DNA from: an uncultured Clostridia bacterium
Lineage (GTDB): Bacteria; Bacillota; Clostridia; Oscillospirales; Oscillospiraceae
Direction of reading: 5' to 3'
Length of the DNA: 64,000 nt
Assembly: GCA_947307255.1 (NCBI GenBank)
Contig: CAMZIO010000001.1
Span: 1 to 64,000, forward strand
The translations under genes and the position numbers were made by a program. The notes beneath the pieces were generated by a model, which was given only the letters and a program-made list of their open reading frames with translations, did not search any database and was not told the origin of the DNA. The stretch's first letter is position 1. Every line of letters begins with the position of its first letter. Shown here piece after piece: positions 1 to 64,000 of the stretch.

Positions 1-43
1 AACGAAAGGGAGAAGACCGGCATAGCCGGTCTTCTCCCTTTTT
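1..43 (+). terminator. Rho-independent terminator (of an upstream gene outside the window)
   Basis: gggagaagaccggc-ata-gccggtcttctccc followed by TTTTT. Confidence 0.8.
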
Positions 44-65
44 CGGCTGCCGATCTCCCGCGAAA

Positions 66-104
66 AGAAAGGCGGCGCGGCTTTTGCCGCGCCGCCCTTC
101 TTTG
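66..104 (+). terminator. Second hairpin/terminator-like structure
   Basis: ggcggcgcggc-ttttg-ccgcgccgcc then cttcttt. Confidence 0.5.
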
Positions 105-243
105 TGGTCGGTATTATGCCGCCGCTGCCTGCCGGCGGTGATGCAGGCCCTCGTAAAATCGCAGCGCAGAGGAGCGGAAAGCGCTCAGTGGGCCGGTGAA
201 AGGAACGGGCGGACGGGAAAACGCCGCCGTGCACGAATTACCG

Positions 244-273
244 TTGACGAACGCTGATCTTTTGGAGTATAAT
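244..273 (+). promoter_or_regulatory. Sigma-A type promoter
   Basis: TTGACG - 18 bp - TATAAT, about 40 bp upstream of the 312 ATG. Confidence 0.6.
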
Positions 274-311
274 ATCTTGATTTAATATGTGGACAAAAAG
301 GGGAGGACGCT

Positions 312-1175
312 ATGTGGATCGCGGACGGATGGAAAGACTATGAACTGCTGGACTGCGGCGGCGGCGAAAAGCTGGAGCGCTGGGACAGGCAGATCCTCGT
401 GCGCCCCGACCCGCAGGCGATTTGGGAGAGCGAACGCAAAAACCGCGGCTGGAAAAACGCGCAGGGCCGCTATTACCGCTCCCAGAGCGGCGGCGGCCAC
501 TGGGACAAGGAAAAGCTGCCGGAGCAGTGGCAGGTGCGCTACCGCGATTTGACATTCCGCGTCAAGCCCATGAACTTCAAGCATACGGGCCTCTTCCCGG
601 AGCAGGCGGTCAACTGGGACTTCGCGCGGGAAAAGATCCAAAACGCGGGCAGGCCGATTCGCGTGCTCAACCTCTTTGCCTATACCGGCGCTGCGACGGT
701 GGCCTGCGCCGCTGCGGGGGCACAGGTGTGCCACGTGGACGCGGCAAAGGGCATGGTGGCGTGGGCGAAGGAAAACGCCCGCGTCAGCGGCCTGGAGGAT
801 GCGCCGATCCGCTATATCGTGGACGATTGCGCCAAGTTCGTCGAGCGGGAGATCCGCCGCGGCAAGACCTACGACGCGATCATCATGGATCCGCCCTCCT
901 ACGGGCGCGGGCCGGGCGGCGAGGTGTGGAAGCTGGAGGAGAATCTCTACCCCTTCGTCAAGCTGTGTGCAAGAGTGCTCTCCGACAAGCCGCTGTTTGT
1001 CATCATCAATTCCTACACCACGGGGCTTGCCCCCTCGGTGCTGGGCTATATGCTGCATCTGCTGGTCGCAAAACGATACGGCGGGACGGTAACGTGGGAC
1101 GAGCTGGGCCTGCCCGTTACGGAAACCGGCCTGGCCTTGCCCTGCGGCGCAACGGGCAGATGGTGCAGCGAATAA
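312..1175 (+). CDS. Class I SAM-dependent rRNA methyltransferase (RlmI/RlmL-like)
   Basis: 287 aa; SAM motif NLFAYTGAATVACAAAGA, catalytic-type MDPPSYGRG. Confidence 0.85.
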   Translation: MWIADGWKDYELLDCGGGEKLERWDRQILVRPDPQAIWESERKNRGWKNAQGRYYRSQSGGGHWDKEKLPEQWQVRYRDLTFRVKPMNFKHTGLFPEQAVNWDFAREKIQNAGRPIRVLNLFAYTGAATVACAAAGAQVCHVDAAKGMVAWAKENARVSGLEDAPIRYIVDDCAKFVEREIRRGKTYDAIIMDPPSYGRGPGGEVWKLEENLYPFVKLCARVLSDKPLFVIINSYTTGLAPSVLGYMLHLLVAKRYGGTVTWDELGLPVTETGLALPCGATGRWCSE

Positions 1176-1196
1176 GCAGGCAGGAAGAGAAATATT

Positions 1197-2045
1197 ATGT
1201 CAACTATGCTGAAAACCGAGAATATCGCCTTCTTCTATCCCGCCCGGGAGGGGGAGGAGGCGCGCCTTGCGTTGAACGGCGTAACGCTTGCGATTGAGCG
1301 GGGCAGCTTCGTCGTGGTGCTGGGGCACAACGGTTCGGGCAAATCCACCCTGGCAAAGACCTTTAACGCGGTGCTGCTGCCCACGGGCGGCACGGTGTAC
1401 GTCGATGGGATGGACACGGCGGACGAGCAGCTTTTGCTGGAGATTCGCCGCCGCGTGGGGATGGTGTTCCAGAACCCGGACAACCAGATCGTTGCCAACG
1501 TGGTGGAAGAGGACGTCGCCTTTGCGCCGGAAAACCTCGGCGTGCCGACGGAGGAGATCCGCCGCCGTGTGGACGACGCGCTGGCCGCCGTCGGCATGGC
1601 AAAGTACGTGCGCCATGCACCGCATCTTCTCTCCGGCGGGCAAAAGCAGCGCATCGCCATTGCGGGCGTGCTGGCGATGCAGCCGGACTGCATCGTGCTC
1701 GACGAGGCGACCGCCATGCTCGATCCCATTGGGCGGCGGGAGGTCCTCGCCGCAATCGAAACGCTGCACCGGGACAAGGGAATCACCGTAATTTTGATTA
1801 CGCACCATATGAATGAGGCTGAGCACGCCGACCGCGTGCTGGTGCTCAACGACGGAAAGCTCGCCATGGACGGTACGCCCCGCGAGGTGTTTTCCCGCGC
1901 GGACGAGCTGGGCGCTATCGGACTGGCGGTGCCGGACACCGTGGCGCTGCTGCGCGCGCTCCGGGAGGGCGGCCTGGACGTCGCCACGGATGCGGTAACG
2001 GTGGAGGCGTGCAGCGAGGAAATCGCGCGTGCGCTTGCGCATTGA
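1197..2045 (+). CDS. ecfA1: Energy-coupling factor transporter ATPase EcfA1
   Basis: Walker A GHNGSGKST, signature LSGGQKQRIAIAGVLAM, followed by a second ECF ATPase and EcfT. Confidence 0.92.
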   Translation: MSTMLKTENIAFFYPAREGEEARLALNGVTLAIERGSFVVVLGHNGSGKSTLAKTFNAVLLPTGGTVYVDGMDTADEQLLLEIRRRVGMVFQNPDNQIVANVVEEDVAFAPENLGVPTEEIRRRVDDALAAVGMAKYVRHAPHLLSGGQKQRIAIAGVLAMQPDCIVLDEATAMLDPIGRREVLAAIETLHRDKGITVILITHHMNEAEHADRVLVLNDGKLAMDGTPREVFSRADELGAIGLAVPDTVALLRALREGGLDVATDAVTVEACSEEIARALAH

Positions 2046-2071
2046 GAATTCACAGTAAAGAGGAAACCGAC

Positions 2072-2938
2072 TTGGACGAGATCATTCGTATTGAAAACCT
2101 GACCCATACTTACAGCGCGGGTACGCCCTTTGAGCACTGCGCGGTGGACGGCATGGATCTGAGCATTTATCGCGGGGAATTTCTGGGTATCATCGGCCAC
2201 ACCGGATCGGGGAAATCCACGCTGATCCAGCATCTCAACGGCCTGCTCAAGCCAACGAAGGGGCGCGTGCTGCTCGGCGGGGAGGACATCTGGGCCGATC
2301 CCAAGAAGATCCGTTCCGTGCGTTTTCGCGTGGGGCTGGTGTTCCAGTACCCGGAGTATCAGCTTTTTGAGGAGACGGTCTACCGCGACATCGCCTTTGG
2401 CCCGACCAATATGGGCCTTTCCGGGGAGGAGATCGACCGGCGCGTGCGCGACGCGGCGCGCTTTGCCGGCGTGAGCGAGCAGATGCTGGAGAAATCCCCC
2501 TTTGCGCTCTCCGGCGGGCAGAAGCGGCGCGTCGCCATCGCGGGCGTGATCGCCATGGAGCCGGAGGTGCTCGTGCTCGACGAGCCGACGGCGGGGCTAG
2601 ACCCGCGCGGACGGGAGGAGCTGCTATCCAACATCTCCGCCTATCACAAGGAGCGGGGGAACACGGTCGTGCTCGTCAGCCACAGCATGGAGGAGATTGC
2701 GCGCAACGTGGATCGCATCGTGGTGCTTTCCGACAGCCGCGTGCTGCTCAGCGGTACGCCGCACGAGGTGTTTGCCCAGGGCGATACGCTGACGCGCGCG
2801 GGCTTGGATGTGCCGGAGGTAACGCGCATCGCCATGTCGCTGCGGGAGCGGGGACTTGCGGTCGATGCGGGGGTCTACACCGTGCGGGAGTTGTCTGATG
2901 CGCTGCTGGCGCTGCGGAAAGGCGGTGGCGTATGCTGA
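2072..2938 (+). CDS. ecfA2: Energy-coupling factor transporter ATPase EcfA2 (probable TTG start)
   Basis: Walker A GHTGSGKST, LSGGQKRRVAIAGVIAM; adjacent to EcfA1/EcfT; AGGAAA upstream of TTG. Confidence 0.9.
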   Translation: MDEIIRIENLTHTYSAGTPFEHCAVDGMDLSIYRGEFLGIIGHTGSGKSTLIQHLNGLLKPTKGRVLLGGEDIWADPKKIRSVRFRVGLVFQYPEYQLFEETVYRDIAFGPTNMGLSGEEIDRRVRDAARFAGVSEQMLEKSPFALSGGQKRRVAIAGVIAMEPEVLVLDEPTAGLDPRGREELLSNISAYHKERGNTVVLVSHSMEEIARNVDRIVVLSDSRVLLSGTPHEVFAQGDTLTRAGLDVPEVTRIAMSLRERGLAVDAGVYTVRELSDALLALRKGGGVC

Positions 2939-3762
2939 AAGATATCACGCTGGGACAGTTTTTTCCCGGCAACACGCTGGCGCATCGGCTGGACCCGCGC
3001 ACCAAGCTGCTGGTTACCGTGCTTTATATCGTCGCGCTGTTTTCGGCGCGCTCGCTGTGGGGCTATGCGCTGCTGGCGCTGGTGCTGGCGATCAGCGTGC
3101 GCGTGTCGCGCGTGAAGCTCCGCTCGCTGCTGCGCGGATTGAAGCCCGTGCTGTTCATCATCGCGTTTACCGCGATTTTGAATCTCTTCTATACGCCCGG
3201 ACGCACGCTGGTGTCGTTCTGGACGCTGCGCATCACCTACGAGGGGATGCGCACGGCGGTTACGATGATGCTGCGCATCATGCTGCTGATTATGGGCACG
3301 TTCCTGCTGACCTATACCACCAGCCCCATCCGGTTGACCGACGGGATGGAGAGCCTGCTCAGCCCGCTCAAGCGGATCAAGCTGCCCGTGCACGAGCTGG
3401 CGATGATGATGTCCATTTCGCTGCGCTTTATCCCTACGCTGATCGAGGAGACGGACAAGATCATGTCTGCCCAGAAGGCGCGCGGCGCGGATTTTGAATC
3501 CGGCAACCTGTTCCATCGCGCCAAGGCGCTCATTCCGATGCTGGTGCCGCTGTTTATCAGTGCGTTTCGCCGCGCGGATGAGCTGGCCACGGCGATGGAA
3601 TGCCGCTGCTATCACGGCGGCGAGGGGCGCACGAAGCTCAACGTGCTGCGCTATGAGGCGCGGGATTATCTGGTGCTGGCGTTTTTCCTGGCGCTGGCAG
3701 TGGGGATCGTCGCATCGGAGAAGCTGGGCGTGCCGGCGCGATTGAGCGCGCTGCTTGTCTGA
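2932..3762 (+). CDS. ecfT: Energy-coupling factor transporter transmembrane protein EcfT
   Basis: hydrophobic; HRLDPRTKLL and ARGADFESG motifs; overlaps ecfA2. Confidence 0.9.
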   Translation: MLKDITLGQFFPGNTLAHRLDPRTKLLVTVLYIVALFSARSLWGYALLALVLAISVRVSRVKLRSLLRGLKPVLFIIAFTAILNLFYTPGRTLVSFWTLRITYEGMRTAVTMMLRIMLLIMGTFLLTYTTSPIRLTDGMESLLSPLKRIKLPVHELAMMMSISLRFIPTLIEETDKIMSAQKARGADFESGNLFHRAKALIPMLVPLFISAFRRADELATAMECRCYHGGEGRTKLNVLRYEARDYLVLAFFLALAVGIVASEKLGVPARLSALLV

Positions 3763-3773
3763 GGAGGCGAAAG

Positions 3774-4532
3774 ATGCGCAACATTGCCCTCAAGCTTATG
3801 TATAACGGCACCGCCTATCACGGCTGGCAGGTGCAGAAAAACGCCGCCAGCGTGGAAGAGACGCTCGAACGCGGCCTATCCATGATCTGCGGCGAGCGGG
3901 TCAAGCTCGTCGGCTGCGGCCGTACCGATGCGGGCGTGCACGCCGAGCACTATATCGCCAATTTCCACACGAGCTCCCGCATTCCGCTCGAACGGCTGCC
4001 CTTCGCGGTCAACACCCACACGCCGGAGGATATCGTCGTGCGCGAAGCGCTGGAGGTGGCGGATTCGTTCAACGCGATCGGCTCGTGCCTCAAAAAAGAA
4101 TACACCTATCGCATCTATAACTCGCGGATCAAGAATCCGTTTTATGTAAACCGCGCTTATTTCTATCCCAAGCACCTCGACGAGGACGTGATGGACCGCG
4201 CGGCGCGCGCCTTTGAAGGCACGCACGATTTCCGCGCGGTGCGCTCGGTGGGCACCGAGACGAAGACCACTGTGCGCACGATCTATTACTGCCGCGTCAA
4301 TCGCAGCGGGGAGCTGCTGGAATTGAAGGTCTGCGCCAACGGATTCCTGTATAATATGGTGCGGGCCATTACCGGCACCGTGCTTTACGCGGCGGAAGGG
4401 AAGCTGACGGCGGAGGACATCCCTCGGATTCTGGATTCCGGCGACCGGACGCTGGCGGGGCCGACGGTCCCGCCGGGCGGACTGTATCTGACAAAACTCT
4501 GGTATGAGGATGAACGGCTCAATGACGAATGA
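3774..4532 (+). CDS. truA: tRNA pseudouridine(38-40) synthase TruA
   Basis: MRNIALKLMYNGTAYHGWQVQ, GCGRTDAGVHA motif. Confidence 0.95.
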   Translation: MRNIALKLMYNGTAYHGWQVQKNAASVEETLERGLSMICGERVKLVGCGRTDAGVHAEHYIANFHTSSRIPLERLPFAVNTHTPEDIVVREALEVADSFNAIGSCLKKEYTYRIYNSRIKNPFYVNRAYFYPKHLDEDVMDRAARAFEGTHDFRAVRSVGTETKTTVRTIYYCRVNRSGELLELKVCANGFLYNMVRAITGTVLYAAEGKLTAEDIPRILDSGDRTLAGPTVPPGGLYLTKLWYEDERLNDE

Positions 4533-5709
4533 GAAGGAAAATGGAACGCGCGCAAGCGCTGTACCGGGCAAGCAGCCGCGCCGCGGCGCTCTGCGCCGCA
4601 CGCTGCTGCTGCTCCTTGTGCTGGCGGTGGTGTTGGGCGGCGTGGTTTTCGTGTCCTATCAGGATATGAAGGGGATTGACAGCATTCGCCGCCTGCTCTC
4701 GTACAACAAGGTTTCGCCGGATGCGCAGGGCAGGGCGGAGCTGTATGCCTACGACAGCGACCGCACCAATACCTTTGCCATGCTGGGCGAGCGGCTGTTG
4801 GTGGTGTCCACCACGCGCATGGCCGTTCTGGACAGGAACGGGGAGGAGCTGTTTTCGCAGAACGTCAAGCTGAACAACCCGGCGATTGCGCAGGGCGGAC
4901 AGTTGGCGGCCGTATACGACGTGGGCGGCACGTCGCTTTACCTCGTGGGGCAGAAGGGCCTGGTGCGCGATATGAGCGAGGCGTGCGAGGGCGGCATTCT
5001 CGCCGCTGCGCTCAATGAGTCGGATTATCTGGCGCTGACCGTGCGAAAAAGCGGCTATAAATCCGCAGTTACGGTGTATGACGCCGCCGGCGCGCCGGTG
5101 TTTACCTTCAACGCCTCGGATCACTACGTGGCGAACGCCTGCGTCATGCGCGACAACAAGCACCTGTGCACGGTGTCGCTGGGCGAGGCGGACAGCGCCT
5201 TCGCCAGCAGGCTGAGTATTTACGCGCTGGACCAGGAATCCCCCGTGGCGGTCAATACGCTGACCAGCTCGCTGGTGCTCTCGCTGGAGAATCTCGGTGA
5301 TTCGCTCCTGTGCGTTACGGACGATCGCCTGACCTCGTTCGCCGCGGACGGCTCGCTCGGCGGCAGCTATCGCTACGAGTATCCTTATCTGCGCGGCGTC
5401 AGCGTCAGCGGGGACTACGCCGCGCTGCTGCTGAGCCGCTACCGCTCCGGCAGCGCGCTGCGCGTCGTTGCGGTTGGCGCGGACGGCGAGATCATCGGCA
5501 CGCAGGATATCCGGCGCGAGGTGCTGGATATTTCCGCGGCGGGGAAGTACGTCGCCGTGCTCTACGGCGACAGCCTGAGCGTCTATACCGCGGATATGAC
5601 GGAGTACGCAACGCTGGAGAGTACCAATTACGCCAAGAAGGTCATCATGCGCGCGGACGGGACGGCGGTGCTGTTCGGCACGTCCGGGGCGACGCTGTAT
5701 ATCCCGTAA
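4504..5709 (+). CDS. DUF5711-like membrane-anchored beta-propeller protein (start may be 4522)
   Basis: single N-terminal TM segment, repetitive beta-rich ectodomain. Confidence 0.55.
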   Translation: MRMNGSMTNEKENGTRASAVPGKQPRRGALRRTLLLLLVLAVVLGGVVFVSYQDMKGIDSIRRLLSYNKVSPDAQGRAELYAYDSDRTNTFAMLGERLLVVSTTRMAVLDRNGEELFSQNVKLNNPAIAQGGQLAAVYDVGGTSLYLVGQKGLVRDMSEACEGGILAAALNESDYLALTVRKSGYKSAVTVYDAAGAPVFTFNASDHYVANACVMRDNKHLCTVSLGEADSAFASRLSIYALDQESPVAVNTLTSSLVLSLENLGDSLLCVTDDRLTSFAADGSLGGSYRYEYPYLRGVSVSGDYAALLLSRYRSGSALRVVAVGADGEIIGTQDIRREVLDISAAGKYVAVLYGDSLSVYTADMTEYATLESTNYAKKVIMRADGTAVLFGTSGATLYIP

Positions 5710-5768
5710 GCGGAGGAAGGTTTTTCCCGATTTGACAATTATTTTGACTGGAACGGAAAGGCGGACGG

Positions 5769-6446
5769 ATGGATAATGTATTTATCGCGGATCTGATACT
5801 GGCGCTTTTGCTGCTGGCCGGTGCGCTCTTCGGCGCCAAGCGCGGGCTGTTTCAAAGCCTGGTGGGGCTGGGGATCGTCCTTGCCGCTCTGGTGGGGGCG
5901 ATGCTGGTTTCCTCCGTGCTGACGGAACCGCTGACGCAGCTCGTCTACCCCAAGGTGGAGGAGAGTGTGATCGCGCGGCTTTTGCCGCAGGAGGAGATGC
6001 GCGAGAGCGAAGCGCCGGCACAGGAGCCGAGCGAGGGCGGCGTTCTGGACCGATACCGCAGGCAGCTGGAGCAGACCCTGGCCGACGCCACAACCGGCGC
6101 GGTCGAGGCGGCGGTCCGCGCGCTGCGCGAAACGGCGCGCGGCCTGGTGGAGGGTTTCGTGCGTGCAGCGGTGTTTTTCGCGGCGTTTCTCGTGCTGCTG
6201 GTGCTGCTGAAGCTGGCGGCGCGGGGGCTGGAGCACGTGCTGGAACTGCCGGGTCTGCGCCTGCTCAACAAGCTCGGCGGCGGGGTGCTGGGCCTGGCGG
6301 AGGGCGCGCTGCTGGTGTTTTTGCTGCTATCCCTTGCGCCGAAGCTCGGCATCACCTGGTTTTCCGACCGTGCCGAGGGTACGCATCTGCTTGCCTTCTT
6401 TCAGAACAATACCCCGCGGACACTGATTCAAATGCTGACCCGGTAA
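5769..6446 (+). CDS. CvpA family membrane protein
   Basis: multiple TM segments, KRGLFQSLVGLGIVLAALVGA N-terminus typical of CvpA. Confidence 0.7.
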   Translation: MDNVFIADLILALLLLAGALFGAKRGLFQSLVGLGIVLAALVGAMLVSSVLTEPLTQLVYPKVEESVIARLLPQEEMRESEAPAQEPSEGGVLDRYRRQLEQTLADATTGAVEAAVRALRETARGLVEGFVRAAVFFAAFLVLLVLLKLAARGLEHVLELPGLRLLNKLGGGVLGLAEGALLVFLLLSLAPKLGITWFSDRAEGTHLLAFFQNNTPRTLIQMLTR

Positions 6447-6474
6447 CGGGTCTTACCCCAATGGAGGATTGAAT

Positions 6475-8796
6475 ATGCAACCACAACTTTGTTCCCGCTG
6501 CAAGAAAAACGTCGCTGTCGTGTTTCTCACCCGCATGGAGGGCGGGAAGAACGTCAGCGAGGGGCTCTGCCTCAAATGCGCCAAGAATATGGGCCTGCCG
6601 CAGGTGAATGAGATCATGCAGCGCATGGGCATCACCGACGAGGATCTGGATATGATCTCCAACGAGATGATGGGAGCCTTCGGCGGCGCCGAGAACTTAG
6701 AGCAGATCGACGACGATGGAAGCGACGAGGAGGGCAAGACGGCAACCTTCCCGTTTCTCAACCGGATCTTCGGCGGCGCGGGCGGCGAGGCCGTCGCGCC
6801 GGGCAGCGACGGGGATTCCCAACGTCCGCCGCGCGGTGAAAAGAAGGGCGAAAAGAAGCTGAAGTTTTTGAATAATTACTGCATCAACCTATCCGCGCGC
6901 GCCCGCGAGGGTAAGCTGGACGCCGTAATCGGCCGGGCGGAGGAGATTGAGCGCGTGGTGCAGATTTTAAACCGCCGCCAGAAGAACAACCCATGCCTGA
7001 TCGGTGAGCCGGGCGTCGGCAAAACCGCCATCGCAGAGGGGCTTGCCCAGCGCATCGCCGCGGGCGAGGTGCCCTTTAAGCTGCGCGGTAAGGAGGTTTA
7101 CCTGCTCGATTTGACCGCGCTGGTGGCGGGCACGCAGTTCCGCGGCCAGTTTGAAAGCCGCATGAAGGGCCTGATCGAGGAGATCCGCAAGGCGGGCAAC
7201 GTCATCCTCGTCATTGACGAGGTGCACAACATCGTCGGCGCGGGCGACGCCGAGGGCAGCATGAACGCCGCCAACATTTTAAAGCCCGCGCTCTCCCGCG
7301 GGGAGATCCAGGTGATCGGTGCGACCACCTTTGCCGAATACCGCAAGCATATCGAAAAAGACACCGCGCTCGAGCGCCGCTTTCAGCCGGTCATCGTCAA
7401 CGAGCCGAATATCGAGGATACCCTCAAGATCCTGCGCGGCATCGCGCATTATTACGAGAGCTTCCACGGGGTCAAGATCCCGGAGGGAATTTTGCGCCAG
7501 GCGGTGCTGCTGTCTGAACGCTACATTACCGATCGCTTCCTGCCGGACAAGGCGATCGACCTCATTGACGAGGCGTGCTCCGATTTGAATTTGCATGACG
7601 AGAACATCAACCGCCGTATGGAGCTGCGCCGCGATCTGGAAAACATCGCCTTTGAGCGCGAGAAGCTCACCTCCGCCGGGGAGGAGGACGCGGCGCAGGA
7701 CGAGGCGCGTATGGACGAACGCTACGCCCGCATTGCCGAGCTGCGCAGTCAGGAGATCCGCCTGCAGCAGGAGCTGGACGCTCTGTGCGCCAACGGCGAC
7801 CCGGCGTTGAGCATGGATAACCTTGCCCGCGTGATCGAGCTGTGGACAAAAATCCCCGCCAGCCGCATCCGCGAGGACGAGTTCAAGCGCCTCAGCGAGC
7901 TGGATAAACGCCTTAAAACGCATATCGTTGGGCAGGACGAGGCCATCGCCGCCGTCAGCGCCGCGATCCGCCGCAGCCGCGTGGGGATCTCGCCCAAGCA
8001 CAAGCCGGTATCGTTCATCTTCGTCGGGCCCACGGGCGTGGGCAAGACGGAGCTGGTCAAACAGCTGGCGCAGGACCTGTTCAATTCGCCGGATTCGCTG
8101 ATCCGGCTGGATATGTCCGAATTCATGGAAAAGCACTCGGTTTCGCGCATCGTCGGCTCGCCGCCGGGCTACGTCGGCTATGACGAGGCGGGACAGCTGA
8201 CCGAGAAGATCCGCCGTAAGCCCTACGCCGTGATCCTCTTTGACGAGATTGAAAAGGCGCATCCGGACGTGCTGAACATCCTGCTGCAGATTCTCGACGA
8301 CGGCGAGATCACCGACGCCCACGGGCGCAAGGTGAATTTTGAAAACACGGTTATCGTCATGACCTCCAACGCCGGCAGCGATCGCAAGGGCGGCTCCCTC
8401 GGCTTCGGCATGACGGTCAACGAGCAGAACAAGGAGCGCGCGCTCAAGGCGCTGGGCGAATTCCTGCGTCCGGAGTTTCTCAACCGCGTGGACGAGATCA
8501 TCTGCTTCAACCGCCTTGATGAGGAAAATTTCTCCGCCATTGCCCGCATCATGCTCGAAGAACTGAAGGCGAGCCTTGAGGAAAAGGCGCTGCACTTCAG
8601 CTACGACGACGCCGTGGTGGAGTATCTTACGCACAAGTCGTTTTCCACGACCTACGGCGCGCGCAACCTGCGCCGCACGATCCAGAAGGAGCTGGAGGAC
8701 GAGATTGCCGCACGCATCATCAATTCCTATGACGCGCCCATCACCCACATCCGCGCGGCGGTGGAGGGCGATGCGCTGACGCTGCATTGCCTGTAA
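6475..8796 (+). CDS. ClpE-like AAA+ ATPase with N-terminal zinc finger
   Basis: CSRCKKN...CLKCAKN zinc finger; two P-loops GEPGVGKTA and GPTGVGKTE; Clp C-terminal region. Confidence 0.88.
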
Positions 8797-8811
8797 CGGG
8801 GAGGAGAAGCC

Positions 8812-9027
8812 ATGTTCCACTTTTTCCGCAATCAGATCGAAAAACGCTGTGCTTACTGCGCCCGCGGCAGGCAGATCAACGAGCGTGAGGTCGCCTGCCC
8901 GCGCCGCGGCGTGATGGACGCTGCGGACCATTGCAGCCGCTTTGCCTACGACCCGCTCAAGCGTGTTCCGCCGCGCCCCGCAGCGCTGGATACGCAGAAG
9001 CATTTGCCGGAAGACTTTTCCCTGTAA
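8812..9027 (+). CDS. Small Cys-containing conserved hypothetical protein
   Basis: 71 aa, CAYCARGRQ...CPRRGV; GGAGGAG RBS upstream; cotranscribed with the Clp ATPase. Confidence 0.6.
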   Translation: MFHFFRNQIEKRCAYCARGRQINEREVACPRRGVMDAADHCSRFAYDPLKRVPPRPAALDTQKHLPEDFSL

Positions 9028-9053
9028 ATAAGCAAAAAGAGAGGAAGATAGAG

Positions 9054-9875
9054 ATGAAAATCGCTCGTGTTTGCGCCGTGTACTTCAGTGCGACCGGTAA
9101 TACGCGCAAGGTGGTTACCGCACTGGGGCGCGCGATGGCGGCCTGCTTTGAAACGCCGCTGGAGGTGCTCGATTTTACCCTGCCTGCCGCACGGGAAGAG
9201 CGCTGCGACTTTGCGCCGACGGATCTGGTGATTTTCGGCACCCCGACCTATGCCGGAAAGGTTCCCAACAAGCTGCTGCCCTTCGTCAAGTCCGGCTTTG
9301 CCGGAAACGGCGCGCTGTGCGTGGCCGTCGTTACCTTTGGCAACCGCGCCTATGACAACTCCCTTGCCGAGCTTTGCGCCTGCCTGGAAGCGGACGGCTT
9401 CCACACCGTCGCCGGCGGCGCCTTTGCCGCGCAGCACGCCTTTTCCAAGACGCTGGCCGCCGGCCGGCCCGACGAGGAGGATATGACGGAGCTGGGCAAG
9501 TTCGGCGCGGCGATTGCCGGCAAGCTCAGCCGCGCCACCACGCCGGGCGAGCCGGTGCGCGTTCCCGGCGCGGCAGACGCACCCTATTACACCCCGCGCG
9601 GGCTGGACGGCGAGCCGAAGATGTTTTTAAAGGCAAAGCCCGTTACCGATCCGGACAAGTGTACGCAATGCGGCGTGTGCGCCGCGCTGTGTCCCATGGG
9701 CTCGATCGACCCTGCAGACCCGGCGCAGGTGAACGGCGTGTGCATCAAATGCCACTCCTGCGTGAAGAACTGTCCTGTGGAGGCAAAATACTTTACAGAC
9801 GAGGCGTTTCTTTCCCACCGCGCCATGCTGGAGCGGGATTACACCCGCCGCGCCGCACCGGAATGGTTTGTATGA
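9054..9875 (+). CDS. EFR1-type flavodoxin/ferredoxin fusion protein
   Basis: flavodoxin motif YFSATGNTRKV plus two 4Fe-4S motifs CTQCGVCAALCP and CIKCHSCVKNCP. Confidence 0.88.
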   Translation: MKIARVCAVYFSATGNTRKVVTALGRAMAACFETPLEVLDFTLPAAREERCDFAPTDLVIFGTPTYAGKVPNKLLPFVKSGFAGNGALCVAVVTFGNRAYDNSLAELCACLEADGFHTVAGGAFAAQHAFSKTLAAGRPDEEDMTELGKFGAAIAGKLSRATTPGEPVRVPGAADAPYYTPRGLDGEPKMFLKAKPVTDPDKCTQCGVCAALCPMGSIDPADPAQVNGVCIKCHSCVKNCPVEAKYFTDEAFLSHRAMLERDYTRRAAPEWFV

Positions 9876-9923
9876 CAGAAGGGGGCGAGCGGCATCGCTT
9901 GGAGCGCTTTTCTTGAAATTGAT

Positions 9924-10142
9924 GTGCACAACATGACGCGGGCCCAGGCGATTGCGGCCGTTGACGCCAAGCTGCGCAGAGTCAACGCATCCGTCTACAG
10001 GCTTCGTGTGATCCACGGCTACCACAGCGGGACCGTGCTGCGGGATGCGGTACGGTCGCATTACAGGGGACATCCGAAAGTGAAGCGGATCGAAATCGGG
10101 CTGAATCCGGGAGAGACCGACCTGATCCTCCGGGAATTGTGA
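9924..10142 (+). CDS. Smr-domain protein (start uncertain)
   Basis: (LEID)VHNMTRAQAIAAVD...VIHGYHSGTVLRDAVR; the conserved LEID lies upstream of the only start codon (GTG) in frame. Confidence 0.65.
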   Translation: MHNMTRAQAIAAVDAKLRRVNASVYRLRVIHGYHSGTVLRDAVRSHYRGHPKVKRIEIGLNPGETDLILREL

Positions 10143-10148
10143 GGGGAA

Positions 10149-10841
10149 ATGCTGACGAAACGAACGCGCATCCGCATCGCGGTATCCCTCGCGCTTTGCG
10201 GACTGCTGCTCATCGCAGGAATGACGCCGTCATTACCGTCGGGATCATCAAGGACGGTCAAGTTTCCTATACGGTCTACGGTGAAAACGGCGCTGTGCTT
10301 CCCGCCGAACCGCACACCTACGAGATCGGCTCACTGACCAAAACCTTTACCGCCGCACTGATTAACAAGGCGATACGCGAGGAGGAACTCGATTTTGACG
10401 ATACGATCGACCAATACCTGACGCTTCCCGCCGGCAATGCTTATCCGACGATCCAATGGGATTGGCAGGCAGACGACGCCTATCTCCCGGCGGGCGGCAT
10501 TACTTCAAACATTGAGGATATGCTGCAATACGCGAAATATCAGCTTGATGGAGACGTTCGTTTTTCGAATTGTCACAAGAGCCTGAAAACGATCCACGCC
10601 TCCACGGAAAGCTACGAGGCGATGGGCGTCTATGTGGACGAGATCGGGATGGCGTGGATCATCGACAGGGAAAACGGCGTCGTCTGGCACAACGGCGGCA
10701 CTGGGGATTACAACAGCTATCTCGGCTTTTCGCCCGAAACTGCCCCCCGCGGTCGTTGTGCTTTCCAATCTTCCGCCGAGCGATCGCATCCCCGCCACCG
10801 TGCTGGGGGTGAAGCTGCTGGTGGAGTTGGCGGCCCGGTAA
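10149..10841 (+). pseudogene. Decayed beta-lactamase-family serine hydrolase
   Basis: signal peptide in frame 0, SLTK/PAGGI/HNGGTGDYNSYLGFSP in frame 2, C-terminus VVVLSNLPP back in frame 0; internal deletion. Confidence 0.8.
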
Positions 10842-10870
10842 GAACCGCAGCGAACGGACAATTCATGAAA

Positions 10871-10907
10871 ACGCTCCGCGCCATATGGCGCGGAGCGTTC
10901 TTTTTAT
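10871..10907 (+). terminator. Rho-independent terminator
   Basis: acgctccgcgcc-atat-ggcgcggagcgt then tctttttat. Confidence 0.8.
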
Positions 10908-10917
10908 GTTAAAGGGG

Positions 10918-11742
10918 TTATACGGCTTTTGCAAGCTCCTCCAGAATATCCAGCTCGACGTGCAGAGGGAAACCGTCCACCCGGCACTCTGCCTTTCCGC
11001 TCAAGCCGTCCACGCTGCCCATTGCGACGGTGCTGCGCAGATAGGTCTCCACCTCGCCGCGCGCGGGCAGGAGGGGAAGCCCGCTTTGGCGGGACAGACA
11101 GGCAGTCAGTCCGTAGGCGCCCCAGTTGGAAACGGTGGCGATGATCAGATGATCCACGGGCACGTGGCAGGGATTGAGTCCCAGCTCCTGCCGAATCTGG
11201 GTTTGCAGGCAGCCCATGCCGATCTCGTTGCCGCCGTCGCCGATGCCCACCGTGGGGATCTCGCCGCGCGCCAGCTCAAACAGACGGTCTACTGGCGCGG
11301 TGTGTGTCCGGATGCTGACCCCGCGCATATTGGCGTAGTCGCCGTCGCCGTTTTTTCCGCAGCGCTCCACCGAGATCAGACCGACCGGTCGGTAGCGGTC
11401 CAGCAGGCGGCGGCAGAACGACCAGCCGTCCTCCGGACGCATATAGACCGTCTCCAGATCCTTGCACTCAAAAAAGCCGCGGCAGAGCGTATCCGTAACG
11501 ATCACCGCGCGAAAGCCCAGCTTTTGCAGTGCCAGCGCCAGCGTTACGGTCCCGGCGGGACCGTCCGTTTCGGCATAACCGGCCACGTAAAACCCGGTGG
11601 TCAGCAGCACGGCGCCGCGCGGCCAGGAGAGAATGGCCCTTGCCGCGTTCTGGCAGAAGGAATCGGCGAGGTAGGGGCGCAGCTTGTCCATACCGCGCGC
11701 GGAGTGCTGCAGAATAATATCTTCGATCTGCTTTTTGACCAT
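10918..11742 (-). CDS. D-glutamate cyclase-like (DUF4392) protein
   Basis: TGFYVAGYAETDGPAGTVTLALALQ, SVERCGKNGDGDYANMRG, GIGDGGNEIGMG motifs. Confidence 0.8.
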   Translation of the reverse strand: MVKKQIEDIILQHSARGMDKLRPYLADSFCQNAARAILSWPRGAVLLTTGFYVAGYAETDGPAGTVTLALALQKLGFRAVIVTDTLCRGFFECKDLETVYMRPEDGWSFCRRLLDRYRPVGLISVERCGKNGDGDYANMRGVSIRTHTAPVDRLFELARGEIPTVGIGDGGNEIGMGCLQTQIRQELGLNPCHVPVDHLIIATVSNWGAYGLTACLSRQSGLPLLPARGEVETYLRSTVAMGSVDGLSGKAECRVDGFPLHVELDILEELAKAV

Positions 11743-11894
11743 AACGCCGTCGTTGTCCTTTCTGCTGCCGGAGCCGTTTTGCCGGATATGGTGCAGCGTG
11801 TTTGTAACTGTTTTTATTATAATCAAAAATAATTATTTGTAAAACGATGAAAAATGATATATAATATGCAAAACAAAACTAATTGAGGTGAGCC

Positions 11895-12791
11895 ATGGAA
11901 ATTTCCGATGCACGCATTTTCCTTGAGATTGCCCGCCGGGGCAACATCAGCATGGCGGCGCATATCCTTTATTTGACGCAGTCCACGGTAAGCCGGCGGC
12001 TGAATCTGCTGGAAAAGGAGCTCAACGTGCGCCTGATCGAGCGCGGACGGGGGTTGGACCGTGTCTATCTTACAGCGGCGGGGAAGCGCTTTTTGCCCCT
12101 CGCCGAGCAGCTTGCCGCCCTGGAGCAGCAGTCCAGGCTGCTGCAGAACGAAGGGGAAATGCGCCGCATTTCGATCGCCGTGCCGGACAGCATCGCCTCC
12201 TATATGCTGGGCGATTATTTCCGCACGCTTGCGGCAAAGCGGCCGGAGTGGAATCTGCGGATCATCATGCAGGACTCCCTGCCCATCTGCGAGATGGTGG
12301 CCAGCGGCACGGTAGACGTCGGCGTTACCAACGGCGAATACCCTTTTTCCGAGCTGAATACCTGGGAACTGTTCCGGGAGGATTTCGTGGTGCTCACGCG
12401 CAGCAGCGCGTTGGGGCGGCGCGGGCAGGTTTATCCGCAGGAGTTGGACGTGCGCGACGAGGTGTATGAAAAGTGCGGCGCGGAGTTTGACCGCTGGCAC
12501 AACTATTGGTGGCGCGAGGAGCAGGCGCGCATCACGGTGAATCAGGCGCAGTTTGCCGTGGGGATGCTGCAGCCGGAAAAGGGCTGGACGATTCTGCCGC
12601 GCTCGGTGGCGGCGGCGCTGTGCCCACCGGATGGCTATCTGCTGGAGCTCAGCGAGCCTGCGCCGGAGCGCGTATGCCAGTTCGTTACGCATCGCGCCCA
12701 GCGGGTGGAGCTGGCGGAGATCAGCCGGCTGGTGTTTGACGAGATGGCGGAGGCGGTCGGACGCTGCCGCGCCGTCCGACGGAGCGATTGA
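11895..12791 (+). CDS. LysR family transcriptional regulator
   Basis: N-terminal HTH ARIFLEIARRGNISMAAHILYLTQSTVSRRLNLLEKEL and substrate-binding domain. Confidence 0.9.
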   Translation: MEISDARIFLEIARRGNISMAAHILYLTQSTVSRRLNLLEKELNVRLIERGRGLDRVYLTAAGKRFLPLAEQLAALEQQSRLLQNEGEMRRISIAVPDSIASYMLGDYFRTLAAKRPEWNLRIIMQDSLPICEMVASGTVDVGVTNGEYPFSELNTWELFREDFVVLTRSSALGRRGQVYPQELDVRDEVYEKCGAEFDRWHNYWWREEQARITVNQAQFAVGMLQPEKGWTILPRSVAAALCPPDGYLLELSEPAPERVCQFVTHRAQRVELAEISRLVFDEMAEAVGRCRAVRRSD

Positions 12792-12793
12792 GC

Positions 12794-12830
12794 GGAAAAA
12801 GCGCCCCGCGCAGAATGGCGCGGGGCGCTT
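12794..12830 (-). terminator. Terminator of murI (strong stem, T-tract on minus strand)
   Basis: aagcgccccgcgc-agaat-ggcgcggggcgctt; TTTTT on minus strand. Confidence 0.75.
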
Positions 12831-12855
12831 GACGGATAACGGAACGTTCAGAGAA

Positions 12856-13650
12856 TTACAGCTTCACGGTTTCGGCGCGGCTGATCGGGGAGAGCGAAAG
12901 CCGCCGCGCCACGTCGGCATAGATTTTCGGGTCGCCGGAGGTATACACGCAAAGCGAGCCGGTTTCCTGGGGGTTGAGCGCATCGTTTGCCTCCAGATAC
13001 GCTTTGACCGCCTTGGCCTGCTCATAAGCGGGGTCGATCAGCTCCAGATCGGGATAGCAGGCGCGGAAATTTTCCGTAACGATCGGATAGTGCGTGCAGC
13101 CGAGAATCAGATGGTCCACCGCTTCGCGCGCAAGGATATGGTCCACCTGCGTGGTGATTTCCAGATTGATCTCGCGCTGGTTGAAGTCGCCGCGGTCCAC
13201 CAGACCGGACAGCAGGGGCGAGCCCTTGCTGACGATGCGGCAGTCCGGATTGAGCTGATGGATCAGCTCGTCGTACTTGCCGGCTGCCACGGTGAATTCC
13301 GTGCCGATCAGACCGACCGAGGAAAGGCCCGATTCCGCCATATATTTTGCCGCTTCCTCCACGATACTGACGATATGGAAATCAAAGCAGGGGCGCAGAC
13401 GCCCCACCATGGACGAGAGGGTGTTGCAGGCCACGGCGACGCATTTGACGTGGTGCGTACTGAGGAAGGTGAGCATATTGCGGCCGAGCTGAAAGATCTG
13501 CTCGCCGGTTTTATTGCCGTAGGGACAGTTGGCGCTGTCCCCGAAATAGACGATATCTTCGCCGGGCAACAGGCGCTGCAGCTCGCGCACCACCGTCAGC
13601 CCGCCGACGCCGCTGTCTATTGCGCCAATGGGATTTCTTTTATCAATCAT
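12856..13650 (-). CDS. murI: Glutamate racemase
   Basis: GAIDSGVGGLTVVRELQRLLPGEDIVYFGDSANCPYG; VACNTLSS; LGCTHYPI. Confidence 0.96.
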   Translation of the reverse strand: MIDKRNPIGAIDSGVGGLTVVRELQRLLPGEDIVYFGDSANCPYGNKTGEQIFQLGRNMLTFLSTHHVKCVAVACNTLSSMVGRLRPCFDFHIVSIVEEAAKYMAESGLSSVGLIGTEFTVAAGKYDELIHQLNPDCRIVSKGSPLLSGLVDRGDFNQREINLEITTQVDHILAREAVDHLILGCTHYPIVTENFRACYPDLELIDPAYEQAKAVKAYLEANDALNPQETGSLCVYTSGDPKIYADVARRLSLSPISRAETVKL

Positions 13651-13887
13651 GCGGATTCACCTTCTTGCAAACATTCATAAAATATTATCACAGGACTGAG
13701 AAATTTGTCAACTTGCATCTTGAAAAAAGCGCGAGGGGGAGGCTGCGGCCGGCGGGCGGCTGCGTGGGAACCGGGTGCGCCGCCCCGCTGAAAAAGGAAC
13801 GCCTTTGCCCTTGCTTTACCGCGCATTTCGGGGTACAATCGTTACGCTGCCGCAGACCGCGGCGGAAAGAAAGGACGGGGCGGGACC

Positions 13888-15108
13888 ATGGAAGCATTTA
13901 ACGCGGCGTTTTGCCGGACGGTAGAGAAGGAGCTTGCAGAGGGCGTATTCGACGAGGTCGTTGCGATGCGCCGGTACATTCACGCGCATCCCGGCGTCGG
14001 CACGGATACCGGGGAGACGGAGGCGTATGTCCGGGAAAAGCTGACGGAATACGGCGTAACGGTTCTTCCCGCGCGCACCGGCGTGCTGGCGGTCATTTCC
14101 GGACGCAGCCACGAGAAGATGGCGGCGCTGCGAGCGGATATGGACGCGCTGCCGCTCAGAGAGGAAAATGACGTGCCGTACCGCTCGCTCTATGAGGGCA
14201 AGATGCACGCCTGCGGGCACGACGCACATACGGCCATGCTGCTCGGCGCGGCGAAGATTCTCTCCGGGCACCGGGAGGAGCTGCCCTGCGACGTGCTGCT
14301 GATCTTCCAGCCCTCGGAGGAGGGGCCGACGGTCAACGGCGCGCTGGAGATGCTCAAGGAGACCGACCGCCTGGGCCTGACGGAGAAGATCTGCGTCATC
14401 TTCGGCCAGCACGTGTTCAACAATGCGCCCACCGGCCGGGTGGGCACGCGCATGGGGGCGCTGGCTGCCTCGGCGGATACGTTTATGATCCGGTTCATTG
14501 GCTGCGGCGGGCATTGCTCCGAGCCGCACCTTAACGTGGACGCGCTTTCGCTGGGCGTGCGGTTTGTCGATGCGATGGAGAGCTTTATGTCGCGGCGTGT
14601 TGACCCGCTGGACAGCGCGGTGTGCGCGATCGGCAGCTTCCATGCCGGCACGTCGCATAACATCGTGCCGGAGACGGCGGAGCTGAGCGGTTCAATCCGC
14701 TGTCAGCGCGAGGAAACGCGCGAATTGATCAAGACGCATTTGCGCCGGATTGCCGAGGGCGTCTGCCACGGCTGGGATGCCGACTTTGAGCTGAAGTTTA
14801 TGCCGGGACTGCCGGTTTTGGTCAACGACGGCGCGGCCGCCGCCTATGCCCTGTCGGTTGCCAGGCAGACGGTGGGGCGGGATTACTATGATATTCCCAC
14901 GCCGATGATGTATGCCGAGGATTTCTGCTTTTATGCCCAGCGAATCCCCGCGTGCTTTTTAAACCTCGGCACGCGCAACGAAGAGAAGGGCTTTGTCGAG
15001 AAAAACCACAGTCCCCGCTTTGATATCGACGAGGCGGCGTTTACCGCGGGGGTGAAGATGCTCTGCAGCCTTGCCGCAAACGTGCCGGAGGAGATGCGGC
15101 ACGGCTGA
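13888..15108 (+). CDS. M20 family amidohydrolase
   Basis: ALRADMDALPLREEN, HACGHDAHTAMLLGAA, IFQPSEEG motifs. Confidence 0.92.
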   Translation: MEAFNAAFCRTVEKELAEGVFDEVVAMRRYIHAHPGVGTDTGETEAYVREKLTEYGVTVLPARTGVLAVISGRSHEKMAALRADMDALPLREENDVPYRSLYEGKMHACGHDAHTAMLLGAAKILSGHREELPCDVLLIFQPSEEGPTVNGALEMLKETDRLGLTEKICVIFGQHVFNNAPTGRVGTRMGALAASADTFMIRFIGCGGHCSEPHLNVDALSLGVRFVDAMESFMSRRVDPLDSAVCAIGSFHAGTSHNIVPETAELSGSIRCQREETRELIKTHLRRIAEGVCHGWDADFELKFMPGLPVLVNDGAAAAYALSVARQTVGRDYYDIPTPMMYAEDFCFYAQRIPACFLNLGTRNEEKGFVEKNHSPRFDIDEAAFTAGVKMLCSLAANVPEEMRHG

Positions 15109-15201
15109 CGCGGCGAGAGACGGCGGCAAGTTTCGTTTGAGTTTAGAATTGGCCGCTATCATAACCTCGATTTGTGATCAATCGACAGGAGAATAGCCGT
15201 T

Positions 15202-16062
15202 ATGAGTGAAAAAGTTCTCATCGCAAGCGACAGTACGACGGATCTTCCGCCTGAGCTGATCGAGCGATACCATATCCAGATTATTCCGCTGGGTGTAACG
15301 CTGGGCGACAAGACCTATACCGACGGGGTGGACATCGACCCGGATCGGATCTACCGTCTCTACGAGCAGACCGGCGAGCTGCCCAAGACCTCTGCGGTCA
15401 ACATCGCGGAGTTCGTGGAGTTTTTCCGCACGCATACGCAGCAGGGCCGGCCCGTCGTATTGTTTACGATCAGCGCGGAGTTTTCCTCCACGTTCAGCAA
15501 TGCCCGCCTTGCCGCGCAGGAGTTTGACCGCGTCTTCGTGGTCGATACCCGCAATCTCAGCACGGGCGGCGGCCTGCTGGTTGCCCGCGCTGCCGAGCTG
15601 GCAGAGCAGGGCTGGGAGGCCGAGCAGATCGCGCAGGAGTGCGCGCGCCTGGCGCCCTGCGTGGACACCTCCTTCGTGATCGACAGCCTGGAGTTTTTGC
15701 ACAAGGGCGGGCGCTGCTCTGCCCTGGCGGCGCTGGGCGCCAACCTGCTGCATCTCAAGCCCTGCATTCTGGTGCGCGATGGCAGGATGACGCTGGGGAA
15801 GAAATATCGCGGGAAGTTTTCCGCCGTACTCAAGCAGTATATTGCCGACCATCTGGGAGACGGATCGGATATTAATCCCGCGCGCGTTTTCGTAACCCAT
15901 GCCGGCTGCGCGCCGGAAGTGGTGGATGCGTGCGTGGCGCAGGTGAAGGCCGTCGTCCCGTTTGGCGAGGTGCTCGTTACCCGCGCGGGCTGTACGATCT
16001 CGTCCCACTGCGGGAGGAACACGCTCGGCGTGCTGTTTCTCCGCAACGCGCCGATCGCATAA
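15202..16062 (+). CDS. DegV family protein
   Basis: ASDSTTDLPPELIERYHIQIIPLGVTLGDKTYTDGVD; LKTSAVN-type motif. Confidence 0.95.
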   Translation: MSEKVLIASDSTTDLPPELIERYHIQIIPLGVTLGDKTYTDGVDIDPDRIYRLYEQTGELPKTSAVNIAEFVEFFRTHTQQGRPVVLFTISAEFSSTFSNARLAAQEFDRVFVVDTRNLSTGGGLLVARAAELAEQGWEAEQIAQECARLAPCVDTSFVIDSLEFLHKGGRCSALAALGANLLHLKPCILVRDGRMTLGKKYRGKFSAVLKQYIADHLGDGSDINPARVFVTHAGCAPEVVDACVAQVKAVVPFGEVLVTRAGCTISSHCGRNTLGVLFLRNAPIA

Positions 16063-16071
16063 GACAAGGCA

Positions 16072-16101
16072 AAGGCCGCAAGCATGGCTTGCGGCCTTTT
16101 G
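16072..16101 (+). terminator. Rho-independent terminator
   Basis: aaggccgcaagc-atg-gcttgcggcctttt. Confidence 0.75.
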
Positions 16102-16114
16102 ATATACGATGGCC

Positions 16115-17191
16115 TTATTGCGCCGCCTGGCGCTGCCGGGAGGGGAGCAGAACGGTAAAGCGGGTGCCGGCGTCGTCGCTTTCCACGCTTACGCTGCCGC
16201 TGTGCAGCTCCACCACGCGCTTGACGATGGCAAGGCCGATGCCGTTGCCCTCGGTCGCGTGGGAGTGGTCCGCCTGATAGAATTTCTGGAAGATGCGCTG
16301 CTTACTGGCCGGGTCGAGCGTGCTGCCGCGGTTGGCGACGGAGACCGCGGTCTGTCCGCCTTGCTCTGCGACGGTGATGGTTACCGTTTCGCCCGGAGGG
16401 GAAAACTTGATCGCGTTGTCGAGCAGATTGACCCAGACGTCGCCCAATAGCTCCTCGTTGCCGTAAATCGTGTATTCGTCCAGGTCGATGTTCCAGCTCA
16501 GACGCTTCTTGCTCCACTTTTCCTCCAGCAGCAGCACGCAGCTGCGAAGCTGCTCGGAGAGGTTGAAGGCGGTGATGTCGGTCAGAATCGTCTGGTTTTC
16601 CACCTTCGTCATATTGAGCACGTTGGTCGCCATGTCGGACAGGCGCAGGCTCTCGCGCTCGATGATGTCCAGGTATTCCAGACGCTCCGCCTCGCTGAGA
16701 TTGCCGTGCTTTAAAAGCTTGGCAAAGCCCGCGATGGAGACGATGGGGGTTTTAAACTCGTGGGAGAAGTTGTTGACGAAATCGGCGCGCAGCATTTCCG
16801 TGTTTTCCAGCTCGGCGGCCATGGCGTTAAAGCTGTCGGTGATCTCGCGGATGGTGCGGCTGCGGCCGAGGGGGCCGTTAAAGCTCAGCCGTGCGTGATA
16901 GTCGCCGTCGGCCAGGCGGTTGAGCGTATTGATGATCTTGTTGACCGGCTTGAGAGGCAGAACGCCCACGGTGCTGGCCAGCACCGTGCCGATTACGACG
17001 CTTGAGAGCATCAGCACCGCTGCGTACAGGTCGGAGGCGAATGCGCTGTTGCCGATATGCAGCACGCCCGTGTGGTTGAGAATCACGATTACCGTGCTGA
17101 TGAGCACGCTCGTGATCGCCAGCAGGATTAGGACGACCAGAGAAAACAGCGCGGTGAGCGCGAAACGATGCTTTTTTCCCTTACCCTTCAT
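16115..17191 (-). CDS. HAMP-domain sensor histidine kinase
   Basis: 2 TM segments, FSHEFKTPI H-box, GNEELLGDVWVNLLDNAIKFS N-box, GNGIGLAIVKR G-box. Confidence 0.93.
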   Translation of the reverse strand: MKGKGKKHRFALTALFSLVVLILLAITSVLISTVIVILNHTGVLHIGNSAFASDLYAAVLMLSSVVIGTVLASTVGVLPLKPVNKIINTLNRLADGDYHARLSFNGPLGRSRTIREITDSFNAMAAELENTEMLRADFVNNFSHEFKTPIVSIAGFAKLLKHGNLSEAERLEYLDIIERESLRLSDMATNVLNMTKVENQTILTDITAFNLSEQLRSCVLLLEEKWSKKRLSWNIDLDEYTIYGNEELLGDVWVNLLDNAIKFSPPGETVTITVAEQGGQTAVSVANRGSTLDPASKQRIFQKFYQADHSHATEGNGIGLAIVKRVVELHSGSVSVESDDAGTRFTVLLPSRQRQAAQ

Positions 17192-17862
17192 TCGTGCTTC
17201 ACCGCCTTATAGCCCAGCCCGCGCACGGACTCGATACGGAACTCGTCCCACTGCTCGAAGCGCTTGCGCAGCCGCCCGATGTGAACGGTTACCGTCTCCC
17301 AGCCGGTGTCGCTTTCCGCGCCCCAGATCTCGTCCATGAGCTGGATGCGCGTGAAGATTTTGCCGGGGTAGGAGAGCAGCTTGTAGAGCAGTAGGAATTC
17401 CTTTTGCGGCAGCTCCTGTACCTCGCCGTGGCGGCGCACGGTCATCGAGTCGTAATCAAGCACCGCGTCCCCGACGACGATGCGCCGTTCGCTGACGATG
17501 CGCGCGCGGCGCAGCAGCGCCTTGACGTGCAGCAGCAATTCCTCCTCGTCGATGGGCTTGGTCATATAGTCGTCCGTGCCGACGAGAAAGCCGCGCTTGC
17601 GATCCTCCGGCATCTGGCGCGCCGAAACCATCAAAATGGGCAGCTCGCTGTTGGCGGCGCGCAGCAGCCGCGTGAACTCGTACCCGTCCACACGCGGCAT
17701 CATCACGTCCAGCACCACCAGGTCGATATGCTCCTGATCCATCACGCGCAGCGCGTCCTCGCCGTCGCAGGCGGTGAAGACGGTGTAGTGTGCGTTCTCC
17801 AGCACGGCGCGCAGCAGCCGCCGCGTATCCCTGTCGTCATCTGCAACCAGTATGTGAAACAT
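17188..17862 (-). CDS. OmpR/PhoB-family response regulator
   Basis: ILVADDDRDTRRLL receiver with DLVVLDVMMPRVDGYE and winged-helix C-terminus. Confidence 0.95.
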   Translation of the reverse strand: MFHILVADDDRDTRRLLRAVLENAHYTVFTACDGEDALRVMDQEHIDLVVLDVMMPRVDGYEFTRLLRAANSELPILMVSARQMPEDRKRGFLVGTDDYMTKPIDEEELLLHVKALLRRARIVSERRIVVGDAVLDYDSMTVRRHGEVQELPQKEFLLLYKLLSYPGKIFTRIQLMDEIWGAESDTGWETVTVHIGRLRKRFEQWDEFRIESVRGLGYKAVKHE

Positions 17863-18049
17863 CGCCCACCTCGTCTTACAGTGTTGGTTGGATTTCCTCT
17901 ATTGTACCAATCCGGCGGGAAAATGCAACCGTTTGCCGCAATTTTGCCGCGGGGCGTGCCGCCCGGCGGCGTTGACAGCAGCGGCCGTGCGGCTTATAAT
18001 AAGCGCAGGAAAGCGAAGGGATTTACCGGCCGGGAAAGGAGCGTGCCCC

Positions 18050-19066
18050 ATGAAACGACTACCACTTCTCAGCGCCTTACTTTGTACGGCGCTGCTGCTT
18101 GCCGCCTGCGCGGCGCGGCCGCAGGGCGAGGCGCCGGTCGTGCCGGAAACGCCGCCGGCCGTTCAACCGCAGGAGCCGCCGGAGGAGTCCGCCGCGCCGG
18201 AGAATGAGGAGATTGCCGCGCTGCGCGCCATGGCGCGGGACGCGGACTGCCTGTGCGCGATGACCTATCTGGGCTACGGCACGAATATCGCCGGATTTTT
18301 GCGCGAGACGGACGAAGGAAAGGCCCTGCGGGAGGCATGGCCGTTTCTTACAGAGATTCCGCCGCAGCAGTACGTGGAGTACGAGGGCGACGAGATTTAC
18401 TGCGTGATTCCTGCCGATCCTGAGGCGGTGATCAGCGTTCACGCCGTCTCGATCGACGATGGCGGCGCCGTGCGCGAGGGGACGCAGCTCTATCGCGGAC
18501 AGCACGGGCAGGCGCTGCTGCTGCGGGGCAACGTCAGCGATATTGTGCCCAACGTCAGCGTTACCGTGAGCGAGCCGGACGGCGGGAGCTGTACATTCCA
18601 GCCGGCGCTTTCACTCAAGGACGGTTCTTTGGGCGTGTCGGAGGGCGACGGCGTTCTCGACTTTACCATCCGCTATCCGGGACGGGGATACCGTGCGCCG
18701 GAGGGCAGCTTCGTCGGCGTATGGGAGGCGCGCGCGCAAGATGGCGCGGGCGCGGCATACGACTGCACGCTGACCTTCTTCCGGGATGGGACGATGGTGT
18801 GCGGGATCGCGCAGGACGGCGTGCAGTGGGAGGAGCTCACCGGAAGCTATCTCGTAAGCCGCTCGGACGGCAACGTGGTGCGGATGGACCTCACGCGAAC
18901 GGGCGGACAGCGCCTTGCCGACGGTGCGCCGCCGTATGCGCTGCTGGGGGAATTCATGCTGGTGGAGGAAGACCAAACCCTGTACGTTACGCATCTCTAC
19001 GGCGCGGCTCTGCTGGATGATACGGAGAACGAGACGATCGTATTTCACGCGGCAAAGCTGGGATAA
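18050..19066 (+). CDS. Putative lipoprotein of unknown function
   Basis: signal peptide with lipobox LLAAC; no recognised domain. Confidence 0.6.
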   Translation: MKRLPLLSALLCTALLLAACAARPQGEAPVVPETPPAVQPQEPPEESAAPENEEIAALRAMARDADCLCAMTYLGYGTNIAGFLRETDEGKALREAWPFLTEIPPQQYVEYEGDEIYCVIPADPEAVISVHAVSIDDGGAVREGTQLYRGQHGQALLLRGNVSDIVPNVSVTVSEPDGGSCTFQPALSLKDGSLGVSEGDGVLDFTIRYPGRGYRAPEGSFVGVWEARAQDGAGAAYDCTLTFFRDGTMVCGIAQDGVQWEELTGSYLVSRSDGNVVRMDLTRTGGQRLADGAPPYALLGEFMLVEEDQTLYVTHLYGAALLDDTENETIVFHAAKLG

Positions 19067-19073
19067 GAAACGA

Positions 19074-19109
19074 ACGCCGCGCAGCACGGTGGCTGCGCGG
19101 CGTTTTTTT
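19074..19109 (+). terminator. Rho-independent terminator
   Basis: gccgcgcagc-acggtg-gctgcgcggc followed by gttttttt. Confidence 0.75.
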
Positions 19110-19122
19110 GCGCGGCGGTGCG

Positions 19123-20196
19123 CTATCGGCGGCTGAGCAGCCGCTGCGCCTCCTGCGCGGCCAGGGCGGAAACGCCGTCAAAGTCCACGAAGGGGTGATA
19201 GATCGCCTCCAGCGCGTCGTGGGCCTGCTTGGCGTGCGCAAGCGCGTCCGTCGCTTCGCGGCGCAGCGCGCGCTCGATGCGTGCGCAAAAGCGCAGCGTG
19301 CCCTTTTGCGCACGCGTGAGCGTGCCTTCCGCCAGGGCGTCGATCCGGATGCGGCGATAGGGCTTGCCGGGATAGGGCAGGCGGTCGGTCGAGGTTACGA
19401 AGGCCAGCCCCCGCCGGGGGATCAGCAGATGCTGCGCCCGTTCGGGCCGATCCGGGTCCGGGCATAGAAGCACCGGCTCGCCCGCGCGCACGGCCGCGGC
19501 GCAGAGCGATTCGAGCATCTGTGCGCCGAGACCGTAGTTGTCGCACAGTACGTAGACGCGCGGGCAGAGCGCGTCCACCGTGTCGAAGCGGCACAGGGCG
19601 CCCTTGTGCGTTTGCCCGCCCAGAAAGGCGCGCTGGACGCTGCCGGGCTGCGCGGCGGCGCCGCGCAGCTCACGGCGCGCGATACCCTCCGCGCGGCGGG
19701 AGAGCCGGTCAAGCTCCGAAACCGCGCGTACCTGGCTGCGCCGATAAGCCGACACGGCGTTTGCCGCGCGCAGAGCGTGGTACGCCTCCCGATAGGCGGC
19801 GCGGTATTCGTCGGTGCGCGCAACGACCGCGCCGCGCTGCGCTTTGACCCCCTCGATATCGTAAAACCGCGTGAGATCCAGATAGCGCTCGCCGGAGATG
19901 GCGTAGACCGGTTCCAGCACGTGCGGCGCGGTGCCGTCTACGAGCGCCGTGCGCAGCGCCGGGAAGATCACGCCGTCGAGCGAGTCCGGGTCGCCGGAGC
20001 AGTGGATGAGAATCGTCTCCTCGCCCGCCGCGCTGAGCGATTCGGCCACGCTGCGCATCAGCGTGGATTTTCCGCAGCCCGGCCCGCCCTTGAGGATCAG
20101 CAGATCGTCCAGCCGCGCGGTGAGCAGCTGGTCGTATAATGCGTAAAACCCCTCGCCGCTGTTTGCACCGAGGAAGATGTGTGCCGATGCTTTCAT
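19123..20196 (-). CDS. P-loop ATPase (PRK06851-like)
   Basis: MKASAHIFLGANSGEGFYALYDQLL, Walker A LKGGPGCGKSTLM. Confidence 0.75.
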   Translation of the reverse strand: MKASAHIFLGANSGEGFYALYDQLLTARLDDLLILKGGPGCGKSTLMRSVAESLSAAGEETILIHCSGDPDSLDGVIFPALRTALVDGTAPHVLEPVYAISGERYLDLTRFYDIEGVKAQRGAVVARTDEYRAAYREAYHALRAANAVSAYRRSQVRAVSELDRLSRRAEGIARRELRGAAAQPGSVQRAFLGGQTHKGALCRFDTVDALCPRVYVLCDNYGLGAQMLESLCAAAVRAGEPVLLCPDPDRPERAQHLLIPRRGLAFVTSTDRLPYPGKPYRRIRIDALAEGTLTRAQKGTLRFCARIERALRREATDALAHAKQAHDALEAIYHPFVDFDGVSALAAQEAQRLLSRR

Positions 20197-20315
20197 GGAA
20201 TGCCTCCGAAAATAGTCTGCATTCCAAACTATGCGCGCCGGCGCGTCCATGACTGCCGTTTGGCCCGCGATGGCCGCAAAAAACGCTTTTAGCGGCGTGG
20301 TCGGGCGCTTTTTTC

Positions 20316-20352
20316 AAAAACGAGAGCCGCAGGCCAACGGCCTGCGGCTTTT
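20316..20352 (-). terminator. Terminator downstream of rpoD
   Basis: agccgcaggcc/ggcctgcggct hairpin with TTTTT on minus strand. Confidence 0.7.
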
Positions 20353-20359
20353 GAGCGTG

Positions 20360-21736
20360 TCAGTTGAGAAAATCCTTGAGTTTTTTGGAACGGGAGGGAT
20401 GGCGCAGCTTGCGCAGCGCCTTTGCCTCGATCTGGCGGATGCGCTCGCGCGTTACGTTGAACTCGCGCCCAACCTCCTCCAGCGTGCGGGGACGGCCGTC
20501 CACGATGCCGAAGCGCAGCTTGAGCACTTTCTCCTCGCGCGGGGTCAGCGTGGAGAGCACATCCACCAACTGCTCCTGCAGCAGCGTGAAGGATGCGGCC
20601 TCGCTGGGTTCACTGGCTCCCTCGTCGGGGATAAAGTCGCCCAGGTGGCTGTCCTCCTCCTCGCCGATGGGCGTCTCCAGCGAGACGGGCTCCTGTGCGA
20701 TCTTTAAAATCTCACGCACCTTGTCCACCGGCATACCCATCTCGGCGGAGATCTCCTCGGGAGAGGGATCGTGGCCCAGCTCCTGCAGGAGCTGACGGGA
20801 GACGCGGATGACCTTGTTGATCGTTTCGACCATGTGCACGGGAATGCGGATCGTGCGCGCCTGGTCGGCAATGGCGCGGGTGATGGCCTGGCGGATCCAC
20901 CAGGTTGCGTAGGTGGAGAACTTATAGCCCTTGGTGTAGTCAAACTTTTCCACTGCCTTGATCAGCCCCAGATTGCCCTCCTGGATCAGATCCAGGAACA
21001 GCATACCGCGGCCGACGTAGCGCTTGGCGATGGAGACGACCAGACGCAGGTTTGCCTCTGCCAGCTTCTGCTTGGAGGCCTCGCCCTTTTTCACGGCTGC
21101 GGTCAGCGCCGCCCGCTCGGCGTCGCTGAGCGTCTCGCCGGTTTCCTCCAGTTGAGCCAGCCGCTCGCCGGCGACGTTGCCGTTGGTCATCTCCGTCGCC
21201 AGTGCGATCTCCTCATCGGCGGACAGCAGCGGCACCTTGCCGATTTCCTTGAGATACATACGCACCGGATCGTCGATCGAAAAGCTGTCCACCAGCTCGT
21301 TCGGGTCAACCAGCTCCTCCTCCTCGATCTCGGCAATCGCCTCCAGAGGCGGGTCCTCGTCCACCTCGGCCTCTGCGACCTCGGCGGAGCTGATGTCGAT
21401 ATGCAGCAGCTCCAGTGAGTCGTAAATCAGATCCATCTGCTCGCTGCTCAGATCCATTTCATCCAGCACGTCCATCAATTCGCCGGACTCCAGCTTGGCG
21501 GCGTGCTTGCCTTTGGCAAACAATTCGCGCAGCCGCTCGTTGTTTTGCAGGATGGCGGCCGCCGGCAGCGATGCGACCAGGGCGTCCTCCAGCGGGGAAA
21601 ATCCCTTGTCTGCTTCGCCCGCTTTTTTGCTCTGCGAGGGCGTCTGTCCGGAGGGGAGCTCCTCCACCTCGTCGGCTTGGGCCAGCAGGGCGTCCGCCTG
21701 CGCCTCCAGTTCCTGCACGCTCAGTTCTTTATCCAT
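20360..21736 (-). CDS. rpoD: RNA polymerase primary sigma factor RpoD/SigA
   Basis: [37 protein letters not shown]; region 4 [28 protein letters not shown]. Confidence 0.98.
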
Positions 21737-23513
21737 GCTGCATTCCTCCGTTGCTTTTTCTTTTGTATTTTTCCGTTGCTGCGGCGAGCGGATCGTCCCC
21801 CGCCGCGTTCCGTTTCTGGAATTCCTCGTGAATGATGCGAACGTAGTCCGTCAGCGCCTGCGCTGCCGCCTTCAGTGAGGTCGGCTTTTGCAGGATCCCG
21901 CTGATATGGCTGATCTCCTCTGAAGAGAAGCTCTCGTCCAGCGCGCCCAGGCTCACCCGGCCGTTTTCCCGGCGCTGTGCCCACAGTGCGGTAAACAGCC
22001 GGCCCAGCAGCGGGGAGGAGAACTCCTCCTCCCGCAGCGGCGGCTGCGCGCCGAAAAGGGAATCGTCCAGCACCAGCAGGCGGATCACGCCCTCCTCGCA
22101 CAGCGCCGAGCGCAGATTCTCATAGCGGATCGAGCGCTCCCGCGGCTGGCGCGCCGCAGTTGGATTGAGGTCCTTGCGCTCCTGTTCCTTTTTCTCGCGC
22201 CGGACCCTGCGGCCCAGCGCTCGCTTGACCTCCAGGCGCATTGCCTCCGGTGTGATGCCGGCGGCTTCGGCGGCGCGCACGGTGTATACGTCCCGCTCCA
22301 CGGCGTTGGGCAGGGAAGCGAGCAGTTGCGCGGCGGCGCCGGCGTATTCGATGCGGCCCCGGTCATCTGTGAGGTCGTGCTGCGCGGCGAGCTGTGCCAT
22401 GCGGAAATCAATGCCGCTGCCGCTGCCGTTGAGCAGCCGCTCAAAGGCGTCCGCCCCCTGGTATTTGATGAAATCGTCCGCGTCCTGCTTGACGTACTGC
22501 CCATCTGCCAGGCGGCGGGGCAGCTCCAGCACGCGCACCTTGAAATCCGTGTCGCCGAGCAGCGTCAGCGCCTTCTGCGTGGCGGCCCTGCCCGCGTCGT
22601 CGTTGTCGTAGCAGAGCACCAGCTCCCTGGTGTAGCGCGAGAGCAGATGGATCTGCTCCGGTGTGAGCGCCGTGCCCATTGAGGCGCAGGCGTTGTCAAA
22701 CCCGGCCTGGTGGAGCATCACCACGTCGATGTTGCCCTCGACGAGGATGATGTTGTCGCGCTTGCTCTTTTTGGCGAGATTCAGCCCGTAGAGCACGCGG
22801 CGCTTGCTGTAGACGATCGTCTCCGGCGTGTTCATGTACTTTGCGCCCGGATCGTCCTTGTCCACGATGCGCCCGCCGAAGCCCAATACGTCTCCGCGCA
22901 CGTCGATGATCGGGAAGATGAGGCGCTTGCGGAATTTGTCATACAGTCCGCCGTTCTTGCTTTGCACGACCAGGCCCGCGGAGAGCAGCTCCGAGCGCGA
23001 ATAGCCCTTTTCCGTCATCGCGCGCAGCAGCGCGTCCCACTCGTCCGCCGCCGCGCCGAGGCCGAAGTTGGTGGCGTTGCGGCCAGTGATCTTGCGCCCT
23101 TCCATGTATCGCCGCACCGCCTCGCCCTTGGGCGAGTGAAGCTGGTCGTAGAAAAAGCGCGCTGCCTCCCGGTTGAGGGACAGAAGCCGCGAGCGCAGGC
23201 GGTTTTCCTCGCCGCGGTTTTGCTCCGGTACGGGGAGGTTGGCGCGTTTGGCCAAAAAATACACCGCGTCCGGATAGGAGAGATTTTCCATCTCCATCAC
23301 GAAGTTGATCACCCCGCCGCCCTTCTTGCAGCCGAAGCAGTAGTAAAGCTGCTGATCGGGCCGGACGTGAAAGGAGGGCGTCTTTTCATTGTGGAACGGG
23401 CAGCAGCCCCAGTAGCTTCCGCCCCGGCTCGTGAGATTTACGTAGCTGCCCACGAGATCCACGATGTCGTTGCGCGCGAGCAGTTCTTCCATAAACCGCT
23501 GATCAAATGCCAC
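21729..23513 (-). CDS. dnaG: DNA primase DnaG (GTG start)
   Basis: [30 protein letters not shown] zinc motif; [34 protein letters not shown]; adjacent to rpoD. Confidence 0.96.
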
Positions 23514-23655
23514 GAAGCACCACCCTCCTTCCCCAAAGCGCGGAATCAATAAAACTACAACTCTTATACGCCGGAGGAACGCTTTTCCCTCTTTTTCAGC
23601 GAAAAAACAGAAAAAGTGTTGTTTGCACCCACCGGGGGAAACGCTGCGGAAAAAA

Positions 23656-23684
23656 TTGACAGGTAAGGGGAAAAGAGGTATAAT
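23656..23684 (+). promoter_or_regulatory. Full-consensus sigma-A promoter
   Basis: TTGACA - 17 bp - TATAAT. Confidence 0.8.
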
Positions 23685-23715
23685 CGCGATGATATCACCG
23701 AAAGGGGACGGCGGC

Positions 23716-24306
23716 ATGAAGATCCATCTGTATGCGATCCGGCTGGACCGTCCCCTGACCGAGGAGGAGGTACAGACGCTCACGCGACTGATGCCGCCGC
23801 AGCGACGCGAGCGCCTGGCGCGCCTGCCCAGGGAGGAGCTGTGCTACGAGCCGCTTTGCGCTTACGCGGCGCTTTATCACGGGCTGCGCAAGCTTTATGG
23901 ATGGAAGAGCCTGCCCCGTTTTCGCTATGCGGAGTACGGCAAGCCGGAATTCGACGGCTACCCTGAAGTGCAGTTCAACATCAGCCATACGCGCGGCGCG
24001 GTGCTGGTGGGCATTCACGACAAGCCCATCGGCGTGGATATCGAGTGCATCCGCCCCATGAGCGAGCGGATGATGCAGCGCATCGCCGGTACGTCCTCGC
24101 CCGGAGAGTTTTTTGAAAACTGGGTGCGGCGCGAGAGCCGCGGCAAATGGGGCGGCAGCGGACTTGCCGCCATGCAGCCGGAGCGTTCGCCTGCCCTGGC
24201 GGGCGAGCGGTTTTGCTTTGTCGATACCTTTCCCGGCTACGTCGCCTGCGTGTGCACGCATTCGCAGGACGAATGCGGACCGGTGGAGTGCTTTACGCTG
24301 AAATGA
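23716..24306 (+). CDS. 4'-phosphopantetheinyl transferase superfamily protein (Sfp-like)
   Basis: YGKPEFDGYPEVQFNISHTRGAVLVGIHDKPIGVDIECIRP; WVRRESRGKWGG. Confidence 0.85.
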   Translation: MKIHLYAIRLDRPLTEEEVQTLTRLMPPQRRERLARLPREELCYEPLCAYAALYHGLRKLYGWKSLPRFRYAEYGKPEFDGYPEVQFNISHTRGAVLVGIHDKPIGVDIECIRPMSERMMQRIAGTSSPGEFFENWVRRESRGKWGGSGLAAMQPERSPALAGERFCFVDTFPGYVACVCTHSQDECGPVECFTLK

Positions 24307-24319
24307 GGTGAGTGTGAGA

Positions 24320-24517
24320 ATGAGTTTGAATCGGTGGAACGTGCCGGAGCACGAGCTGCTGCCCCGCGCCATCGGCTGTACCGTCAGCGTGGCGGCGCTG
24401 CTGCTCGTCGCGCGCATCGTTCCGAGCTGGCGCGTGATTCTTGTCGTGTGCGCGCTGGTTGAGGCGGTGCTTGCCGGGCGGTACTGGATCTCGTATTTTA
24501 AAAAGAAATCCTCGTAA
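24320..24517 (+). CDS. Small hypothetical membrane protein
   Basis: two hydrophobic segments, short ORF between PPTase and aminopeptidase. Confidence 0.35.
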   Translation: MSLNRWNVPEHELLPRAIGCTVSVAALLLVARIVPSWRVILVVCALVEAVLAGRYWISYFKKKSS

Positions 24518-24630
24518 ACCGTGCGCGGCGGCCCTTTCGCCCCTTTCCGGCGACCGGGATACCAACCGACGATCCGCACGTGCGAGGAGAATCATTATCA
24601 TTTGCGCGCGAAAGCGCAGGGAGGATTATC

Positions 24631-25917
24631 ATGAATCAGGAATTGCTTTCATTTATCGCATCCTGCCCCACGGCATTTCAGGCGACGGCGCATAGCGCGC
24701 AGATGCTTCGCACGGCGGGGTATACGCAGCTGAGCGAGAGCGAGGCGTGGCAGCTGCAGGCGGGCGAGGGGTACTTCGTTACGCGCAACGGCTCGTCCCT
24801 CATCGCCTTCCGCGTGCCGAAGGGCGGCTTCCGGGGGTTTATGATCACCGCCTCGCACTGCGACAGCCCCTGCTTTAAAATCAAGGAAAACGCGGAGCTC
24901 GCGGACGAGCGCTTCGTCCGGCTGAGCACGGAGGGCTACGGCGGGATGATCTACTCCACCTGGCTGGATCGGCCGCTGTCCATTGCCGGGCGCGTGCTGG
25001 TGAAAACGCCGCGCGGCGTCGAGACAAAGCTGGTGGATTTCGGGGAGACGGCGGCAATGATCCCGAACGTCGCTATCCATATGAACCGCAGTGTCAATAA
25101 GGATACCAATTACAATCCCGCGGTCGATCTCGTCCCGCTCTACGGCGGAAAGGACAGCGCGGGCAGCTTCCGCGCCCGCGTCGCCGCGCTTGCCGGCGTG
25201 GCGGAGGAGGACGTCGTTACGACCGATCTGTATCTCTACAATCCGCAGCCGGGCGTGGTCTGGGATGCGTTTATCTCCGCCCCGCGGCTGGACGATTTGC
25301 AGTGCGCGTTCAGCTCACTGCGCGCGTTCCTGGACGCCGGGGAGGGCGATAGCGCCAGGGTTTGCTGCATTTTCGACAACGAGGAGGTCGGCAGCCAGAC
25401 CAAGCAGGGCGCGGCGGGCACGTTCCTCTACGACGTGCTGCACCGCGTATGCGAGAGCTTCGGCCTGGCGGATGCGGACTATCACCGCGCCGTGGCGCAC
25501 AGCTTCATGCTCTCGTGCGACAACGCGCACGCCCTGCACCCCAATCACCCCGAATATGCCGACAAGAACCACACCGTCGTGATCAACGGCGGCATCGTCA
25601 TCAAATACAACGCCAGCCAGCGCTACACCTCCGATGCGGTGTCTGCGGCGCTGTTCGAGCTGATCTGCCGCGAGGCGGACGTACCGGTGCAGCGCTATGC
25701 CAACCGAGCGGATATCCCCGGCGGCGGTACGCTGGGCAACATCGCCAACGCGCAGGTTTCACTCAACACGGTGGACATCGGCCTGGCGCAGCTTGCCATG
25801 CACTCGTCCTATGAGACGGCCGGCGCGAAGGACACGGCGTATATGGTCCGGGCGCTCACGCGCTTTTTCGAAAAATCCGTGATCATGGAGCGCGACGGCG
25901 TTTATACGCTTGCGTAA
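24631..25917 (+). CDS. apeB: M18 family aminopeptidase
   Basis: ITASHCDSPCFKIKEN, CIFDNEEVGSQTKQGA, SCDNAHALHPNHPEY, DIPGGGTLGNIA. Confidence 0.95.
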   Translation: MNQELLSFIASCPTAFQATAHSAQMLRTAGYTQLSESEAWQLQAGEGYFVTRNGSSLIAFRVPKGGFRGFMITASHCDSPCFKIKENAELADERFVRLSTEGYGGMIYSTWLDRPLSIAGRVLVKTPRGVETKLVDFGETAAMIPNVAIHMNRSVNKDTNYNPAVDLVPLYGGKDSAGSFRARVAALAGVAEEDVVTTDLYLYNPQPGVVWDAFISAPRLDDLQCAFSSLRAFLDAGEGDSARVCCIFDNEEVGSQTKQGAAGTFLYDVLHRVCESFGLADADYHRAVAHSFMLSCDNAHALHPNHPEYADKNHTVVINGGIVIKYNASQRYTSDAVSAALFELICREADVPVQRYANRADIPGGGTLGNIANAQVSLNTVDIGLAQLAMHSSYETAGAKDTAYMVRALTRFFEKSVIMERDGVYTLA

Positions 25918-25931
25918 GCAGAAAAAACGGC

Positions 25932-25969
25932 AAAAAGATTCCCGAAGCGGCGCTTCGGGAATCTTTTTT
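25932..25969. terminator. Bidirectional terminator
   Basis: aaaaagattcccgaagc-gg-cgcttcgggaatctttttt. Confidence 0.8.
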
Positions 25970-26501
25970 ACAGGTCTACCACGTCGTAGGCGTGTCCGAT
26001 GTGCGGCAGGACGGTTTCCAGCAGGTCGCGCGTGCGAAGCCTGAGCGAGGCGCGGTTGTCGCAGGGGTGGCAGGCGAACCACTCCGCCTCCACGGTTTCG
26101 CGGTCAAAGATCAGATGCACGCGCCGGGCCGTGTCGTTGGCCAGCCCCAGCACGCTGGCCGAGCCGGGGGAGCAGCCCAGCAGCTCCTCCATCTTCTCCG
26201 GAGGGGCGAAGGAAAGGCGCGACGAGCCGATCTGATGGCTCAGAAGTTTGGTGTAAAAGGGCTTGTCCTCCGGCATAGAGAGCAGATAAAAAGCCGTCTG
26301 CTGGCGGTTGCAGAGAAAGAGGTTTTTGCAGATGCGCACGTTCAGTGCATCGCTGATTGCGGCGCACAGCTCCATCGTGTCGGCGGCGTCATGCGTCAGG
26401 CACTGATACGATATGCCGAGCGAATCGAGCAGGTCAAAGCTGGCTCTGGCGCGCGCGGAGCATTCCGCCGGCGCGCCGGATTGAAGCGGAGAGACGGTCA
26501 T
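25968..26501 (-). CDS. YbaK/ProX-type aminoacyl-tRNA deacylase domain protein
   Basis: LDSLGISYQCLTHDAADTMELC..., KNLFLCNRQQTAFYLLSMPEDKPFYTKLLS, GSASVLGLANDTARRVHLIFDRE. Confidence 0.85.
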   Translation of the reverse strand: MTVSPLQSGAPAECSARARASFDLLDSLGISYQCLTHDAADTMELCAAISDALNVRICKNLFLCNRQQTAFYLLSMPEDKPFYTKLLSHQIGSSRLSFAPPEKMEELLGCSPGSASVLGLANDTARRVHLIFDRETVEAEWFACHPCDNRASLRLRTRDLLETVLPHIGHAYDVVDL

Positions 26502-27877
26502 ACGGCGGCATCCTCCTTTAACAGTTTTTCCCCGGCCTTGTAGATGTCGCCCGCACCGACGGTGAGGATCAGGTCGCCGGGACGCGCGGCTTCGCGCAGA
26601 GCGGCGGTTACCCGCTCCAGCGTGGGACAGTAGATCGCGCCGGGGATCTCGCGGCAGAGGTCGGCGGAGGAGATGCCGATGTCGTTCTGCTCGCGCGCGG
26701 CGTAGATTTCCGAAAGGATCGCCACGTCGGGCAGCTTCAGCTCGCGCACGAATTCGTCAAACAGCGCCTTGGTGCGCGTGTAGGTGTGCGGCTGGAAGGC
26801 ACAGACGATGCGCCGGTACGGCAGCGCCTTTGCCATTGTCAGCAGGGCGTGCAGCTCGCCGGGGTGGTGGGCGTAGTCGTCGTAGACCTCCGCGCCGCGG
26901 AAGGTGCCCTTGTGCTCAAACCGGCGGCCCGCGCCGTGGAAGGTGGCAAGTCCCGCCTCCACCGCCGCGCCGGGGACGCCGAGCAGATACGCGCTTGCCG
27001 CGGCGGCAAGGGCGTTGGCGACGTTGTGCATACCGCCGACCTGCAGCTCGATATGGGCGTAATGCCGGCCGTGCATGAGGATATCGAACGCAGGCAGACC
27101 GTTCGTGCATACGATGTTGGCGGCAAACGCCTCGCAGTCCGGATCACGCAGACTGAAGCGGAACACCGGATGCGGGAAATCACGCAGGGTTTCGCGTGCG
27201 CCGGCGTCGTCCCAGTTGGCGACGACGTGTCCGTCCTGCGGCGTCAGCGAGGCAAAGGCGCGAAAAGAGCGCTCCACGTCGGCAAGATCCTTGAAAAAGT
27301 CCAGATGATCTGCCTCCACGTTGAGGATCACCGCAACGGTGGGGAAAAAGCTCAAAAACGAGTTGCGGTATTCGCAGCTTTCCGCGATGATCGTATCGCC
27401 GTGGCCCACGCGATAGCCCGAACCAAGCAGTGCCAGCGTCCCGCCGATCATCACGGTGGGATCGGCCTGCGCAGCCATGAAGATATGTGTTGCCATCGAG
27501 GTGGTGGTGGTTTTCCCGTGCGTGCCGGCAATGCACAGCGCGTTGCGGTAGCCGCGCATGATCGCGCCCCAGGCCTGCGCCCGCTCAAACACCGGGATGC
27601 CGCGCGTAACGGCGCCGGAAATCTCCGGATTGTCGTCGTGGATCGCGGCGGTGCGGATGACGAAATCGCACTCGCCCAAATTCTCTGCGGCGTGGCCGAT
27701 GGCAACGGGGATACCCAGCGAACGCAGCTGCGCCACGGCGGGGCTGTCGTTCATATCCGAGCCTTGCACGTGCAGACCCATGCTGTGAAGCACCTGCGCC
27801 AGCGGGCTCATCGAAACGCCGCCGATGCCGGACAGATGCACGTGCCTGCCGGGTACGAGATAGGAAGAAATATCCAT
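26498..27877 (-). CDS. murC: UDP-N-acetylmuramate--L-alanine ligase
   Basis: HLSGIGGVSMSPLAQVL, AGTHGKTTTTSM, YDDYAHHPGEL, FQPHTYTRTKAL. Confidence 0.97.
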   Translation of the reverse strand: MDISSYLVPGRHVHLSGIGGVSMSPLAQVLHSMGLHVQGSDMNDSPAVAQLRSLGIPVAIGHAAENLGECDFVIRTAAIHDDNPEISGAVTRGIPVFERAQAWGAIMRGYRNALCIAGTHGKTTTTSMATHIFMAAQADPTVMIGGTLALLGSGYRVGHGDTIIAESCEYRNSFLSFFPTVAVILNVEADHLDFFKDLADVERSFRAFASLTPQDGHVVANWDDAGARETLRDFPHPVFRFSLRDPDCEAFAANIVCTNGLPAFDILMHGRHYAHIELQVGGMHNVANALAAAASAYLLGVPGAAVEAGLATFHGAGRRFEHKGTFRGAEVYDDYAHHPGELHALLTMAKALPYRRIVCAFQPHTYTRTKALFDEFVRELKLPDVAILSEIYAAREQNDIGISSADLCREIPGAIYCPTLERVTAALREAARPGDLILTVGAGDIYKAGEKLLKEDAAV

Positions 27878-28011
27878 AAAAAGTCCTTTCCAGTATGATC
27901 TGTACAGGGATAGTTTGCAAATTTCAAGTAACTATATTATAATATATCCGCTTGTCAAGTACAATCCCAAAATTTTTGTTTTTCCCGAAAAAGCGGGGGG
28001 AGGATTTGACT

Positions 28012-29361
28012 ATGGATTGGTGCGTTCCAAGCTACGTCAACGCCGTGATGCAGTCGCTGCGCGCGGCGGGCTATCGCGCGTATCTCGTGGGAGGCTGTGT
28101 GCGCGACCTGCTGCGCGGGACGCAGCCGGCGGACTACGACCTGACCACCGACGCGCAGCCGGAGGCGGTGCTGGCGCGCTTTGACGCGGCGGCGCATCCG
28201 ACGGGCCTGCCGCACGGCACGGTAACCGTCGTCAGTGCGGGATATCCCGTTGAGATCACCACCATGCGGCGCGACGGGGCGTACCGCGACAACCGGCATC
28301 CGGAGCAGGTGTCGTTTACCGACCGGATCGAGGAGGACCTTGCCCGCCGGGATTTCACGGTCAACGCCATGGCGCTGGGCGCGGACGGCGTGCTGATCGA
28401 TCCCTTCGGCGGTGAGGGCGATCTGGCGGCGAAGACGCTGCGCTGCGTGGGGAAGGCAGAGGTGCGCTTCGCGGAGGACGCGCTGCGGATCTTGCGGCTG
28501 CTGCGCTTCGCCGCGGTGCTGGGCTTTGGCGTGGAGGAGGAGACGGCGCGCGCAGCGCGCGCGTTGCGCGCAAATCTTGCCAGCGTTGCGTCCGAGCGGG
28601 TGTACGCCGAGATGAACCGGCTGCTGTGCGGAGGGAACGTAACGCAGGTGCTGCTGGCATTTCCGGACGTACTCGGCGCGGTGATCGCGGAGATCCTGCC
28701 CTGTGTGGGTTTTGACCAGCGCAATCCGCACCACATTTACGACGTGTGGGGACATACGGCGCGCAGCGTCGGGTTCGTCCCGCCGCAGCGGGAGCTGAGA
28801 TGGACGATGCTGTTTCACGATTTGGGAAAGCCGCTGAGTATGACGCTTGACGAGGCGGGCGTGGGGCACTTTTACGGCCACACGGCGCTCTCGGCACAGT
28901 TGGCCGAGGCGGTTATGGAGCGGCTGCACTTTGAAAAAGCGCTCCGGGAGCAGGTGCGCGTGCAGCTCGCCTGCTTCGACGATACGTTTCCGCCGGAACG
29001 CGCGGCGCTTCACCGCGAGATGGCCAGGCGCGGACGGGAGGTTACGGGGAAGTTGCTGCTAACCAAGCTGGCGGACAACGCGGCCAAAGCCCACAACGGT
29101 CTGGCGCGCGCGCAGGCGCCCTGGCGCGCGGCACAGGAGATTTTCGATGCGCTGGCTGCGGAGGGGGCGTGCTGTGCCGTCGGCGAGCTGGCGGTGTCCG
29201 GCGCAGATCTGCTGGCGCTGGGCTTTGCGGGACGCGGCGTGGGCCTTGCGCTGCAAAAGCTGCTCGACGAGGTCGCATCGGAAAAGCTGGACAATACGCG
29301 CCCGGCGCTGCTCGCGCGCGCCCGACGGCTGCGCCGATCCGGCTTCGGCGCGGAAAAATAG
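28012..29361 (+). CDS. cca: CCA tRNA nucleotidyltransferase
   Basis: YLVGGCVRDLLRGTQPADYDLTTDAQPE; RRDFTVNAMA; RFAEDALRILRLLRFAAVLGF. Confidence 0.95.
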   Translation: MDWCVPSYVNAVMQSLRAAGYRAYLVGGCVRDLLRGTQPADYDLTTDAQPEAVLARFDAAAHPTGLPHGTVTVVSAGYPVEITTMRRDGAYRDNRHPEQVSFTDRIEEDLARRDFTVNAMALGADGVLIDPFGGEGDLAAKTLRCVGKAEVRFAEDALRILRLLRFAAVLGFGVEEETARAARALRANLASVASERVYAEMNRLLCGGNVTQVLLAFPDVLGAVIAEILPCVGFDQRNPHHIYDVWGHTARSVGFVPPQRELRWTMLFHDLGKPLSMTLDEAGVGHFYGHTALSAQLAEAVMERLHFEKALREQVRVQLACFDDTFPPERAALHREMARRGREVTGKLLLTKLADNAAKAHNGLARAQAPWRAAQEIFDALAAEGACCAVGELAVSGADLLALGFAGRGVGLALQKLLDEVASEKLDNTRPALLARARRLRRSGFGAEK

Positions 29362-29370
29362 GAGGAACGT

Positions 29371-30546
29371 ATGAACAACATTCTGGATTATCTCGACTGG
29401 CGCGGCGACGTGCCGATTTCCTTCGACGGCTTCAACGAGGTGGATAACCTGCTGCTCTCGGAGCTGAGTTTTCTGGATCTGGCCGGCATCGTGCCGGGCA
29501 TGGACGAAGAGGGCGACGTGGTGCTCTGCGACGCAGCGCAGCGCTACTTTGCACGAACCGACGGGAAAGAGCCGGACGGCGCCTGGGTGCTGACGGAAAA
29601 GATTCCCCGCCTGTTTGCGCGGATGGCGGCCGCGCCGCGCTTTGCCTCTATGCGCCTGAGTATGTTTGAAGAGCAGCACGACGAGCAGCGCGAGCAGCAG
29701 TTTGCCGCGCTGTGCTTCGAGGTGGGGGACGGAACGGTCTACGTTGCGTTCCGCGGCACGGACAACACGCTGCTGGGCTGGAAGGAAGACCTGAACATGA
29801 GCTTTTTGGACGCGATCCCCTCGCAGGAGAGCGCAGCGGCGTATCTGGCGTATGCGGCGCAGCGCTTCGGACAGCGGCGTTTGCGCGTGGGCGGGCACTC
29901 CAAGGGCGGCAATCTCGCCGTATTCAGCGCGGTGTACGCCGACGGCGCCGTGCAGGATCGCATCGAAATGGTTTACAGCAACGACGGCCCCGGCTTTCTG
30001 CGCGATATTACGCAGACGGCGGAATATCGCCGCGTGGCGCGGCGCATTCTGAAGTTGGTTCCCCAGTCGTCTGTGGTGGGGACCCTGCTGGAGGGCGAGC
30101 ACGTCAGCCAGGTCGTGCACAGCAACGCCATCGGCGTGATGCAGCACGACGGCTTTTCCTGGGAGGTGTGCGGCACGCAGTTCGTGCATCTTGCGCAGGC
30201 CTCGGCGGAGGGGAAATGGTTTGAACAGACCTTCGACGCCTGGGCTGCGGAGTTGTCCGCCCCGCAGCGCGAGGCGTTTGCCGACGCGCTCTACGGCGTG
30301 CTCACCAGCACCGGCGCGCGGACGCTGAGCGATTTGAATGCGGAGAAGCTCAAAAGCGCGGTGGGAATTCTCAAAAGCTATAAAAATCTCGACCGCGAGA
30401 CGCGCAGGGCGCTCTCCGGCGCGCTTGCGCTGCTGCTGCGGGTTGGCGCGCAAAGCGCCGTGCAGGACACCCGCCGCGAGGGGGAGCGCGAGCTGCAGGA
30501 GCTGCGAAAGCGCCTGGAGACACAGCTTCCCAAAAAGACGGAATAA
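29371..30546 (+). CDS. Mbeg1-like/DUF2974 lipase-fold protein
   Basis: NILDYLDWRGDVPISFDGFNEVDNLLLSELSFLDL; nucleophile elbow GGHSKGGNLA. Confidence 0.85.
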   Translation: MNNILDYLDWRGDVPISFDGFNEVDNLLLSELSFLDLAGIVPGMDEEGDVVLCDAAQRYFARTDGKEPDGAWVLTEKIPRLFARMAAAPRFASMRLSMFEEQHDEQREQQFAALCFEVGDGTVYVAFRGTDNTLLGWKEDLNMSFLDAIPSQESAAAYLAYAAQRFGQRRLRVGGHSKGGNLAVFSAVYADGAVQDRIEMVYSNDGPGFLRDITQTAEYRRVARRILKLVPQSSVVGTLLEGEHVSQVVHSNAIGVMQHDGFSWEVCGTQFVHLAQASAEGKWFEQTFDAWAAELSAPQREAFADALYGVLTSTGARTLSDLNAEKLKSAVGILKSYKNLDRETRRALSGALALLLRVGAQSAVQDTRREGERELQELRKRLETQLPKKTE

Positions 30547-30549
30547 AAC

Positions 30550-30582
30550 GCGCCCCGCGCCGTTTGCGGCGCGGGGCGGCTT
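30550..30582 (+). terminator. Strong GC hairpin/terminator
   Basis: gcgccccgcgcc-gttt-gcggcgcggggc. Confidence 0.55.
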
Positions 30583-30622
30583 GCGTTCGCGGCGGATCTT
30601 TTCGTTTTCTATCCGGGCGGTA

Positions 30623-30651
30623 TTGCAAAAGCGGCGGGGTTTTGCTACAAT
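30623..30651 (+). promoter_or_regulatory. Probable sigma-A promoter
   Basis: TTGCAA - 17 bp - TACAAT. Confidence 0.5.
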
Positions 30652-30707
30652 GTATCCTGTGATAATAGGGGGCTGTGCGTCTGTGCGGCCTCATAAGGAG
30701 TGAAACG

Positions 30708-32894
30708 ATGAAAAGCCTGATCAAAAAAGACCGTATTCTCATCGCGCTTGCCATCCTCGGATTGATCGCCTCGCTGATCCCGACGGCAGCGCGTGTGCGC
30801 GCGGAGGAGGAGAACAAGTATTACGACGTGATTCTTGACTACACCAGCATCCGGGCCATGGCGCTGCAGTCGGAGTACGACGAGGGCGAGTGGCTGGATA
30901 TGCTCCGCTCTTACGGCGCGGATAAGATCGCGCTGGGCGAGGTTACGGCCAAGACGATGTCCGCCAGCGCGGTTATCCCGGTTTACGCGGCCTCCGTCAA
31001 GGAGATCCGCAGCGGCCACGGCTGGGAAAAGCGCTATCCGCAGCAGGTGGCCCAGTGGGTCGGGGAGAGCGTGGACATGGCGGACGCGCTGGTGATTGCG
31101 GAGACGCCGGAGGCGTTCGAGTGGGTGCGCCGCGCCTTTGACGAGCGTGCGGAGGACTTTTCCTGCCGCACCTATGCCGACGAAGACGGCGCGGGTTTCC
31201 TGTTTATTCCCCGCCAGAACAGCGGCCTGAGCGGTGAAAAGATGCTCGACTTGTGTCTGGGTATCTGGCCGGAAATGGCGCGGTTCATGGAAGAGCACGG
31301 GATGACCGTTATTCCCCGCACCGCGACGGTGGACGGACTCAACGGCGCAAAGTTCGCCGAGGCCTTTATCCGTGTGCTCCGGGAATATGATTCGCCTTAT
31401 TTCCTCAACAGCGGCGATTCGCTGCTGGGCTATGACGACGAAGCGGGTGAAAAACTGCTCAAGGACTATCTGCGCGACAGCGGCGTCGCCGTTGGATTGA
31501 TCGAGCAGAACGACCAGAGTCAAAACCTCGTCTGGGACGGGATCGACGAGCTGCTGGAGCAAACCGGCTACAACGCCGTGCGCATGTTCAACGAGTGGGC
31601 CTACATCCAGAACCGCTATGAATACTGCGGCTATGAGGGCGCTGAGGAGATCACCAACTCCTTCTTCCGTGCCATTGCCGAGCGCAACTGCAAGATCATC
31701 TATATGCGCATGATCCTCGAGCCGGACAACGACGTCAAGCCCGACGCGAAGGAGGAAAAGTGGACCTATATCACCGATCCTGCGGACTATGAGCAGCTCC
31801 TCGGTGATCTGGATACACGCCTGAGCGCCATCGGCTATACGCATGATACCGTGCCGCCGATGAAGCTGGATACGCCCTCCGTCCTCTGGCGCGTGCTGGA
31901 GGGGATCGGCGTGGTCGCGCTGTGCGTGCTGCTGCTTGACCTGTTCTTCTATCTGGACGACCGCTGGCGTTACGGACTGCTGATTCTGGGCGCGCTGGGC
32001 GCGGCGGGGCTTGCCCTGCTCAAGCCGCACGGCTATCAGGTGCTGCTGTCCATGGCGGGCGGCGTCGTGATGCCCGCCATTGCGGGCCTGGTGCTCTGCC
32101 GCGCCGTGGCGCAAAGACGCCGCGCGTGTCCGCAGCCGAAGTTCGGCGCCCTGCTGGGTTACTGCGTGGGGATGTCGCTCGTAACGATCCTGCTCTCATT
32201 CGGCAGCTCGGTTTTCGCGTCCTCGGCGCTCACGCAGCTTTCCTATCTGTTGGAGATGGACCTCTACCGCGGCGTGAAGATTTTGCAGCTTATTCCCATC
32301 GGCGTATTCGGCCTTGCGTATCTGCTGGTCTACGCCTATGAGGAAAGCGGTGCGAAGGCGGCCGTGCTCGCCCACGTGGGCGAGCGGGGCGAAAGGGACC
32401 GCGTGCATAAGTTCAACGCGTACTTTGCCGAGGTCATGCGTCAGCCGATGCGGCTGGGCTGGATGGCGGGGCTGGTGCTCGTAGTGGGTGCGGGCGCGTT
32501 TTTCCTGCTGGCAGGCGTCTATTACATCTACCGCACCGGCAACTCCACCAACGTCTCGGCGCTGGAGCTGCAGTTCCGCAATTTCCTGGAAAACACGCTC
32601 GTGGCGCGCCCGCGCACGAAGGAGTTTTTGATCGGCTGGCCCTGCCTGATGCTCTTTATCTGGGCGCTGCGGCGGGGGATGAACTTCCTGCCGCTGCTGT
32701 TCGGCCTGTGCGCGAGTATTGGCCTGGTGAGCATCGTGAACACATTCCTGCATATCCGCACGCCGTTCCTGCTCAGCCTGCTGCGTACCGGCTGGAGCGT
32801 GTTGTTCGGGCTGGCGATCGGCGCGGCGCTGGTATGCGCGGCGGAGCTGATCTACCGGCTGGTGAAAAGAATCGTTGGGGGAGCGCATGGTTAA
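30708..32894 (+). CDS. DUF5693-like polytopic membrane protein
   Basis: 739-aa ORF with large ectodomain followed by multiple TM segments; directly upstream of csaB. Confidence 0.7.
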   Translation: MKSLIKKDRILIALAILGLIASLIPTAARVRAEEENKYYDVILDYTSIRAMALQSEYDEGEWLDMLRSYGADKIALGEVTAKTMSASAVIPVYAASVKEIRSGHGWEKRYPQQVAQWVGESVDMADALVIAETPEAFEWVRRAFDERAEDFSCRTYADEDGAGFLFIPRQNSGLSGEKMLDLCLGIWPEMARFMEEHGMTVIPRTATVDGLNGAKFAEAFIRVLREYDSPYFLNSGDSLLGYDDEAGEKLLKDYLRDSGVAVGLIEQNDQSQNLVWDGIDELLEQTGYNAVRMFNEWAYIQNRYEYCGYEGAEEITNSFFRAIAERNCKIIYMRMILEPDNDVKPDAKEEKWTYITDPADYEQLLGDLDTRLSAIGYTHDTVPPMKLDTPSVLWRVLEGIGVVALCVLLLDLFFYLDDRWRYGLLILGALGAAGLALLKPHGYQVLLSMAGGVVMPAIAGLVLCRAVAQRRRACPQPKFGALLGYCVGMSLVTILLSFGSSVFASSALTQLSYLLEMDLYRGVKILQLIPIGVFGLAYLLVYAYEESGAKAAVLAHVGERGERDRVHKFNAYFAEVMRQPMRLGWMAGLVLVVGAGAFFLLAGVYYIYRTGNSTNVSALELQFRNFLENTLVARPRTKEFLIGWPCLMLFIWALRRGMNFLPLLFGLCASIGLVSIVNTFLHIRTPFLLSLLRTGWSVLFGLAIGAALVCAAELIYRLVKRIVGGAHG

Positions 32895-35532
32895 CATACT
32901 CATTTCTGGCTACTACGGGTTCGACAACATCGGGGATGAATCCATTCTGCGCACGGTCATCAACAGCCTGCGCGCCAGAGTGCCGGACTGCCATTTGACG
33001 GTGCTGTCTCACAGCCCGGAGGCAACGAGCGAGAAATACGGCGTGGACGCAGTGGAGCGGATGTCGCCGCGCGCGATCGTGCGCGCGCTGCGCCGCTGCG
33101 ATCTGCTGATCTCCGGCGGCGGAAGCCTGCTGCAGGACGTAACCAGCAGCAAAAGCATCCACTATTATCTTGCCATCATCCGCCTGGCTAAGCTGTTTGG
33201 CAAAAAGGTGTTTATTTACTCGCAGGGTATCGGCCCGATCGACCGCCCGCTCAATCGCCGCGCCGCGGCTGCCGCGCTGCGCAGGGTGGACGGGATCGTC
33301 GTGCGGGACGAACGCTCGGCGGATCTGCTTGCGGAAATCGGCGTTCCGCGGGAGAAGGCGGTCATCACGGCCGATCCCGTGATCCGTATGCTGCCGTCGG
33401 ACACGACGGCCGGACGCGCGGCGGTGGAGAAGGCCGGGGGACATCCGGGCAAAAAGCTGACCGTAGGCTGGGCGATCCGCGAGCGGGATACGGACAGCCC
33501 CTTCGTCCGCGAGGCGGAGGAATGCATCCGCTGGCTCAAGGAGACGTACGACGCGGAATCCATCCTCATCCCGTTTCATTATGAGGAGGATCGAGACGTT
33601 TCCTGCGCCATTGCCGACCGGCTGGACGGTGCGGCGTACTGCATCCGTGAAAAATACCTCTCGGAGGATACGCTTTCGATCATCGGCAATATGGACGTGA
33701 TGGTCGGGATGCGTCTGCACTCGCTGATTTATGCCGCCATCATGGGCGTGCCGATGATCGGTATTTCCTACGATCCAAAGTGCACGGCGTTCATGAACTC
33801 CGTGGGCGTGGAGAAGCTGAGCACCAAGGAGAGCTTTACCGCCGAGGCGTTCAAACGGGAATTTGCGCGGATCATGGAGCACGGAGCGGAGCAGACGCAA
33901 ACCGTCGCCCTGCACATGGACCAGCTGCGGCGAAAGCTCGACACCAACGAAGAGATGATATGTAACATCATGGAAGAAAAAAAGACGGAAAACCCGCCGG
34001 AGACGAAGGCGGAGAATACGGACAAGGCCAAGGTCAAAACAGCCGGCGCGATCGGGCTGGTATTCGTGCTGACGCTGGCGGCGAAGCTGCTGGGCGTGGT
34101 GCGCGAGATGCTCCAGGCCAGTTATTTCGGCACCGGGGTGGATGCGGATCTGTTCACCGCGTCGTATAACTCCACGCTCTATCTCTTTACCACCGTGTGT
34201 TACGCGCTGTGCATCGCGGCGGTACCGATTCTGACCAAGGAATTTGCCGCCGAGCGAAAACGCGGCATCCGCGCGGCGAATAACCTTGTTACGCTGACGC
34301 TGGCGCTGAGCGTCGCAGTCGTCGCCGTTTGGCAGATCCTGGCGTCCACGCCGCTCATCGGCATGATCTGGGACGTGCAGGCGGGCGAGTTGGCGCGTCT
34401 GGTGCGCTATATCCGCATCATGGCCTGCGCGCTGCCCGTGGTGGCGGCGGCGTATCTGATGGTGGCGCTGTTCCAGGCCACGGATCACTACGAGCTGCAG
34501 GGCAGCATGAGCATCCCCTACAACGTCTTTCTGGCGGCGTACCTGTTTCTCTGCGGTACGCGCTTCGGCATCGGAGGCGTGGTGGTGGCCAGCGCGGCGG
34601 CGTGGCTGCTGCAGCTTGCCATGAGCTTGCCCTATGCGCGGAAGGAGCGCTACGTCTACCGCCCGACGTTGGATCTCAGGGCGGGCTACGTGGGAGGTTA
34701 TTTCAAAACCGCCGTGGTTACGGTGCTCACCACGTCGGTATTCCTGTTTTGTTATCTCATCGACACGTCCACGGCGGCGTCGTTCAGCAACGGCGCGGTC
34801 AGCGCGTTTTACTATGCTGACAAGCTCTTTACGCCGCTGACCACCACGGTGCTATACAGTATCAGCGCCGTGATGTTCCCGCGCTTCAACCGCGTGTTTG
34901 CCAAGGATGATACGAAGGCCTACCTGGGATATATCTGGAACGTAACGGAAAATACGCTGCTGTTCATCTTCCCGGTGTGCGCGATGATGTGCGCGTTCGG
35001 CACGGATATCATCCGCGTGATTTTTGAAAACGGCAGCTTCAACGGCGAATCCACCGCCGCCACCGGCCGAATCTTCATGATGTACGCGCTGGGCATGAGC
35101 GCGTTCAGTATGCTGGATCTTTTGAACAAGGCCTATTACGCTATGAAAAAGACGCTCGTACCGCTGCTGATCAACCTCGGCATTCTGGCGCTCAATGTGA
35201 TTCTCAACCGGTTTTTCCACACCGGTGCGGGCGTTGCGCTCGCCACGTCGCTGGCGATTACGCTGGGCGCGCTGGTGATGCTGTTTCAGCTCTTCCACGG
35301 CGTGGGCGTGCTGCGCGCGCTGCCGCTGGGGAAGGGACTCCTTGCCACCGGCGTGATGGGCGCGTTCCTGTACTTTGGGCGTAATCTGTTGGTGAATGGC
35401 GACGAGAGCAAGATCATGCTGGTCATCAAGTGCGGCATGGTCGGCGTTGTCGGCTGCGTGATCTATCTCGGCGTCAGCCTGCTGCTGCGTCAGCAGATCA
35501 TGTCGGAGCTTCTGCACAGGTTCAAAAAGTAA
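32887..35532 (+). CDS. Fusion of polysaccharide pyruvyl transferase CsaB (N-terminal) and lipid II flippase MurJ/MviN (C-terminal)
   Basis: NILISGYYGFDNIGDESILRTVI...LISGGGSLLQDVTSSKS (CsaB) then Lys/Glu-rich linker then AAKLLGVVREMLQASYFGTGVDADLFTASY (MurJ) in one uninterrupted frame. Confidence 0.88.
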   Translation: MVNILISGYYGFDNIGDESILRTVINSLRARVPDCHLTVLSHSPEATSEKYGVDAVERMSPRAIVRALRRCDLLISGGGSLLQDVTSSKSIHYYLAIIRLAKLFGKKVFIYSQGIGPIDRPLNRRAAAAALRRVDGIVVRDERSADLLAEIGVPREKAVITADPVIRMLPSDTTAGRAAVEKAGGHPGKKLTVGWAIRERDTDSPFVREAEECIRWLKETYDAESILIPFHYEEDRDVSCAIADRLDGAAYCIREKYLSEDTLSIIGNMDVMVGMRLHSLIYAAIMGVPMIGISYDPKCTAFMNSVGVEKLSTKESFTAEAFKREFARIMEHGAEQTQTVALHMDQLRRKLDTNEEMICNIMEEKKTENPPETKAENTDKAKVKTAGAIGLVFVLTLAAKLLGVVREMLQASYFGTGVDADLFTASYNSTLYLFTTVCYALCIAAVPILTKEFAAERKRGIRAANNLVTLTLALSVAVVAVWQILASTPLIGMIWDVQAGELARLVRYIRIMACALPVVAAAYLMVALFQATDHYELQGSMSIPYNVFLAAYLFLCGTRFGIGGVVVASAAAWLLQLAMSLPYARKERYVYRPTLDLRAGYVGGYFKTAVVTVLTTSVFLFCYLIDTSTAASFSNGAVSAFYYADKLFTPLTTTVLYSISAVMFPRFNRVFAKDDTKAYLGYIWNVTENTLLFIFPVCAMMCAFGTDIIRVIFENGSFNGESTAATGRIFMMYALGMSAFSMLDLLNKAYYAMKKTLVPLLINLGILALNVILNRFFHTGAGVALATSLAITLGALVMLFQLFHGVGVLRALPLGKGLLATGVMGAFLYFGRNLLVNGDESKIMLVIKCGMVGVVGCVIYLGVSLLLRQQIMSELLHRFKK

Positions 35533-35555
35533 AAAAGCGGCGCGGCCGTTTATTG

Positions 35556-35594
35556 AAAACAAGGGCTGAATGCATCGCATTCAGCCCTTGTTTT
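35556..35594. terminator. Bidirectional terminator between convergent genes
   Basis: aaaacaagggctgaatgc-atc-gcattcagcccttgtttt. Confidence 0.85.
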
Positions 35595-36027
35595 CCTCTG
35601 CTTCGGTTTTACTTTGCTCCAGCCTGCGGCGGTAGAGGGTCAGATACCCCTCCAGTATCAGCGCGGCGGCCACCGCGTCCACCGTCTTCTTGCGCTCCCT
35701 GGCGCGCTTGCCGTTGCCGGCGAGGATGTTGTGCGCGTCCACGGTGGTGCGCCGCTCGTCCCAGAGCGTTACGGGCAGAAGCGTCGTCTCGCGCAGCAGC
35801 GCGGCAAAGCCCTCGGCCTTTTCGGCGCGCGGCCCGCGCGTGCCGTCCATATTGACCGGGTGGCCGAGTACCAGCTCGCCGACCGCGTGTTCGGCGGCGA
35901 GAACGCGAATTTTTTCCGCGACGTCCTCCGGCCGATAGGCGGTGATGACGGTGGAGTAGCCGACCAGTGTGAGCGTGCGGTCGGAGACGGCAATGCCGGT
36001 GTGCGCGTCGCCGTAGTCGATGGCCAT
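35581..36027 (-). CDS. ruvX: Holliday junction resolvase-like RuvX/YqgF
   Basis: MAIDYGDAHTGIAVSDRT, LVLGHPVNMDGTRGPRAEK, LWDERRTTVDA. Confidence 0.92.
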   Translation of the reverse strand: MAIDYGDAHTGIAVSDRTLTLVGYSTVITAYRPEDVAEKIRVLAAEHAVGELVLGHPVNMDGTRGPRAEKAEGFAALLRETTLLPVTLWDERRTTVDAHNILAGNGKRARERKKTVDAVAAALILEGYLTLYRRRLEQSKTEAEENKG

Positions 36028-36204
36028 GATTTTCAGAAAAAACGCCTCCTTCTTGTTCACTTCGTTTTGGCTATCATACCCGAAAGCCGCCGCAAAATCA
36101 AGGGGGACGAGCGGACGCGCTGCACGTTTGTGCGGGGAAAAGAAAGCCGCCGCGTACCGCTGCGCTGAAAATACGGAAATTTCCGGGTTTTTTCGAAAAA
36201 ATGC

Positions 36205-36234
36205 TTGACCGGCGGGGGATAAGTGTGGTATAGT
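36205..36234 (+). promoter_or_regulatory. Promoter of rpmG-secE-nusG
   Basis: TTGACC - 18 bp - TATAGT. Confidence 0.6.
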
Positions 36235-36378
36235 TCCAATTACCTGTGAAAGAGGGCTTTCTTTTTGTGCGCATTTTTCGCTTTTCACGCACGGGGAAAA
36301 CACCCCTCTAAAATCCAAGCAGGGAGGCAATCGGCAGCCGGATGCTACCAGGCTGCCAGAATAAGGAGGTGCCGTTAG

Positions 36379-36528
36379 ATGCGCGTTAAGATCACGCTCA
36401 GATGCAACGAGTGCAAGCAGAGAAACTACAACACGATGAAGAACAAGAAGAACACCCCGGACAAGCTTGAGTTGAACAAGTATTGCCCCTTCTGCAGAAA
36501 GCACACCGTACACACCGAAACGAAGTAA
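36379..36528 (+). CDS. rpmG: 50S ribosomal protein L33 (49 aa, below ORF-track size cut-off)
   Basis: [59 protein letters not shown]. Confidence 0.96.
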
Positions 36529-36545
36529 GAAAGGCAGTGTAGAAC

Positions 36546-36752
36546 ATGGCAGAAGAAAAGAAAAAGGACCGCGCCAAGTGGTTCCGCGAAATGAAAAGCG
36601 AGCTGAAGAAGGTCGTATGGCCCACGCCGCAAAAGACGATGAAGGACACCGGCACGGTGCTTCTGTGCTCCCTGGTCGTCGGCGCGTGCATCTGGCTGTT
36701 CGACTATGTTGCCGTTTCCGCAGTACGTCTGCTGATCGGCCTGGCGGGTTAA
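36546..36752 (+). CDS. secE: Preprotein translocase subunit SecE
   Basis: WFREMKSELKKVVWPTPQKTMKDT; single TM; between rpmG and nusG. Confidence 0.95.
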   Translation: MAEEKKKDRAKWFREMKSELKKVVWPTPQKTMKDTGTVLLCSLVVGACIWLFDYVAVSAVRLLIGLAG

Positions 36753-36764
36753 GAGGAGCGCGGC

Positions 36765-37292
36765 ATGGCTGAGAGCGCAAAATGGTATGTTGTCCATACC
36801 TACTCCGGTTATGAAAACGCTGTTAAGACCGCCATCGAGAAGTTCGTCGCCAACCGCCACCTGGAGGACATGATCGTCGATATCCAGATCCCCATGGAAA
36901 CCGTAACGGAGGTTACCGATTCCGGCGAGGTCAAGGAGGTCGAGCGCAAGGTCTTCCCCGGTTACGTCCTGGTTAAAATGGTCATGACGGACGACACCTG
37001 GCATTTGATCCGCAACATCCGCGGCGTAACCGGCTTCGTCGGTTCCGCCAACAACGCCATCCCCCTCACGGAGGAGGAAGTCCTGGCGCTCGGCGTGGAA
37101 AAGCACGAGATCATCGTGCGCTACAACGTCGGCGATCAGGTCAAAATCACGGACGGCCCCCTTGCATCCTTCCTCGGTACGGTGGAAGAGATCGACGCCG
37201 AGAAGAACAAGGTGTGCGTGGTCGTGTCCATGTTCGGACGCGAGACGCCGGTCGAGCTGGAGCTCGATCAGGTCGAGGTCGTGGAATCGTAA
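36765..37292 (+). CDS. nusG: Transcription termination/antitermination protein NusG
   Basis: KWYVVHTYSGYENAVKTAIEK; KOW-type VKITDGPLASFLGTVEEIDAEKNKVCVVVSMFGRETPVELELDQVE. Confidence 0.97.
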   Translation: MAESAKWYVVHTYSGYENAVKTAIEKFVANRHLEDMIVDIQIPMETVTEVTDSGEVKEVERKVFPGYVLVKMVMTDDTWHLIRNIRGVTGFVGSANNAIPLTEEEVLALGVEKHEIIVRYNVGDQVKITDGPLASFLGTVEEIDAEKNKVCVVVSMFGRETPVELELDQVEVVES

Positions 37293-37414
37293 ATATCGCC
37301 AAATGCGATCAGCCGGGTTCCCCGGCAAACGTGGGAGAGACGCGCGTGCGTCTCGCCAAGGGCGGCACGACGCTGGTTCGGCCGTTACCACATCAATAAA
37401 AGGAGGTGCCTTCC

Positions 37415-37840
37415 ATGGCACAGAAAGTAGTCGGTTACGTTAAGCTGCAGATTCCTGCAGGCAAAGCAACTCCCGCGCCCCCTGTCGGCCCCGCGCTCGG
37501 TCAGCACGGCGTCAACATCGCGGCTTTCACGAAGGAATTTAACGAGCGCACCAAGAATGACATGGGGCTGATTATCCCCGTCGTCATCACCGTGTACGCG
37601 GACCGTTCCTTCAGCTTTATCACCAAGACTCCCCCTGCGGCGGTTCTGATCAAGAAGGAATGCAACATCGAGTCTGGCTCCGGCGTCCCCAACAAGACCA
37701 AGGTCGCTCAGATTTCCAAGGCTTCCCTCCAGAAGATCGCCGAGATGAAGATGCGTGATCTCAACGCTGCAAGCCTTGAGGCCGCCATGAGCATGATCGC
37801 CGGCACCGCACGCTCCATGGGCGTTACCGTCGAAGAATAA
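37415..37840 (+). CDS. rplK: 50S ribosomal protein L11
   Basis: [38 protein letters not shown]. Confidence 0.98.
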
Positions 37841-37854
37841 GGGAGGGTGTAACA

Positions 37855-38544
37855 ATGTTTAGAGGTAAGAAGTACAAAGACGCTGCCAAGCAGATCGAAA
37901 AGAATACCCAGTACGAGGCCATGGAAGGCTTCGGCCTGATTTGCAAGACCGCTTCCGCCAAGTTCGACGAGACGGTTGAGCTGCACGTCAAGCTCGGCGT
38001 TGACTCCCGTCATGCCGACCAGCAGGTCCGCGGCGCCATCGTTCTCCCCAACGGCACCGGTAAAACCGCCCGCGTCCTCGTGTTCGCCAAGGGCGACAAG
38101 GCTGACGCTGCCCGTGAGGCCGGCGCCGACTATGTCGGCGATATGGACATGGTCGAGAAGATCCAGAAGGAAAACTGGTTCGACTTCGACGTCGTCGTCG
38201 CTTCCCCCGACATGATGGGTGTTGTCGGTCGTCTGGGTAAGGTTCTGGGCCCCAAGGGCCTGATGCCGTCCCCCAAGGCCGGTACCGTGTCTCCTGACGT
38301 GGCCAAGGCCGTCAAGGAAGTCAAGGCCGGTAAGGTTGAGTATCGTCTCGACAAGACCAACATCATCCACTGCCCGATCGGCAAGGTCTCCTTCGGCCCC
38401 GAGAAGCTCACCGAGAACTACAATGCTCTCATGGGCGCCATCATCAAGGCCAAGCCCGCCGCCGCCAAGGGCCAGTATATCAAGTCCTGCGTCGCCGCCT
38501 CCACCATGGGCCCCGGCGTCAAGATGGCCACCGCGAAGCTCTAA
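37855..38544 (+). CDS. rplA: 50S ribosomal protein L1
   Basis: [48 protein letters not shown]. Confidence 0.98.
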
Positions 38545-38728
38545 GACATTTCAAGAAAGCGCAAGCGCTTTCTTGAGGATTGTCTCGCTGCGCTTCCCGC
38601 ACGCCAAAGGCGCACGGGCGCTGCGCGCAAAGTGTTTTTTCTGACGCGCAGGCGACAGAAAAAACGGTTTGAAATATCCAGGATCTTCTGATGCTGGATG
38701 AAGCGAGACAAAAAATCAATATTTGGGG

Positions 38729-38757
38729 TTGACAAGCTTGCCAGCCTTGAATATAAT
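38729..38757 (+). promoter_or_regulatory. Full-consensus promoter for rplJ-rplL
   Basis: TTGACA - 17 bp - TATAAT. Confidence 0.85.
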
Positions 38758-38764
38758 ATTAGTC

Positions 38765-38940
38765 GCGTTCCAAAGACAGCAGGTGCGGCTTGCCGCGTAA
38801 ATCCTGCCGAGGATGGCAAATCGTTATGATTGCTTACACCGTCCTCGTGCCTTTCGACATGAGGACGGTTTCCTTTTTAGAACGCTTCTGTTTCCCCCGA
38901 TGCGCGCGGCGCATCACAAATCCAATGGAGGTGAAATCAA
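38765..38940 (+). promoter_or_regulatory. Ribosomal protein L10 leader with attenuator hairpin
   Basis: between consensus promoter and rplJ; attenuator hairpin 38838-38869 (accgtcctcgtg...catgaggacggt) followed by ttcctttttag; position typical of L10 leader RNAs. Confidence 0.7.
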
Positions 38941-38942
38941 GA

Positions 38943-39473
38943 ATGCCTAACGCAAAAGTTCTGTCTGAAAAGCAGGCGATCGTGGCCTCTCTTACCGAGA
39001 AGCTGCAGGGCGCGGCTGCCGGTCTGATCGTGGATTACAAGGGCATCACCGTCGCGGAGGATACCGCTCTTCGCGCCGAGTGCCGTAAGAACGAGATCGA
39101 GTATGCAGTCGTGAAGAACACCCTGCTTCGCTTTGCTTTCAACAACGTCGGCTTGAGCGAGCTTGATGAAAAACTCAATGGCACCACGTCTCTGGCCATC
39201 GCCAGCGATCCCGTTGCTCCGGCGCGTGTGATTGCCGACTATGCCAAGAAGCTTGGCGACCGGTTTGAAATCAAGGGCGGGTTCATGGATGGCAAGGTCA
39301 TCGACTTGAACACCATCAACGCTCTGGCTGCGATCCCCGCACTGCCCGTGCTGCAGGCGCAGGTCCTGGGTACCATGCTGGCGCCCATTTCCGGTCTTGC
39401 CTGCGTACTCAAGCAGATCGCAGAGAAGAATGGCGCGCCTGCGGAAGCGGCCGCCGAAGCTGCCGCTGAATAA
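38943..39473 (+). CDS. rplJ: 50S ribosomal protein L10
   Basis: VLSEKQAIVASLTEKLQGAAAGLIVDYKGITVAEDTALR; VKNTLLRFA. Confidence 0.97.
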   Translation: MPNAKVLSEKQAIVASLTEKLQGAAAGLIVDYKGITVAEDTALRAECRKNEIEYAVVKNTLLRFAFNNVGLSELDEKLNGTTSLAIASDPVAPARVIADYAKKLGDRFEIKGGFMDGKVIDLNTINALAAIPALPVLQAQVLGTMLAPISGLACVLKQIAEKNGAPAEAAAEAAAE

Positions 39474-39527
39474 GCGCAGCGCCATACCAATCAAAAAACA
39501 ACAAATCTTATCAGGAGGATCATTACA

Positions 39528-39896
39528 ATGAGCGAGAAGATTACTGCTATGATCGAAGAAATCAAGGGCTTGACCGTTCTGGAGCTGTCTGAGCTTGTCC
39601 ACGCCCTCGAGGAAGAGTTCGGCGTTTCCGCCGCCGCTATGGCTGCCCCCGCTGCCGCTGCCGCTCCCGCCGCTGAGGAGAAGACCGAGTTTGACGTCGT
39701 CCTGGCCAGCTTCGACGCTGCCGCCAAGATCAAGGTCATCAAGGTTGTCCGCGAGATCACCGGTCTGGGCCTGGCTGAGGCCAAGGCTTTCGTCGAGTCC
39801 GCTCCTAAGGCCATCAAGGAAGCCGTCTCCAAGGACGACGCCGAGGCTCTCAAGAAGCAGATCGAAGAGGCCGGCGGTAAGGTCGAGATCAAGTAA
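39528..39896 (+). CDS. rplL: 50S ribosomal protein L7/L12
   Basis: [20 protein letters not shown]...[39 protein letters not shown]. Confidence 0.98.
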
Positions 39897-39914
39897 TTTC
39901 ACCCAACCATGGGA

Positions 39915-39947
39915 AAAGCGCACGCCCTGCGGCGTGCGCTTTTTTTG
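39915..39947 (+). terminator. Terminator after rplL
   Basis: aaaagcgcacgcc-ctg-cggcgtgcgcttttttt. Confidence 0.85.
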
Positions 39948-39966
39948 CGCCGTCGCGCGGCGCAGT

Positions 39967-40072
39967 TTGGCGCGGGTATGAGAGACACGAAAACGGAGAA
40001 TTCGTTTGTCAAAAAATATTTAATGATTTTCGATAAAAAATACTTGACAAACATATTGAACCGTGGTATGCT
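39967..40072 (+). repeat. Copy 1 of 106-bp direct repeat (1 mismatch to 42894-42999)
   Basis: ttggcgcgggtatgagagacacgaaaacggagaattcgtttgtcaaaaaatatttaatgattttcgataaaaaatacttgacaaacatattgAaccgtggtatgct. Confidence 0.97.
40044..40072 (+). promoter_or_regulatory. Promoter within repeat copy 1
   Basis: TTGACA - 17 bp - TATGCT; inverted repeat gtttgtcaa (40004-40012)/ttgacaaac (40044-40052) overlaps the -35. Confidence 0.65.
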
Positions 40073-40398
40073 CGGAAGCGTCCATCGACCAGCAGTTCCA
40101 GTCATTCAGGCAGGCATTTGAGAAAGCGGAAGGCATCCGCACAGGTACAGAATCTTTTCGGAATGAAGTATATGATACGGAAAAGGTAACAGTGGATGGA
40201 ACCATTCTCAAATTTTTATATTCTCAAACAGAAGGAGAACTAAAGTATCTTGTTTTGGGAGAGGATATTTTTGATGTGCTGCTGTTGGAATATAAATCCT
40301 TTGATGATTGGTTTGTTATACCGAGCGATTATAAGAAAAAAGGAGTACTGGAAATGGTCAAGATGCTGATAAAACTTGGCCCGGTCTTCGGAAAATAA
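40073..40398 (+). pseudogene. 5'-truncated ORF fragment fused to the repeat junction
   Basis: open frame FEKAEGIRTGTESFRNEVYDTEKVTVDGT...; the only nearby ATG lies inside the promoter; coding similarity starts abruptly at the repeat end. Confidence 0.45.
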
Positions 40399-40413
40399 AA
40401 AAACGTATCATGT

Positions 40414-41172
40414 TTGCGCTGTTTCAACCGCACAGAAGAGAAGGAATGCTTTATCACGACAATCTATGCTGTTCCATATGCGATGGGTTCGGCCGCGGCT
40501 TTCTTACCGCTTAAGGCACAGTTAGAAGGCTGCTATCGCCTTGTACCCTTGGAAATGGCCGGACATAGCGAGCGATGTATGGAGCCGTGTTTTTCAACGA
40601 TCCAGGAGATCGCATCTGACGCGCTGAGGCAAATCAAACGGGACCTGGAAAGAACAGACGAATATTGTCTCTTGGGCTACAGCATGGGGGCGTTGGTTTG
40701 CTATGAACTATACTATATGTTAAAGAATACTGTCGGCAGACTGCCCAAGCATATGTTCCTGATCGCATCCGGACCGCCTCATTGGGACAGAAAAATGAAG
40801 GATTACAAGGATGCGGAAAAACAGGAAATCATTGACTATATCAAACAATTAAACGGGACCGATTCGGAATTGTTGGAATGCGATGAGATGCTGGATTATT
40901 TGCTTCCAATCGCCAGAAATGATTTTTCTGCGATTTATCATTATGTTCCCACGGTATCAGACGAAAAGATAACGTGTCCGGCATGTGTTTATTACGGCAA
41001 AAACGACAATGAGATACAAAACTGTGTTTTGGAATGGTCACGGTATTTTGAAAAGAAAGTGAAATTTGTCTGTTTTAGCGGGGACCACTTCTTTATGTTT
41101 CGCAGTCAATCCTCTCTGAGAAGCGTTGCTATGGAAATCATTACAGCAATGAAAGCTGACATTGTACTATAA
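40414..41172 (+). CDS. Type II (GrsT-like) thioesterase, start uncertain
   Basis: VPYAMGSAAAFLPLK, nucleophile LLGYSMGALVCYEL, GDHFFMF His motif. Confidence 0.8.
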   Translation: MRCFNRTEEKECFITTIYAVPYAMGSAAAFLPLKAQLEGCYRLVPLEMAGHSERCMEPCFSTIQEIASDALRQIKRDLERTDEYCLLGYSMGALVCYELYYMLKNTVGRLPKHMFLIASGPPHWDRKMKDYKDAEKQEIIDYIKQLNGTDSELLECDEMLDYLLPIARNDFSAIYHYVPTVSDEKITCPACVYYGKNDNEIQNCVLEWSRYFEKKVKFVCFSGDHFFMFRSQSSLRSVAMEIITAMKADIVL

Positions 41173-41193
41173 TTTTTTGTGGAGGTATCAGAT

Positions 41194-42114
41194 ATGGGTA
41201 CAAATGTGCTTCAATTAACGAATATCAATAAACAATTTGGCACATTTCATGCGCTTACAAATGTGAATCTGAATATCGAAAAAGGGAAAATATACGGATT
41301 CATCGGAAAGAACGGGGCTGGCAAGACAACGCTCATGAGGGTTATCAGCGGAATGTCGTTCCCCACATCCGGCTCCATTGAGCTTTTTGGAAAAACGGAA
41401 ACAAAGGCTATCTGCAAAGAGCGCGAGAAGATCGGGGTCTTGCTGGAAGATCGCGGCGTTTCGCCTGATTTTACGGCAGTGCAGAACCTGAAAATGCAAA
41501 TGATCCTCAAGGGGATCCGGGATAACGCTCGCATCAAAGAAGTGCTTGAAATTGTTGGGCTGACAAATACCGGTTCCAAAAAACTAAAGGAGTTTTCCCT
41601 CGGAATGCGGAGAAGACTCACTTTAGCGGCAACGCTGCTTTCCAAGCCGGAATTTTTGATCCTTGACGAGCCCACAAATGGTCTTGACCCGGTCGGCATT
41701 AAAGATATTCGTGACTTGCTGCATAAAATCAGTCAGGAGCAGGGAACGACGATCATGATATCGAGCCATATCTTGCGGGAACTGTATGAGGTCGCAACAG
41801 ATTTTATTTTCATTGATTCCGGGGTGATTATGGGGGAAATCAGCAAAGAGCAGCTCTATAAAAAAATGGAGAGCAAGTTCATCATCCGGTCAAAGGAAAC
41901 GGGGAAGATCCTCAACACCTTTAAGGAACATGGGATGGGAGAGAAAGTCACTGTCAGTGGGGATACGATCACCATGTCCGGAAACGATACCGATGAAGAA
42001 ACGCTGAGTTCCTTGCTGCACGAGTCAGGAGCGGTGCTGCTGGAATATACGCAGACAAAGGAGACATTAGAGTCCTATTTTATCAATCTGATTGGAGGGA
42101 GACACGATGCGTAA
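41194..42114 (+). CDS. ABC transporter ATP-binding protein (BcrA/lantibiotic-immunity type)
   Basis: Walker A GKNGAGKTTLM, signature FSLGMRRRLTLAATLL, Walker B FLILDEPTNGLDP. Confidence 0.92.
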   Translation: MGTNVLQLTNINKQFGTFHALTNVNLNIEKGKIYGFIGKNGAGKTTLMRVISGMSFPTSGSIELFGKTETKAICKEREKIGVLLEDRGVSPDFTAVQNLKMQMILKGIRDNARIKEVLEIVGLTNTGSKKLKEFSLGMRRRLTLAATLLSKPEFLILDEPTNGLDPVGIKDIRDLLHKISQEQGTTIMISSHILRELYEVATDFIFIDSGVIMGEISKEQLYKKMESKFIIRSKETGKILNTFKEHGMGEKVTVSGDTITMSGNDTDEETLSSLLHESGAVLLEYTQTKETLESYFINLIGGRHDA

Positions 42115-42850
42115 ACTTGTCAGATATGATGTTTATCGTGCTTTTCATCAGGCCAGTACCTATGTTTTATTAGCAATTACACTGGTTTTGACTGTGTTCA
42201 CTGTCGGGGATGTCACGTTCTTCTCCGAGGAGCCGAGCAGCGATTTGGTATTTACCTATGTAAGTGCGTTGGCAAGCGGCAAGAATATCTTATTGATGCT
42301 GGCCGGGTGTCTGTGTGGTATGCTGATCGGAGAGGATTTTTCTGTCGGTTCTTACAGCTTAGCAGTCAGCTCAGGATACAGCAGATGGAAAATCGTTGGC
42401 GGCAGAACGATCAGCTGCTTCATCGTGATTTCTATCATGCTGGCAGAGTTTATGCTGGTTTCCTTGGCAGCCTCCATGGTTTATGTGAAAACCTTTACAG
42501 CTGGGGCTGTTCTGCGTATCATTGCCCTATCCATTCTGCATACCCTTCATTTCTGCATGATGAACATGATTTGTATCTTCATGGGCTTTGTTCTGAAGAA
42601 GAAAGTGAATGCGACTGTCGTCTGCTTGTTTATTGTTGTTCTGCTGTCCTCGCTGATCGGTACACTTTGCACAAAGGTTGAAAAGCTGACCCCGCTGTAC
42701 CTGAAAACTGTACCGGTAATCACATATACAATGTTCGGAGGAACTGAGAAAGCTCTTACCGTGGCAGGAAGCACACTGGTCTTTCTGCTCATAACCGCTG
42801 CGATTTTCTATGCGACTGGGAAGGTTTTTGAGAAGGAAGAGCTTGCGTAA
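42107..42850 (+). CDS. ABC-2 type permease
   Basis: 6 hydrophobic segments; overlaps upstream ATPase ORF. Confidence 0.85.
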   Translation: MRKLVRYDVYRAFHQASTYVLLAITLVLTVFTVGDVTFFSEEPSSDLVFTYVSALASGKNILLMLAGCLCGMLIGEDFSVGSYSLAVSSGYSRWKIVGGRTISCFIVISIMLAEFMLVSLAASMVYVKTFTAGAVLRIIALSILHTLHFCMMNMICIFMGFVLKKKVNATVVCLFIVVLLSSLIGTLCTKVEKLTPLYLKTVPVITYTMFGGTEKALTVAGSTLVFLLITAAIFYATGKVFEKEELA

Positions 42851-42893
42851 TAAACAATCATGATTTGACCCGACAGGATTGCGCGGGCGCTGA

Positions 42894-42999
42894 TTGGCGC
42901 GGGTATGAGAGACACGAAAACGGAGAATTCGTTTGTCAAAAAATATTTAATGATTTTCGATAAAAAATACTTGACAAACATATTGGACCGTGGTATGCT
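42894..42999 (+). repeat. Copy 2 of 106-bp direct repeat
   Basis: identical to 39967-40072 except G instead of A at 42986. Confidence 0.97.
42971..42999 (+). promoter_or_regulatory. Promoter within repeat copy 2, driving DUF2975-HTH
   Basis: TTGACA - 17 bp - TATGCT. Confidence 0.7.
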
Positions 43000-43029
43000 T
43001 GTACCATCAAAAGAAAGGAAGTGTTCCAC

Positions 43030-43599
43030 ATGGAAAAAATGAAAAGAATCGCAAAGGGTCTTGACGTGGTCAGTATTATCCTCTTCGTGATCCTTGCGGC
43101 GACCTTGGTGGCGCTCGCTGTCGGCGGGGTGGCGCTTTTTGCGGTGCATTTGAGATCAGAAGAATTGCTGATGCTGGAGGAAATCAGGCTCCCCGGCATC
43201 CCCGGAATCGTCGACGCGACGGTTACCGATCCTGCGGCGTTCGTTCGTTTTTGCATTGTCGGGCTGTTGCTGGGCGCCCTGTTTATGGTCGGGATGCTGT
43301 GGATTGTGCATATCATTCGCCGCATTCTCTCCCCGATGAAGGAGGGGCGGCCCTTTGCGGGCAGCGTCAGCCGCGATATCCGCACGCTGGGGTGGATTGA
43401 TCTTGGCTTTGGCGTCGTAAACATGATCATTTCGGGCGTCATGGGAGGGCTGCTGGCAAAAGCGGTGAGCGTTTCAAGCGGTTCGTACACGTTCCACTTC
43501 AGTCTGAACTTCCTGTTGATTGCGGCGGTGCTGTTCCTATTTTCTTACATTTTCCACTATGGCGAGATGCTCCAGCAGCAGGCGGACGAGACGTTGTGA
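43030..43599 (+). CDS. DUF2975 family membrane protein
   Basis: four hydrophobic segments, PMKEGRPFAGSVSRDIRTLGWIDL; followed by small HTH protein. Confidence 0.75.
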   Translation: MEKMKRIAKGLDVVSIILFVILAATLVALAVGGVALFAVHLRSEELLMLEEIRLPGIPGIVDATVTDPAAFVRFCIVGLLLGALFMVGMLWIVHIIRRILSPMKEGRPFAGSVSRDIRTLGWIDLGFGVVNMIISGVMGGLLAKAVSVSSGSYTFHFSLNFLLIAAVLFLFSYIFHYGEMLQQQADETL

Positions 43600-43614
43600 G
43601 GAGGCGGGCGTCGT

Positions 43615-43833
43615 ATGATTATCCTTCGTTTGGACCGGGTCATGGCGGACCGCAAGATATCGCTCAACGACCTGGCGGCCCAGGTGGGCATCTCCAACGT
43701 CAATCTCTCCAACATCAAAACGGGTAAGATCAGCGCGATCCGTTTTTCCACGCTCAACGCGATCTGCCGTGTGCTGAACTGTCAGCCGGGCGATATTCTG
43801 GAATATCAGACCGACGATTCCGCCGCCGGGTGA
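43615..43833 (+). CDS. Cro/CI (YozG-like) helix-turn-helix regulator
   Basis: MIILRLDRVMADRKISLNDLAAQVGISNVNLSNIKTGKISAIRFSTLNAICRVLNCQPGDILEY. Confidence 0.93.
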   Translation: MIILRLDRVMADRKISLNDLAAQVGISNVNLSNIKTGKISAIRFSTLNAICRVLNCQPGDILEYQTDDSAAG

Positions 43834-43951
43834 GGCTTTTGGTACGAGAAAAGGACAAAAGGCTTTCTTTCCCGCAGGAGCTGTGCTATACTGTAAAAAA
43901 CGTCCGCGCGGCGCGCGGATAGCGCAGACGGACTGACTTTTGGGGGATTTT

Positions 43952-44842
43952 ATGACAAGACAACGCAAGGCGGAGCTGCTGCTGATCCTCGCCACTGCCT
44001 TTTGGGGCGTGTCCTATTATTTGACCGACGTATGCTTCGCGGAGTTGGAGCCGCTGATGCTCAACGCGATCCGCTTCACCGTCGCATTCCTCGTTTTGGG
44101 TGCGGCGGTGTTGCCGCGCATTCGCAGGGCGGGGCGCGCCACGTGGCGATATAGCGTGCTCCTGGGCCTCGTGCTGACGGTGGTTTATTTGTGCGCGACT
44201 TACGGGGTAAAATATACGTCCCTGTCCAACGCCGGCTTTCTGAGCACGCTGGTCGCGGTATTTACGCCGCTTTTGCAGTGGATTGTCTACCGCAAGGTGC
44301 CGGAGCGCAAGGCGCGTATTGCACTGGCGCTGTGTGTGATCGGTCTGGCGCTGCTGTCCCTCAACGAGAAATTTTTGCCCGCCGGGGGCGATGTTCTGTG
44401 CCTGATGTGTTCGGTGTCCTACGCGGTGGATATCTTGATTATGGAGCGTGCGGTGGTGGATCCGGCGGTGGATCCGATTGCGCTGGGCGTGCTGGAGCTG
44501 GGGGTGGTAGGGCTGGCCATGCTGGGGCTTGCGCTGCTTTTCGAGCAGCCGCGCCTGCCGCGCTCCGCCCCGGTTTGGGCGGCCGCGCTGTTCCTGGCGC
44601 TGTTTTGTTCGGGTATCTCCTTTTTGATCCAGGCGTCGGAGCAGCGCTATACCTCCGCCACCCGCGTGAGTCTTATTTTCACCCTGGAGCCGGTGTTTGC
44701 CGCGCTGGTGGCGTTCTTCGTTGCGGGAGAGCGGCTGCGTCCGCGCGGCTATCTTGGCGCGGCGCTGATGCTGGCAAGTCTGTTGACGATGGAAATCGAC
44801 TGGGAAAATCTGAAAGGGGGAAAGCGCTATGACGACGTTTGA
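43952..44842 (+). CDS. EamA/DMT family transporter
   Basis: ten hydrophobic segments; LLILATAFWGVSYYLTDV; LEPVFAALVAFFVAGERL. Confidence 0.92.
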   Translation: MTRQRKAELLLILATAFWGVSYYLTDVCFAELEPLMLNAIRFTVAFLVLGAAVLPRIRRAGRATWRYSVLLGLVLTVVYLCATYGVKYTSLSNAGFLSTLVAVFTPLLQWIVYRKVPERKARIALALCVIGLALLSLNEKFLPAGGDVLCLMCSVSYAVDILIMERAVVDPAVDPIALGVLELGVVGLAMLGLALLFEQPRLPRSAPVWAAALFLALFCSGISFLIQASEQRYTSATRVSLIFTLEPVFAALVAFFVAGERLRPRGYLGAALMLASLLTMEIDWENLKGGKRYDDV

Positions 44843-45149
44843 GCGGGTGTATGAAGCGGTGCGGCGCATTCCGGCGGGCAGCGTCGCAAGCTACGGCCAG
44901 GTTGCGGAGGCGATCGGGAACCGGCGGCTGGCCCGTGTGGTGGGCTATGCGCTGCACGTCAACCCGCAGCCCGGCGCGATCCCCTGCCACCGCGTGGTCA
45001 AGCGCGACGGGGCGGTGTCGGACGCCTTTGCCTTCGGCGGCGCCAACCGCCAGGTGGAGCTGCTGCGTGCGGAGGGCGTGGCATTTCTGGACGAGACCCA
45101 CGTGGACATGGCGCGCTGCTGCGTGCGCGGGATCCCGCTGGTGCTGTGA
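44829..45149 (+). CDS. MGMT/Ogt C-terminal-domain protein (methylated-DNA cysteine methyltransferase type)
   Basis: AVRRIPAGSVASYGQVAEAIGNRRLARVVGYAL...IPCHRVVKRDG. Confidence 0.9.
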   Translation: MTTFERVYEAVRRIPAGSVASYGQVAEAIGNRRLARVVGYALHVNPQPGAIPCHRVVKRDGAVSDAFAFGGANRQVELLRAEGVAFLDETHVDMARCCVRGIPLVL

Positions 45150-45179
45150 TCGCGCGGGCAAAACGGCGGGAGGCGAGAG

Positions 45180-45656
45180 ATGGATATTTCCTATACGACG
45201 GGCAACCGGAGGTTTAACCTGCGGGTGTGCGCAGTGATTCTCTCGGAGGGGCGGATCCTTGCGATGCACGACGAACGCTCGCCCTATTATTACCTGCCTG
45301 GCGGCAGAGTTCGATTGGGCGAGACGGCCGAGCAGGCGCTGCTTCGGGAGATGGACGAGGAGCTGCACATCCAAGCGGAGATCGTTCGGCCCCTGTGGCT
45401 GAACCAGGGATTTTTCACGGAAGACGTGGATGAACTGCAGTATCACGAGCTTTGCGTTTATTTTCTGGTGGATATTGCCAAAACCGACCTTTTGCGCCGG
45501 GGAGAGCGGTTCTCGCTCCGGGAAGGGCGGCATACGCACGATTTTGAATGGCTGCGGTTTGACCGCCTGCCAGGCGAGTACTTCTATCCGGCGTTTCTGA
45601 AGACGGAGATTTTCCATCTTCCCGAACGGTTTACGCTCCGGACGGAATACGAATAA
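45180..45656 (+). CDS. NUDIX hydrolase
   Basis: GGRVRLGETAEQALLREMDEELHI Nudix box. Confidence 0.93.
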   Translation: MDISYTTGNRRFNLRVCAVILSEGRILAMHDERSPYYYLPGGRVRLGETAEQALLREMDEELHIQAEIVRPLWLNQGFFTEDVDELQYHELCVYFLVDIAKTDLLRRGERFSLREGRHTHDFEWLRFDRLPGEYFYPAFLKTEIFHLPERFTLRTEYE

Positions 45657-45673
45657 ACGAGACCGATAGAACG

Positions 45674-45708
45674 AAAAAGGCCGCCCGCAGCAGCGGGCGG
45701 CCTTTTTC
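45674..45708. terminator. Bidirectional terminator
   Basis: aaaaaggccgcccgc-agca-gcgggcggccttttt. Confidence 0.85.
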
Positions 45709-45711
45709 GTT

Positions 45712-45748
45712 CAGGATCCGGTGCGCAGGATCGGGAGGAACACTGCGG
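45712..45748. repeat. Left copy of short duplication of the DUF554 gene 3' end
   Basis: caggatccgg-tgc-gcaggatcgggaggaacactgcgg, matches 48468-48505. Confidence 0.85.
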
Positions 45749-45776
45749 CGGGCGCCGGGCGGCAGCGGCGCAGGGG

Positions 45777-46250
45777 CTATTCCGCACGGTTTTTCATCTG
45801 TTCGAGGGCTTGCGCCATTTTCCGGTTTTCCAGACGGTCTTTATACGACGCAATGCAAAAGCTCAAAACGAAGCATACGGAGAAGCACAGGAAAAAGCTC
45901 AGCCATGCCAGCGGCATATCGGCCGGGAACCAGCGGAAGGCGACGACGAACAGGATGATCGACACCACCGTGCCGGAAATCATGCCGACTGTCCGGGCAA
46001 CGACACCCGCATGGCGAAGGATCGTCTCGGTAAAAAATACGAAGCGCAGGCATACGATCCAGACGGACAGCAGCAGAAGCTGTGCCAGCGTGGAGAGAGA
46101 AAGCCCCCGGGAACCGAGAGAAAACAGGGTGGACACTTCCTGCGCAATATCTCCGAATAATACGGCAAAAATAAGGAATACCGCAGCGGTAAAACCGAAC
46201 AGTGCAAGCGCCTGCGTGCCATAATCAAAAAACGTCTTCTGCTTTTCCAT
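45777..46250 (-). CDS. DUF3021-like membrane protein
   Basis: four TM segments, immediately downstream of and overlapping a LytTR gene. Confidence 0.65.
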   Translation of the reverse strand: MEKQKTFFDYGTQALALFGFTAAVFLIFAVLFGDIAQEVSTLFSLGSRGLSLSTLAQLLLLSVWIVCLRFVFFTETILRHAGVVARTVGMISGTVVSIILFVVAFRWFPADMPLAWLSFFLCFSVCFVLSFCIASYKDRLENRKMAQALEQMKNRAE

Positions 46251-46690
46251 TACTTTACCCCCAGTTTTTTTCGCAGCTCGTCCGCATAGGTGCGCGAGGC
46301 GATGATTTGTTCCCCATTGTCCATGGTGATTCTGATGCGGCGGTCCAAATCGGTTTTCAGCGTTTTGATCTTCTTGAGATTTACGATACAGGACTTGCTG
46401 ACGCGGAGAAAATACCGGTCGGACAGCTTTTCCTCCAGCTCATACAGACGCAGGTCGGTTTCATATACCCCGCCCTTCGTGTACACGAAGGTCCGCCGCT
46501 CCACGGATTCCATGTACAGCGCGTCAAAGGGGTCCAGAATATGGATCGCCCCGTCTGCCCGGACGGTCAGCCGGTTTTCCAGCATACGAAGCGACGCGAT
46601 GATTTTTTCAATTTCCGGGGTCAGACGGCTGCAGGATACGGTGATTTCCGGGTCGTCCCGTTCCGGTGCAATATTGATCGTTATTTTCAT
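46250..46690 (-). CDS. LytTR DNA-binding domain protein
   Basis: ALYMESVERRTFVYTKGGVYETDLRLYELEEKLSDRYFLRVSKSCIVNLKKIKTL. Confidence 0.92.
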   Translation of the reverse strand: MKITINIAPERDDPEITVSCSRLTPEIEKIIASLRMLENRLTVRADGAIHILDPFDALYMESVERRTFVYTKGGVYETDLRLYELEEKLSDRYFLRVSKSCIVNLKKIKTLKTDLDRRIRITMDNGEQIIASRTYADELRKKLGVK

Positions 46691-46692
46691 GG

Positions 46693-47385
46693 TCATTCCA
46701 ATCCGTTCTTTTTATAAAGAATCATAAAAAGTACAAGCAGAAACAGTCCGTTGCCAAGGAGGATCAGACAGCTCCCTGCCCCTATCATACCACGTTCTGC
46801 GTCGACAAGTAAGACCTTTAGCTGCTGCGGATAGGTATACCTGGCAACGGCTTCGACCGATGCATTGAACATGGCGAGCATGGGCAGGAACGAGGTGAGC
46901 AGCATCAGCGGGACGGACAGGGAGGTCGCTGCCATCTGCGAACGGCTGGCAATGCCGACGCAGGCTCCGATCACCAGGGAGAACGGGATTCCCAACGCTG
47001 CGACGAGCAGAAAAAGAGAGGCCTGCTTTGCCGTGTAATCGTCGAAGAAAACCATGAGCAAGCTGCCGATCATGCAGCCCGTCCAGACGTAAAGGCCGAC
47101 GCCCAGAAGGTATTCGCCCGGCTTTACCCCGGCCATCAGGAGCGCGCGAAGCGTTCCCCTTTCCTTTTCCTCTGAAAGGATGCTTGTGGCGGATACCAGC
47201 GGCGCCATTCCCAGATACATCACCGCAAACAGCTCCGTAAAAAAATGCTTTGGCATAGTCTCTATCCGTACCGTGTGATTCATCAGGATCGTCATGAAGG
47301 GGAACATCAGAAACTGGATCAGAACGGTTTTGTTTTTCCAGGTATCTTTGATTTGCTTTTCCAGGACGGCAACAACGCTTCTCAT
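46693..47385 (-). CDS. ABC-2 type permease
   Basis: MRSVVAVLEKQIKDTWKNKTVLIQFLMFP; EEKERGTLRALLMAGVKPGEYLLG. Confidence 0.9.
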   Translation of the reverse strand: MRSVVAVLEKQIKDTWKNKTVLIQFLMFPFMTILMNHTVRIETMPKHFFTELFAVMYLGMAPLVSATSILSEEKERGTLRALLMAGVKPGEYLLGVGLYVWTGCMIGSLLMVFFDDYTAKQASLFLLVAALGIPFSLVIGACVGIASRSQMAATSLSVPLMLLTSFLPMLAMFNASVEAVARYTYPQQLKVLLVDAERGMIGAGSCLILLGNGLFLLVLFMILYKKNGLE

Positions 47386-47399
47386 AAGAGTTCTCCCGT

Positions 47400-48248
47400 T
47401 TATACGTTTAGTTTGTTTCCGGTCAGCGTCATAAAGACGGACTCGAGATTCGGCTCGGAGGAGTGAATGGTTTCCATGCGCCCCTGCTCGATCAGCGCGC
47501 AGATGGCCGGTGCAGAGGCCGGGTCGGCCGGAAAGGACAGCTCCGTTCCGTCTGAAAGACGGAGCGTGATCTGCCGCAGCCGGTTGTAACGCCGACACAG
47601 CTCTGCCGGCGGCCCGGACACGAGAATACGCCCTTCGTCCAGCAGCGCAATGCGATCGCACAGTTTCTCCGCCTCCGTCATGTCGTGCGTGGTGAGGAAT
47701 ACGGTAACGCCGCGCTTTTTCTGCGCTGCGATCATGGCGTGAATCTCCTCCGCAGCGGCGGGATCCAGTCCGCTGGTCGGCTCGTCCAGAAATATGAGTT
47801 GGGGGCTGGTCAGGAACGCGCGGGCAAGCCGAAGGCGGCTTTTCATGCCCTTTGACAGCTTTCCGGCCGGTATTTTCGCACAGTCGGACAGGCCGACGGC
47901 TTCCAGCGTTTTTTGGATCGCGCTGCGGTCGATGCCGTGCAGCGCGGCAAAGACCTTCAGATTGTCGAAGCAGGACAAGCGCTCGTAAACGCCGAATTCA
48001 TCCATCATGATCCCGACGCCGCGCCGCTGGGATATCGTCAGTGCTTCCGACCGTGTGGCAAAGAGAGCGGCCGATCCGCTCGTGGGTGCGAGCTGCCCGG
48101 TCAGTATTTTGATCAGAGTGGTTTTCCCGGAGCCGGAGGGGCCCAGCAGTCCGAAAATCTCACCCTGCGGGATGGAGAAGCTGACGTCGCGCAGTACGGT
48201 ATGCGCGCAAAACGCTTTTTCAATATGCTCGGCAGAGACCGCGATCAT
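47400..48248 (-). CDS. ABC transporter ATP-binding protein
   Basis: GPSGSGKTTLIK, LSKGMKSRLRLARAFL, LIFLDEPTSGLDP. Confidence 0.95.
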   Translation of the reverse strand: MIAVSAEHIEKAFCAHTVLRDVSFSIPQGEIFGLLGPSGSGKTTLIKILTGQLAPTSGSAALFATRSEALTISQRRGVGIMMDEFGVYERLSCFDNLKVFAALHGIDRSAIQKTLEAVGLSDCAKIPAGKLSKGMKSRLRLARAFLTSPQLIFLDEPTSGLDPAAAEEIHAMIAAQKKRGVTVFLTTHDMTEAEKLCDRIALLDEGRILVSGPPAELCRRYNRLRQITLRLSDGTELSFPADPASAPAICALIEQGRMETIHSSEPNLESVFMTLTGNKLNV

Positions 48249-48464
48249 TACGATGACCTCCCGTTTTGGAATACGCCGATAGTGTAACGCGGTTTTGACG
48301 CTGCGGCAATCCGTTCGGACGTATCCTGCCGATCAGAGGGTATAAGCTGCCGGTCGGCAGAACAGAACGAGGGCTGTGGGACCGTTGCGGTCCTGCAGCC
48401 CTCGTTTGCAGCAGAGCGTTCCGCCGCCTCTGTGCACAGGCGCGGCGCGAATCATCGTATCGTT

Positions 48465-49145
48465 TTACAGGATCCGGCACAGCAGGATCGGGAGGAACAC
48501 TGCGGGGACGTAGTTCATCACCTTGATCTTCGTCAGCCCCAGCATATTCAACGCCAGCGCCACGATCAAAAGCGAGCCAACGCACTTCATCTCCGCAATT
48601 GCCCCGGTGAGAAACGGCGCGAGAAAGGAGGCGCACAGCGTGATCGCCCCCTGATAAAGCAGTACGGGGACGGCGGAGAGCGCAACGCCCACGCCCAGCG
48701 TGGAGGCGTAAACCACGGAAGAGACGGCGTCGAGCACGGTCTTGGCGTAAAGAGTGGAGTGATCGCCCGACAGACCGGAGTCCAACGCGCCCATAATCGC
48801 CATGGCGCCCACGCAGAAGAGCAGGGACGCCGTAACGAAGCCCTCAGACAGGGCGCCCTTTTCACCGCCTTTGTGGAAATAGCGTTCCAACAGGTCGCCC
48901 AGCGCATGGATAAGGTCGTCAAGCCGCAGCAGCTCCCCGATGACCGCGCCGATCACGATGGACAAAATCGCAATCAAGGCGTTCTCGCCCGCCAGAGAGC
49001 CGCTGACGCCGATGTAGAGAATGCACAGCGCCACGCCCTTGCTGATCGCGTCGTTCATGCGCGCGGGGATGAAGCGGCCCAGCAGCATTCCCACCACGGT
49101 GCCGCCTACGATGCCGAGGGCGTTGGCAATACTTCCGGTTAACAT
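48465..49145 (-). CDS. DUF554 family membrane protein
   Basis: MLTGSIANALGIVGGTVVGMLLGRFIP; GENALIAILSIVIGAVIGELLRLDD. Confidence 0.9.
   Translation of the reverse strand: MLTGSIANALGIVGGTVVGMLLGRFIPARMNDAISKGVALCILYIGVSGSLAGENALIAILSIVIGAVIGELLRLDDLIHALGDLLERYFHKGGEKGALSEGFVTASLLFCVGAMAIMGALDSGLSGDHSTLYAKTVLDAVSSVVYASTLGVGVALSAVPVLLYQGAITLCASFLAPFLTGAIAEMKCVGSLLIVALALNMLGLTKIKVMNYVPAVFLPILLCRIL
48468..48505. repeat. Right (genic) copy of the short duplication
   Basis: caggatccgg-caca-gcaggatcgggaggaacactgcgg; encodes AVFLPILLCRIL-stop on minus strand. Confidence 0.85.
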
Positions 49146-49870
49146 GAACTCACCTCCTTTGCGCGGCGGATCAGATCCATGACCACGTCGCCGCCGAGCA
49201 TCAGCCCGCCGCAGCCCGGTACCCAGGCGAGACTGCCCGGCACGCTGCGCCGCCCGGGAGGCGGCGCTTCCAGCGGCGCGGGGGTCAGGGCCTTCTCCGG
49301 GCTGAAGAGCACGCGCAGGTGTGTGATGCCGCGGGTCTTGAGCTCCCGGCGCACCACGCGGGCAAGCGGGCAATTATAGGTCTGGGACAGATCGGTCAGC
49401 CGCAGCTGCGAGGGATCGGTTTTGTTGCCCGTTCCCAGCGCGGAGACGATGGGGATATCACGCGCAAGCGCGGTTGCAATCAGATCCAGCTTGGAGGAAA
49501 CGGTGTCGATCGCGTCAATGACGTAATCGTAATGCGAGCCGAAAAACTCCTCGCGGCTGGCCGCTTCGTATCGGCCGCAGATCGGATGGAGGATCACGCC
49601 GGGATTGATGTCGCGGCAGCGCGCGGCCATGGCCTCCGCCTTGCTCTGGCCGACGGTGGAATGCAGCGCCTCCAGCTGGCGGTTGAGATTGCTCACGCTC
49701 ACGGCGTCGTCGTCCACCAGTGTCAGCTCGCCCACGCCGGAGCGAACCAGCGCCTCCACCGCGTAGCTGCCCACGCCGCCCAGACCGAACACGGCGACGT
49801 GGCTGTTTTGCAGCGCGGCCATGGCGGATTCGCCAAAGAGCATTTGAATACGCAAAAACTGTTCTTGCAT
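49139..49870 (-). CDS. tcdA: tRNA threonylcarbamoyladenosine dehydratase
   Basis: HVAVFGLGGVGSYAVEALVRSGVGELTLVDDDAVSVSNLNRQ. Confidence 0.93.
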   Translation of the reverse strand: MQEQFLRIQMLFGESAMAALQNSHVAVFGLGGVGSYAVEALVRSGVGELTLVDDDAVSVSNLNRQLEALHSTVGQSKAEAMAARCRDINPGVILHPICGRYEAASREEFFGSHYDYVIDAIDTVSSKLDLIATALARDIPIVSALGTGNKTDPSQLRLTDLSQTYNCPLARVVRRELKTRGITHLRVLFSPEKALTPAPLEAPPPGRRSVPGSLAWVPGCGGLMLGGDVVMDLIRRAKEVSSC

Positions 49871-49940
49871 CGGACTACCTCAAAAAAGCAGGATCACAGC
49901 ATAAAAGCCGGCGCATGGCCGGCTTTTATGGGAAGGAGCG

Positions 49941-51389
49941 TCAGTTGACGTACTTGAGGCCGGAAAGCTGCTCCACCTCAGGCTCATCGTCGCCGACGAT
50001 GCCGTTGTACCACTCCTGATAGGCGGCAGACTTGAGGGCGTTGACGACCTGCGTCTGCCAATAGGGGGTATCGGAGGCATCCACAAAATACATGACGTGA
50101 TAACCGTAATCCGTCTTCACGATGCCGGTGTCGCCGTTCCGGCGGGCGGGATCGAAGCACCAGTTATCAAACGCCTCGACCATCTGGCCGCGGGAGATAT
50201 CGGTGTAAAGGCCGCCGTTGGAAGAGGAGCCGCCGTCTGTGGAATTCTCCGCGGCGAGCGCGGCAAAGGACTCCTCAGTGGCTGCGCCGGCCTGCCACTG
50301 GGCAAGCAACTCGTTGGCCTTGTCCTCGCTGTCAACGAGAATATGACGCACGGAAACGGGATGATAGTCGTTGCGGGACTTGCCGTGGAAAATCGCCACG
50401 GAATATCCGGCGTCGGTGCTGTAAGGCAGGACCGCGGCGTCGCCGTCGACGCGCGCGCCGTCAAAGGCCCACTCCTGCAGCTCGGAAGAGCCGTTGGCCA
50501 TCGCCGCGGTGTGGTTGTAGGTAACGTCCATATCCTTGGCAATGGCAATCAGAGACTCGCCGTTTTGATAGCGCTCCAGTGCGGCTTCGGCGTTTGCCTT
50601 GGCCTGCTCAAGCAGCTCGGCCTTTTCCTCGTCGGTGGCGTCGCTGTCGGCTTCAACCAGGAAACGGATATACTCCATGTCGGCGGAGCTGTAAGAGTTG
50701 GGGTCCGCGTCATAGACGCTCTGGATCTCGTCGGCGGTGTAGCTCAGCGAGTCAACATAGGCGTCGGTGTAGGCGTCCGCCAGGGCCAGCGTGCGGAAGT
50801 TGCGCTCGAACACCTGCTTGTTGACCAAGGGGCCGTAAATCGCCTTGAGATACTGGGTTACGCTCATGCCGTTGCTGGCGGCGCTTTCCTTCAGGGAGCT
50901 CCATGCGTTGGCAAGGGCATCGTCCACGGCGGTGCCGGGATCAAAGCCCGCCTCGCTGGCGGCGGCGTTCAAGGCGCGGGAGGAGGCAATGTTGTGCGCG
51001 GCCTGCTCCACGAAGAAGTCAAACCAAGTGCCCTCGCCATAGGGATTTTCCTGGTCGCGCAGCGACTTGGTCTGGTCGAACAGGTAGCTTGCAAGGCTGC
51101 CGTTCTGGCTCATAAAGGAGTTGTAAGCGTTGCGGTAGTAATAGGATGCGTCCGCTGCGGAATAGGTTTCGCCGTCGACCTTCAGCGCGTCGGCGCGGCT
51201 TTGGATGACGTTGGAGTTCCATACCAGCAGCGCCGCCGCGCCCAGCAGAAACAGAGCGATCAGAGCGGTGTAAATGCGGGTGGTGCGGCGCTCCTTGGCC
51301 TTTTCCTGCTGCGCCTTGGTCTGCTTGGGGTCAACGTAGCCGGAACTCATACGTTCCTGGCGGATCTTTTTTTCTCTTGAAGCACTCAT
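49941..51389 (-). CDS. PrsA/SurA-like peptidylprolyl isomerase, membrane anchored
   Basis: N-terminal TM; HPVSVRHILVDSEDKANELLAQWQAGA parvulin domain. Confidence 0.88.
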   Translation of the reverse strand: MSASREKKIRQERMSSGYVDPKQTKAQQEKAKERRTTRIYTALIALFLLGAAALLVWNSNVIQSRADALKVDGETYSAADASYYYRNAYNSFMSQNGSLASYLFDQTKSLRDQENPYGEGTWFDFFVEQAAHNIASSRALNAAASEAGFDPGTAVDDALANAWSSLKESAASNGMSVTQYLKAIYGPLVNKQVFERNFRTLALADAYTDAYVDSLSYTADEIQSVYDADPNSYSSADMEYIRFLVEADSDATDEEKAELLEQAKANAEAALERYQNGESLIAIAKDMDVTYNHTAAMANGSSELQEWAFDGARVDGDAAVLPYSTDAGYSVAIFHGKSRNDYHPVSVRHILVDSEDKANELLAQWQAGAATEESFAALAAENSTDGGSSSNGGLYTDISRGQMVEAFDNWCFDPARRNGDTGIVKTDYGYHVMYFVDASDTPYWQTQVVNALKSAAYQEWYNGIVGDDEPEVEQLSGLKYVN

Positions 51390-51493
51390 GTTTTGTTTCA
51401 GTCCTCTCAATTATTGCGTGTTGCTATGCAAAAATGCTAAAATATTATATCTAATAATATTTCAAACTGCAAGCCTTAGTTTTTGAAAATCTG

Positions 51494-51543
51494 CAGAAAA
51501 AATAAGTGCGGCGCCGCTTTCGCAACAAGCAGCAGCGCCGCAC
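51494..51543 (-). terminator. Terminator of upp
   Basis: gtgcggcgc...gcgccgcac hairpin followed by T-rich tract on minus strand. Confidence 0.6.
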
Positions 51544-51589
51544 GTCGTTTTTATGGCAGAGTCTGCCGCGAAACGGCGAAAGGGCGCGC

Positions 51590-52225
51590 TTACTTCGTGC
51601 CGAAGATGCGGTCGCCCGCGTCGCCGAGGCCGGGGACGATGTATCCGTTGTCGTTGAGCCGTTCATCCACCGCGCCGCAATAGATGTCCACGTCGGGGTG
51701 CTGGGTGCGGATGCAGCGGATCCCCTCAGGCGCGGCGACGAGCACGACCAGCTTGATGTTCTTGCAGCCGCGGCGCTTCATCTCGTCAATGGCAGCCGCC
51801 GCGCTGCCGCCGGTAGCAAGCATCGGGTCGACGATCATCACGTCGCGGGAGGCGATGTCCTTGGGCAGCTTGCAGAAATAGACGTGCGGCTCCAGCGTTT
51901 TTTCATCGCGGTACATACCGATATGCCCCACGCGGGCGGAGGGTACCATGCGCAGCACGCCGTCCACAAGCCCCAGACCGGCGCGCAGGATGGGCACGAC
52001 GGCGACCTTTTTACCGGCGAGCGTCGGCGCTTCCATCGGGCAGATGGGCGTTTCAATGGGCTTGGTGGTCAGCGGCAGATCGCGCGTGGCCTCGTAGGTG
52101 ATGAGCATACCGATCTCGCTGACCAGCTCGCGGAAATCCTTGACGCTGGTGTTCTTATCGCGCATGATCGTCAGCTTGTGAGCGACCAGGGGATGGTCCA
52201 TTACGTGTACTTTTTCATCGAACAT
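51590..52225 (-). CDS. upp: Uracil phosphoribosyltransferase
   Basis: [61 protein letters not shown]. Confidence 0.98.
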
Positions 52226-52241
52226 AGTAAGATCCTCCATT

Positions 52242-52970
52242 TTATAGTTTACCGGTCAATTCTGTTTCGGTTTGCTGCAATTTTGCATTGCGCTCGCGCT
52301 CGGCCTGCGAGATGCGCAGATACGCCGGCCGCAGCGCCTGGGCGCTGCAGGCCTCGCCGCGCGCATAGGCGTTCTGCGCCGCCAGCGCCACGCCCACGGC
52401 GTTTTGCCAGCGCAGCGCGGCGGGGGAAAGCTCACACGCAACGCCGTTTTTGGAAAGGTCGTCATAGCACAGCAGCGCGCCGTCGCCCAGGACGATTTTG
52501 CGCCGGGGATCGCCGCGCAGTTCCTCACGCACGTCCTCGAGTGCGATTGCCCGGTCGGGGCACAGGCGGGTGAGCGCGCCGCCCTGCGCCTGAAAAAGCG
52601 CGTTGTAGATCTGGTGGCGCCGGGCGTCCATTGCGCACACCAGCAGCGCGTCCAGATGGGCGAGGTTATAGGCCATAGCCTCCAACGTGGACACGCCGAG
52701 GCAGGGCTTGTCCGCCGCCCAGGCCAGGCCCTTGAGCGCGCTGACCCCGATGCGCAGCCCCGTGAACGATCCGGGACCCGCCGCAACGGCCAGCGCGTCC
52801 AGCTCGGCAAGCGTCAGCTCCGCGTTTTGCAGCATAGCTTCCACCATCGGCATCAGCGTGCGGCTGTGCGTCAGCCCCGTGCACTGAAAGCAGGAGGCGA
52901 GCACGCCGCCATCCTCCACCACGGCGGCGGAGACGCTTTTTGCGGATGTCTCCAAAGCAAGCAGTTTCAT
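52242..52970 (-). CDS. tsaB: tRNA threonylcarbamoyladenosine biosynthesis protein TsaB
   Basis: [39 protein letters not shown]. Confidence 0.95.
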
Positions 52971-53404
52971 GGATTCGCTCTCCCTTCCACGCCGGAAACG
53001 GTGATCGTGCGCCAGTCGTCGTGCCCTGCCACGCGGGAGAAATCCACCGTGATGGCGTCCGTCGGCAGGTCGTCGGGGATGCGCTCGCTCCACTCGATGG
53101 CACACACGCCGCCGCGCTCGAGATAATCCTCCCACCCGATATCAAACAGCTCCTCTGCGGAGCGGAGACGGTAAAGGTCAAAATGGAACAGGGGGAGCGG
53201 CCCGTCGTATTCGTTGACGATCGTGAACGTCGGGCTGGTAACGCGGCCGCGGCAGCCGAGTCCTCGCGCAAGCCCGCGGGTAAAGGCGGTTTTGCCCATA
53301 CCGAGCGAGCCGGTGTAGGCCAGCACGTCGCCCCGGCGCAGGAGCTGCGCCAGCGCCGCGCCGCAAGCTTCCGTTTCGGTTACGCTGTGGCTGATATACT
53401 GCAC
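52967..53404 (-). CDS. tsaE: tRNA threonylcarbamoyladenosine biosynthesis ATPase TsaE (GTG start)
   Basis: GSLGMGKTAFTRGLARGLG; SPTFTIVNEYDG; LYHFDLYR-type LFHFDLYRL. Confidence 0.95.
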   Translation of the reverse strand: MQYISHSVTETEACGAALAQLLRRGDVLAYTGSLGMGKTAFTRGLARGLGCRGRVTSPTFTIVNEYDGPLPLFHFDLYRLRSAEELFDIGWEDYLERGGVCAIEWSERIPDDLPTDAITVDFSRVAGHDDWRTITVSGVEGRANP

Positions 53405-53542
53405 GCGCGTGCCCCCTTTCCCATTCTGCCGCATTCTATCATGGAAGTATAGCATACCCGCCGCGCTTTGACAATCGTTTTTCGCCGGATTTTTCGCGCC
53501 GCTCCGCAGGCGGGGAAAACGCAAAAAAATGGCGTGCCGCCC

Positions 53543-53571
53543 TTGACTATATGCGGTTGGCACATTATACT
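53543..53571 (+). promoter_or_regulatory. Promoter of the SLH protein gene
   Basis: TTGACT - 17 bp - TATACT, ~140 nt upstream of ATG. Confidence 0.6.
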
Positions 53572-53710
53572 TGTATCACAACACTTTTCGGCTGCGCCGG
53601 CGGCCGCAGAGAGAAGGGGGAGGAGGCGCTTACCGCACGCTACCGGCACTGCGCAAAACCACGATTACGCAAAGATACGAAACGATGTGAACGATGCAAA
53701 GAAAAGAGGA

Positions 53711-56700
53711 ATGAGTATGACAAAAAACCGACTTCACAAGGCGCTGAGTCTGTTTCTCGCCCTGGTGATGTGCGTGAGCCTGATCCCCTGGGAGATCACG
53801 GCACGCGCGGCGAGCGCGCTCTCCCCCGTCGCAGCGGGGCTGGAGGCGGTCCGCGACTACCAGGACGGGCAGCAGGCCGGAAAAGCCTCGAACTATTATG
53901 AGTATGTCTATTACGGCGGCCTGCAATGGCGCGTGCTGGACGGCGAGGCCGATTCCGGCAACGGCACGGGTATGCTGCTGCTGAGCGAAAAAGCGCTTGG
54001 CGATGTGTTCCCGATGCACGCCCACTATTACGGCATTTACCCCGGTTCTAAGGATTACAATTCTACGACCAAGGGCTATTTGGCCCTTGACGTGCGCAAG
54101 TATCTTACGGGGCAGGGGACCTATACGCCGTTCCAGACCTGCCGCGCGATCAATGATAAAGAACTGTATCCTGCAGAATGGAAGAATAGCAATTATTACC
54201 GCAGCGTTATTGCGGACGACCCCAATAACGCAAACGACGAATTCGACCATGGCCCGCAGCCCGGCGTTCAGTATTACGTCATCGACCAGGAGAACTATAT
54301 TGAGGAAACCGAGACGCTCACTGACGAAACGTTTGCGCTCGGCGCTTACTATACCAAGGACAGCGGAAATACCGACCCTGAGAATACCTTCGTTCCCGGG
54401 ACGACCTATTATTACGACGCCTCGACGTATAAGGAGTGGGATTCTGCCGGGAAGGACAAGTTTGACTCCGGACAGGTCTATTATCGCTTCTATCTGTATA
54501 CGGAAGATAATCTCAACACCTACGGCTTTGTGCCCATTATGGGCACCCGGTATTATAACGGATACCGGAAAGGCTATACCACGGGCGTCATCAGCGGACG
54601 CTCTGCCGCCCACGAGAACTTTGCCAATGATTACGGTATTTCCAACGCGGAACAGGCCGCCGTGCTTCCGGCCACCAAGTCGGGTGTCCCCGCGCACAAG
54701 ATAACTGCTGAAACAACATATAGCAGCCCGCTGGATGACGACACCTACTTCCTGCTCTCTGCGGAGGAGGGCTTCAGCCCCGAGTATGGCTTTGGGGTAA
54801 AGGGAAACAGAATAGCCAAAACAACCGGCGGATCGGCTAGACCGTGGATGCTGCGCACCGCCTACAGGGATTATTTATATGTTGGCGCAATGAGCTCCAG
54901 TGGTACGTTAGCCAGGATCAAGGGCAACGCTCCTTCATCGCGCCTTCGCCCCGCCTTCTATCTCAACCCTGCGGCGGTGCTCTTCGTGTCTGAGGCCGGC
55001 ACGGGCGGCAAAGCGGGCGCCACAAGCAGCACCTTCAGCGCCTTTGCCTCCGCCGCCACCCAGAGATGGAAGCTGACGCTGCGCGACAGCACGCTTTCGG
55101 TTGATGCCTCGGCCGCGGCGGTGAACGGGAACACCGTTGACGTGGATTACAGCGGCGCCAGCGCCACGGGTGAGAACGTTTGGCTCTCCGCCATCGTAAC
55201 CGACGGCGCGGGCAAGCAGATCTACGGCTACACCAAGCTGGAAAAGATCGACGTCCCCGGCAAACAGGCCGGCCGGACGCAGTTGACCCTGCCCACGGCT
55301 TTGGTGAACGGCGTGGAAACCCAGCTTACGCCGGATAACTGCCGGATTCAGGTCTTTTTGGAGCGCTGCGGCGGCGCGCAGGAGACGGACTACGCCTCCA
55401 AGCCGGTGGTGCTCAACGTGCCGCAATGTGAAAACGCGGAGCACGTCTGGTCCGAATGGGAGCTTCCGGAGGAAGTCTCCTGCACCGAGGGCTACACGAA
55501 AACCCGCTATTGCCTGTTTTGCGGCACGGAGGAGAGCGAGACCGTAGCCCCTGCCGGCCACGATCCGGTCTGCCACGTTCAGGTGAACGCCAAGTGTGAG
55601 GACGGCGAGTGCGGCATAGGGGAGTATTGGGAGTGCACGGTCTGCGGCCGCCTGTTCAAGGACGCGGCCTGCACCGAGGAAGTTGCGAACTTGAGCGCGC
55701 TGGTGATTTATCCTACCCACGAGACAGTAAAAGAGTACCACGTGGCCAGCGATCCGCACTTCCATTATGCAAGTAAAGTGTGTGTCAATTGCGGCAACAC
55801 GATTGAAGTAAACAACGGCCGCACCAAGTGGTCGGTACATACGGGCGTTACCTGCGCCGAGGGCGGCGTGTGCACCACCTGCGGCGCGGAGGTCCCCGCC
55901 GGACATGCCATCAATACGATTAACAGCACTTCCCTGATCCGTTATTCCGTGGCGCCCACCTGTACTGAGCCCGGAGTGGGCGTATACAGATGCCTGCTGT
56001 GCGGCGAAGAGGTGGACGGAATAGAAGTCCCCGAGCTGGGCCATATGTGGAGCGGCCGCGTCAAGGTCAGAACGGAGACCTACGATCTGGACGGTCTGAA
56101 CTACCGTTACTGCACGCGCTGCGGCGAGACGGATATCACCGAGGTTCCGCTCAATCGCCTGCCCGCTACCATCGTGATCACCGGTCCGGAGAGCTTCGTC
56201 AACGAGACGGGCGCGCCGGTAACGGCGACGCCCGATGACAGCGGCACCTTCCGCTTCGACCACTACGCCGTGGATGAAAGAGGCGCCACGACCGAGGCCA
56301 CCGGCCTGCTGCCCGAGGGCGTGAACTACAACGCCACGATCCGCTGGTACAAGCACGAGGCAACCGGCGCGCGCTATGAGTGGGATCATGCGCCCAGCAC
56401 GCCGGGCACCTATTCGCTGGGGATCAGCGCGTCCATCGCCAACACCACCGAGGTGGACGACAACGGCAACCCCGTGCACAGCTATCTCGCCACGGAGGAG
56501 GTTTTCTTCGACTTCGAGATCCTCGCCCCCTCCGGCGAAAACCTTATCACCGCCTTTGAAGTCCCCGGACAGGTCGGTGAATCCGCGATCAACCACGGAC
56601 AGGGCACCATCGTCTTTACCATGCCCTATAACACGAGCGATGAGGATATGAGAGCCCTTGCGCCGAGCACGGTGAGCGTATCGGATAACGCCACGCTCAT

Positions 56701-59700
56701 CGAACCGGCCGATCCCGAAACCGCGCGCGACTATTTCAACAGCCCCAGCGGCGTGAAGTACGTGGTGCGCGCGCAGGACGGCTCGGAGAAGACCTACTGG
56801 GTCAGCGCGGTGCGCGAGTCCGCAGACCGCACGGTTTCCTTTGAAACCTACGGCGGCTCCACGCACAGAAGCCGCCCCGTTACCATCGGGGAAACCTACG
56901 GCGGCGAGCAGGATTCCGAAGGCTACGACCACGCGCTGCCCGTGCCCACGAAGGAGGGCTTTGTCTTCGAGGGCTGGTATCTGGAGGACGGCGAGCAGCC
57001 CGGCACGGTGTTTGCCACGCTGATCGACAACGACAGCGTCGTTACCGTAACGACGGACCACACGCTCTACGCCAAGTGGAGAGAGCTCAAGACCATCGTC
57101 CCCGTCGGCACGAACGTGGAGTATGACTACGACGGCAATCCGCATCCCTATTTCCCCAAGGCCCAGATTTACGGCACGGATCCCGCGGAGTACGTGGAAG
57201 CTGACGCCGATACGATGAACGGCTTTGTGGTAACGTATACGGATGCGTCGGGACAGACCACCGACACCGCGCCCAGCGCGGTCGGCGTCTACGACGTAAC
57301 CTATACGCGTGCCGCGGACGACGTGTATCGGGCGATGACCCCGGACGGCACCGCGAAGCTGACCATTAAGTACAGCCATTATTACACCGTAACCTATCAG
57401 GACGGCCTGGACGGTGATGTCTTTGAGGATCAGGTCTTCACGGACGTTGCGCCCGACAGCCCCACGCCGCCCTTTGACGGCGAGATCCCCCCGCGCGAGG
57501 GGTACGTTTTCGCGGGCTGGCAGCCGGAGGTCGCGGCGACCGTAACGGCGGACGCCACCTACGTCGCCCAGTGGAAGGCTGACGACAACGGCGACGGCGT
57601 TGCCGACGAGCGGCAGGTCTTCGTGGAATACGTTTCCGCGGATGAGACCAAGGGCACCGTTACCGGCGAAACAGAGGTATTTACGGCGGAGGAAGGCGAA
57701 TCCTGGGTAACGGTCAGGACGACCGCCGAGGGTGTTACCGCAACGCCCAAGACCGGGTATCAGCTTGAAAACTGGACCAACAGCGAAAACGACAATACCA
57801 ACACGACCGGCGCATTTGCGTTCGGCGCGGTTCACGTCGGCACGACGATCACGGTTACCGCAAATTGGAGCCGTGCGGCCCAGACCCTCACGCCCGTGAG
57901 CGAGGAGCAGACGCGCATCTACGACGGCACGCCCAAGCACTACCTGCCCAAGGCGTCGGTCGACCGCAGCAATCCCGTGGAGTACGTCCAGGCGAGCGAG
58001 GATGACGCCAACGGTTTCCGCGTGGAGTACAAGGGTGCGAACGATGCGGCGTATACGACCACCGCGCCTTCTGCCATCGGCACGTATTCGGTGCGCTTCA
58101 GCCGGAGCGCGGATAACACGTATGCCGCCATGGACGGCGGCACCGGCACGCTGGTGATTGAGGCGGGAACGCACTATACCGTTACGTACAGCGACGGCGA
58201 GAACAACGCGGTCTTCCCGGAGCAGAAGTACGAGGATCTGAATCCCGACAGCCCCACGCCGCCCTTTGACGGCGAGATCCCCCCGCGCGAGGGGTACGTT
58301 TTCGCGGGCTGGCAGCCGGAGGTCGCGGCGACCGTAACGGCGGACGCCACCTACGTCGCCCAGTGGAAGGCTGACGACAACGGCGACGGCATTGCCGACG
58401 ATTGCCAGATCTTCGTGGAATACGTTTCCGCGGATGAGACCAAGGGTACCGTTACCGGCGCGACGGAGGTGTTCTCCGGCGAGAAGAACGGCGATGTCAT
58501 TGAAGTGGTTACCACGGCAAGAGACGTAACGGCCACCCCGGCGGAGGGTTACGTCCTTGACTGCTGGACCAACAGCAAGAACAACGATACCAGCGCCGAC
58601 GGTAGATTTGATCTGGGCCTGATCCGGGCAGCCGGCCAGACCATCACGGTTACCGCCCAGTGGACGGCGGATGAAAACAACGACGGTACGCCCGACGAGT
58701 ATCAGGTCTTCGTGCAGTACGTTTCCGAGAGCGACGACAAGGGGACGGTTACCCCGGTGAACGCTGCGGAAGTCTATACGGCCGCGATGAATGAGGACGG
58801 CAGCTATAAGACCGTCGTCAATCTGACGACCGCGGGCGCTGCGGCGCAGGCCGGAAGCCATTACGCCTTTGATCGCTTTACGAACAGCTTTGACGGACAG
58901 ACCGACTATGACGACGGCGTGTTCAAGCTGATGAACGTGCCAGTTGGAACGACGGTTACCGTTACGGCACATTTCAGCCAGGACAGCAACAACGACGGTA
59001 CGCCCGACGAGTATCAGGTCTTCGTCCAGTACGTTTCCGAGAGCGACGACAAGGGGACGGTTACCCCGGTGAACGCTGCGGAAGTCTATACGGCCGCGAT
59101 GAATGAGGACGGCAGCTATAAGACCGTCGTCAATCTGACGACCGCGGGCGCTGCGGCGCAGGCCGGAAGCCATTACGCCTTTGATCGCTTTACGAACAGC
59201 TTTGACGGACAGACCGACTATGACGACGGCGTGTTCAAGCTGATGAACGTGCCAGTTGGAACGACGGTTACCGTTACGGCACATTTCAGCCAGGACAGCA
59301 ACAACGACGGTACGCCCGACCGGTATCAGGTCTTCGTGCAGTACGTTTCCGAGAGCACGGCCAAGGGTACCGTCAGCGGCAATACCGAGCAGGTGTTCTC
59401 CGCCGAGCAGAAGGAAGACGGCAGCTATGAAGCGTATGCGGACGTGAATACCCAGGCGGTAACCGCCACCGGCAAGGACGGCTATGCTCTGGATCGCTTC
59501 ACCAACGACTACAACAGCACCGTCAGTATGGACGGCGTCCTTAACCTCGCGTCCGTGCCGGTCGGCAGAACGATTACGGTTACGGCCCGCTTTGCCGCGG
59601 ATCAGTACGGTCCGGACGGCGAGACCGGCGACGGCATTGCCGACAAGTATCAGGTGATCGTCCTCTACGAGGTCGACGCGCCCGATCAGGGCAAGATCGT

Positions 59701-62347
59701 TGACGGCGCACGCACGGCGGAGGCATTTACCGCAGATAAGAAGGATGACGGAACCTACAAGGACGTTGCAACCTTTACCACCTCCGGCTCTGAGGCCGAG
59801 CCTCTGGATCCGGCGGCTGCGGCGCTTCAGTATTGGTATACCAGCAACGACAGCCAGCGCAACGGCAACGGCAGATTCACCATGATGGCCGAGACCGGCA
59901 CCACCGTGAGGGTGATCGCCAAGTTTGCAGAGGATTCCTTCGGGCCCGATACTGACGGCGACGGGAACCCTGATCCCAACGGTGTCCCTGACGTGTGCGA
60001 GGCCTTTGTCCAGTACGTAGCCGGTGTGGGCGGAACGCTGGAAGGCAACCCCTTCTACACCTTCTCCAAGAAGACCGACGGCCTGTACGAGACTGCGGTT
60101 ACCGTGGATATGAACGCGGCGGATCCTGCGGTCAACGTTACGCCCGTGGCCAACAGCGGCTACGTCTTCGTCAACTTCACCTGCGACGCTTCTGCCAATC
60201 CCAGCGATGACGGATTGTTCAACCTGGGGTTGCAGGAGACCAACCAGACCATCACCATCACGGCAAACTTTGCTGAAGATAAGAACGGCGATGGGATCCC
60301 CGATACCCGCCAGGTGCTGATCCAGTACGTTACCGACGGCAACGGCGCACTGGTGGATGAGGACGACGTGTATGACGCCTTCAATGCCAAGACCTACAAC
60401 GGTGGGACCGGCATTGCCGACCAGGTGGACAACGTGGTTTCCAAGGGACGTGCGGTAGAGGCCAATCCCAAGATGGCTCTGGACAAGTGGACCGAGGACT
60501 ATACCGAAACGGAGAGCTGGACCGGGATCATCGACTTCGGCTCTGTGGACGTCGGCACGCTCATTACGCTCACTGCGGTCTTTGCGCCGGATGAGAACGA
60601 GGACGACGTACCCGACAAGTATCAGGTCCTGATCCACTACGTCATGGATGACGTCGATCACGGAACGGTGGCAGGCGCGGAATACGAAGCCATTTATGAG
60701 CGCGATCCGGAGACGCTGGATTACGCACAGACCGTGGCGGTTACCACCTCCGGCAATACGGTTACACCCAAGACCGGCTGGGCTTTGGATTACTGGACGA
60801 ACGACGTCAATGACGACACCGATTACGAAGGCGTGTTCGAGCTGGGTATGCAGGAGGTTGGCCGGACCATTACGCTTACGGCAGTGATGGCGGAGGACGT
60901 GGACGGCGACAATACGCCCGATAAGTACCAGGTGCTGATCCAGTACGTTTCTTCGGATGAAACGAAGGGCGAGATCACCGGAGCGACCTATGAATCCTTT
61001 ACCGCTGATAAGACCGCCGACGGCAGCTATGCAAGCTACGTGTCGAACGTAAGATCCAGCGGCACGCAGGTTCAGAGCGCGGCGGGCTATGCGGTTGACA
61101 AGTGGACGGAGGACTATAACCAGCCCAATACCAGCAACGACAACGGCCGCTTTAACTTCGGAACGGTGGAGACCGGAACGGTGATTACCATTACGGTTAG
61201 CTTTGATGAGGATGACGACCAGAGCGGGATCCCCGACAAGTATGAACTGACCGTTACCTACAAGATTGTCAACGGCAAGTGGGCCAACGGCTCGGATCGT
61301 ATGGATTGCACGCTGGTAAAGCTGGACAGAAACGGCAATCGGGATGCAAATGGCACGGCGGTTCTGGGCAATACGCTGCCCACGTCGCGTGAGATCGTTC
61401 CCGACAGAGGATATCAGAAGTCCGGCACGTGGAATCCGAGCGCTACCGCGCGGACGGCTGTGAGCGAAGACACCGTATTTACGCTGACGCTCAAGAAAGC
61501 CGAGTCCGTTACGCCGATCACGACGGCTTACACGCTGTGCTATGAGTCCAATGGCGGCACGGAGTATCCGGATGAGAGATACAGCGCCGGCACGCTGGTC
61601 AGACTGAACAAGCGCCCCGTGAGAGAAGGGTATACCTTCAACGGCTGGTATGCGGACGCAGCGCTGACGGAACCCATTACCGAGATTATCATGAACGGAG
61701 ACCGGATGGTTTACGCCGGCTGGACGCAGACGGGAACGGGCTCCGGCACCACGCCCGCAGGCAACACCGACTGTCCGAGAGACAATACCTGCCCGCTGGC
61801 CCCGTTCAAGGATCTTGATATGCACGCCTGGTACCACGACGGTATCCACTATTGCCTGGAGAAGCACCTGATGGAAGGTGTCGGCAACGGATACTTCCAG
61901 CCCAGCGGAAACGTCAGCCGTGCGCAGATCGTTACGATCCTCTGGCGTATGGAGGGCAAACCGGCGGCCGGCAAGAACGTCTTTACGGACGTCGTAAAGG
62001 GCAGCTGGTATGATGCGGCTGTGGCATGGGCTGCAGGGAACGGAATCGTTGAGGGCTATGGCAACGGCAAGTTTGGCCCCAACGACAGCATCACGCGCGA
62101 GCAGTTCGCTGCGATCCTGTATCGCTACGCGGCGTTCAAGGGCTATGACATCAGCAAGCAGGCCAATCTGGGCGCCTATGCAGACGCAAAGGAGATCAGC
62201 AGTTGGGCGGCTTCGGCAATGGGCTGGGCCAATGCGAACGGCTTGATCACCGGCGTTACGACGCGCACGCTTGAGCCGCGCGGTACGGCTACACGCGCGC
62301 AGGCTGCGGCGATCATTCAGCGCTTCTGCCAGAATCTGGCAAAGTGA
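53711..62347 (+). CDS. Giant secreted SLH-domain multi-repeat surface protein (~2878 aa)
   Basis: signal peptide LHKALSLFLALVMCVSLIPWEITARA; DUF6273-like N-terminal domain (YGGLQWRVLDGEADSGNGTGMLLLSEKALG...RLRPAFYLNPAAVLFVSE); CxxC array; YDG/MBG-like and InlB-like repeats; ~11 D-x-N-x-D-G-x-P-D units; three C-terminal SLH domains. Confidence 0.92.
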   Translation: MSMTKNRLHKALSLFLALVMCVSLIPWEITARAASALSPVAAGLEAVRDYQDGQQAGKASNYYEYVYYGGLQWRVLDGEADSGNGTGMLLLSEKALGDVFPMHAHYYGIYPGSKDYNSTTKGYLALDVRKYLTGQGTYTPFQTCRAINDKELYPAEWKNSNYYRSVIADDPNNANDEFDHGPQPGVQYYVIDQENYIEETETLTDETFALGAYYTKDSGNTDPENTFVPGTTYYYDASTYKEWDSAGKDKFDSGQVYYRFYLYTEDNLNTYGFVPIMGTRYYNGYRKGYTTGVISGRSAAHENFANDYGISNAEQAAVLPATKSGVPAHKITAETTYSSPLDDDTYFLLSAEEGFSPEYGFGVKGNRIAKTTGGSARPWMLRTAYRDYLYVGAMSSSGTLARIKGNAPSSRLRPAFYLNPAAVLFVSEAGTGGKAGATSSTFSAFASAATQRWKLTLRDSTLSVDASAAAVNGNTVDVDYSGASATGENVWLSAIVTDGAGKQIYGYTKLEKIDVPGKQAGRTQLTLPTALVNGVETQLTPDNCRIQVFLERCGGAQETDYASKPVVLNVPQCENAEHVWSEWELPEEVSCTEGYTKTRYCLFCGTEESETVAPAGHDPVCHVQVNAKCEDGECGIGEYWECTVCGRLFKDAACTEEVANLSALVIYPTHETVKEYHVASDPHFHYASKVCVNCGNTIEVNNGRTKWSVHTGVTCAEGGVCTTCGAEVPAGHAINTINSTSLIRYSVAPTCTEPGVGVYRCLLCGEEVDGIEVPELGHMWSGRVKVRTETYDLDGLNYRYCTRCGETDITEVPLNRLPATIVITGPESFVNETGAPVTATPDDSGTFRFDHYAVDERGATTEATGLLPEGVNYNATIRWYKHEATGARYEWDHAPSTPGTYSLGISASIANTTEVDDNGNPVHSYLATEEVFFDFEILAPSGENLITAFEVPGQVGESAINHGQGTIVFTMPYNTSDEDMRALAPSTVSVSDNATLIEPADPETARDYFNSPSGVKYVVRAQDGSEKTYWVSAVRESADRTVSFETYGGSTHRSRPVTIGETYGGEQDSEGYDHALPVPTKEGFVFEGWYLEDGEQPGTVFATLIDNDSVVTVTTDHTLYAKWRELKTIVPVGTNVEYDYDGNPHPYFPKAQIYGTDPAEYVEADADTMNGFVVTYTDASGQTTDTAPSAVGVYDVTYTRAADDVYRAMTPDGTAKLTIKYSHYYTVTYQDGLDGDVFEDQVFTDVAPDSPTPPFDGEIPPREGYVFAGWQPEVAATVTADATYVAQWKADDNGDGVADERQVFVEYVSADETKGTVTGETEVFTAEEGESWVTVRTTAEGVTATPKTGYQLENWTNSENDNTNTTGAFAFGAVHVGTTITVTANWSRAAQTLTPVSEEQTRIYDGTPKHYLPKASVDRSNPVEYVQASEDDANGFRVEYKGANDAAYTTTAPSAIGTYSVRFSRSADNTYAAMDGGTGTLVIEAGTHYTVTYSDGENNAVFPEQKYEDLNPDSPTPPFDGEIPPREGYVFAGWQPEVAATVTADATYVAQWKADDNGDGIADDCQIFVEYVSADETKGTVTGATEVFSGEKNGDVIEVVTTARDVTATPAEGYVLDCWTNSKNNDTSADGRFDLGLIRAAGQTITVTAQWTADENNDGTPDEYQVFVQYVSESDDKGTVTPVNAAEVYTAAMNEDGSYKTVVNLTTAGAAAQAGSHYAFDRFTNSFDGQTDYDDGVFKLMNVPVGTTVTVTAHFSQDSNNDGTPDEYQVFVQYVSESDDKGTVTPVNAAEVYTAAMNEDGSYKTVVNLTTAGAAAQAGSHYAFDRFTNSFDGQTDYDDGVFKLMNVPVGTTVTVTAHFSQDSNNDGTPDRYQVFVQYVSESTAKGTVSGNTEQVFSAEQKEDGSYEAYADVNTQAVTATGKDGYALDRFTNDYNSTVSMDGVLNLASVPVGRTITVTARFAADQYGPDGETGDGIADKYQVIVLYEVDAPDQGKIVDGARTAEAFTADKKDDGTYKDVATFTTSGSEAEPLDPAAAALQYWYTSNDSQRNGNGRFTMMAETGTTVRVIAKFAEDSFGPDTDGDGNPDPNGVPDVCEAFVQYVAGVGGTLEGNPFYTFSKKTDGLYETAVTVDMNAADPAVNVTPVANSGYVFVNFTCDASANPSDDGLFNLGLQETNQTITITANFAEDKNGDGIPDTRQVLIQYVTDGNGALVDEDDVYDAFNAKTYNGGTGIADQVDNVVSKGRAVEANPKMALDKWTEDYTETESWTGIIDFGSVDVGTLITLTAVFAPDENEDDVPDKYQVLIHYVMDDVDHGTVAGAEYEAIYERDPETLDYAQTVAVTTSGNTVTPKTGWALDYWTNDVNDDTDYEGVFELGMQEVGRTITLTAVMAEDVDGDNTPDKYQVLIQYVSSDETKGEITGATYESFTADKTADGSYASYVSNVRSSGTQVQSAAGYAVDKWTEDYNQPNTSNDNGRFNFGTVETGTVITITVSFDEDDDQSGIPDKYELTVTYKIVNGKWANGSDRMDCTLVKLDRNGNRDANGTAVLGNTLPTSREIVPDRGYQKSGTWNPSATARTAVSEDTVFTLTLKKAESVTPITTAYTLCYESNGGTEYPDERYSAGTLVRLNKRPVREGYTFNGWYADAALTEPITEIIMNGDRMVYAGWTQTGTGSGTTPAGNTDCPRDNTCPLAPFKDLDMHAWYHDGIHYCLEKHLMEGVGNGYFQPSGNVSRAQIVTILWRMEGKPAAGKNVFTDVVKGSWYDAAVAWAAGNGIVEGYGNGKFGPNDSITREQFAAILYRYAAFKGYDISKQANLGAYADAKEISSWAASAMGWANANGLITGVTTRTLEPRGTATRAQAAAIIQRFCQNLAK
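58676..59299 (+). repeat. Near-identical tandem duplication, 2 x 312 bp, inside SLH gene
   Basis: 58676-58987 and 58988-59299 encode the same 104 aa; only a silent-type/adjacent base differences seen (e.g. ttcgtGcag vs ttcgtCcag). Confidence 0.92.
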
Positions 62348-62427
62348 TCACCGCCTGCACGCTTATATCCTTGCCTTGCTGGACAGGATAAGGGCGTAAG
62401 GCGCGATAGATCATCTTCCTCTTATTG

Positions 62428-62463
62428 GCGAGCGGCGGGAAATCCCGCCGCTCGCCGCTTTTC
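62428..62463 (+). terminator. Hairpin downstream of the SLH gene
   Basis: gcgagcggcggga-aa-tcccgccgctcgc then cgctttt. Confidence 0.6.
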
Positions 62464-62598
62464 AAAAGGGATTCCATCCTTGCGCGGAGCGCTGCGGGAA
62501 GTATGCAGAATCCTCCGCTTGCCGTGCAAAAGTCCGGTTTACACCCGGAATTTTTCGTGGTATACTGTTTTGGACACAGAAGGAAAGGGGGAGGGGAA

Positions 62599-63753
62599 AT
62601 GGGCCGTTTGCGCGAGCTGCTGCATGATATGGTGCGCCAGGCGGATCTGGTGCTGCTGGCGCTGTGTTCGCTTGCAACGCTCTATGGCATGGTGCTGATT
62701 CTCAGCGCCACACATACGGTGTACAATGGTTCGCTCAGGCGCGTATTTGTGCAGGGGCTGGGCTGGATGATCGGCATTGCGGCGTACTTTTTCCTCTCCT
62801 CGCTGGACGTGGCGGAGCTGAGCAAGCGCTGGAAATGGCTCTTTGGCTTCAACGTCGGGTTTATCCTGCTGCTGCTCACACCGCTGGGGCTGACGCGCAA
62901 CAACAACCGCGCCTGGCTGGGAATTGGGGATTTTCCCCTTACCGTGCAGCCGGCGGAGGTGGTGAAGATCACGTTCATTCTGCTGCTGGCGCGGCAGATG
63001 GTGGAGCTGCGCGAAACGCGCGATCTCAAGCGGTTTACCAACGTCGTGCAGCCGACGGCGCACGTGCTGTTCATGTTCGTGCTTTACTATCTGATTTCGG
63101 GCGACGCGGGCAGCGGCCTGGTGTACCTGTTCGTCTTTATCTGCATGGCGTTTGCCGCGGGCTTTGCCGCGCGCTGGATGGTGTTGGGCGTCGGCGGCGC
63201 GGTGGGCGGACTGGTGGCGGCGTGGCATCTGGATCTTTTGCGCGGCGATTGGTATAAGCGTATTATGGTCGTGCTGGACCACAGCTTTGATCCCCAGGGC
63301 AAGGGCTGGCAGCAGACGCGCGGGATGCTGGCGCTGGGCGCCGGTAAGCTGACCGGGCAGGGCTTGTTTCACGGTATGTTGACGCAGTCGCGTTATCGCA
63401 CCAGCCTGCCCGAACGGCAGACGGATTTCATCTTCTGCGTCGCGGGGGAGGAGCTGGGCTTTGTCGGCTGTCTGCTGATCCTGCTGATCCTGTTTGCCAT
63501 CGTGGTGCGCTGCCTGGTTGTGGCGCACGAGGCTGCCACGCAGATGGAGGCGCTGGTATGCGTCGGGATGGCAGCCATGCTGGTGTTTCAGACGGTTGCC
63601 AACGTCGGTATGTGTCTGTTTTTGCTGCCGGTGGTGGGCTTGACGCTGCCGTTTTTCAGCTACGGCGGCTCGTCCATCGTAACGCTGTTTGCCGCGATGG
63701 GCATCGTTTCCGGTATTAAAAAACGATCGCGCCCGGAGTGGCTGAACAATTGA
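62599..63753 (+). CDS. FtsW/RodA/SpoVE-family SEDS protein
   Basis: ten TM segments; SRYRTSLPERQTDFIFCVAGEELGFVG and LPFFSYGGSSIVTLF motifs. Confidence 0.93.
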   Translation: MGRLRELLHDMVRQADLVLLALCSLATLYGMVLILSATHTVYNGSLRRVFVQGLGWMIGIAAYFFLSSLDVAELSKRWKWLFGFNVGFILLLLTPLGLTRNNNRAWLGIGDFPLTVQPAEVVKITFILLLARQMVELRETRDLKRFTNVVQPTAHVLFMFVLYYLISGDAGSGLVYLFVFICMAFAAGFAARWMVLGVGGAVGGLVAAWHLDLLRGDWYKRIMVVLDHSFDPQGKGWQQTRGMLALGAGKLTGQGLFHGMLTQSRYRTSLPERQTDFIFCVAGEELGFVGCLLILLILFAIVVRCLVVAHEAATQMEALVCVGMAAMLVFQTVANVGMCLFLLPVVGLTLPFFSYGGSSIVTLFAAMGIVSGIKKRSRPEWLNN

Positions 63754-63760
63754 AGCAACG

Positions 63761-63788
63761 AAGCCCGGCTGTGCCGGGCTCTTTTTTT
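63761..63788 (+). terminator. Rho-independent terminator
   Basis: agcccggc-tgt-gccgggct ctttttttt. Confidence 0.8.
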
Positions 63789-63908
63789 GCGCGCGGCAGG
63801 CGGCAAATTTACGCGAGAATCCCTTGTAATTGCCAAGGGCCTGTGATAAAATATATCCTGCTAAAATAGGTTTGATAGAAGTTTTCTGATAGAAAGGCGG
63901 AATGAACA

Positions 63909-64000
63909 GTGAAAATCGTCGTATTGGCCGGCGGGCTGAGTATGGAGCGCAACGTTTCCCTCTCCAGCGGAACGAAGGTGTGCCGTGCGCTGCGTGCGCG
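63909..64000 (+). CDS. ddl: D-alanine--D-alanine ligase, N-terminal part (GTG start, truncated by window end)
   Basis: VKIVVLAGGLSMERNVSLSSGTKVCRALRAR. Confidence 0.75.
   Translation, partial: MKIVVLAGGLSMERNVSLSSGTKVCRALRA

Follow-up and report, generated by a model that had tools for sequence, protein, structure and literature searches.

What placed a short, AT-rich group of genes between the ribosomal protein gene rplL and the operon encoding a DUF2975 membrane protein and an HTH_26 regulator, and what does this arrangement imply for the expression of these genes? The question was analyzed in a 64-kb stretch of DNA, hereafter the window. The group, referred to as the cassette, is bounded by a direct repeat of 106 bp, located at 39967..40072 (left copy, + strand) and 42894..42999 (right copy, + strand). 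As a preliminary description of the locus had reported, the two copies carry a single mismatch, an A at 40059 versus a G at 42986, and are thus identical at 105 of 106 positions. A repeat search over 30-50 kb of the window (20 kb) extends the alignment from 106 to 114 bp at 97%, and yielded no other direct repeat of at least 25 bp. Beyond the repeat the left flanks of the two copies differ; about 13 bp of degenerate similarity continue leftward with an indel (p ~0.01), which would fit, weakly, a right copy whose upstream part is derived from the donor.

The number of copies was determined on the genome to which the window belongs (G000), a draft of 1.66 Mb in 61 contigs that is 86% complete. 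In the search of these 1.66 Mb the repeat was counted twice, both times at this locus, and the cassette DNA between the repeats was present in single copy. A dispersed repeat is ruled out by this count, and the preliminary description's reservation that the sequence might be a common dispersed element does not apply. Among the 401 genomes of the same family that were searched, no other full-length copy of the 106-bp repeat was found.

At its core, the repeat consists of a conserved promoter/operator, that of the DUF2975-HTH_26 operon located downstream. Both copies contain a 19-bp operator dyad. In the left copy the dyad TTTAATGATTTTCGATAAA (40019..40037, +) is located within a larger inverted pair TTTGTCAA...TTGACAAA (40005-40051), and in the right copy the dyad is found at 42946..42964 (+). 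A -35 box (TTGACA) and an extended -10 box (TATGCT) come after it, at 40044..40072 (+) and 42971..42999 (+) respectively. A complete promoter is therefore kept in both copies of the window (TTGACA-17-TATGCT, with TG ahead of the -10 box), and in the left copy the repeat and the -10 box end on the same base. The right-hand 60 bp of the repeat have many partial matches in the 401 family genomes, several of which stop exactly at the last base of the repeat. When the 20 best operator matches in other genomes were inspected, 17 had an HTH_26 gene nearby, in several cases with a recognisable DUF2975 gene in between. Compared side by side, the matches have in common a TTTAAYGATTATCRTTAAA-type dyad followed by TTGACAAAC and the -10 box.

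The dyad was also looked for, allowing up to 3 mismatches in 19, in the DNA upstream of the 29 best DUF2975 homologues, obtained by a protein search (26-43% protein identity). It was present, followed by a -35 box of the TTGACAAAC type, upstream of 28 of these 29 homologues, which do not amount to 28 independent cases because the homologues are related, and which were scanned with a degenerate pattern derived from operators partly belonging to the same genomes; in shuffled controls it was never present (0/29). The commonest spacing between dyad and start codon in the 29 homologous operons is 84 bp (about ten cases), the same as in the window (42946 to 43030). Since dyad and -35 box occupy a conserved place before the DUF2975 homologues and the promoter is complete in both copies, the repeat core can be identified with the promoter/operator of this operon, in agreement with the site proposed in the preliminary description. 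It follows that the right copy, whose dyad is 84 bp upstream of the DUF2975 start, is the native one and that the left copy is a duplicate, now fronting the cassette. Compared with the preliminary description, this identity of the repeat core is the new element, and it provides both a polarity and a likely functional consequence.

Three further sites were noted in the course of these comparisons. The same dyad and promoter precede a MacB-like ABC transporter with no HTH_26 gene nearby (L094 4997-5200, G676:C52), perhaps another gene of the regulon. The own genome contains a second AT-rich operon composed of a membrane protein and an HTH_26 protein (L070 3400-4200, G000:C44), the HTH being 79% identical to that of the window; a dyad-like site with 2 mismatches is located upstream of it (C44:4278-4296). 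A candidate for a second operator duplication, in genome G550 (L174 3310-5827, G550:C9), corresponds instead to an unrelated 1.3-kb tandem duplication, 93% identical, with a strong TTGACA promoter.

The cassette contains four ORFs. The leftmost one (40075..40398, +, 107 codons) is truncated at its 5' end. It is a remnant, open up to the repeat and as far as the -10 box, in which no start codon with a ribosome-binding site is evident after the promoter, and it has no match in Pfam, NCBIfam, PDB, 291 genomes of the class or plasmids. The second (40414..41172, start approximate, +) encodes a type II (NRPS/PKS) thioesterase with a GYSMG motif (PF00975, E 6e-27, 95.7 bits for a cut-off of 26.4), the closest solved relatives of which are PDB 5ugz, surfactin TEII and RifR. 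The third encodes an ABC transporter ATPase (41194..42114, +; PF00005, E 5e-33), nearest to lantibiotic-protection ATPases with 210.7 bits for TIGR03740, which is below the curated cut-off of 309.75. The fourth, whose start overlaps the stop of the ATPase, encodes an ABC-2 type permease (42107..42850, +; PF12679, 25.8 bits, slightly under the cut-off of 27.2). The exporter could confer protection from a peptide antibiotic, or could serve for the export of some other product. The NRPS condensation domain (PF00668) has no match in the own genome (86% complete) and no synthetase is present beside the thioesterase; the latter looks like an orphan because of this lack of a condensation domain.

A profile search recognised no transposase or integrase among the four ORFs, as the preliminary description had stated. 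An IS or transposon was rejected on this ground, and because a direct repeat of 106 bp is far too long for a target duplication. An integrase-dependent element with att sites was likewise discarded, none of the four ORFs being a tyrosine or serine recombinase. An anti-phage system was considered and rejected too, PADLOC yielding only partial matches to the ATPase domain.

Several observations concern the origin of the cassette. The GC content of the DNA between the repeats (40073-42893) is 44.6%, compared to 60.3% for the 64-kb window taken as reference for composition; the AT-richness mentioned in the preliminary description is thus confirmed by computation. Among all 2.8-kb stretches of the 64 kb, the one with the lowest GC falls on the cassette (minimum 0.440, median 0.613). 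The same tendency is visible in GC3, which is 0.41-0.56 for the cassette genes, 0.70-0.82 for the L11-L12 ribosomal genes and 0.72-0.77 for the DUF2975 and HTH genes. Within the family, only 3 of 201 genomes have the thioesterase, and very weak matches to the permease are found in 7 of 251, the own genome being included in both counts. Because of this deviant composition and of the near-absence of thioesterase and permease from the family, the cassette is, on sequence grounds, foreign DNA. The relatives searched are devoid of the cassette, which disposes of the other reservation of the preliminary description, namely a cassette carried by every relative.

As to the donor, the full gene set was found nowhere else in the searches made. 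No close relative of the thioesterase or of the ABC ATPase was present in 85,000 species genomes, and plasmids, phages, viral contigs and class-level genomes gave no donor. The ATPase/permease pair and the truncated ORF are absent from the neighbourhoods of ten thioesterase relatives. The likeliest source would be a secondary-metabolite cluster, with its type II thioesterase and exporter, from a member of the Bacillota with a lower GC content. On plasmids, the ATPase has its best relatives in Enterococcus, Staphylococcus and Ruminococcus (40-44% identity), which agree only loosely with such a source.

The flanks of the locus were compared with those of relatives. The left flank is rplL (L7/L12; 39528..39896, +), whose DNA is 84-89% identical to that of most congeners searched; a terminator-like hairpin of rplL is read from the sequence at 39915-39942, with a T run to 39946. 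To the right, the DUF2975 membrane protein (43030..43599, +) matches PF11188 with E 0.005 and 17.1 bits, below the gathering cut-off of 27. A homologue is present in 35 other family genomes, and relatives at 26-43% identity have the same operon order. The HTH_26 (Cro/C1-type) regulator of 72 aa follows (43615..43833, +; PF13443, E 2e-24), and then the EamA transporter that marks the right flank (43952..44842, +). In two congeners, G005 and G013, EamA is found about 150 bp after rplL, with neither the cassette nor the DUF2975-HTH pair between them. Judging from this gene order, pair and cassette are extra relative to G005 and G013; the absence of the pair may reflect a loss in these two genomes rather than a gain here. 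In the comparison with sister genomes suggested in the preliminary description, relatives without the cassette exist, and a search covering one genome per species revealed no "empty" allele in which rplL and DUF2975 are separated by a single repeat copy.

The region following rplL is variable in the genus (L050-L066), where either EamA directly or several differing gene sets are observed, and it is possibly prone to insertion. Further to the right, the window contains a second, unrelated ABC-2 exporter operon (45777-48248, -), of GC slightly below its surroundings, whose ATPase and permease are accompanied by a LytTR regulator and a small membrane-type protein, and a giant cell-surface protein of 2,878 aa (53711-62347, +) with C-terminal S-layer homology domains and Listeria-Bacteroides-type repeats.

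Three features make up the footprint to be explained: a foreign fragment, a near-perfect copy of the resident promoter and, at the -10 box, a single abrupt edge that falls within a gene. We consider it probable that a foreign fragment was added at the promoter of the DUF2975-HTH_26 operon, between rplL and eamA, with the result that the promoter is now on both sides and the cassette is under a captured promoter. The event is an ordinary horizontal acquisition accompanied by promoter duplication, and the 105/106 identity of the promoter copies points to a recent date. The fragment, which most likely derives from a secondary-metabolite cluster, would have joined the chromosome at this promoter: on its right side by homologous recombination in the promoter or the operon, on its left side by non-homologous joining at the -10 box. 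That the extra promoter copy arose by additive integration of this kind is put forward tentatively, as plausible but short of probable.

The preliminary description had suggested a Campbell-type integration, i.e. the entry of a circle with the cassette and one promoter copy by a single crossover in the promoter. This would leave exactly such a footprint, with long near-identical direct repeats and no recombinase genes, and RecA excision between the repeats would be possible in principle. The circle would have to bring its own, nearly identical version of the 106 bp, which implies a donor from the same species or a very close one, whereas the full-length repeat is present in no other family genome searched and the cassette has no plasmid, phage or viral relative among those found. 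The foreign origin, the absence of mobility genes and the promoter site of that earlier interpretation stand; its integration by crossover is possible only, neither the circle nor the one-copy allele having been found, and we regard it as somewhat unlikely. The symmetrical duplication, the abrupt edge within a gene and the lack of mobility genes would also result from insertion at a 106-base staggered double-strand break filled in on both sides, equivalent to a very long target-site duplication, or from a tandem duplication of the promoter followed by insertion between the copies. These routes are unlikely: they do not predict the weak extra similarity to the left of the repeats and they require end-joining at the exact edge of the promoter.

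A further unlikely scenario is the arrival of promoter, cassette, promoter, DUF2975 and HTH_26 as one 4-kb islet that already had two operators. Cassette and DUF2975-HTH pair are indeed both missing between rplL and eamA in G005 and G013, and the DUF2975 search lists 8 genomes of the genus, all without a significant homologue. However, the GC3 of the cassette (0.41-0.56) differs sharply from that of DUF2975/HTH (0.72-0.77), only a few of 35 loci inspected have a match to the ABC ATPase close to such an operon, and the 105/106 identity of the promoters implies recent copying anyway. As the draft genome is fragmented (61 contigs), an assembly effect was also considered, where a single promoter would be present on the chromosome (the empty allele) and the cassette, likewise with one promoter, would belong to a circle, an array or another strain, threaded in via the shared repeat. 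To the left of the mismatch the two copies share 92 bp without any difference, too long a stretch for short k-mers to assign rplL to one particular copy. Yet each right-hand context is linked to its own version of the mismatch within 13 bp, and the left contexts differ too, which indicates two real contexts on each side and leaves the assembly effect improbable.

The addition of a foreign fragment at the resident promoter would probably have a regulatory consequence. The position of the dyad in homologous operons suggests that the HTH_26 protein is its likely reader. By binding the dyad, this protein would also control the thioesterase and ABC genes, a case of promoter capture. As the cassette is behind a duplicate of the promoter of the regulator's operon, the newcomer genes are probably under the control of the regulator; if HTH_26 does bind the dyad, the operon of the regulator and the genes for thioesterase, ATPase and permease are under common regulation. 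A more general scenario is very improbable, in which HTH_26 operon promoters would be recurrent landing or capture sites, exporter cassettes joining the regulon in one step behind a duplicate operator, and the cassette might also be a 2.9-kb circle leaving and re-entering at the operator. As a clean example, apparently of recent date, of foreign genes placed behind a copied resident promoter, the locus bears on the expression and control of acquired genes. As a by-product, it provides a well-conserved operator for DUF2975-HTH_26 operons, which makes the target of the regulator directly testable; DUF2975 is barely mentioned in the open literature searched.

No close precedent of promoter capture, or of repeat-flanked thioesterase-ABC cassettes, was found in the literature searched, and the locus can be compared with several known systems. 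The cassette has the same protein families as the type II thioesterase and exporter of NRPS clusters, but it is without an adjacent synthetase in a genome without a condensation domain match. It resembles the small genomic islets devoid of mobility genes, in that a few foreign genes of deviant GC occupy a variable intergenic region, here after rplL; it differs from them in being bounded by a duplicated resident promoter and not by tRNA, att or IS ends. Additive integration with tandem duplication has been described in transformation (interchromatid integration), with duplications of ~100-900 kb between repeats (PMC3784515), and so has homology-facilitated illegitimate recombination (PMC3240628), related outcomes being reported for transformation and conjugation. 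The one-sided homology anchor, the duplicated resident sequence and the lack of an own recombinase are common to these events and to the present locus, whereas the known cases are laboratory events and here only a 106-bp promoter is doubled, in an event inferred from one genome. Lastly, the DUF2975-HTH_26 operon is similar to autoregulated small HTH operons by its conserved dyad and promoter ahead of the operon, with the difference that the operator is present twice here, and that foreign genes are found behind the extra copy.
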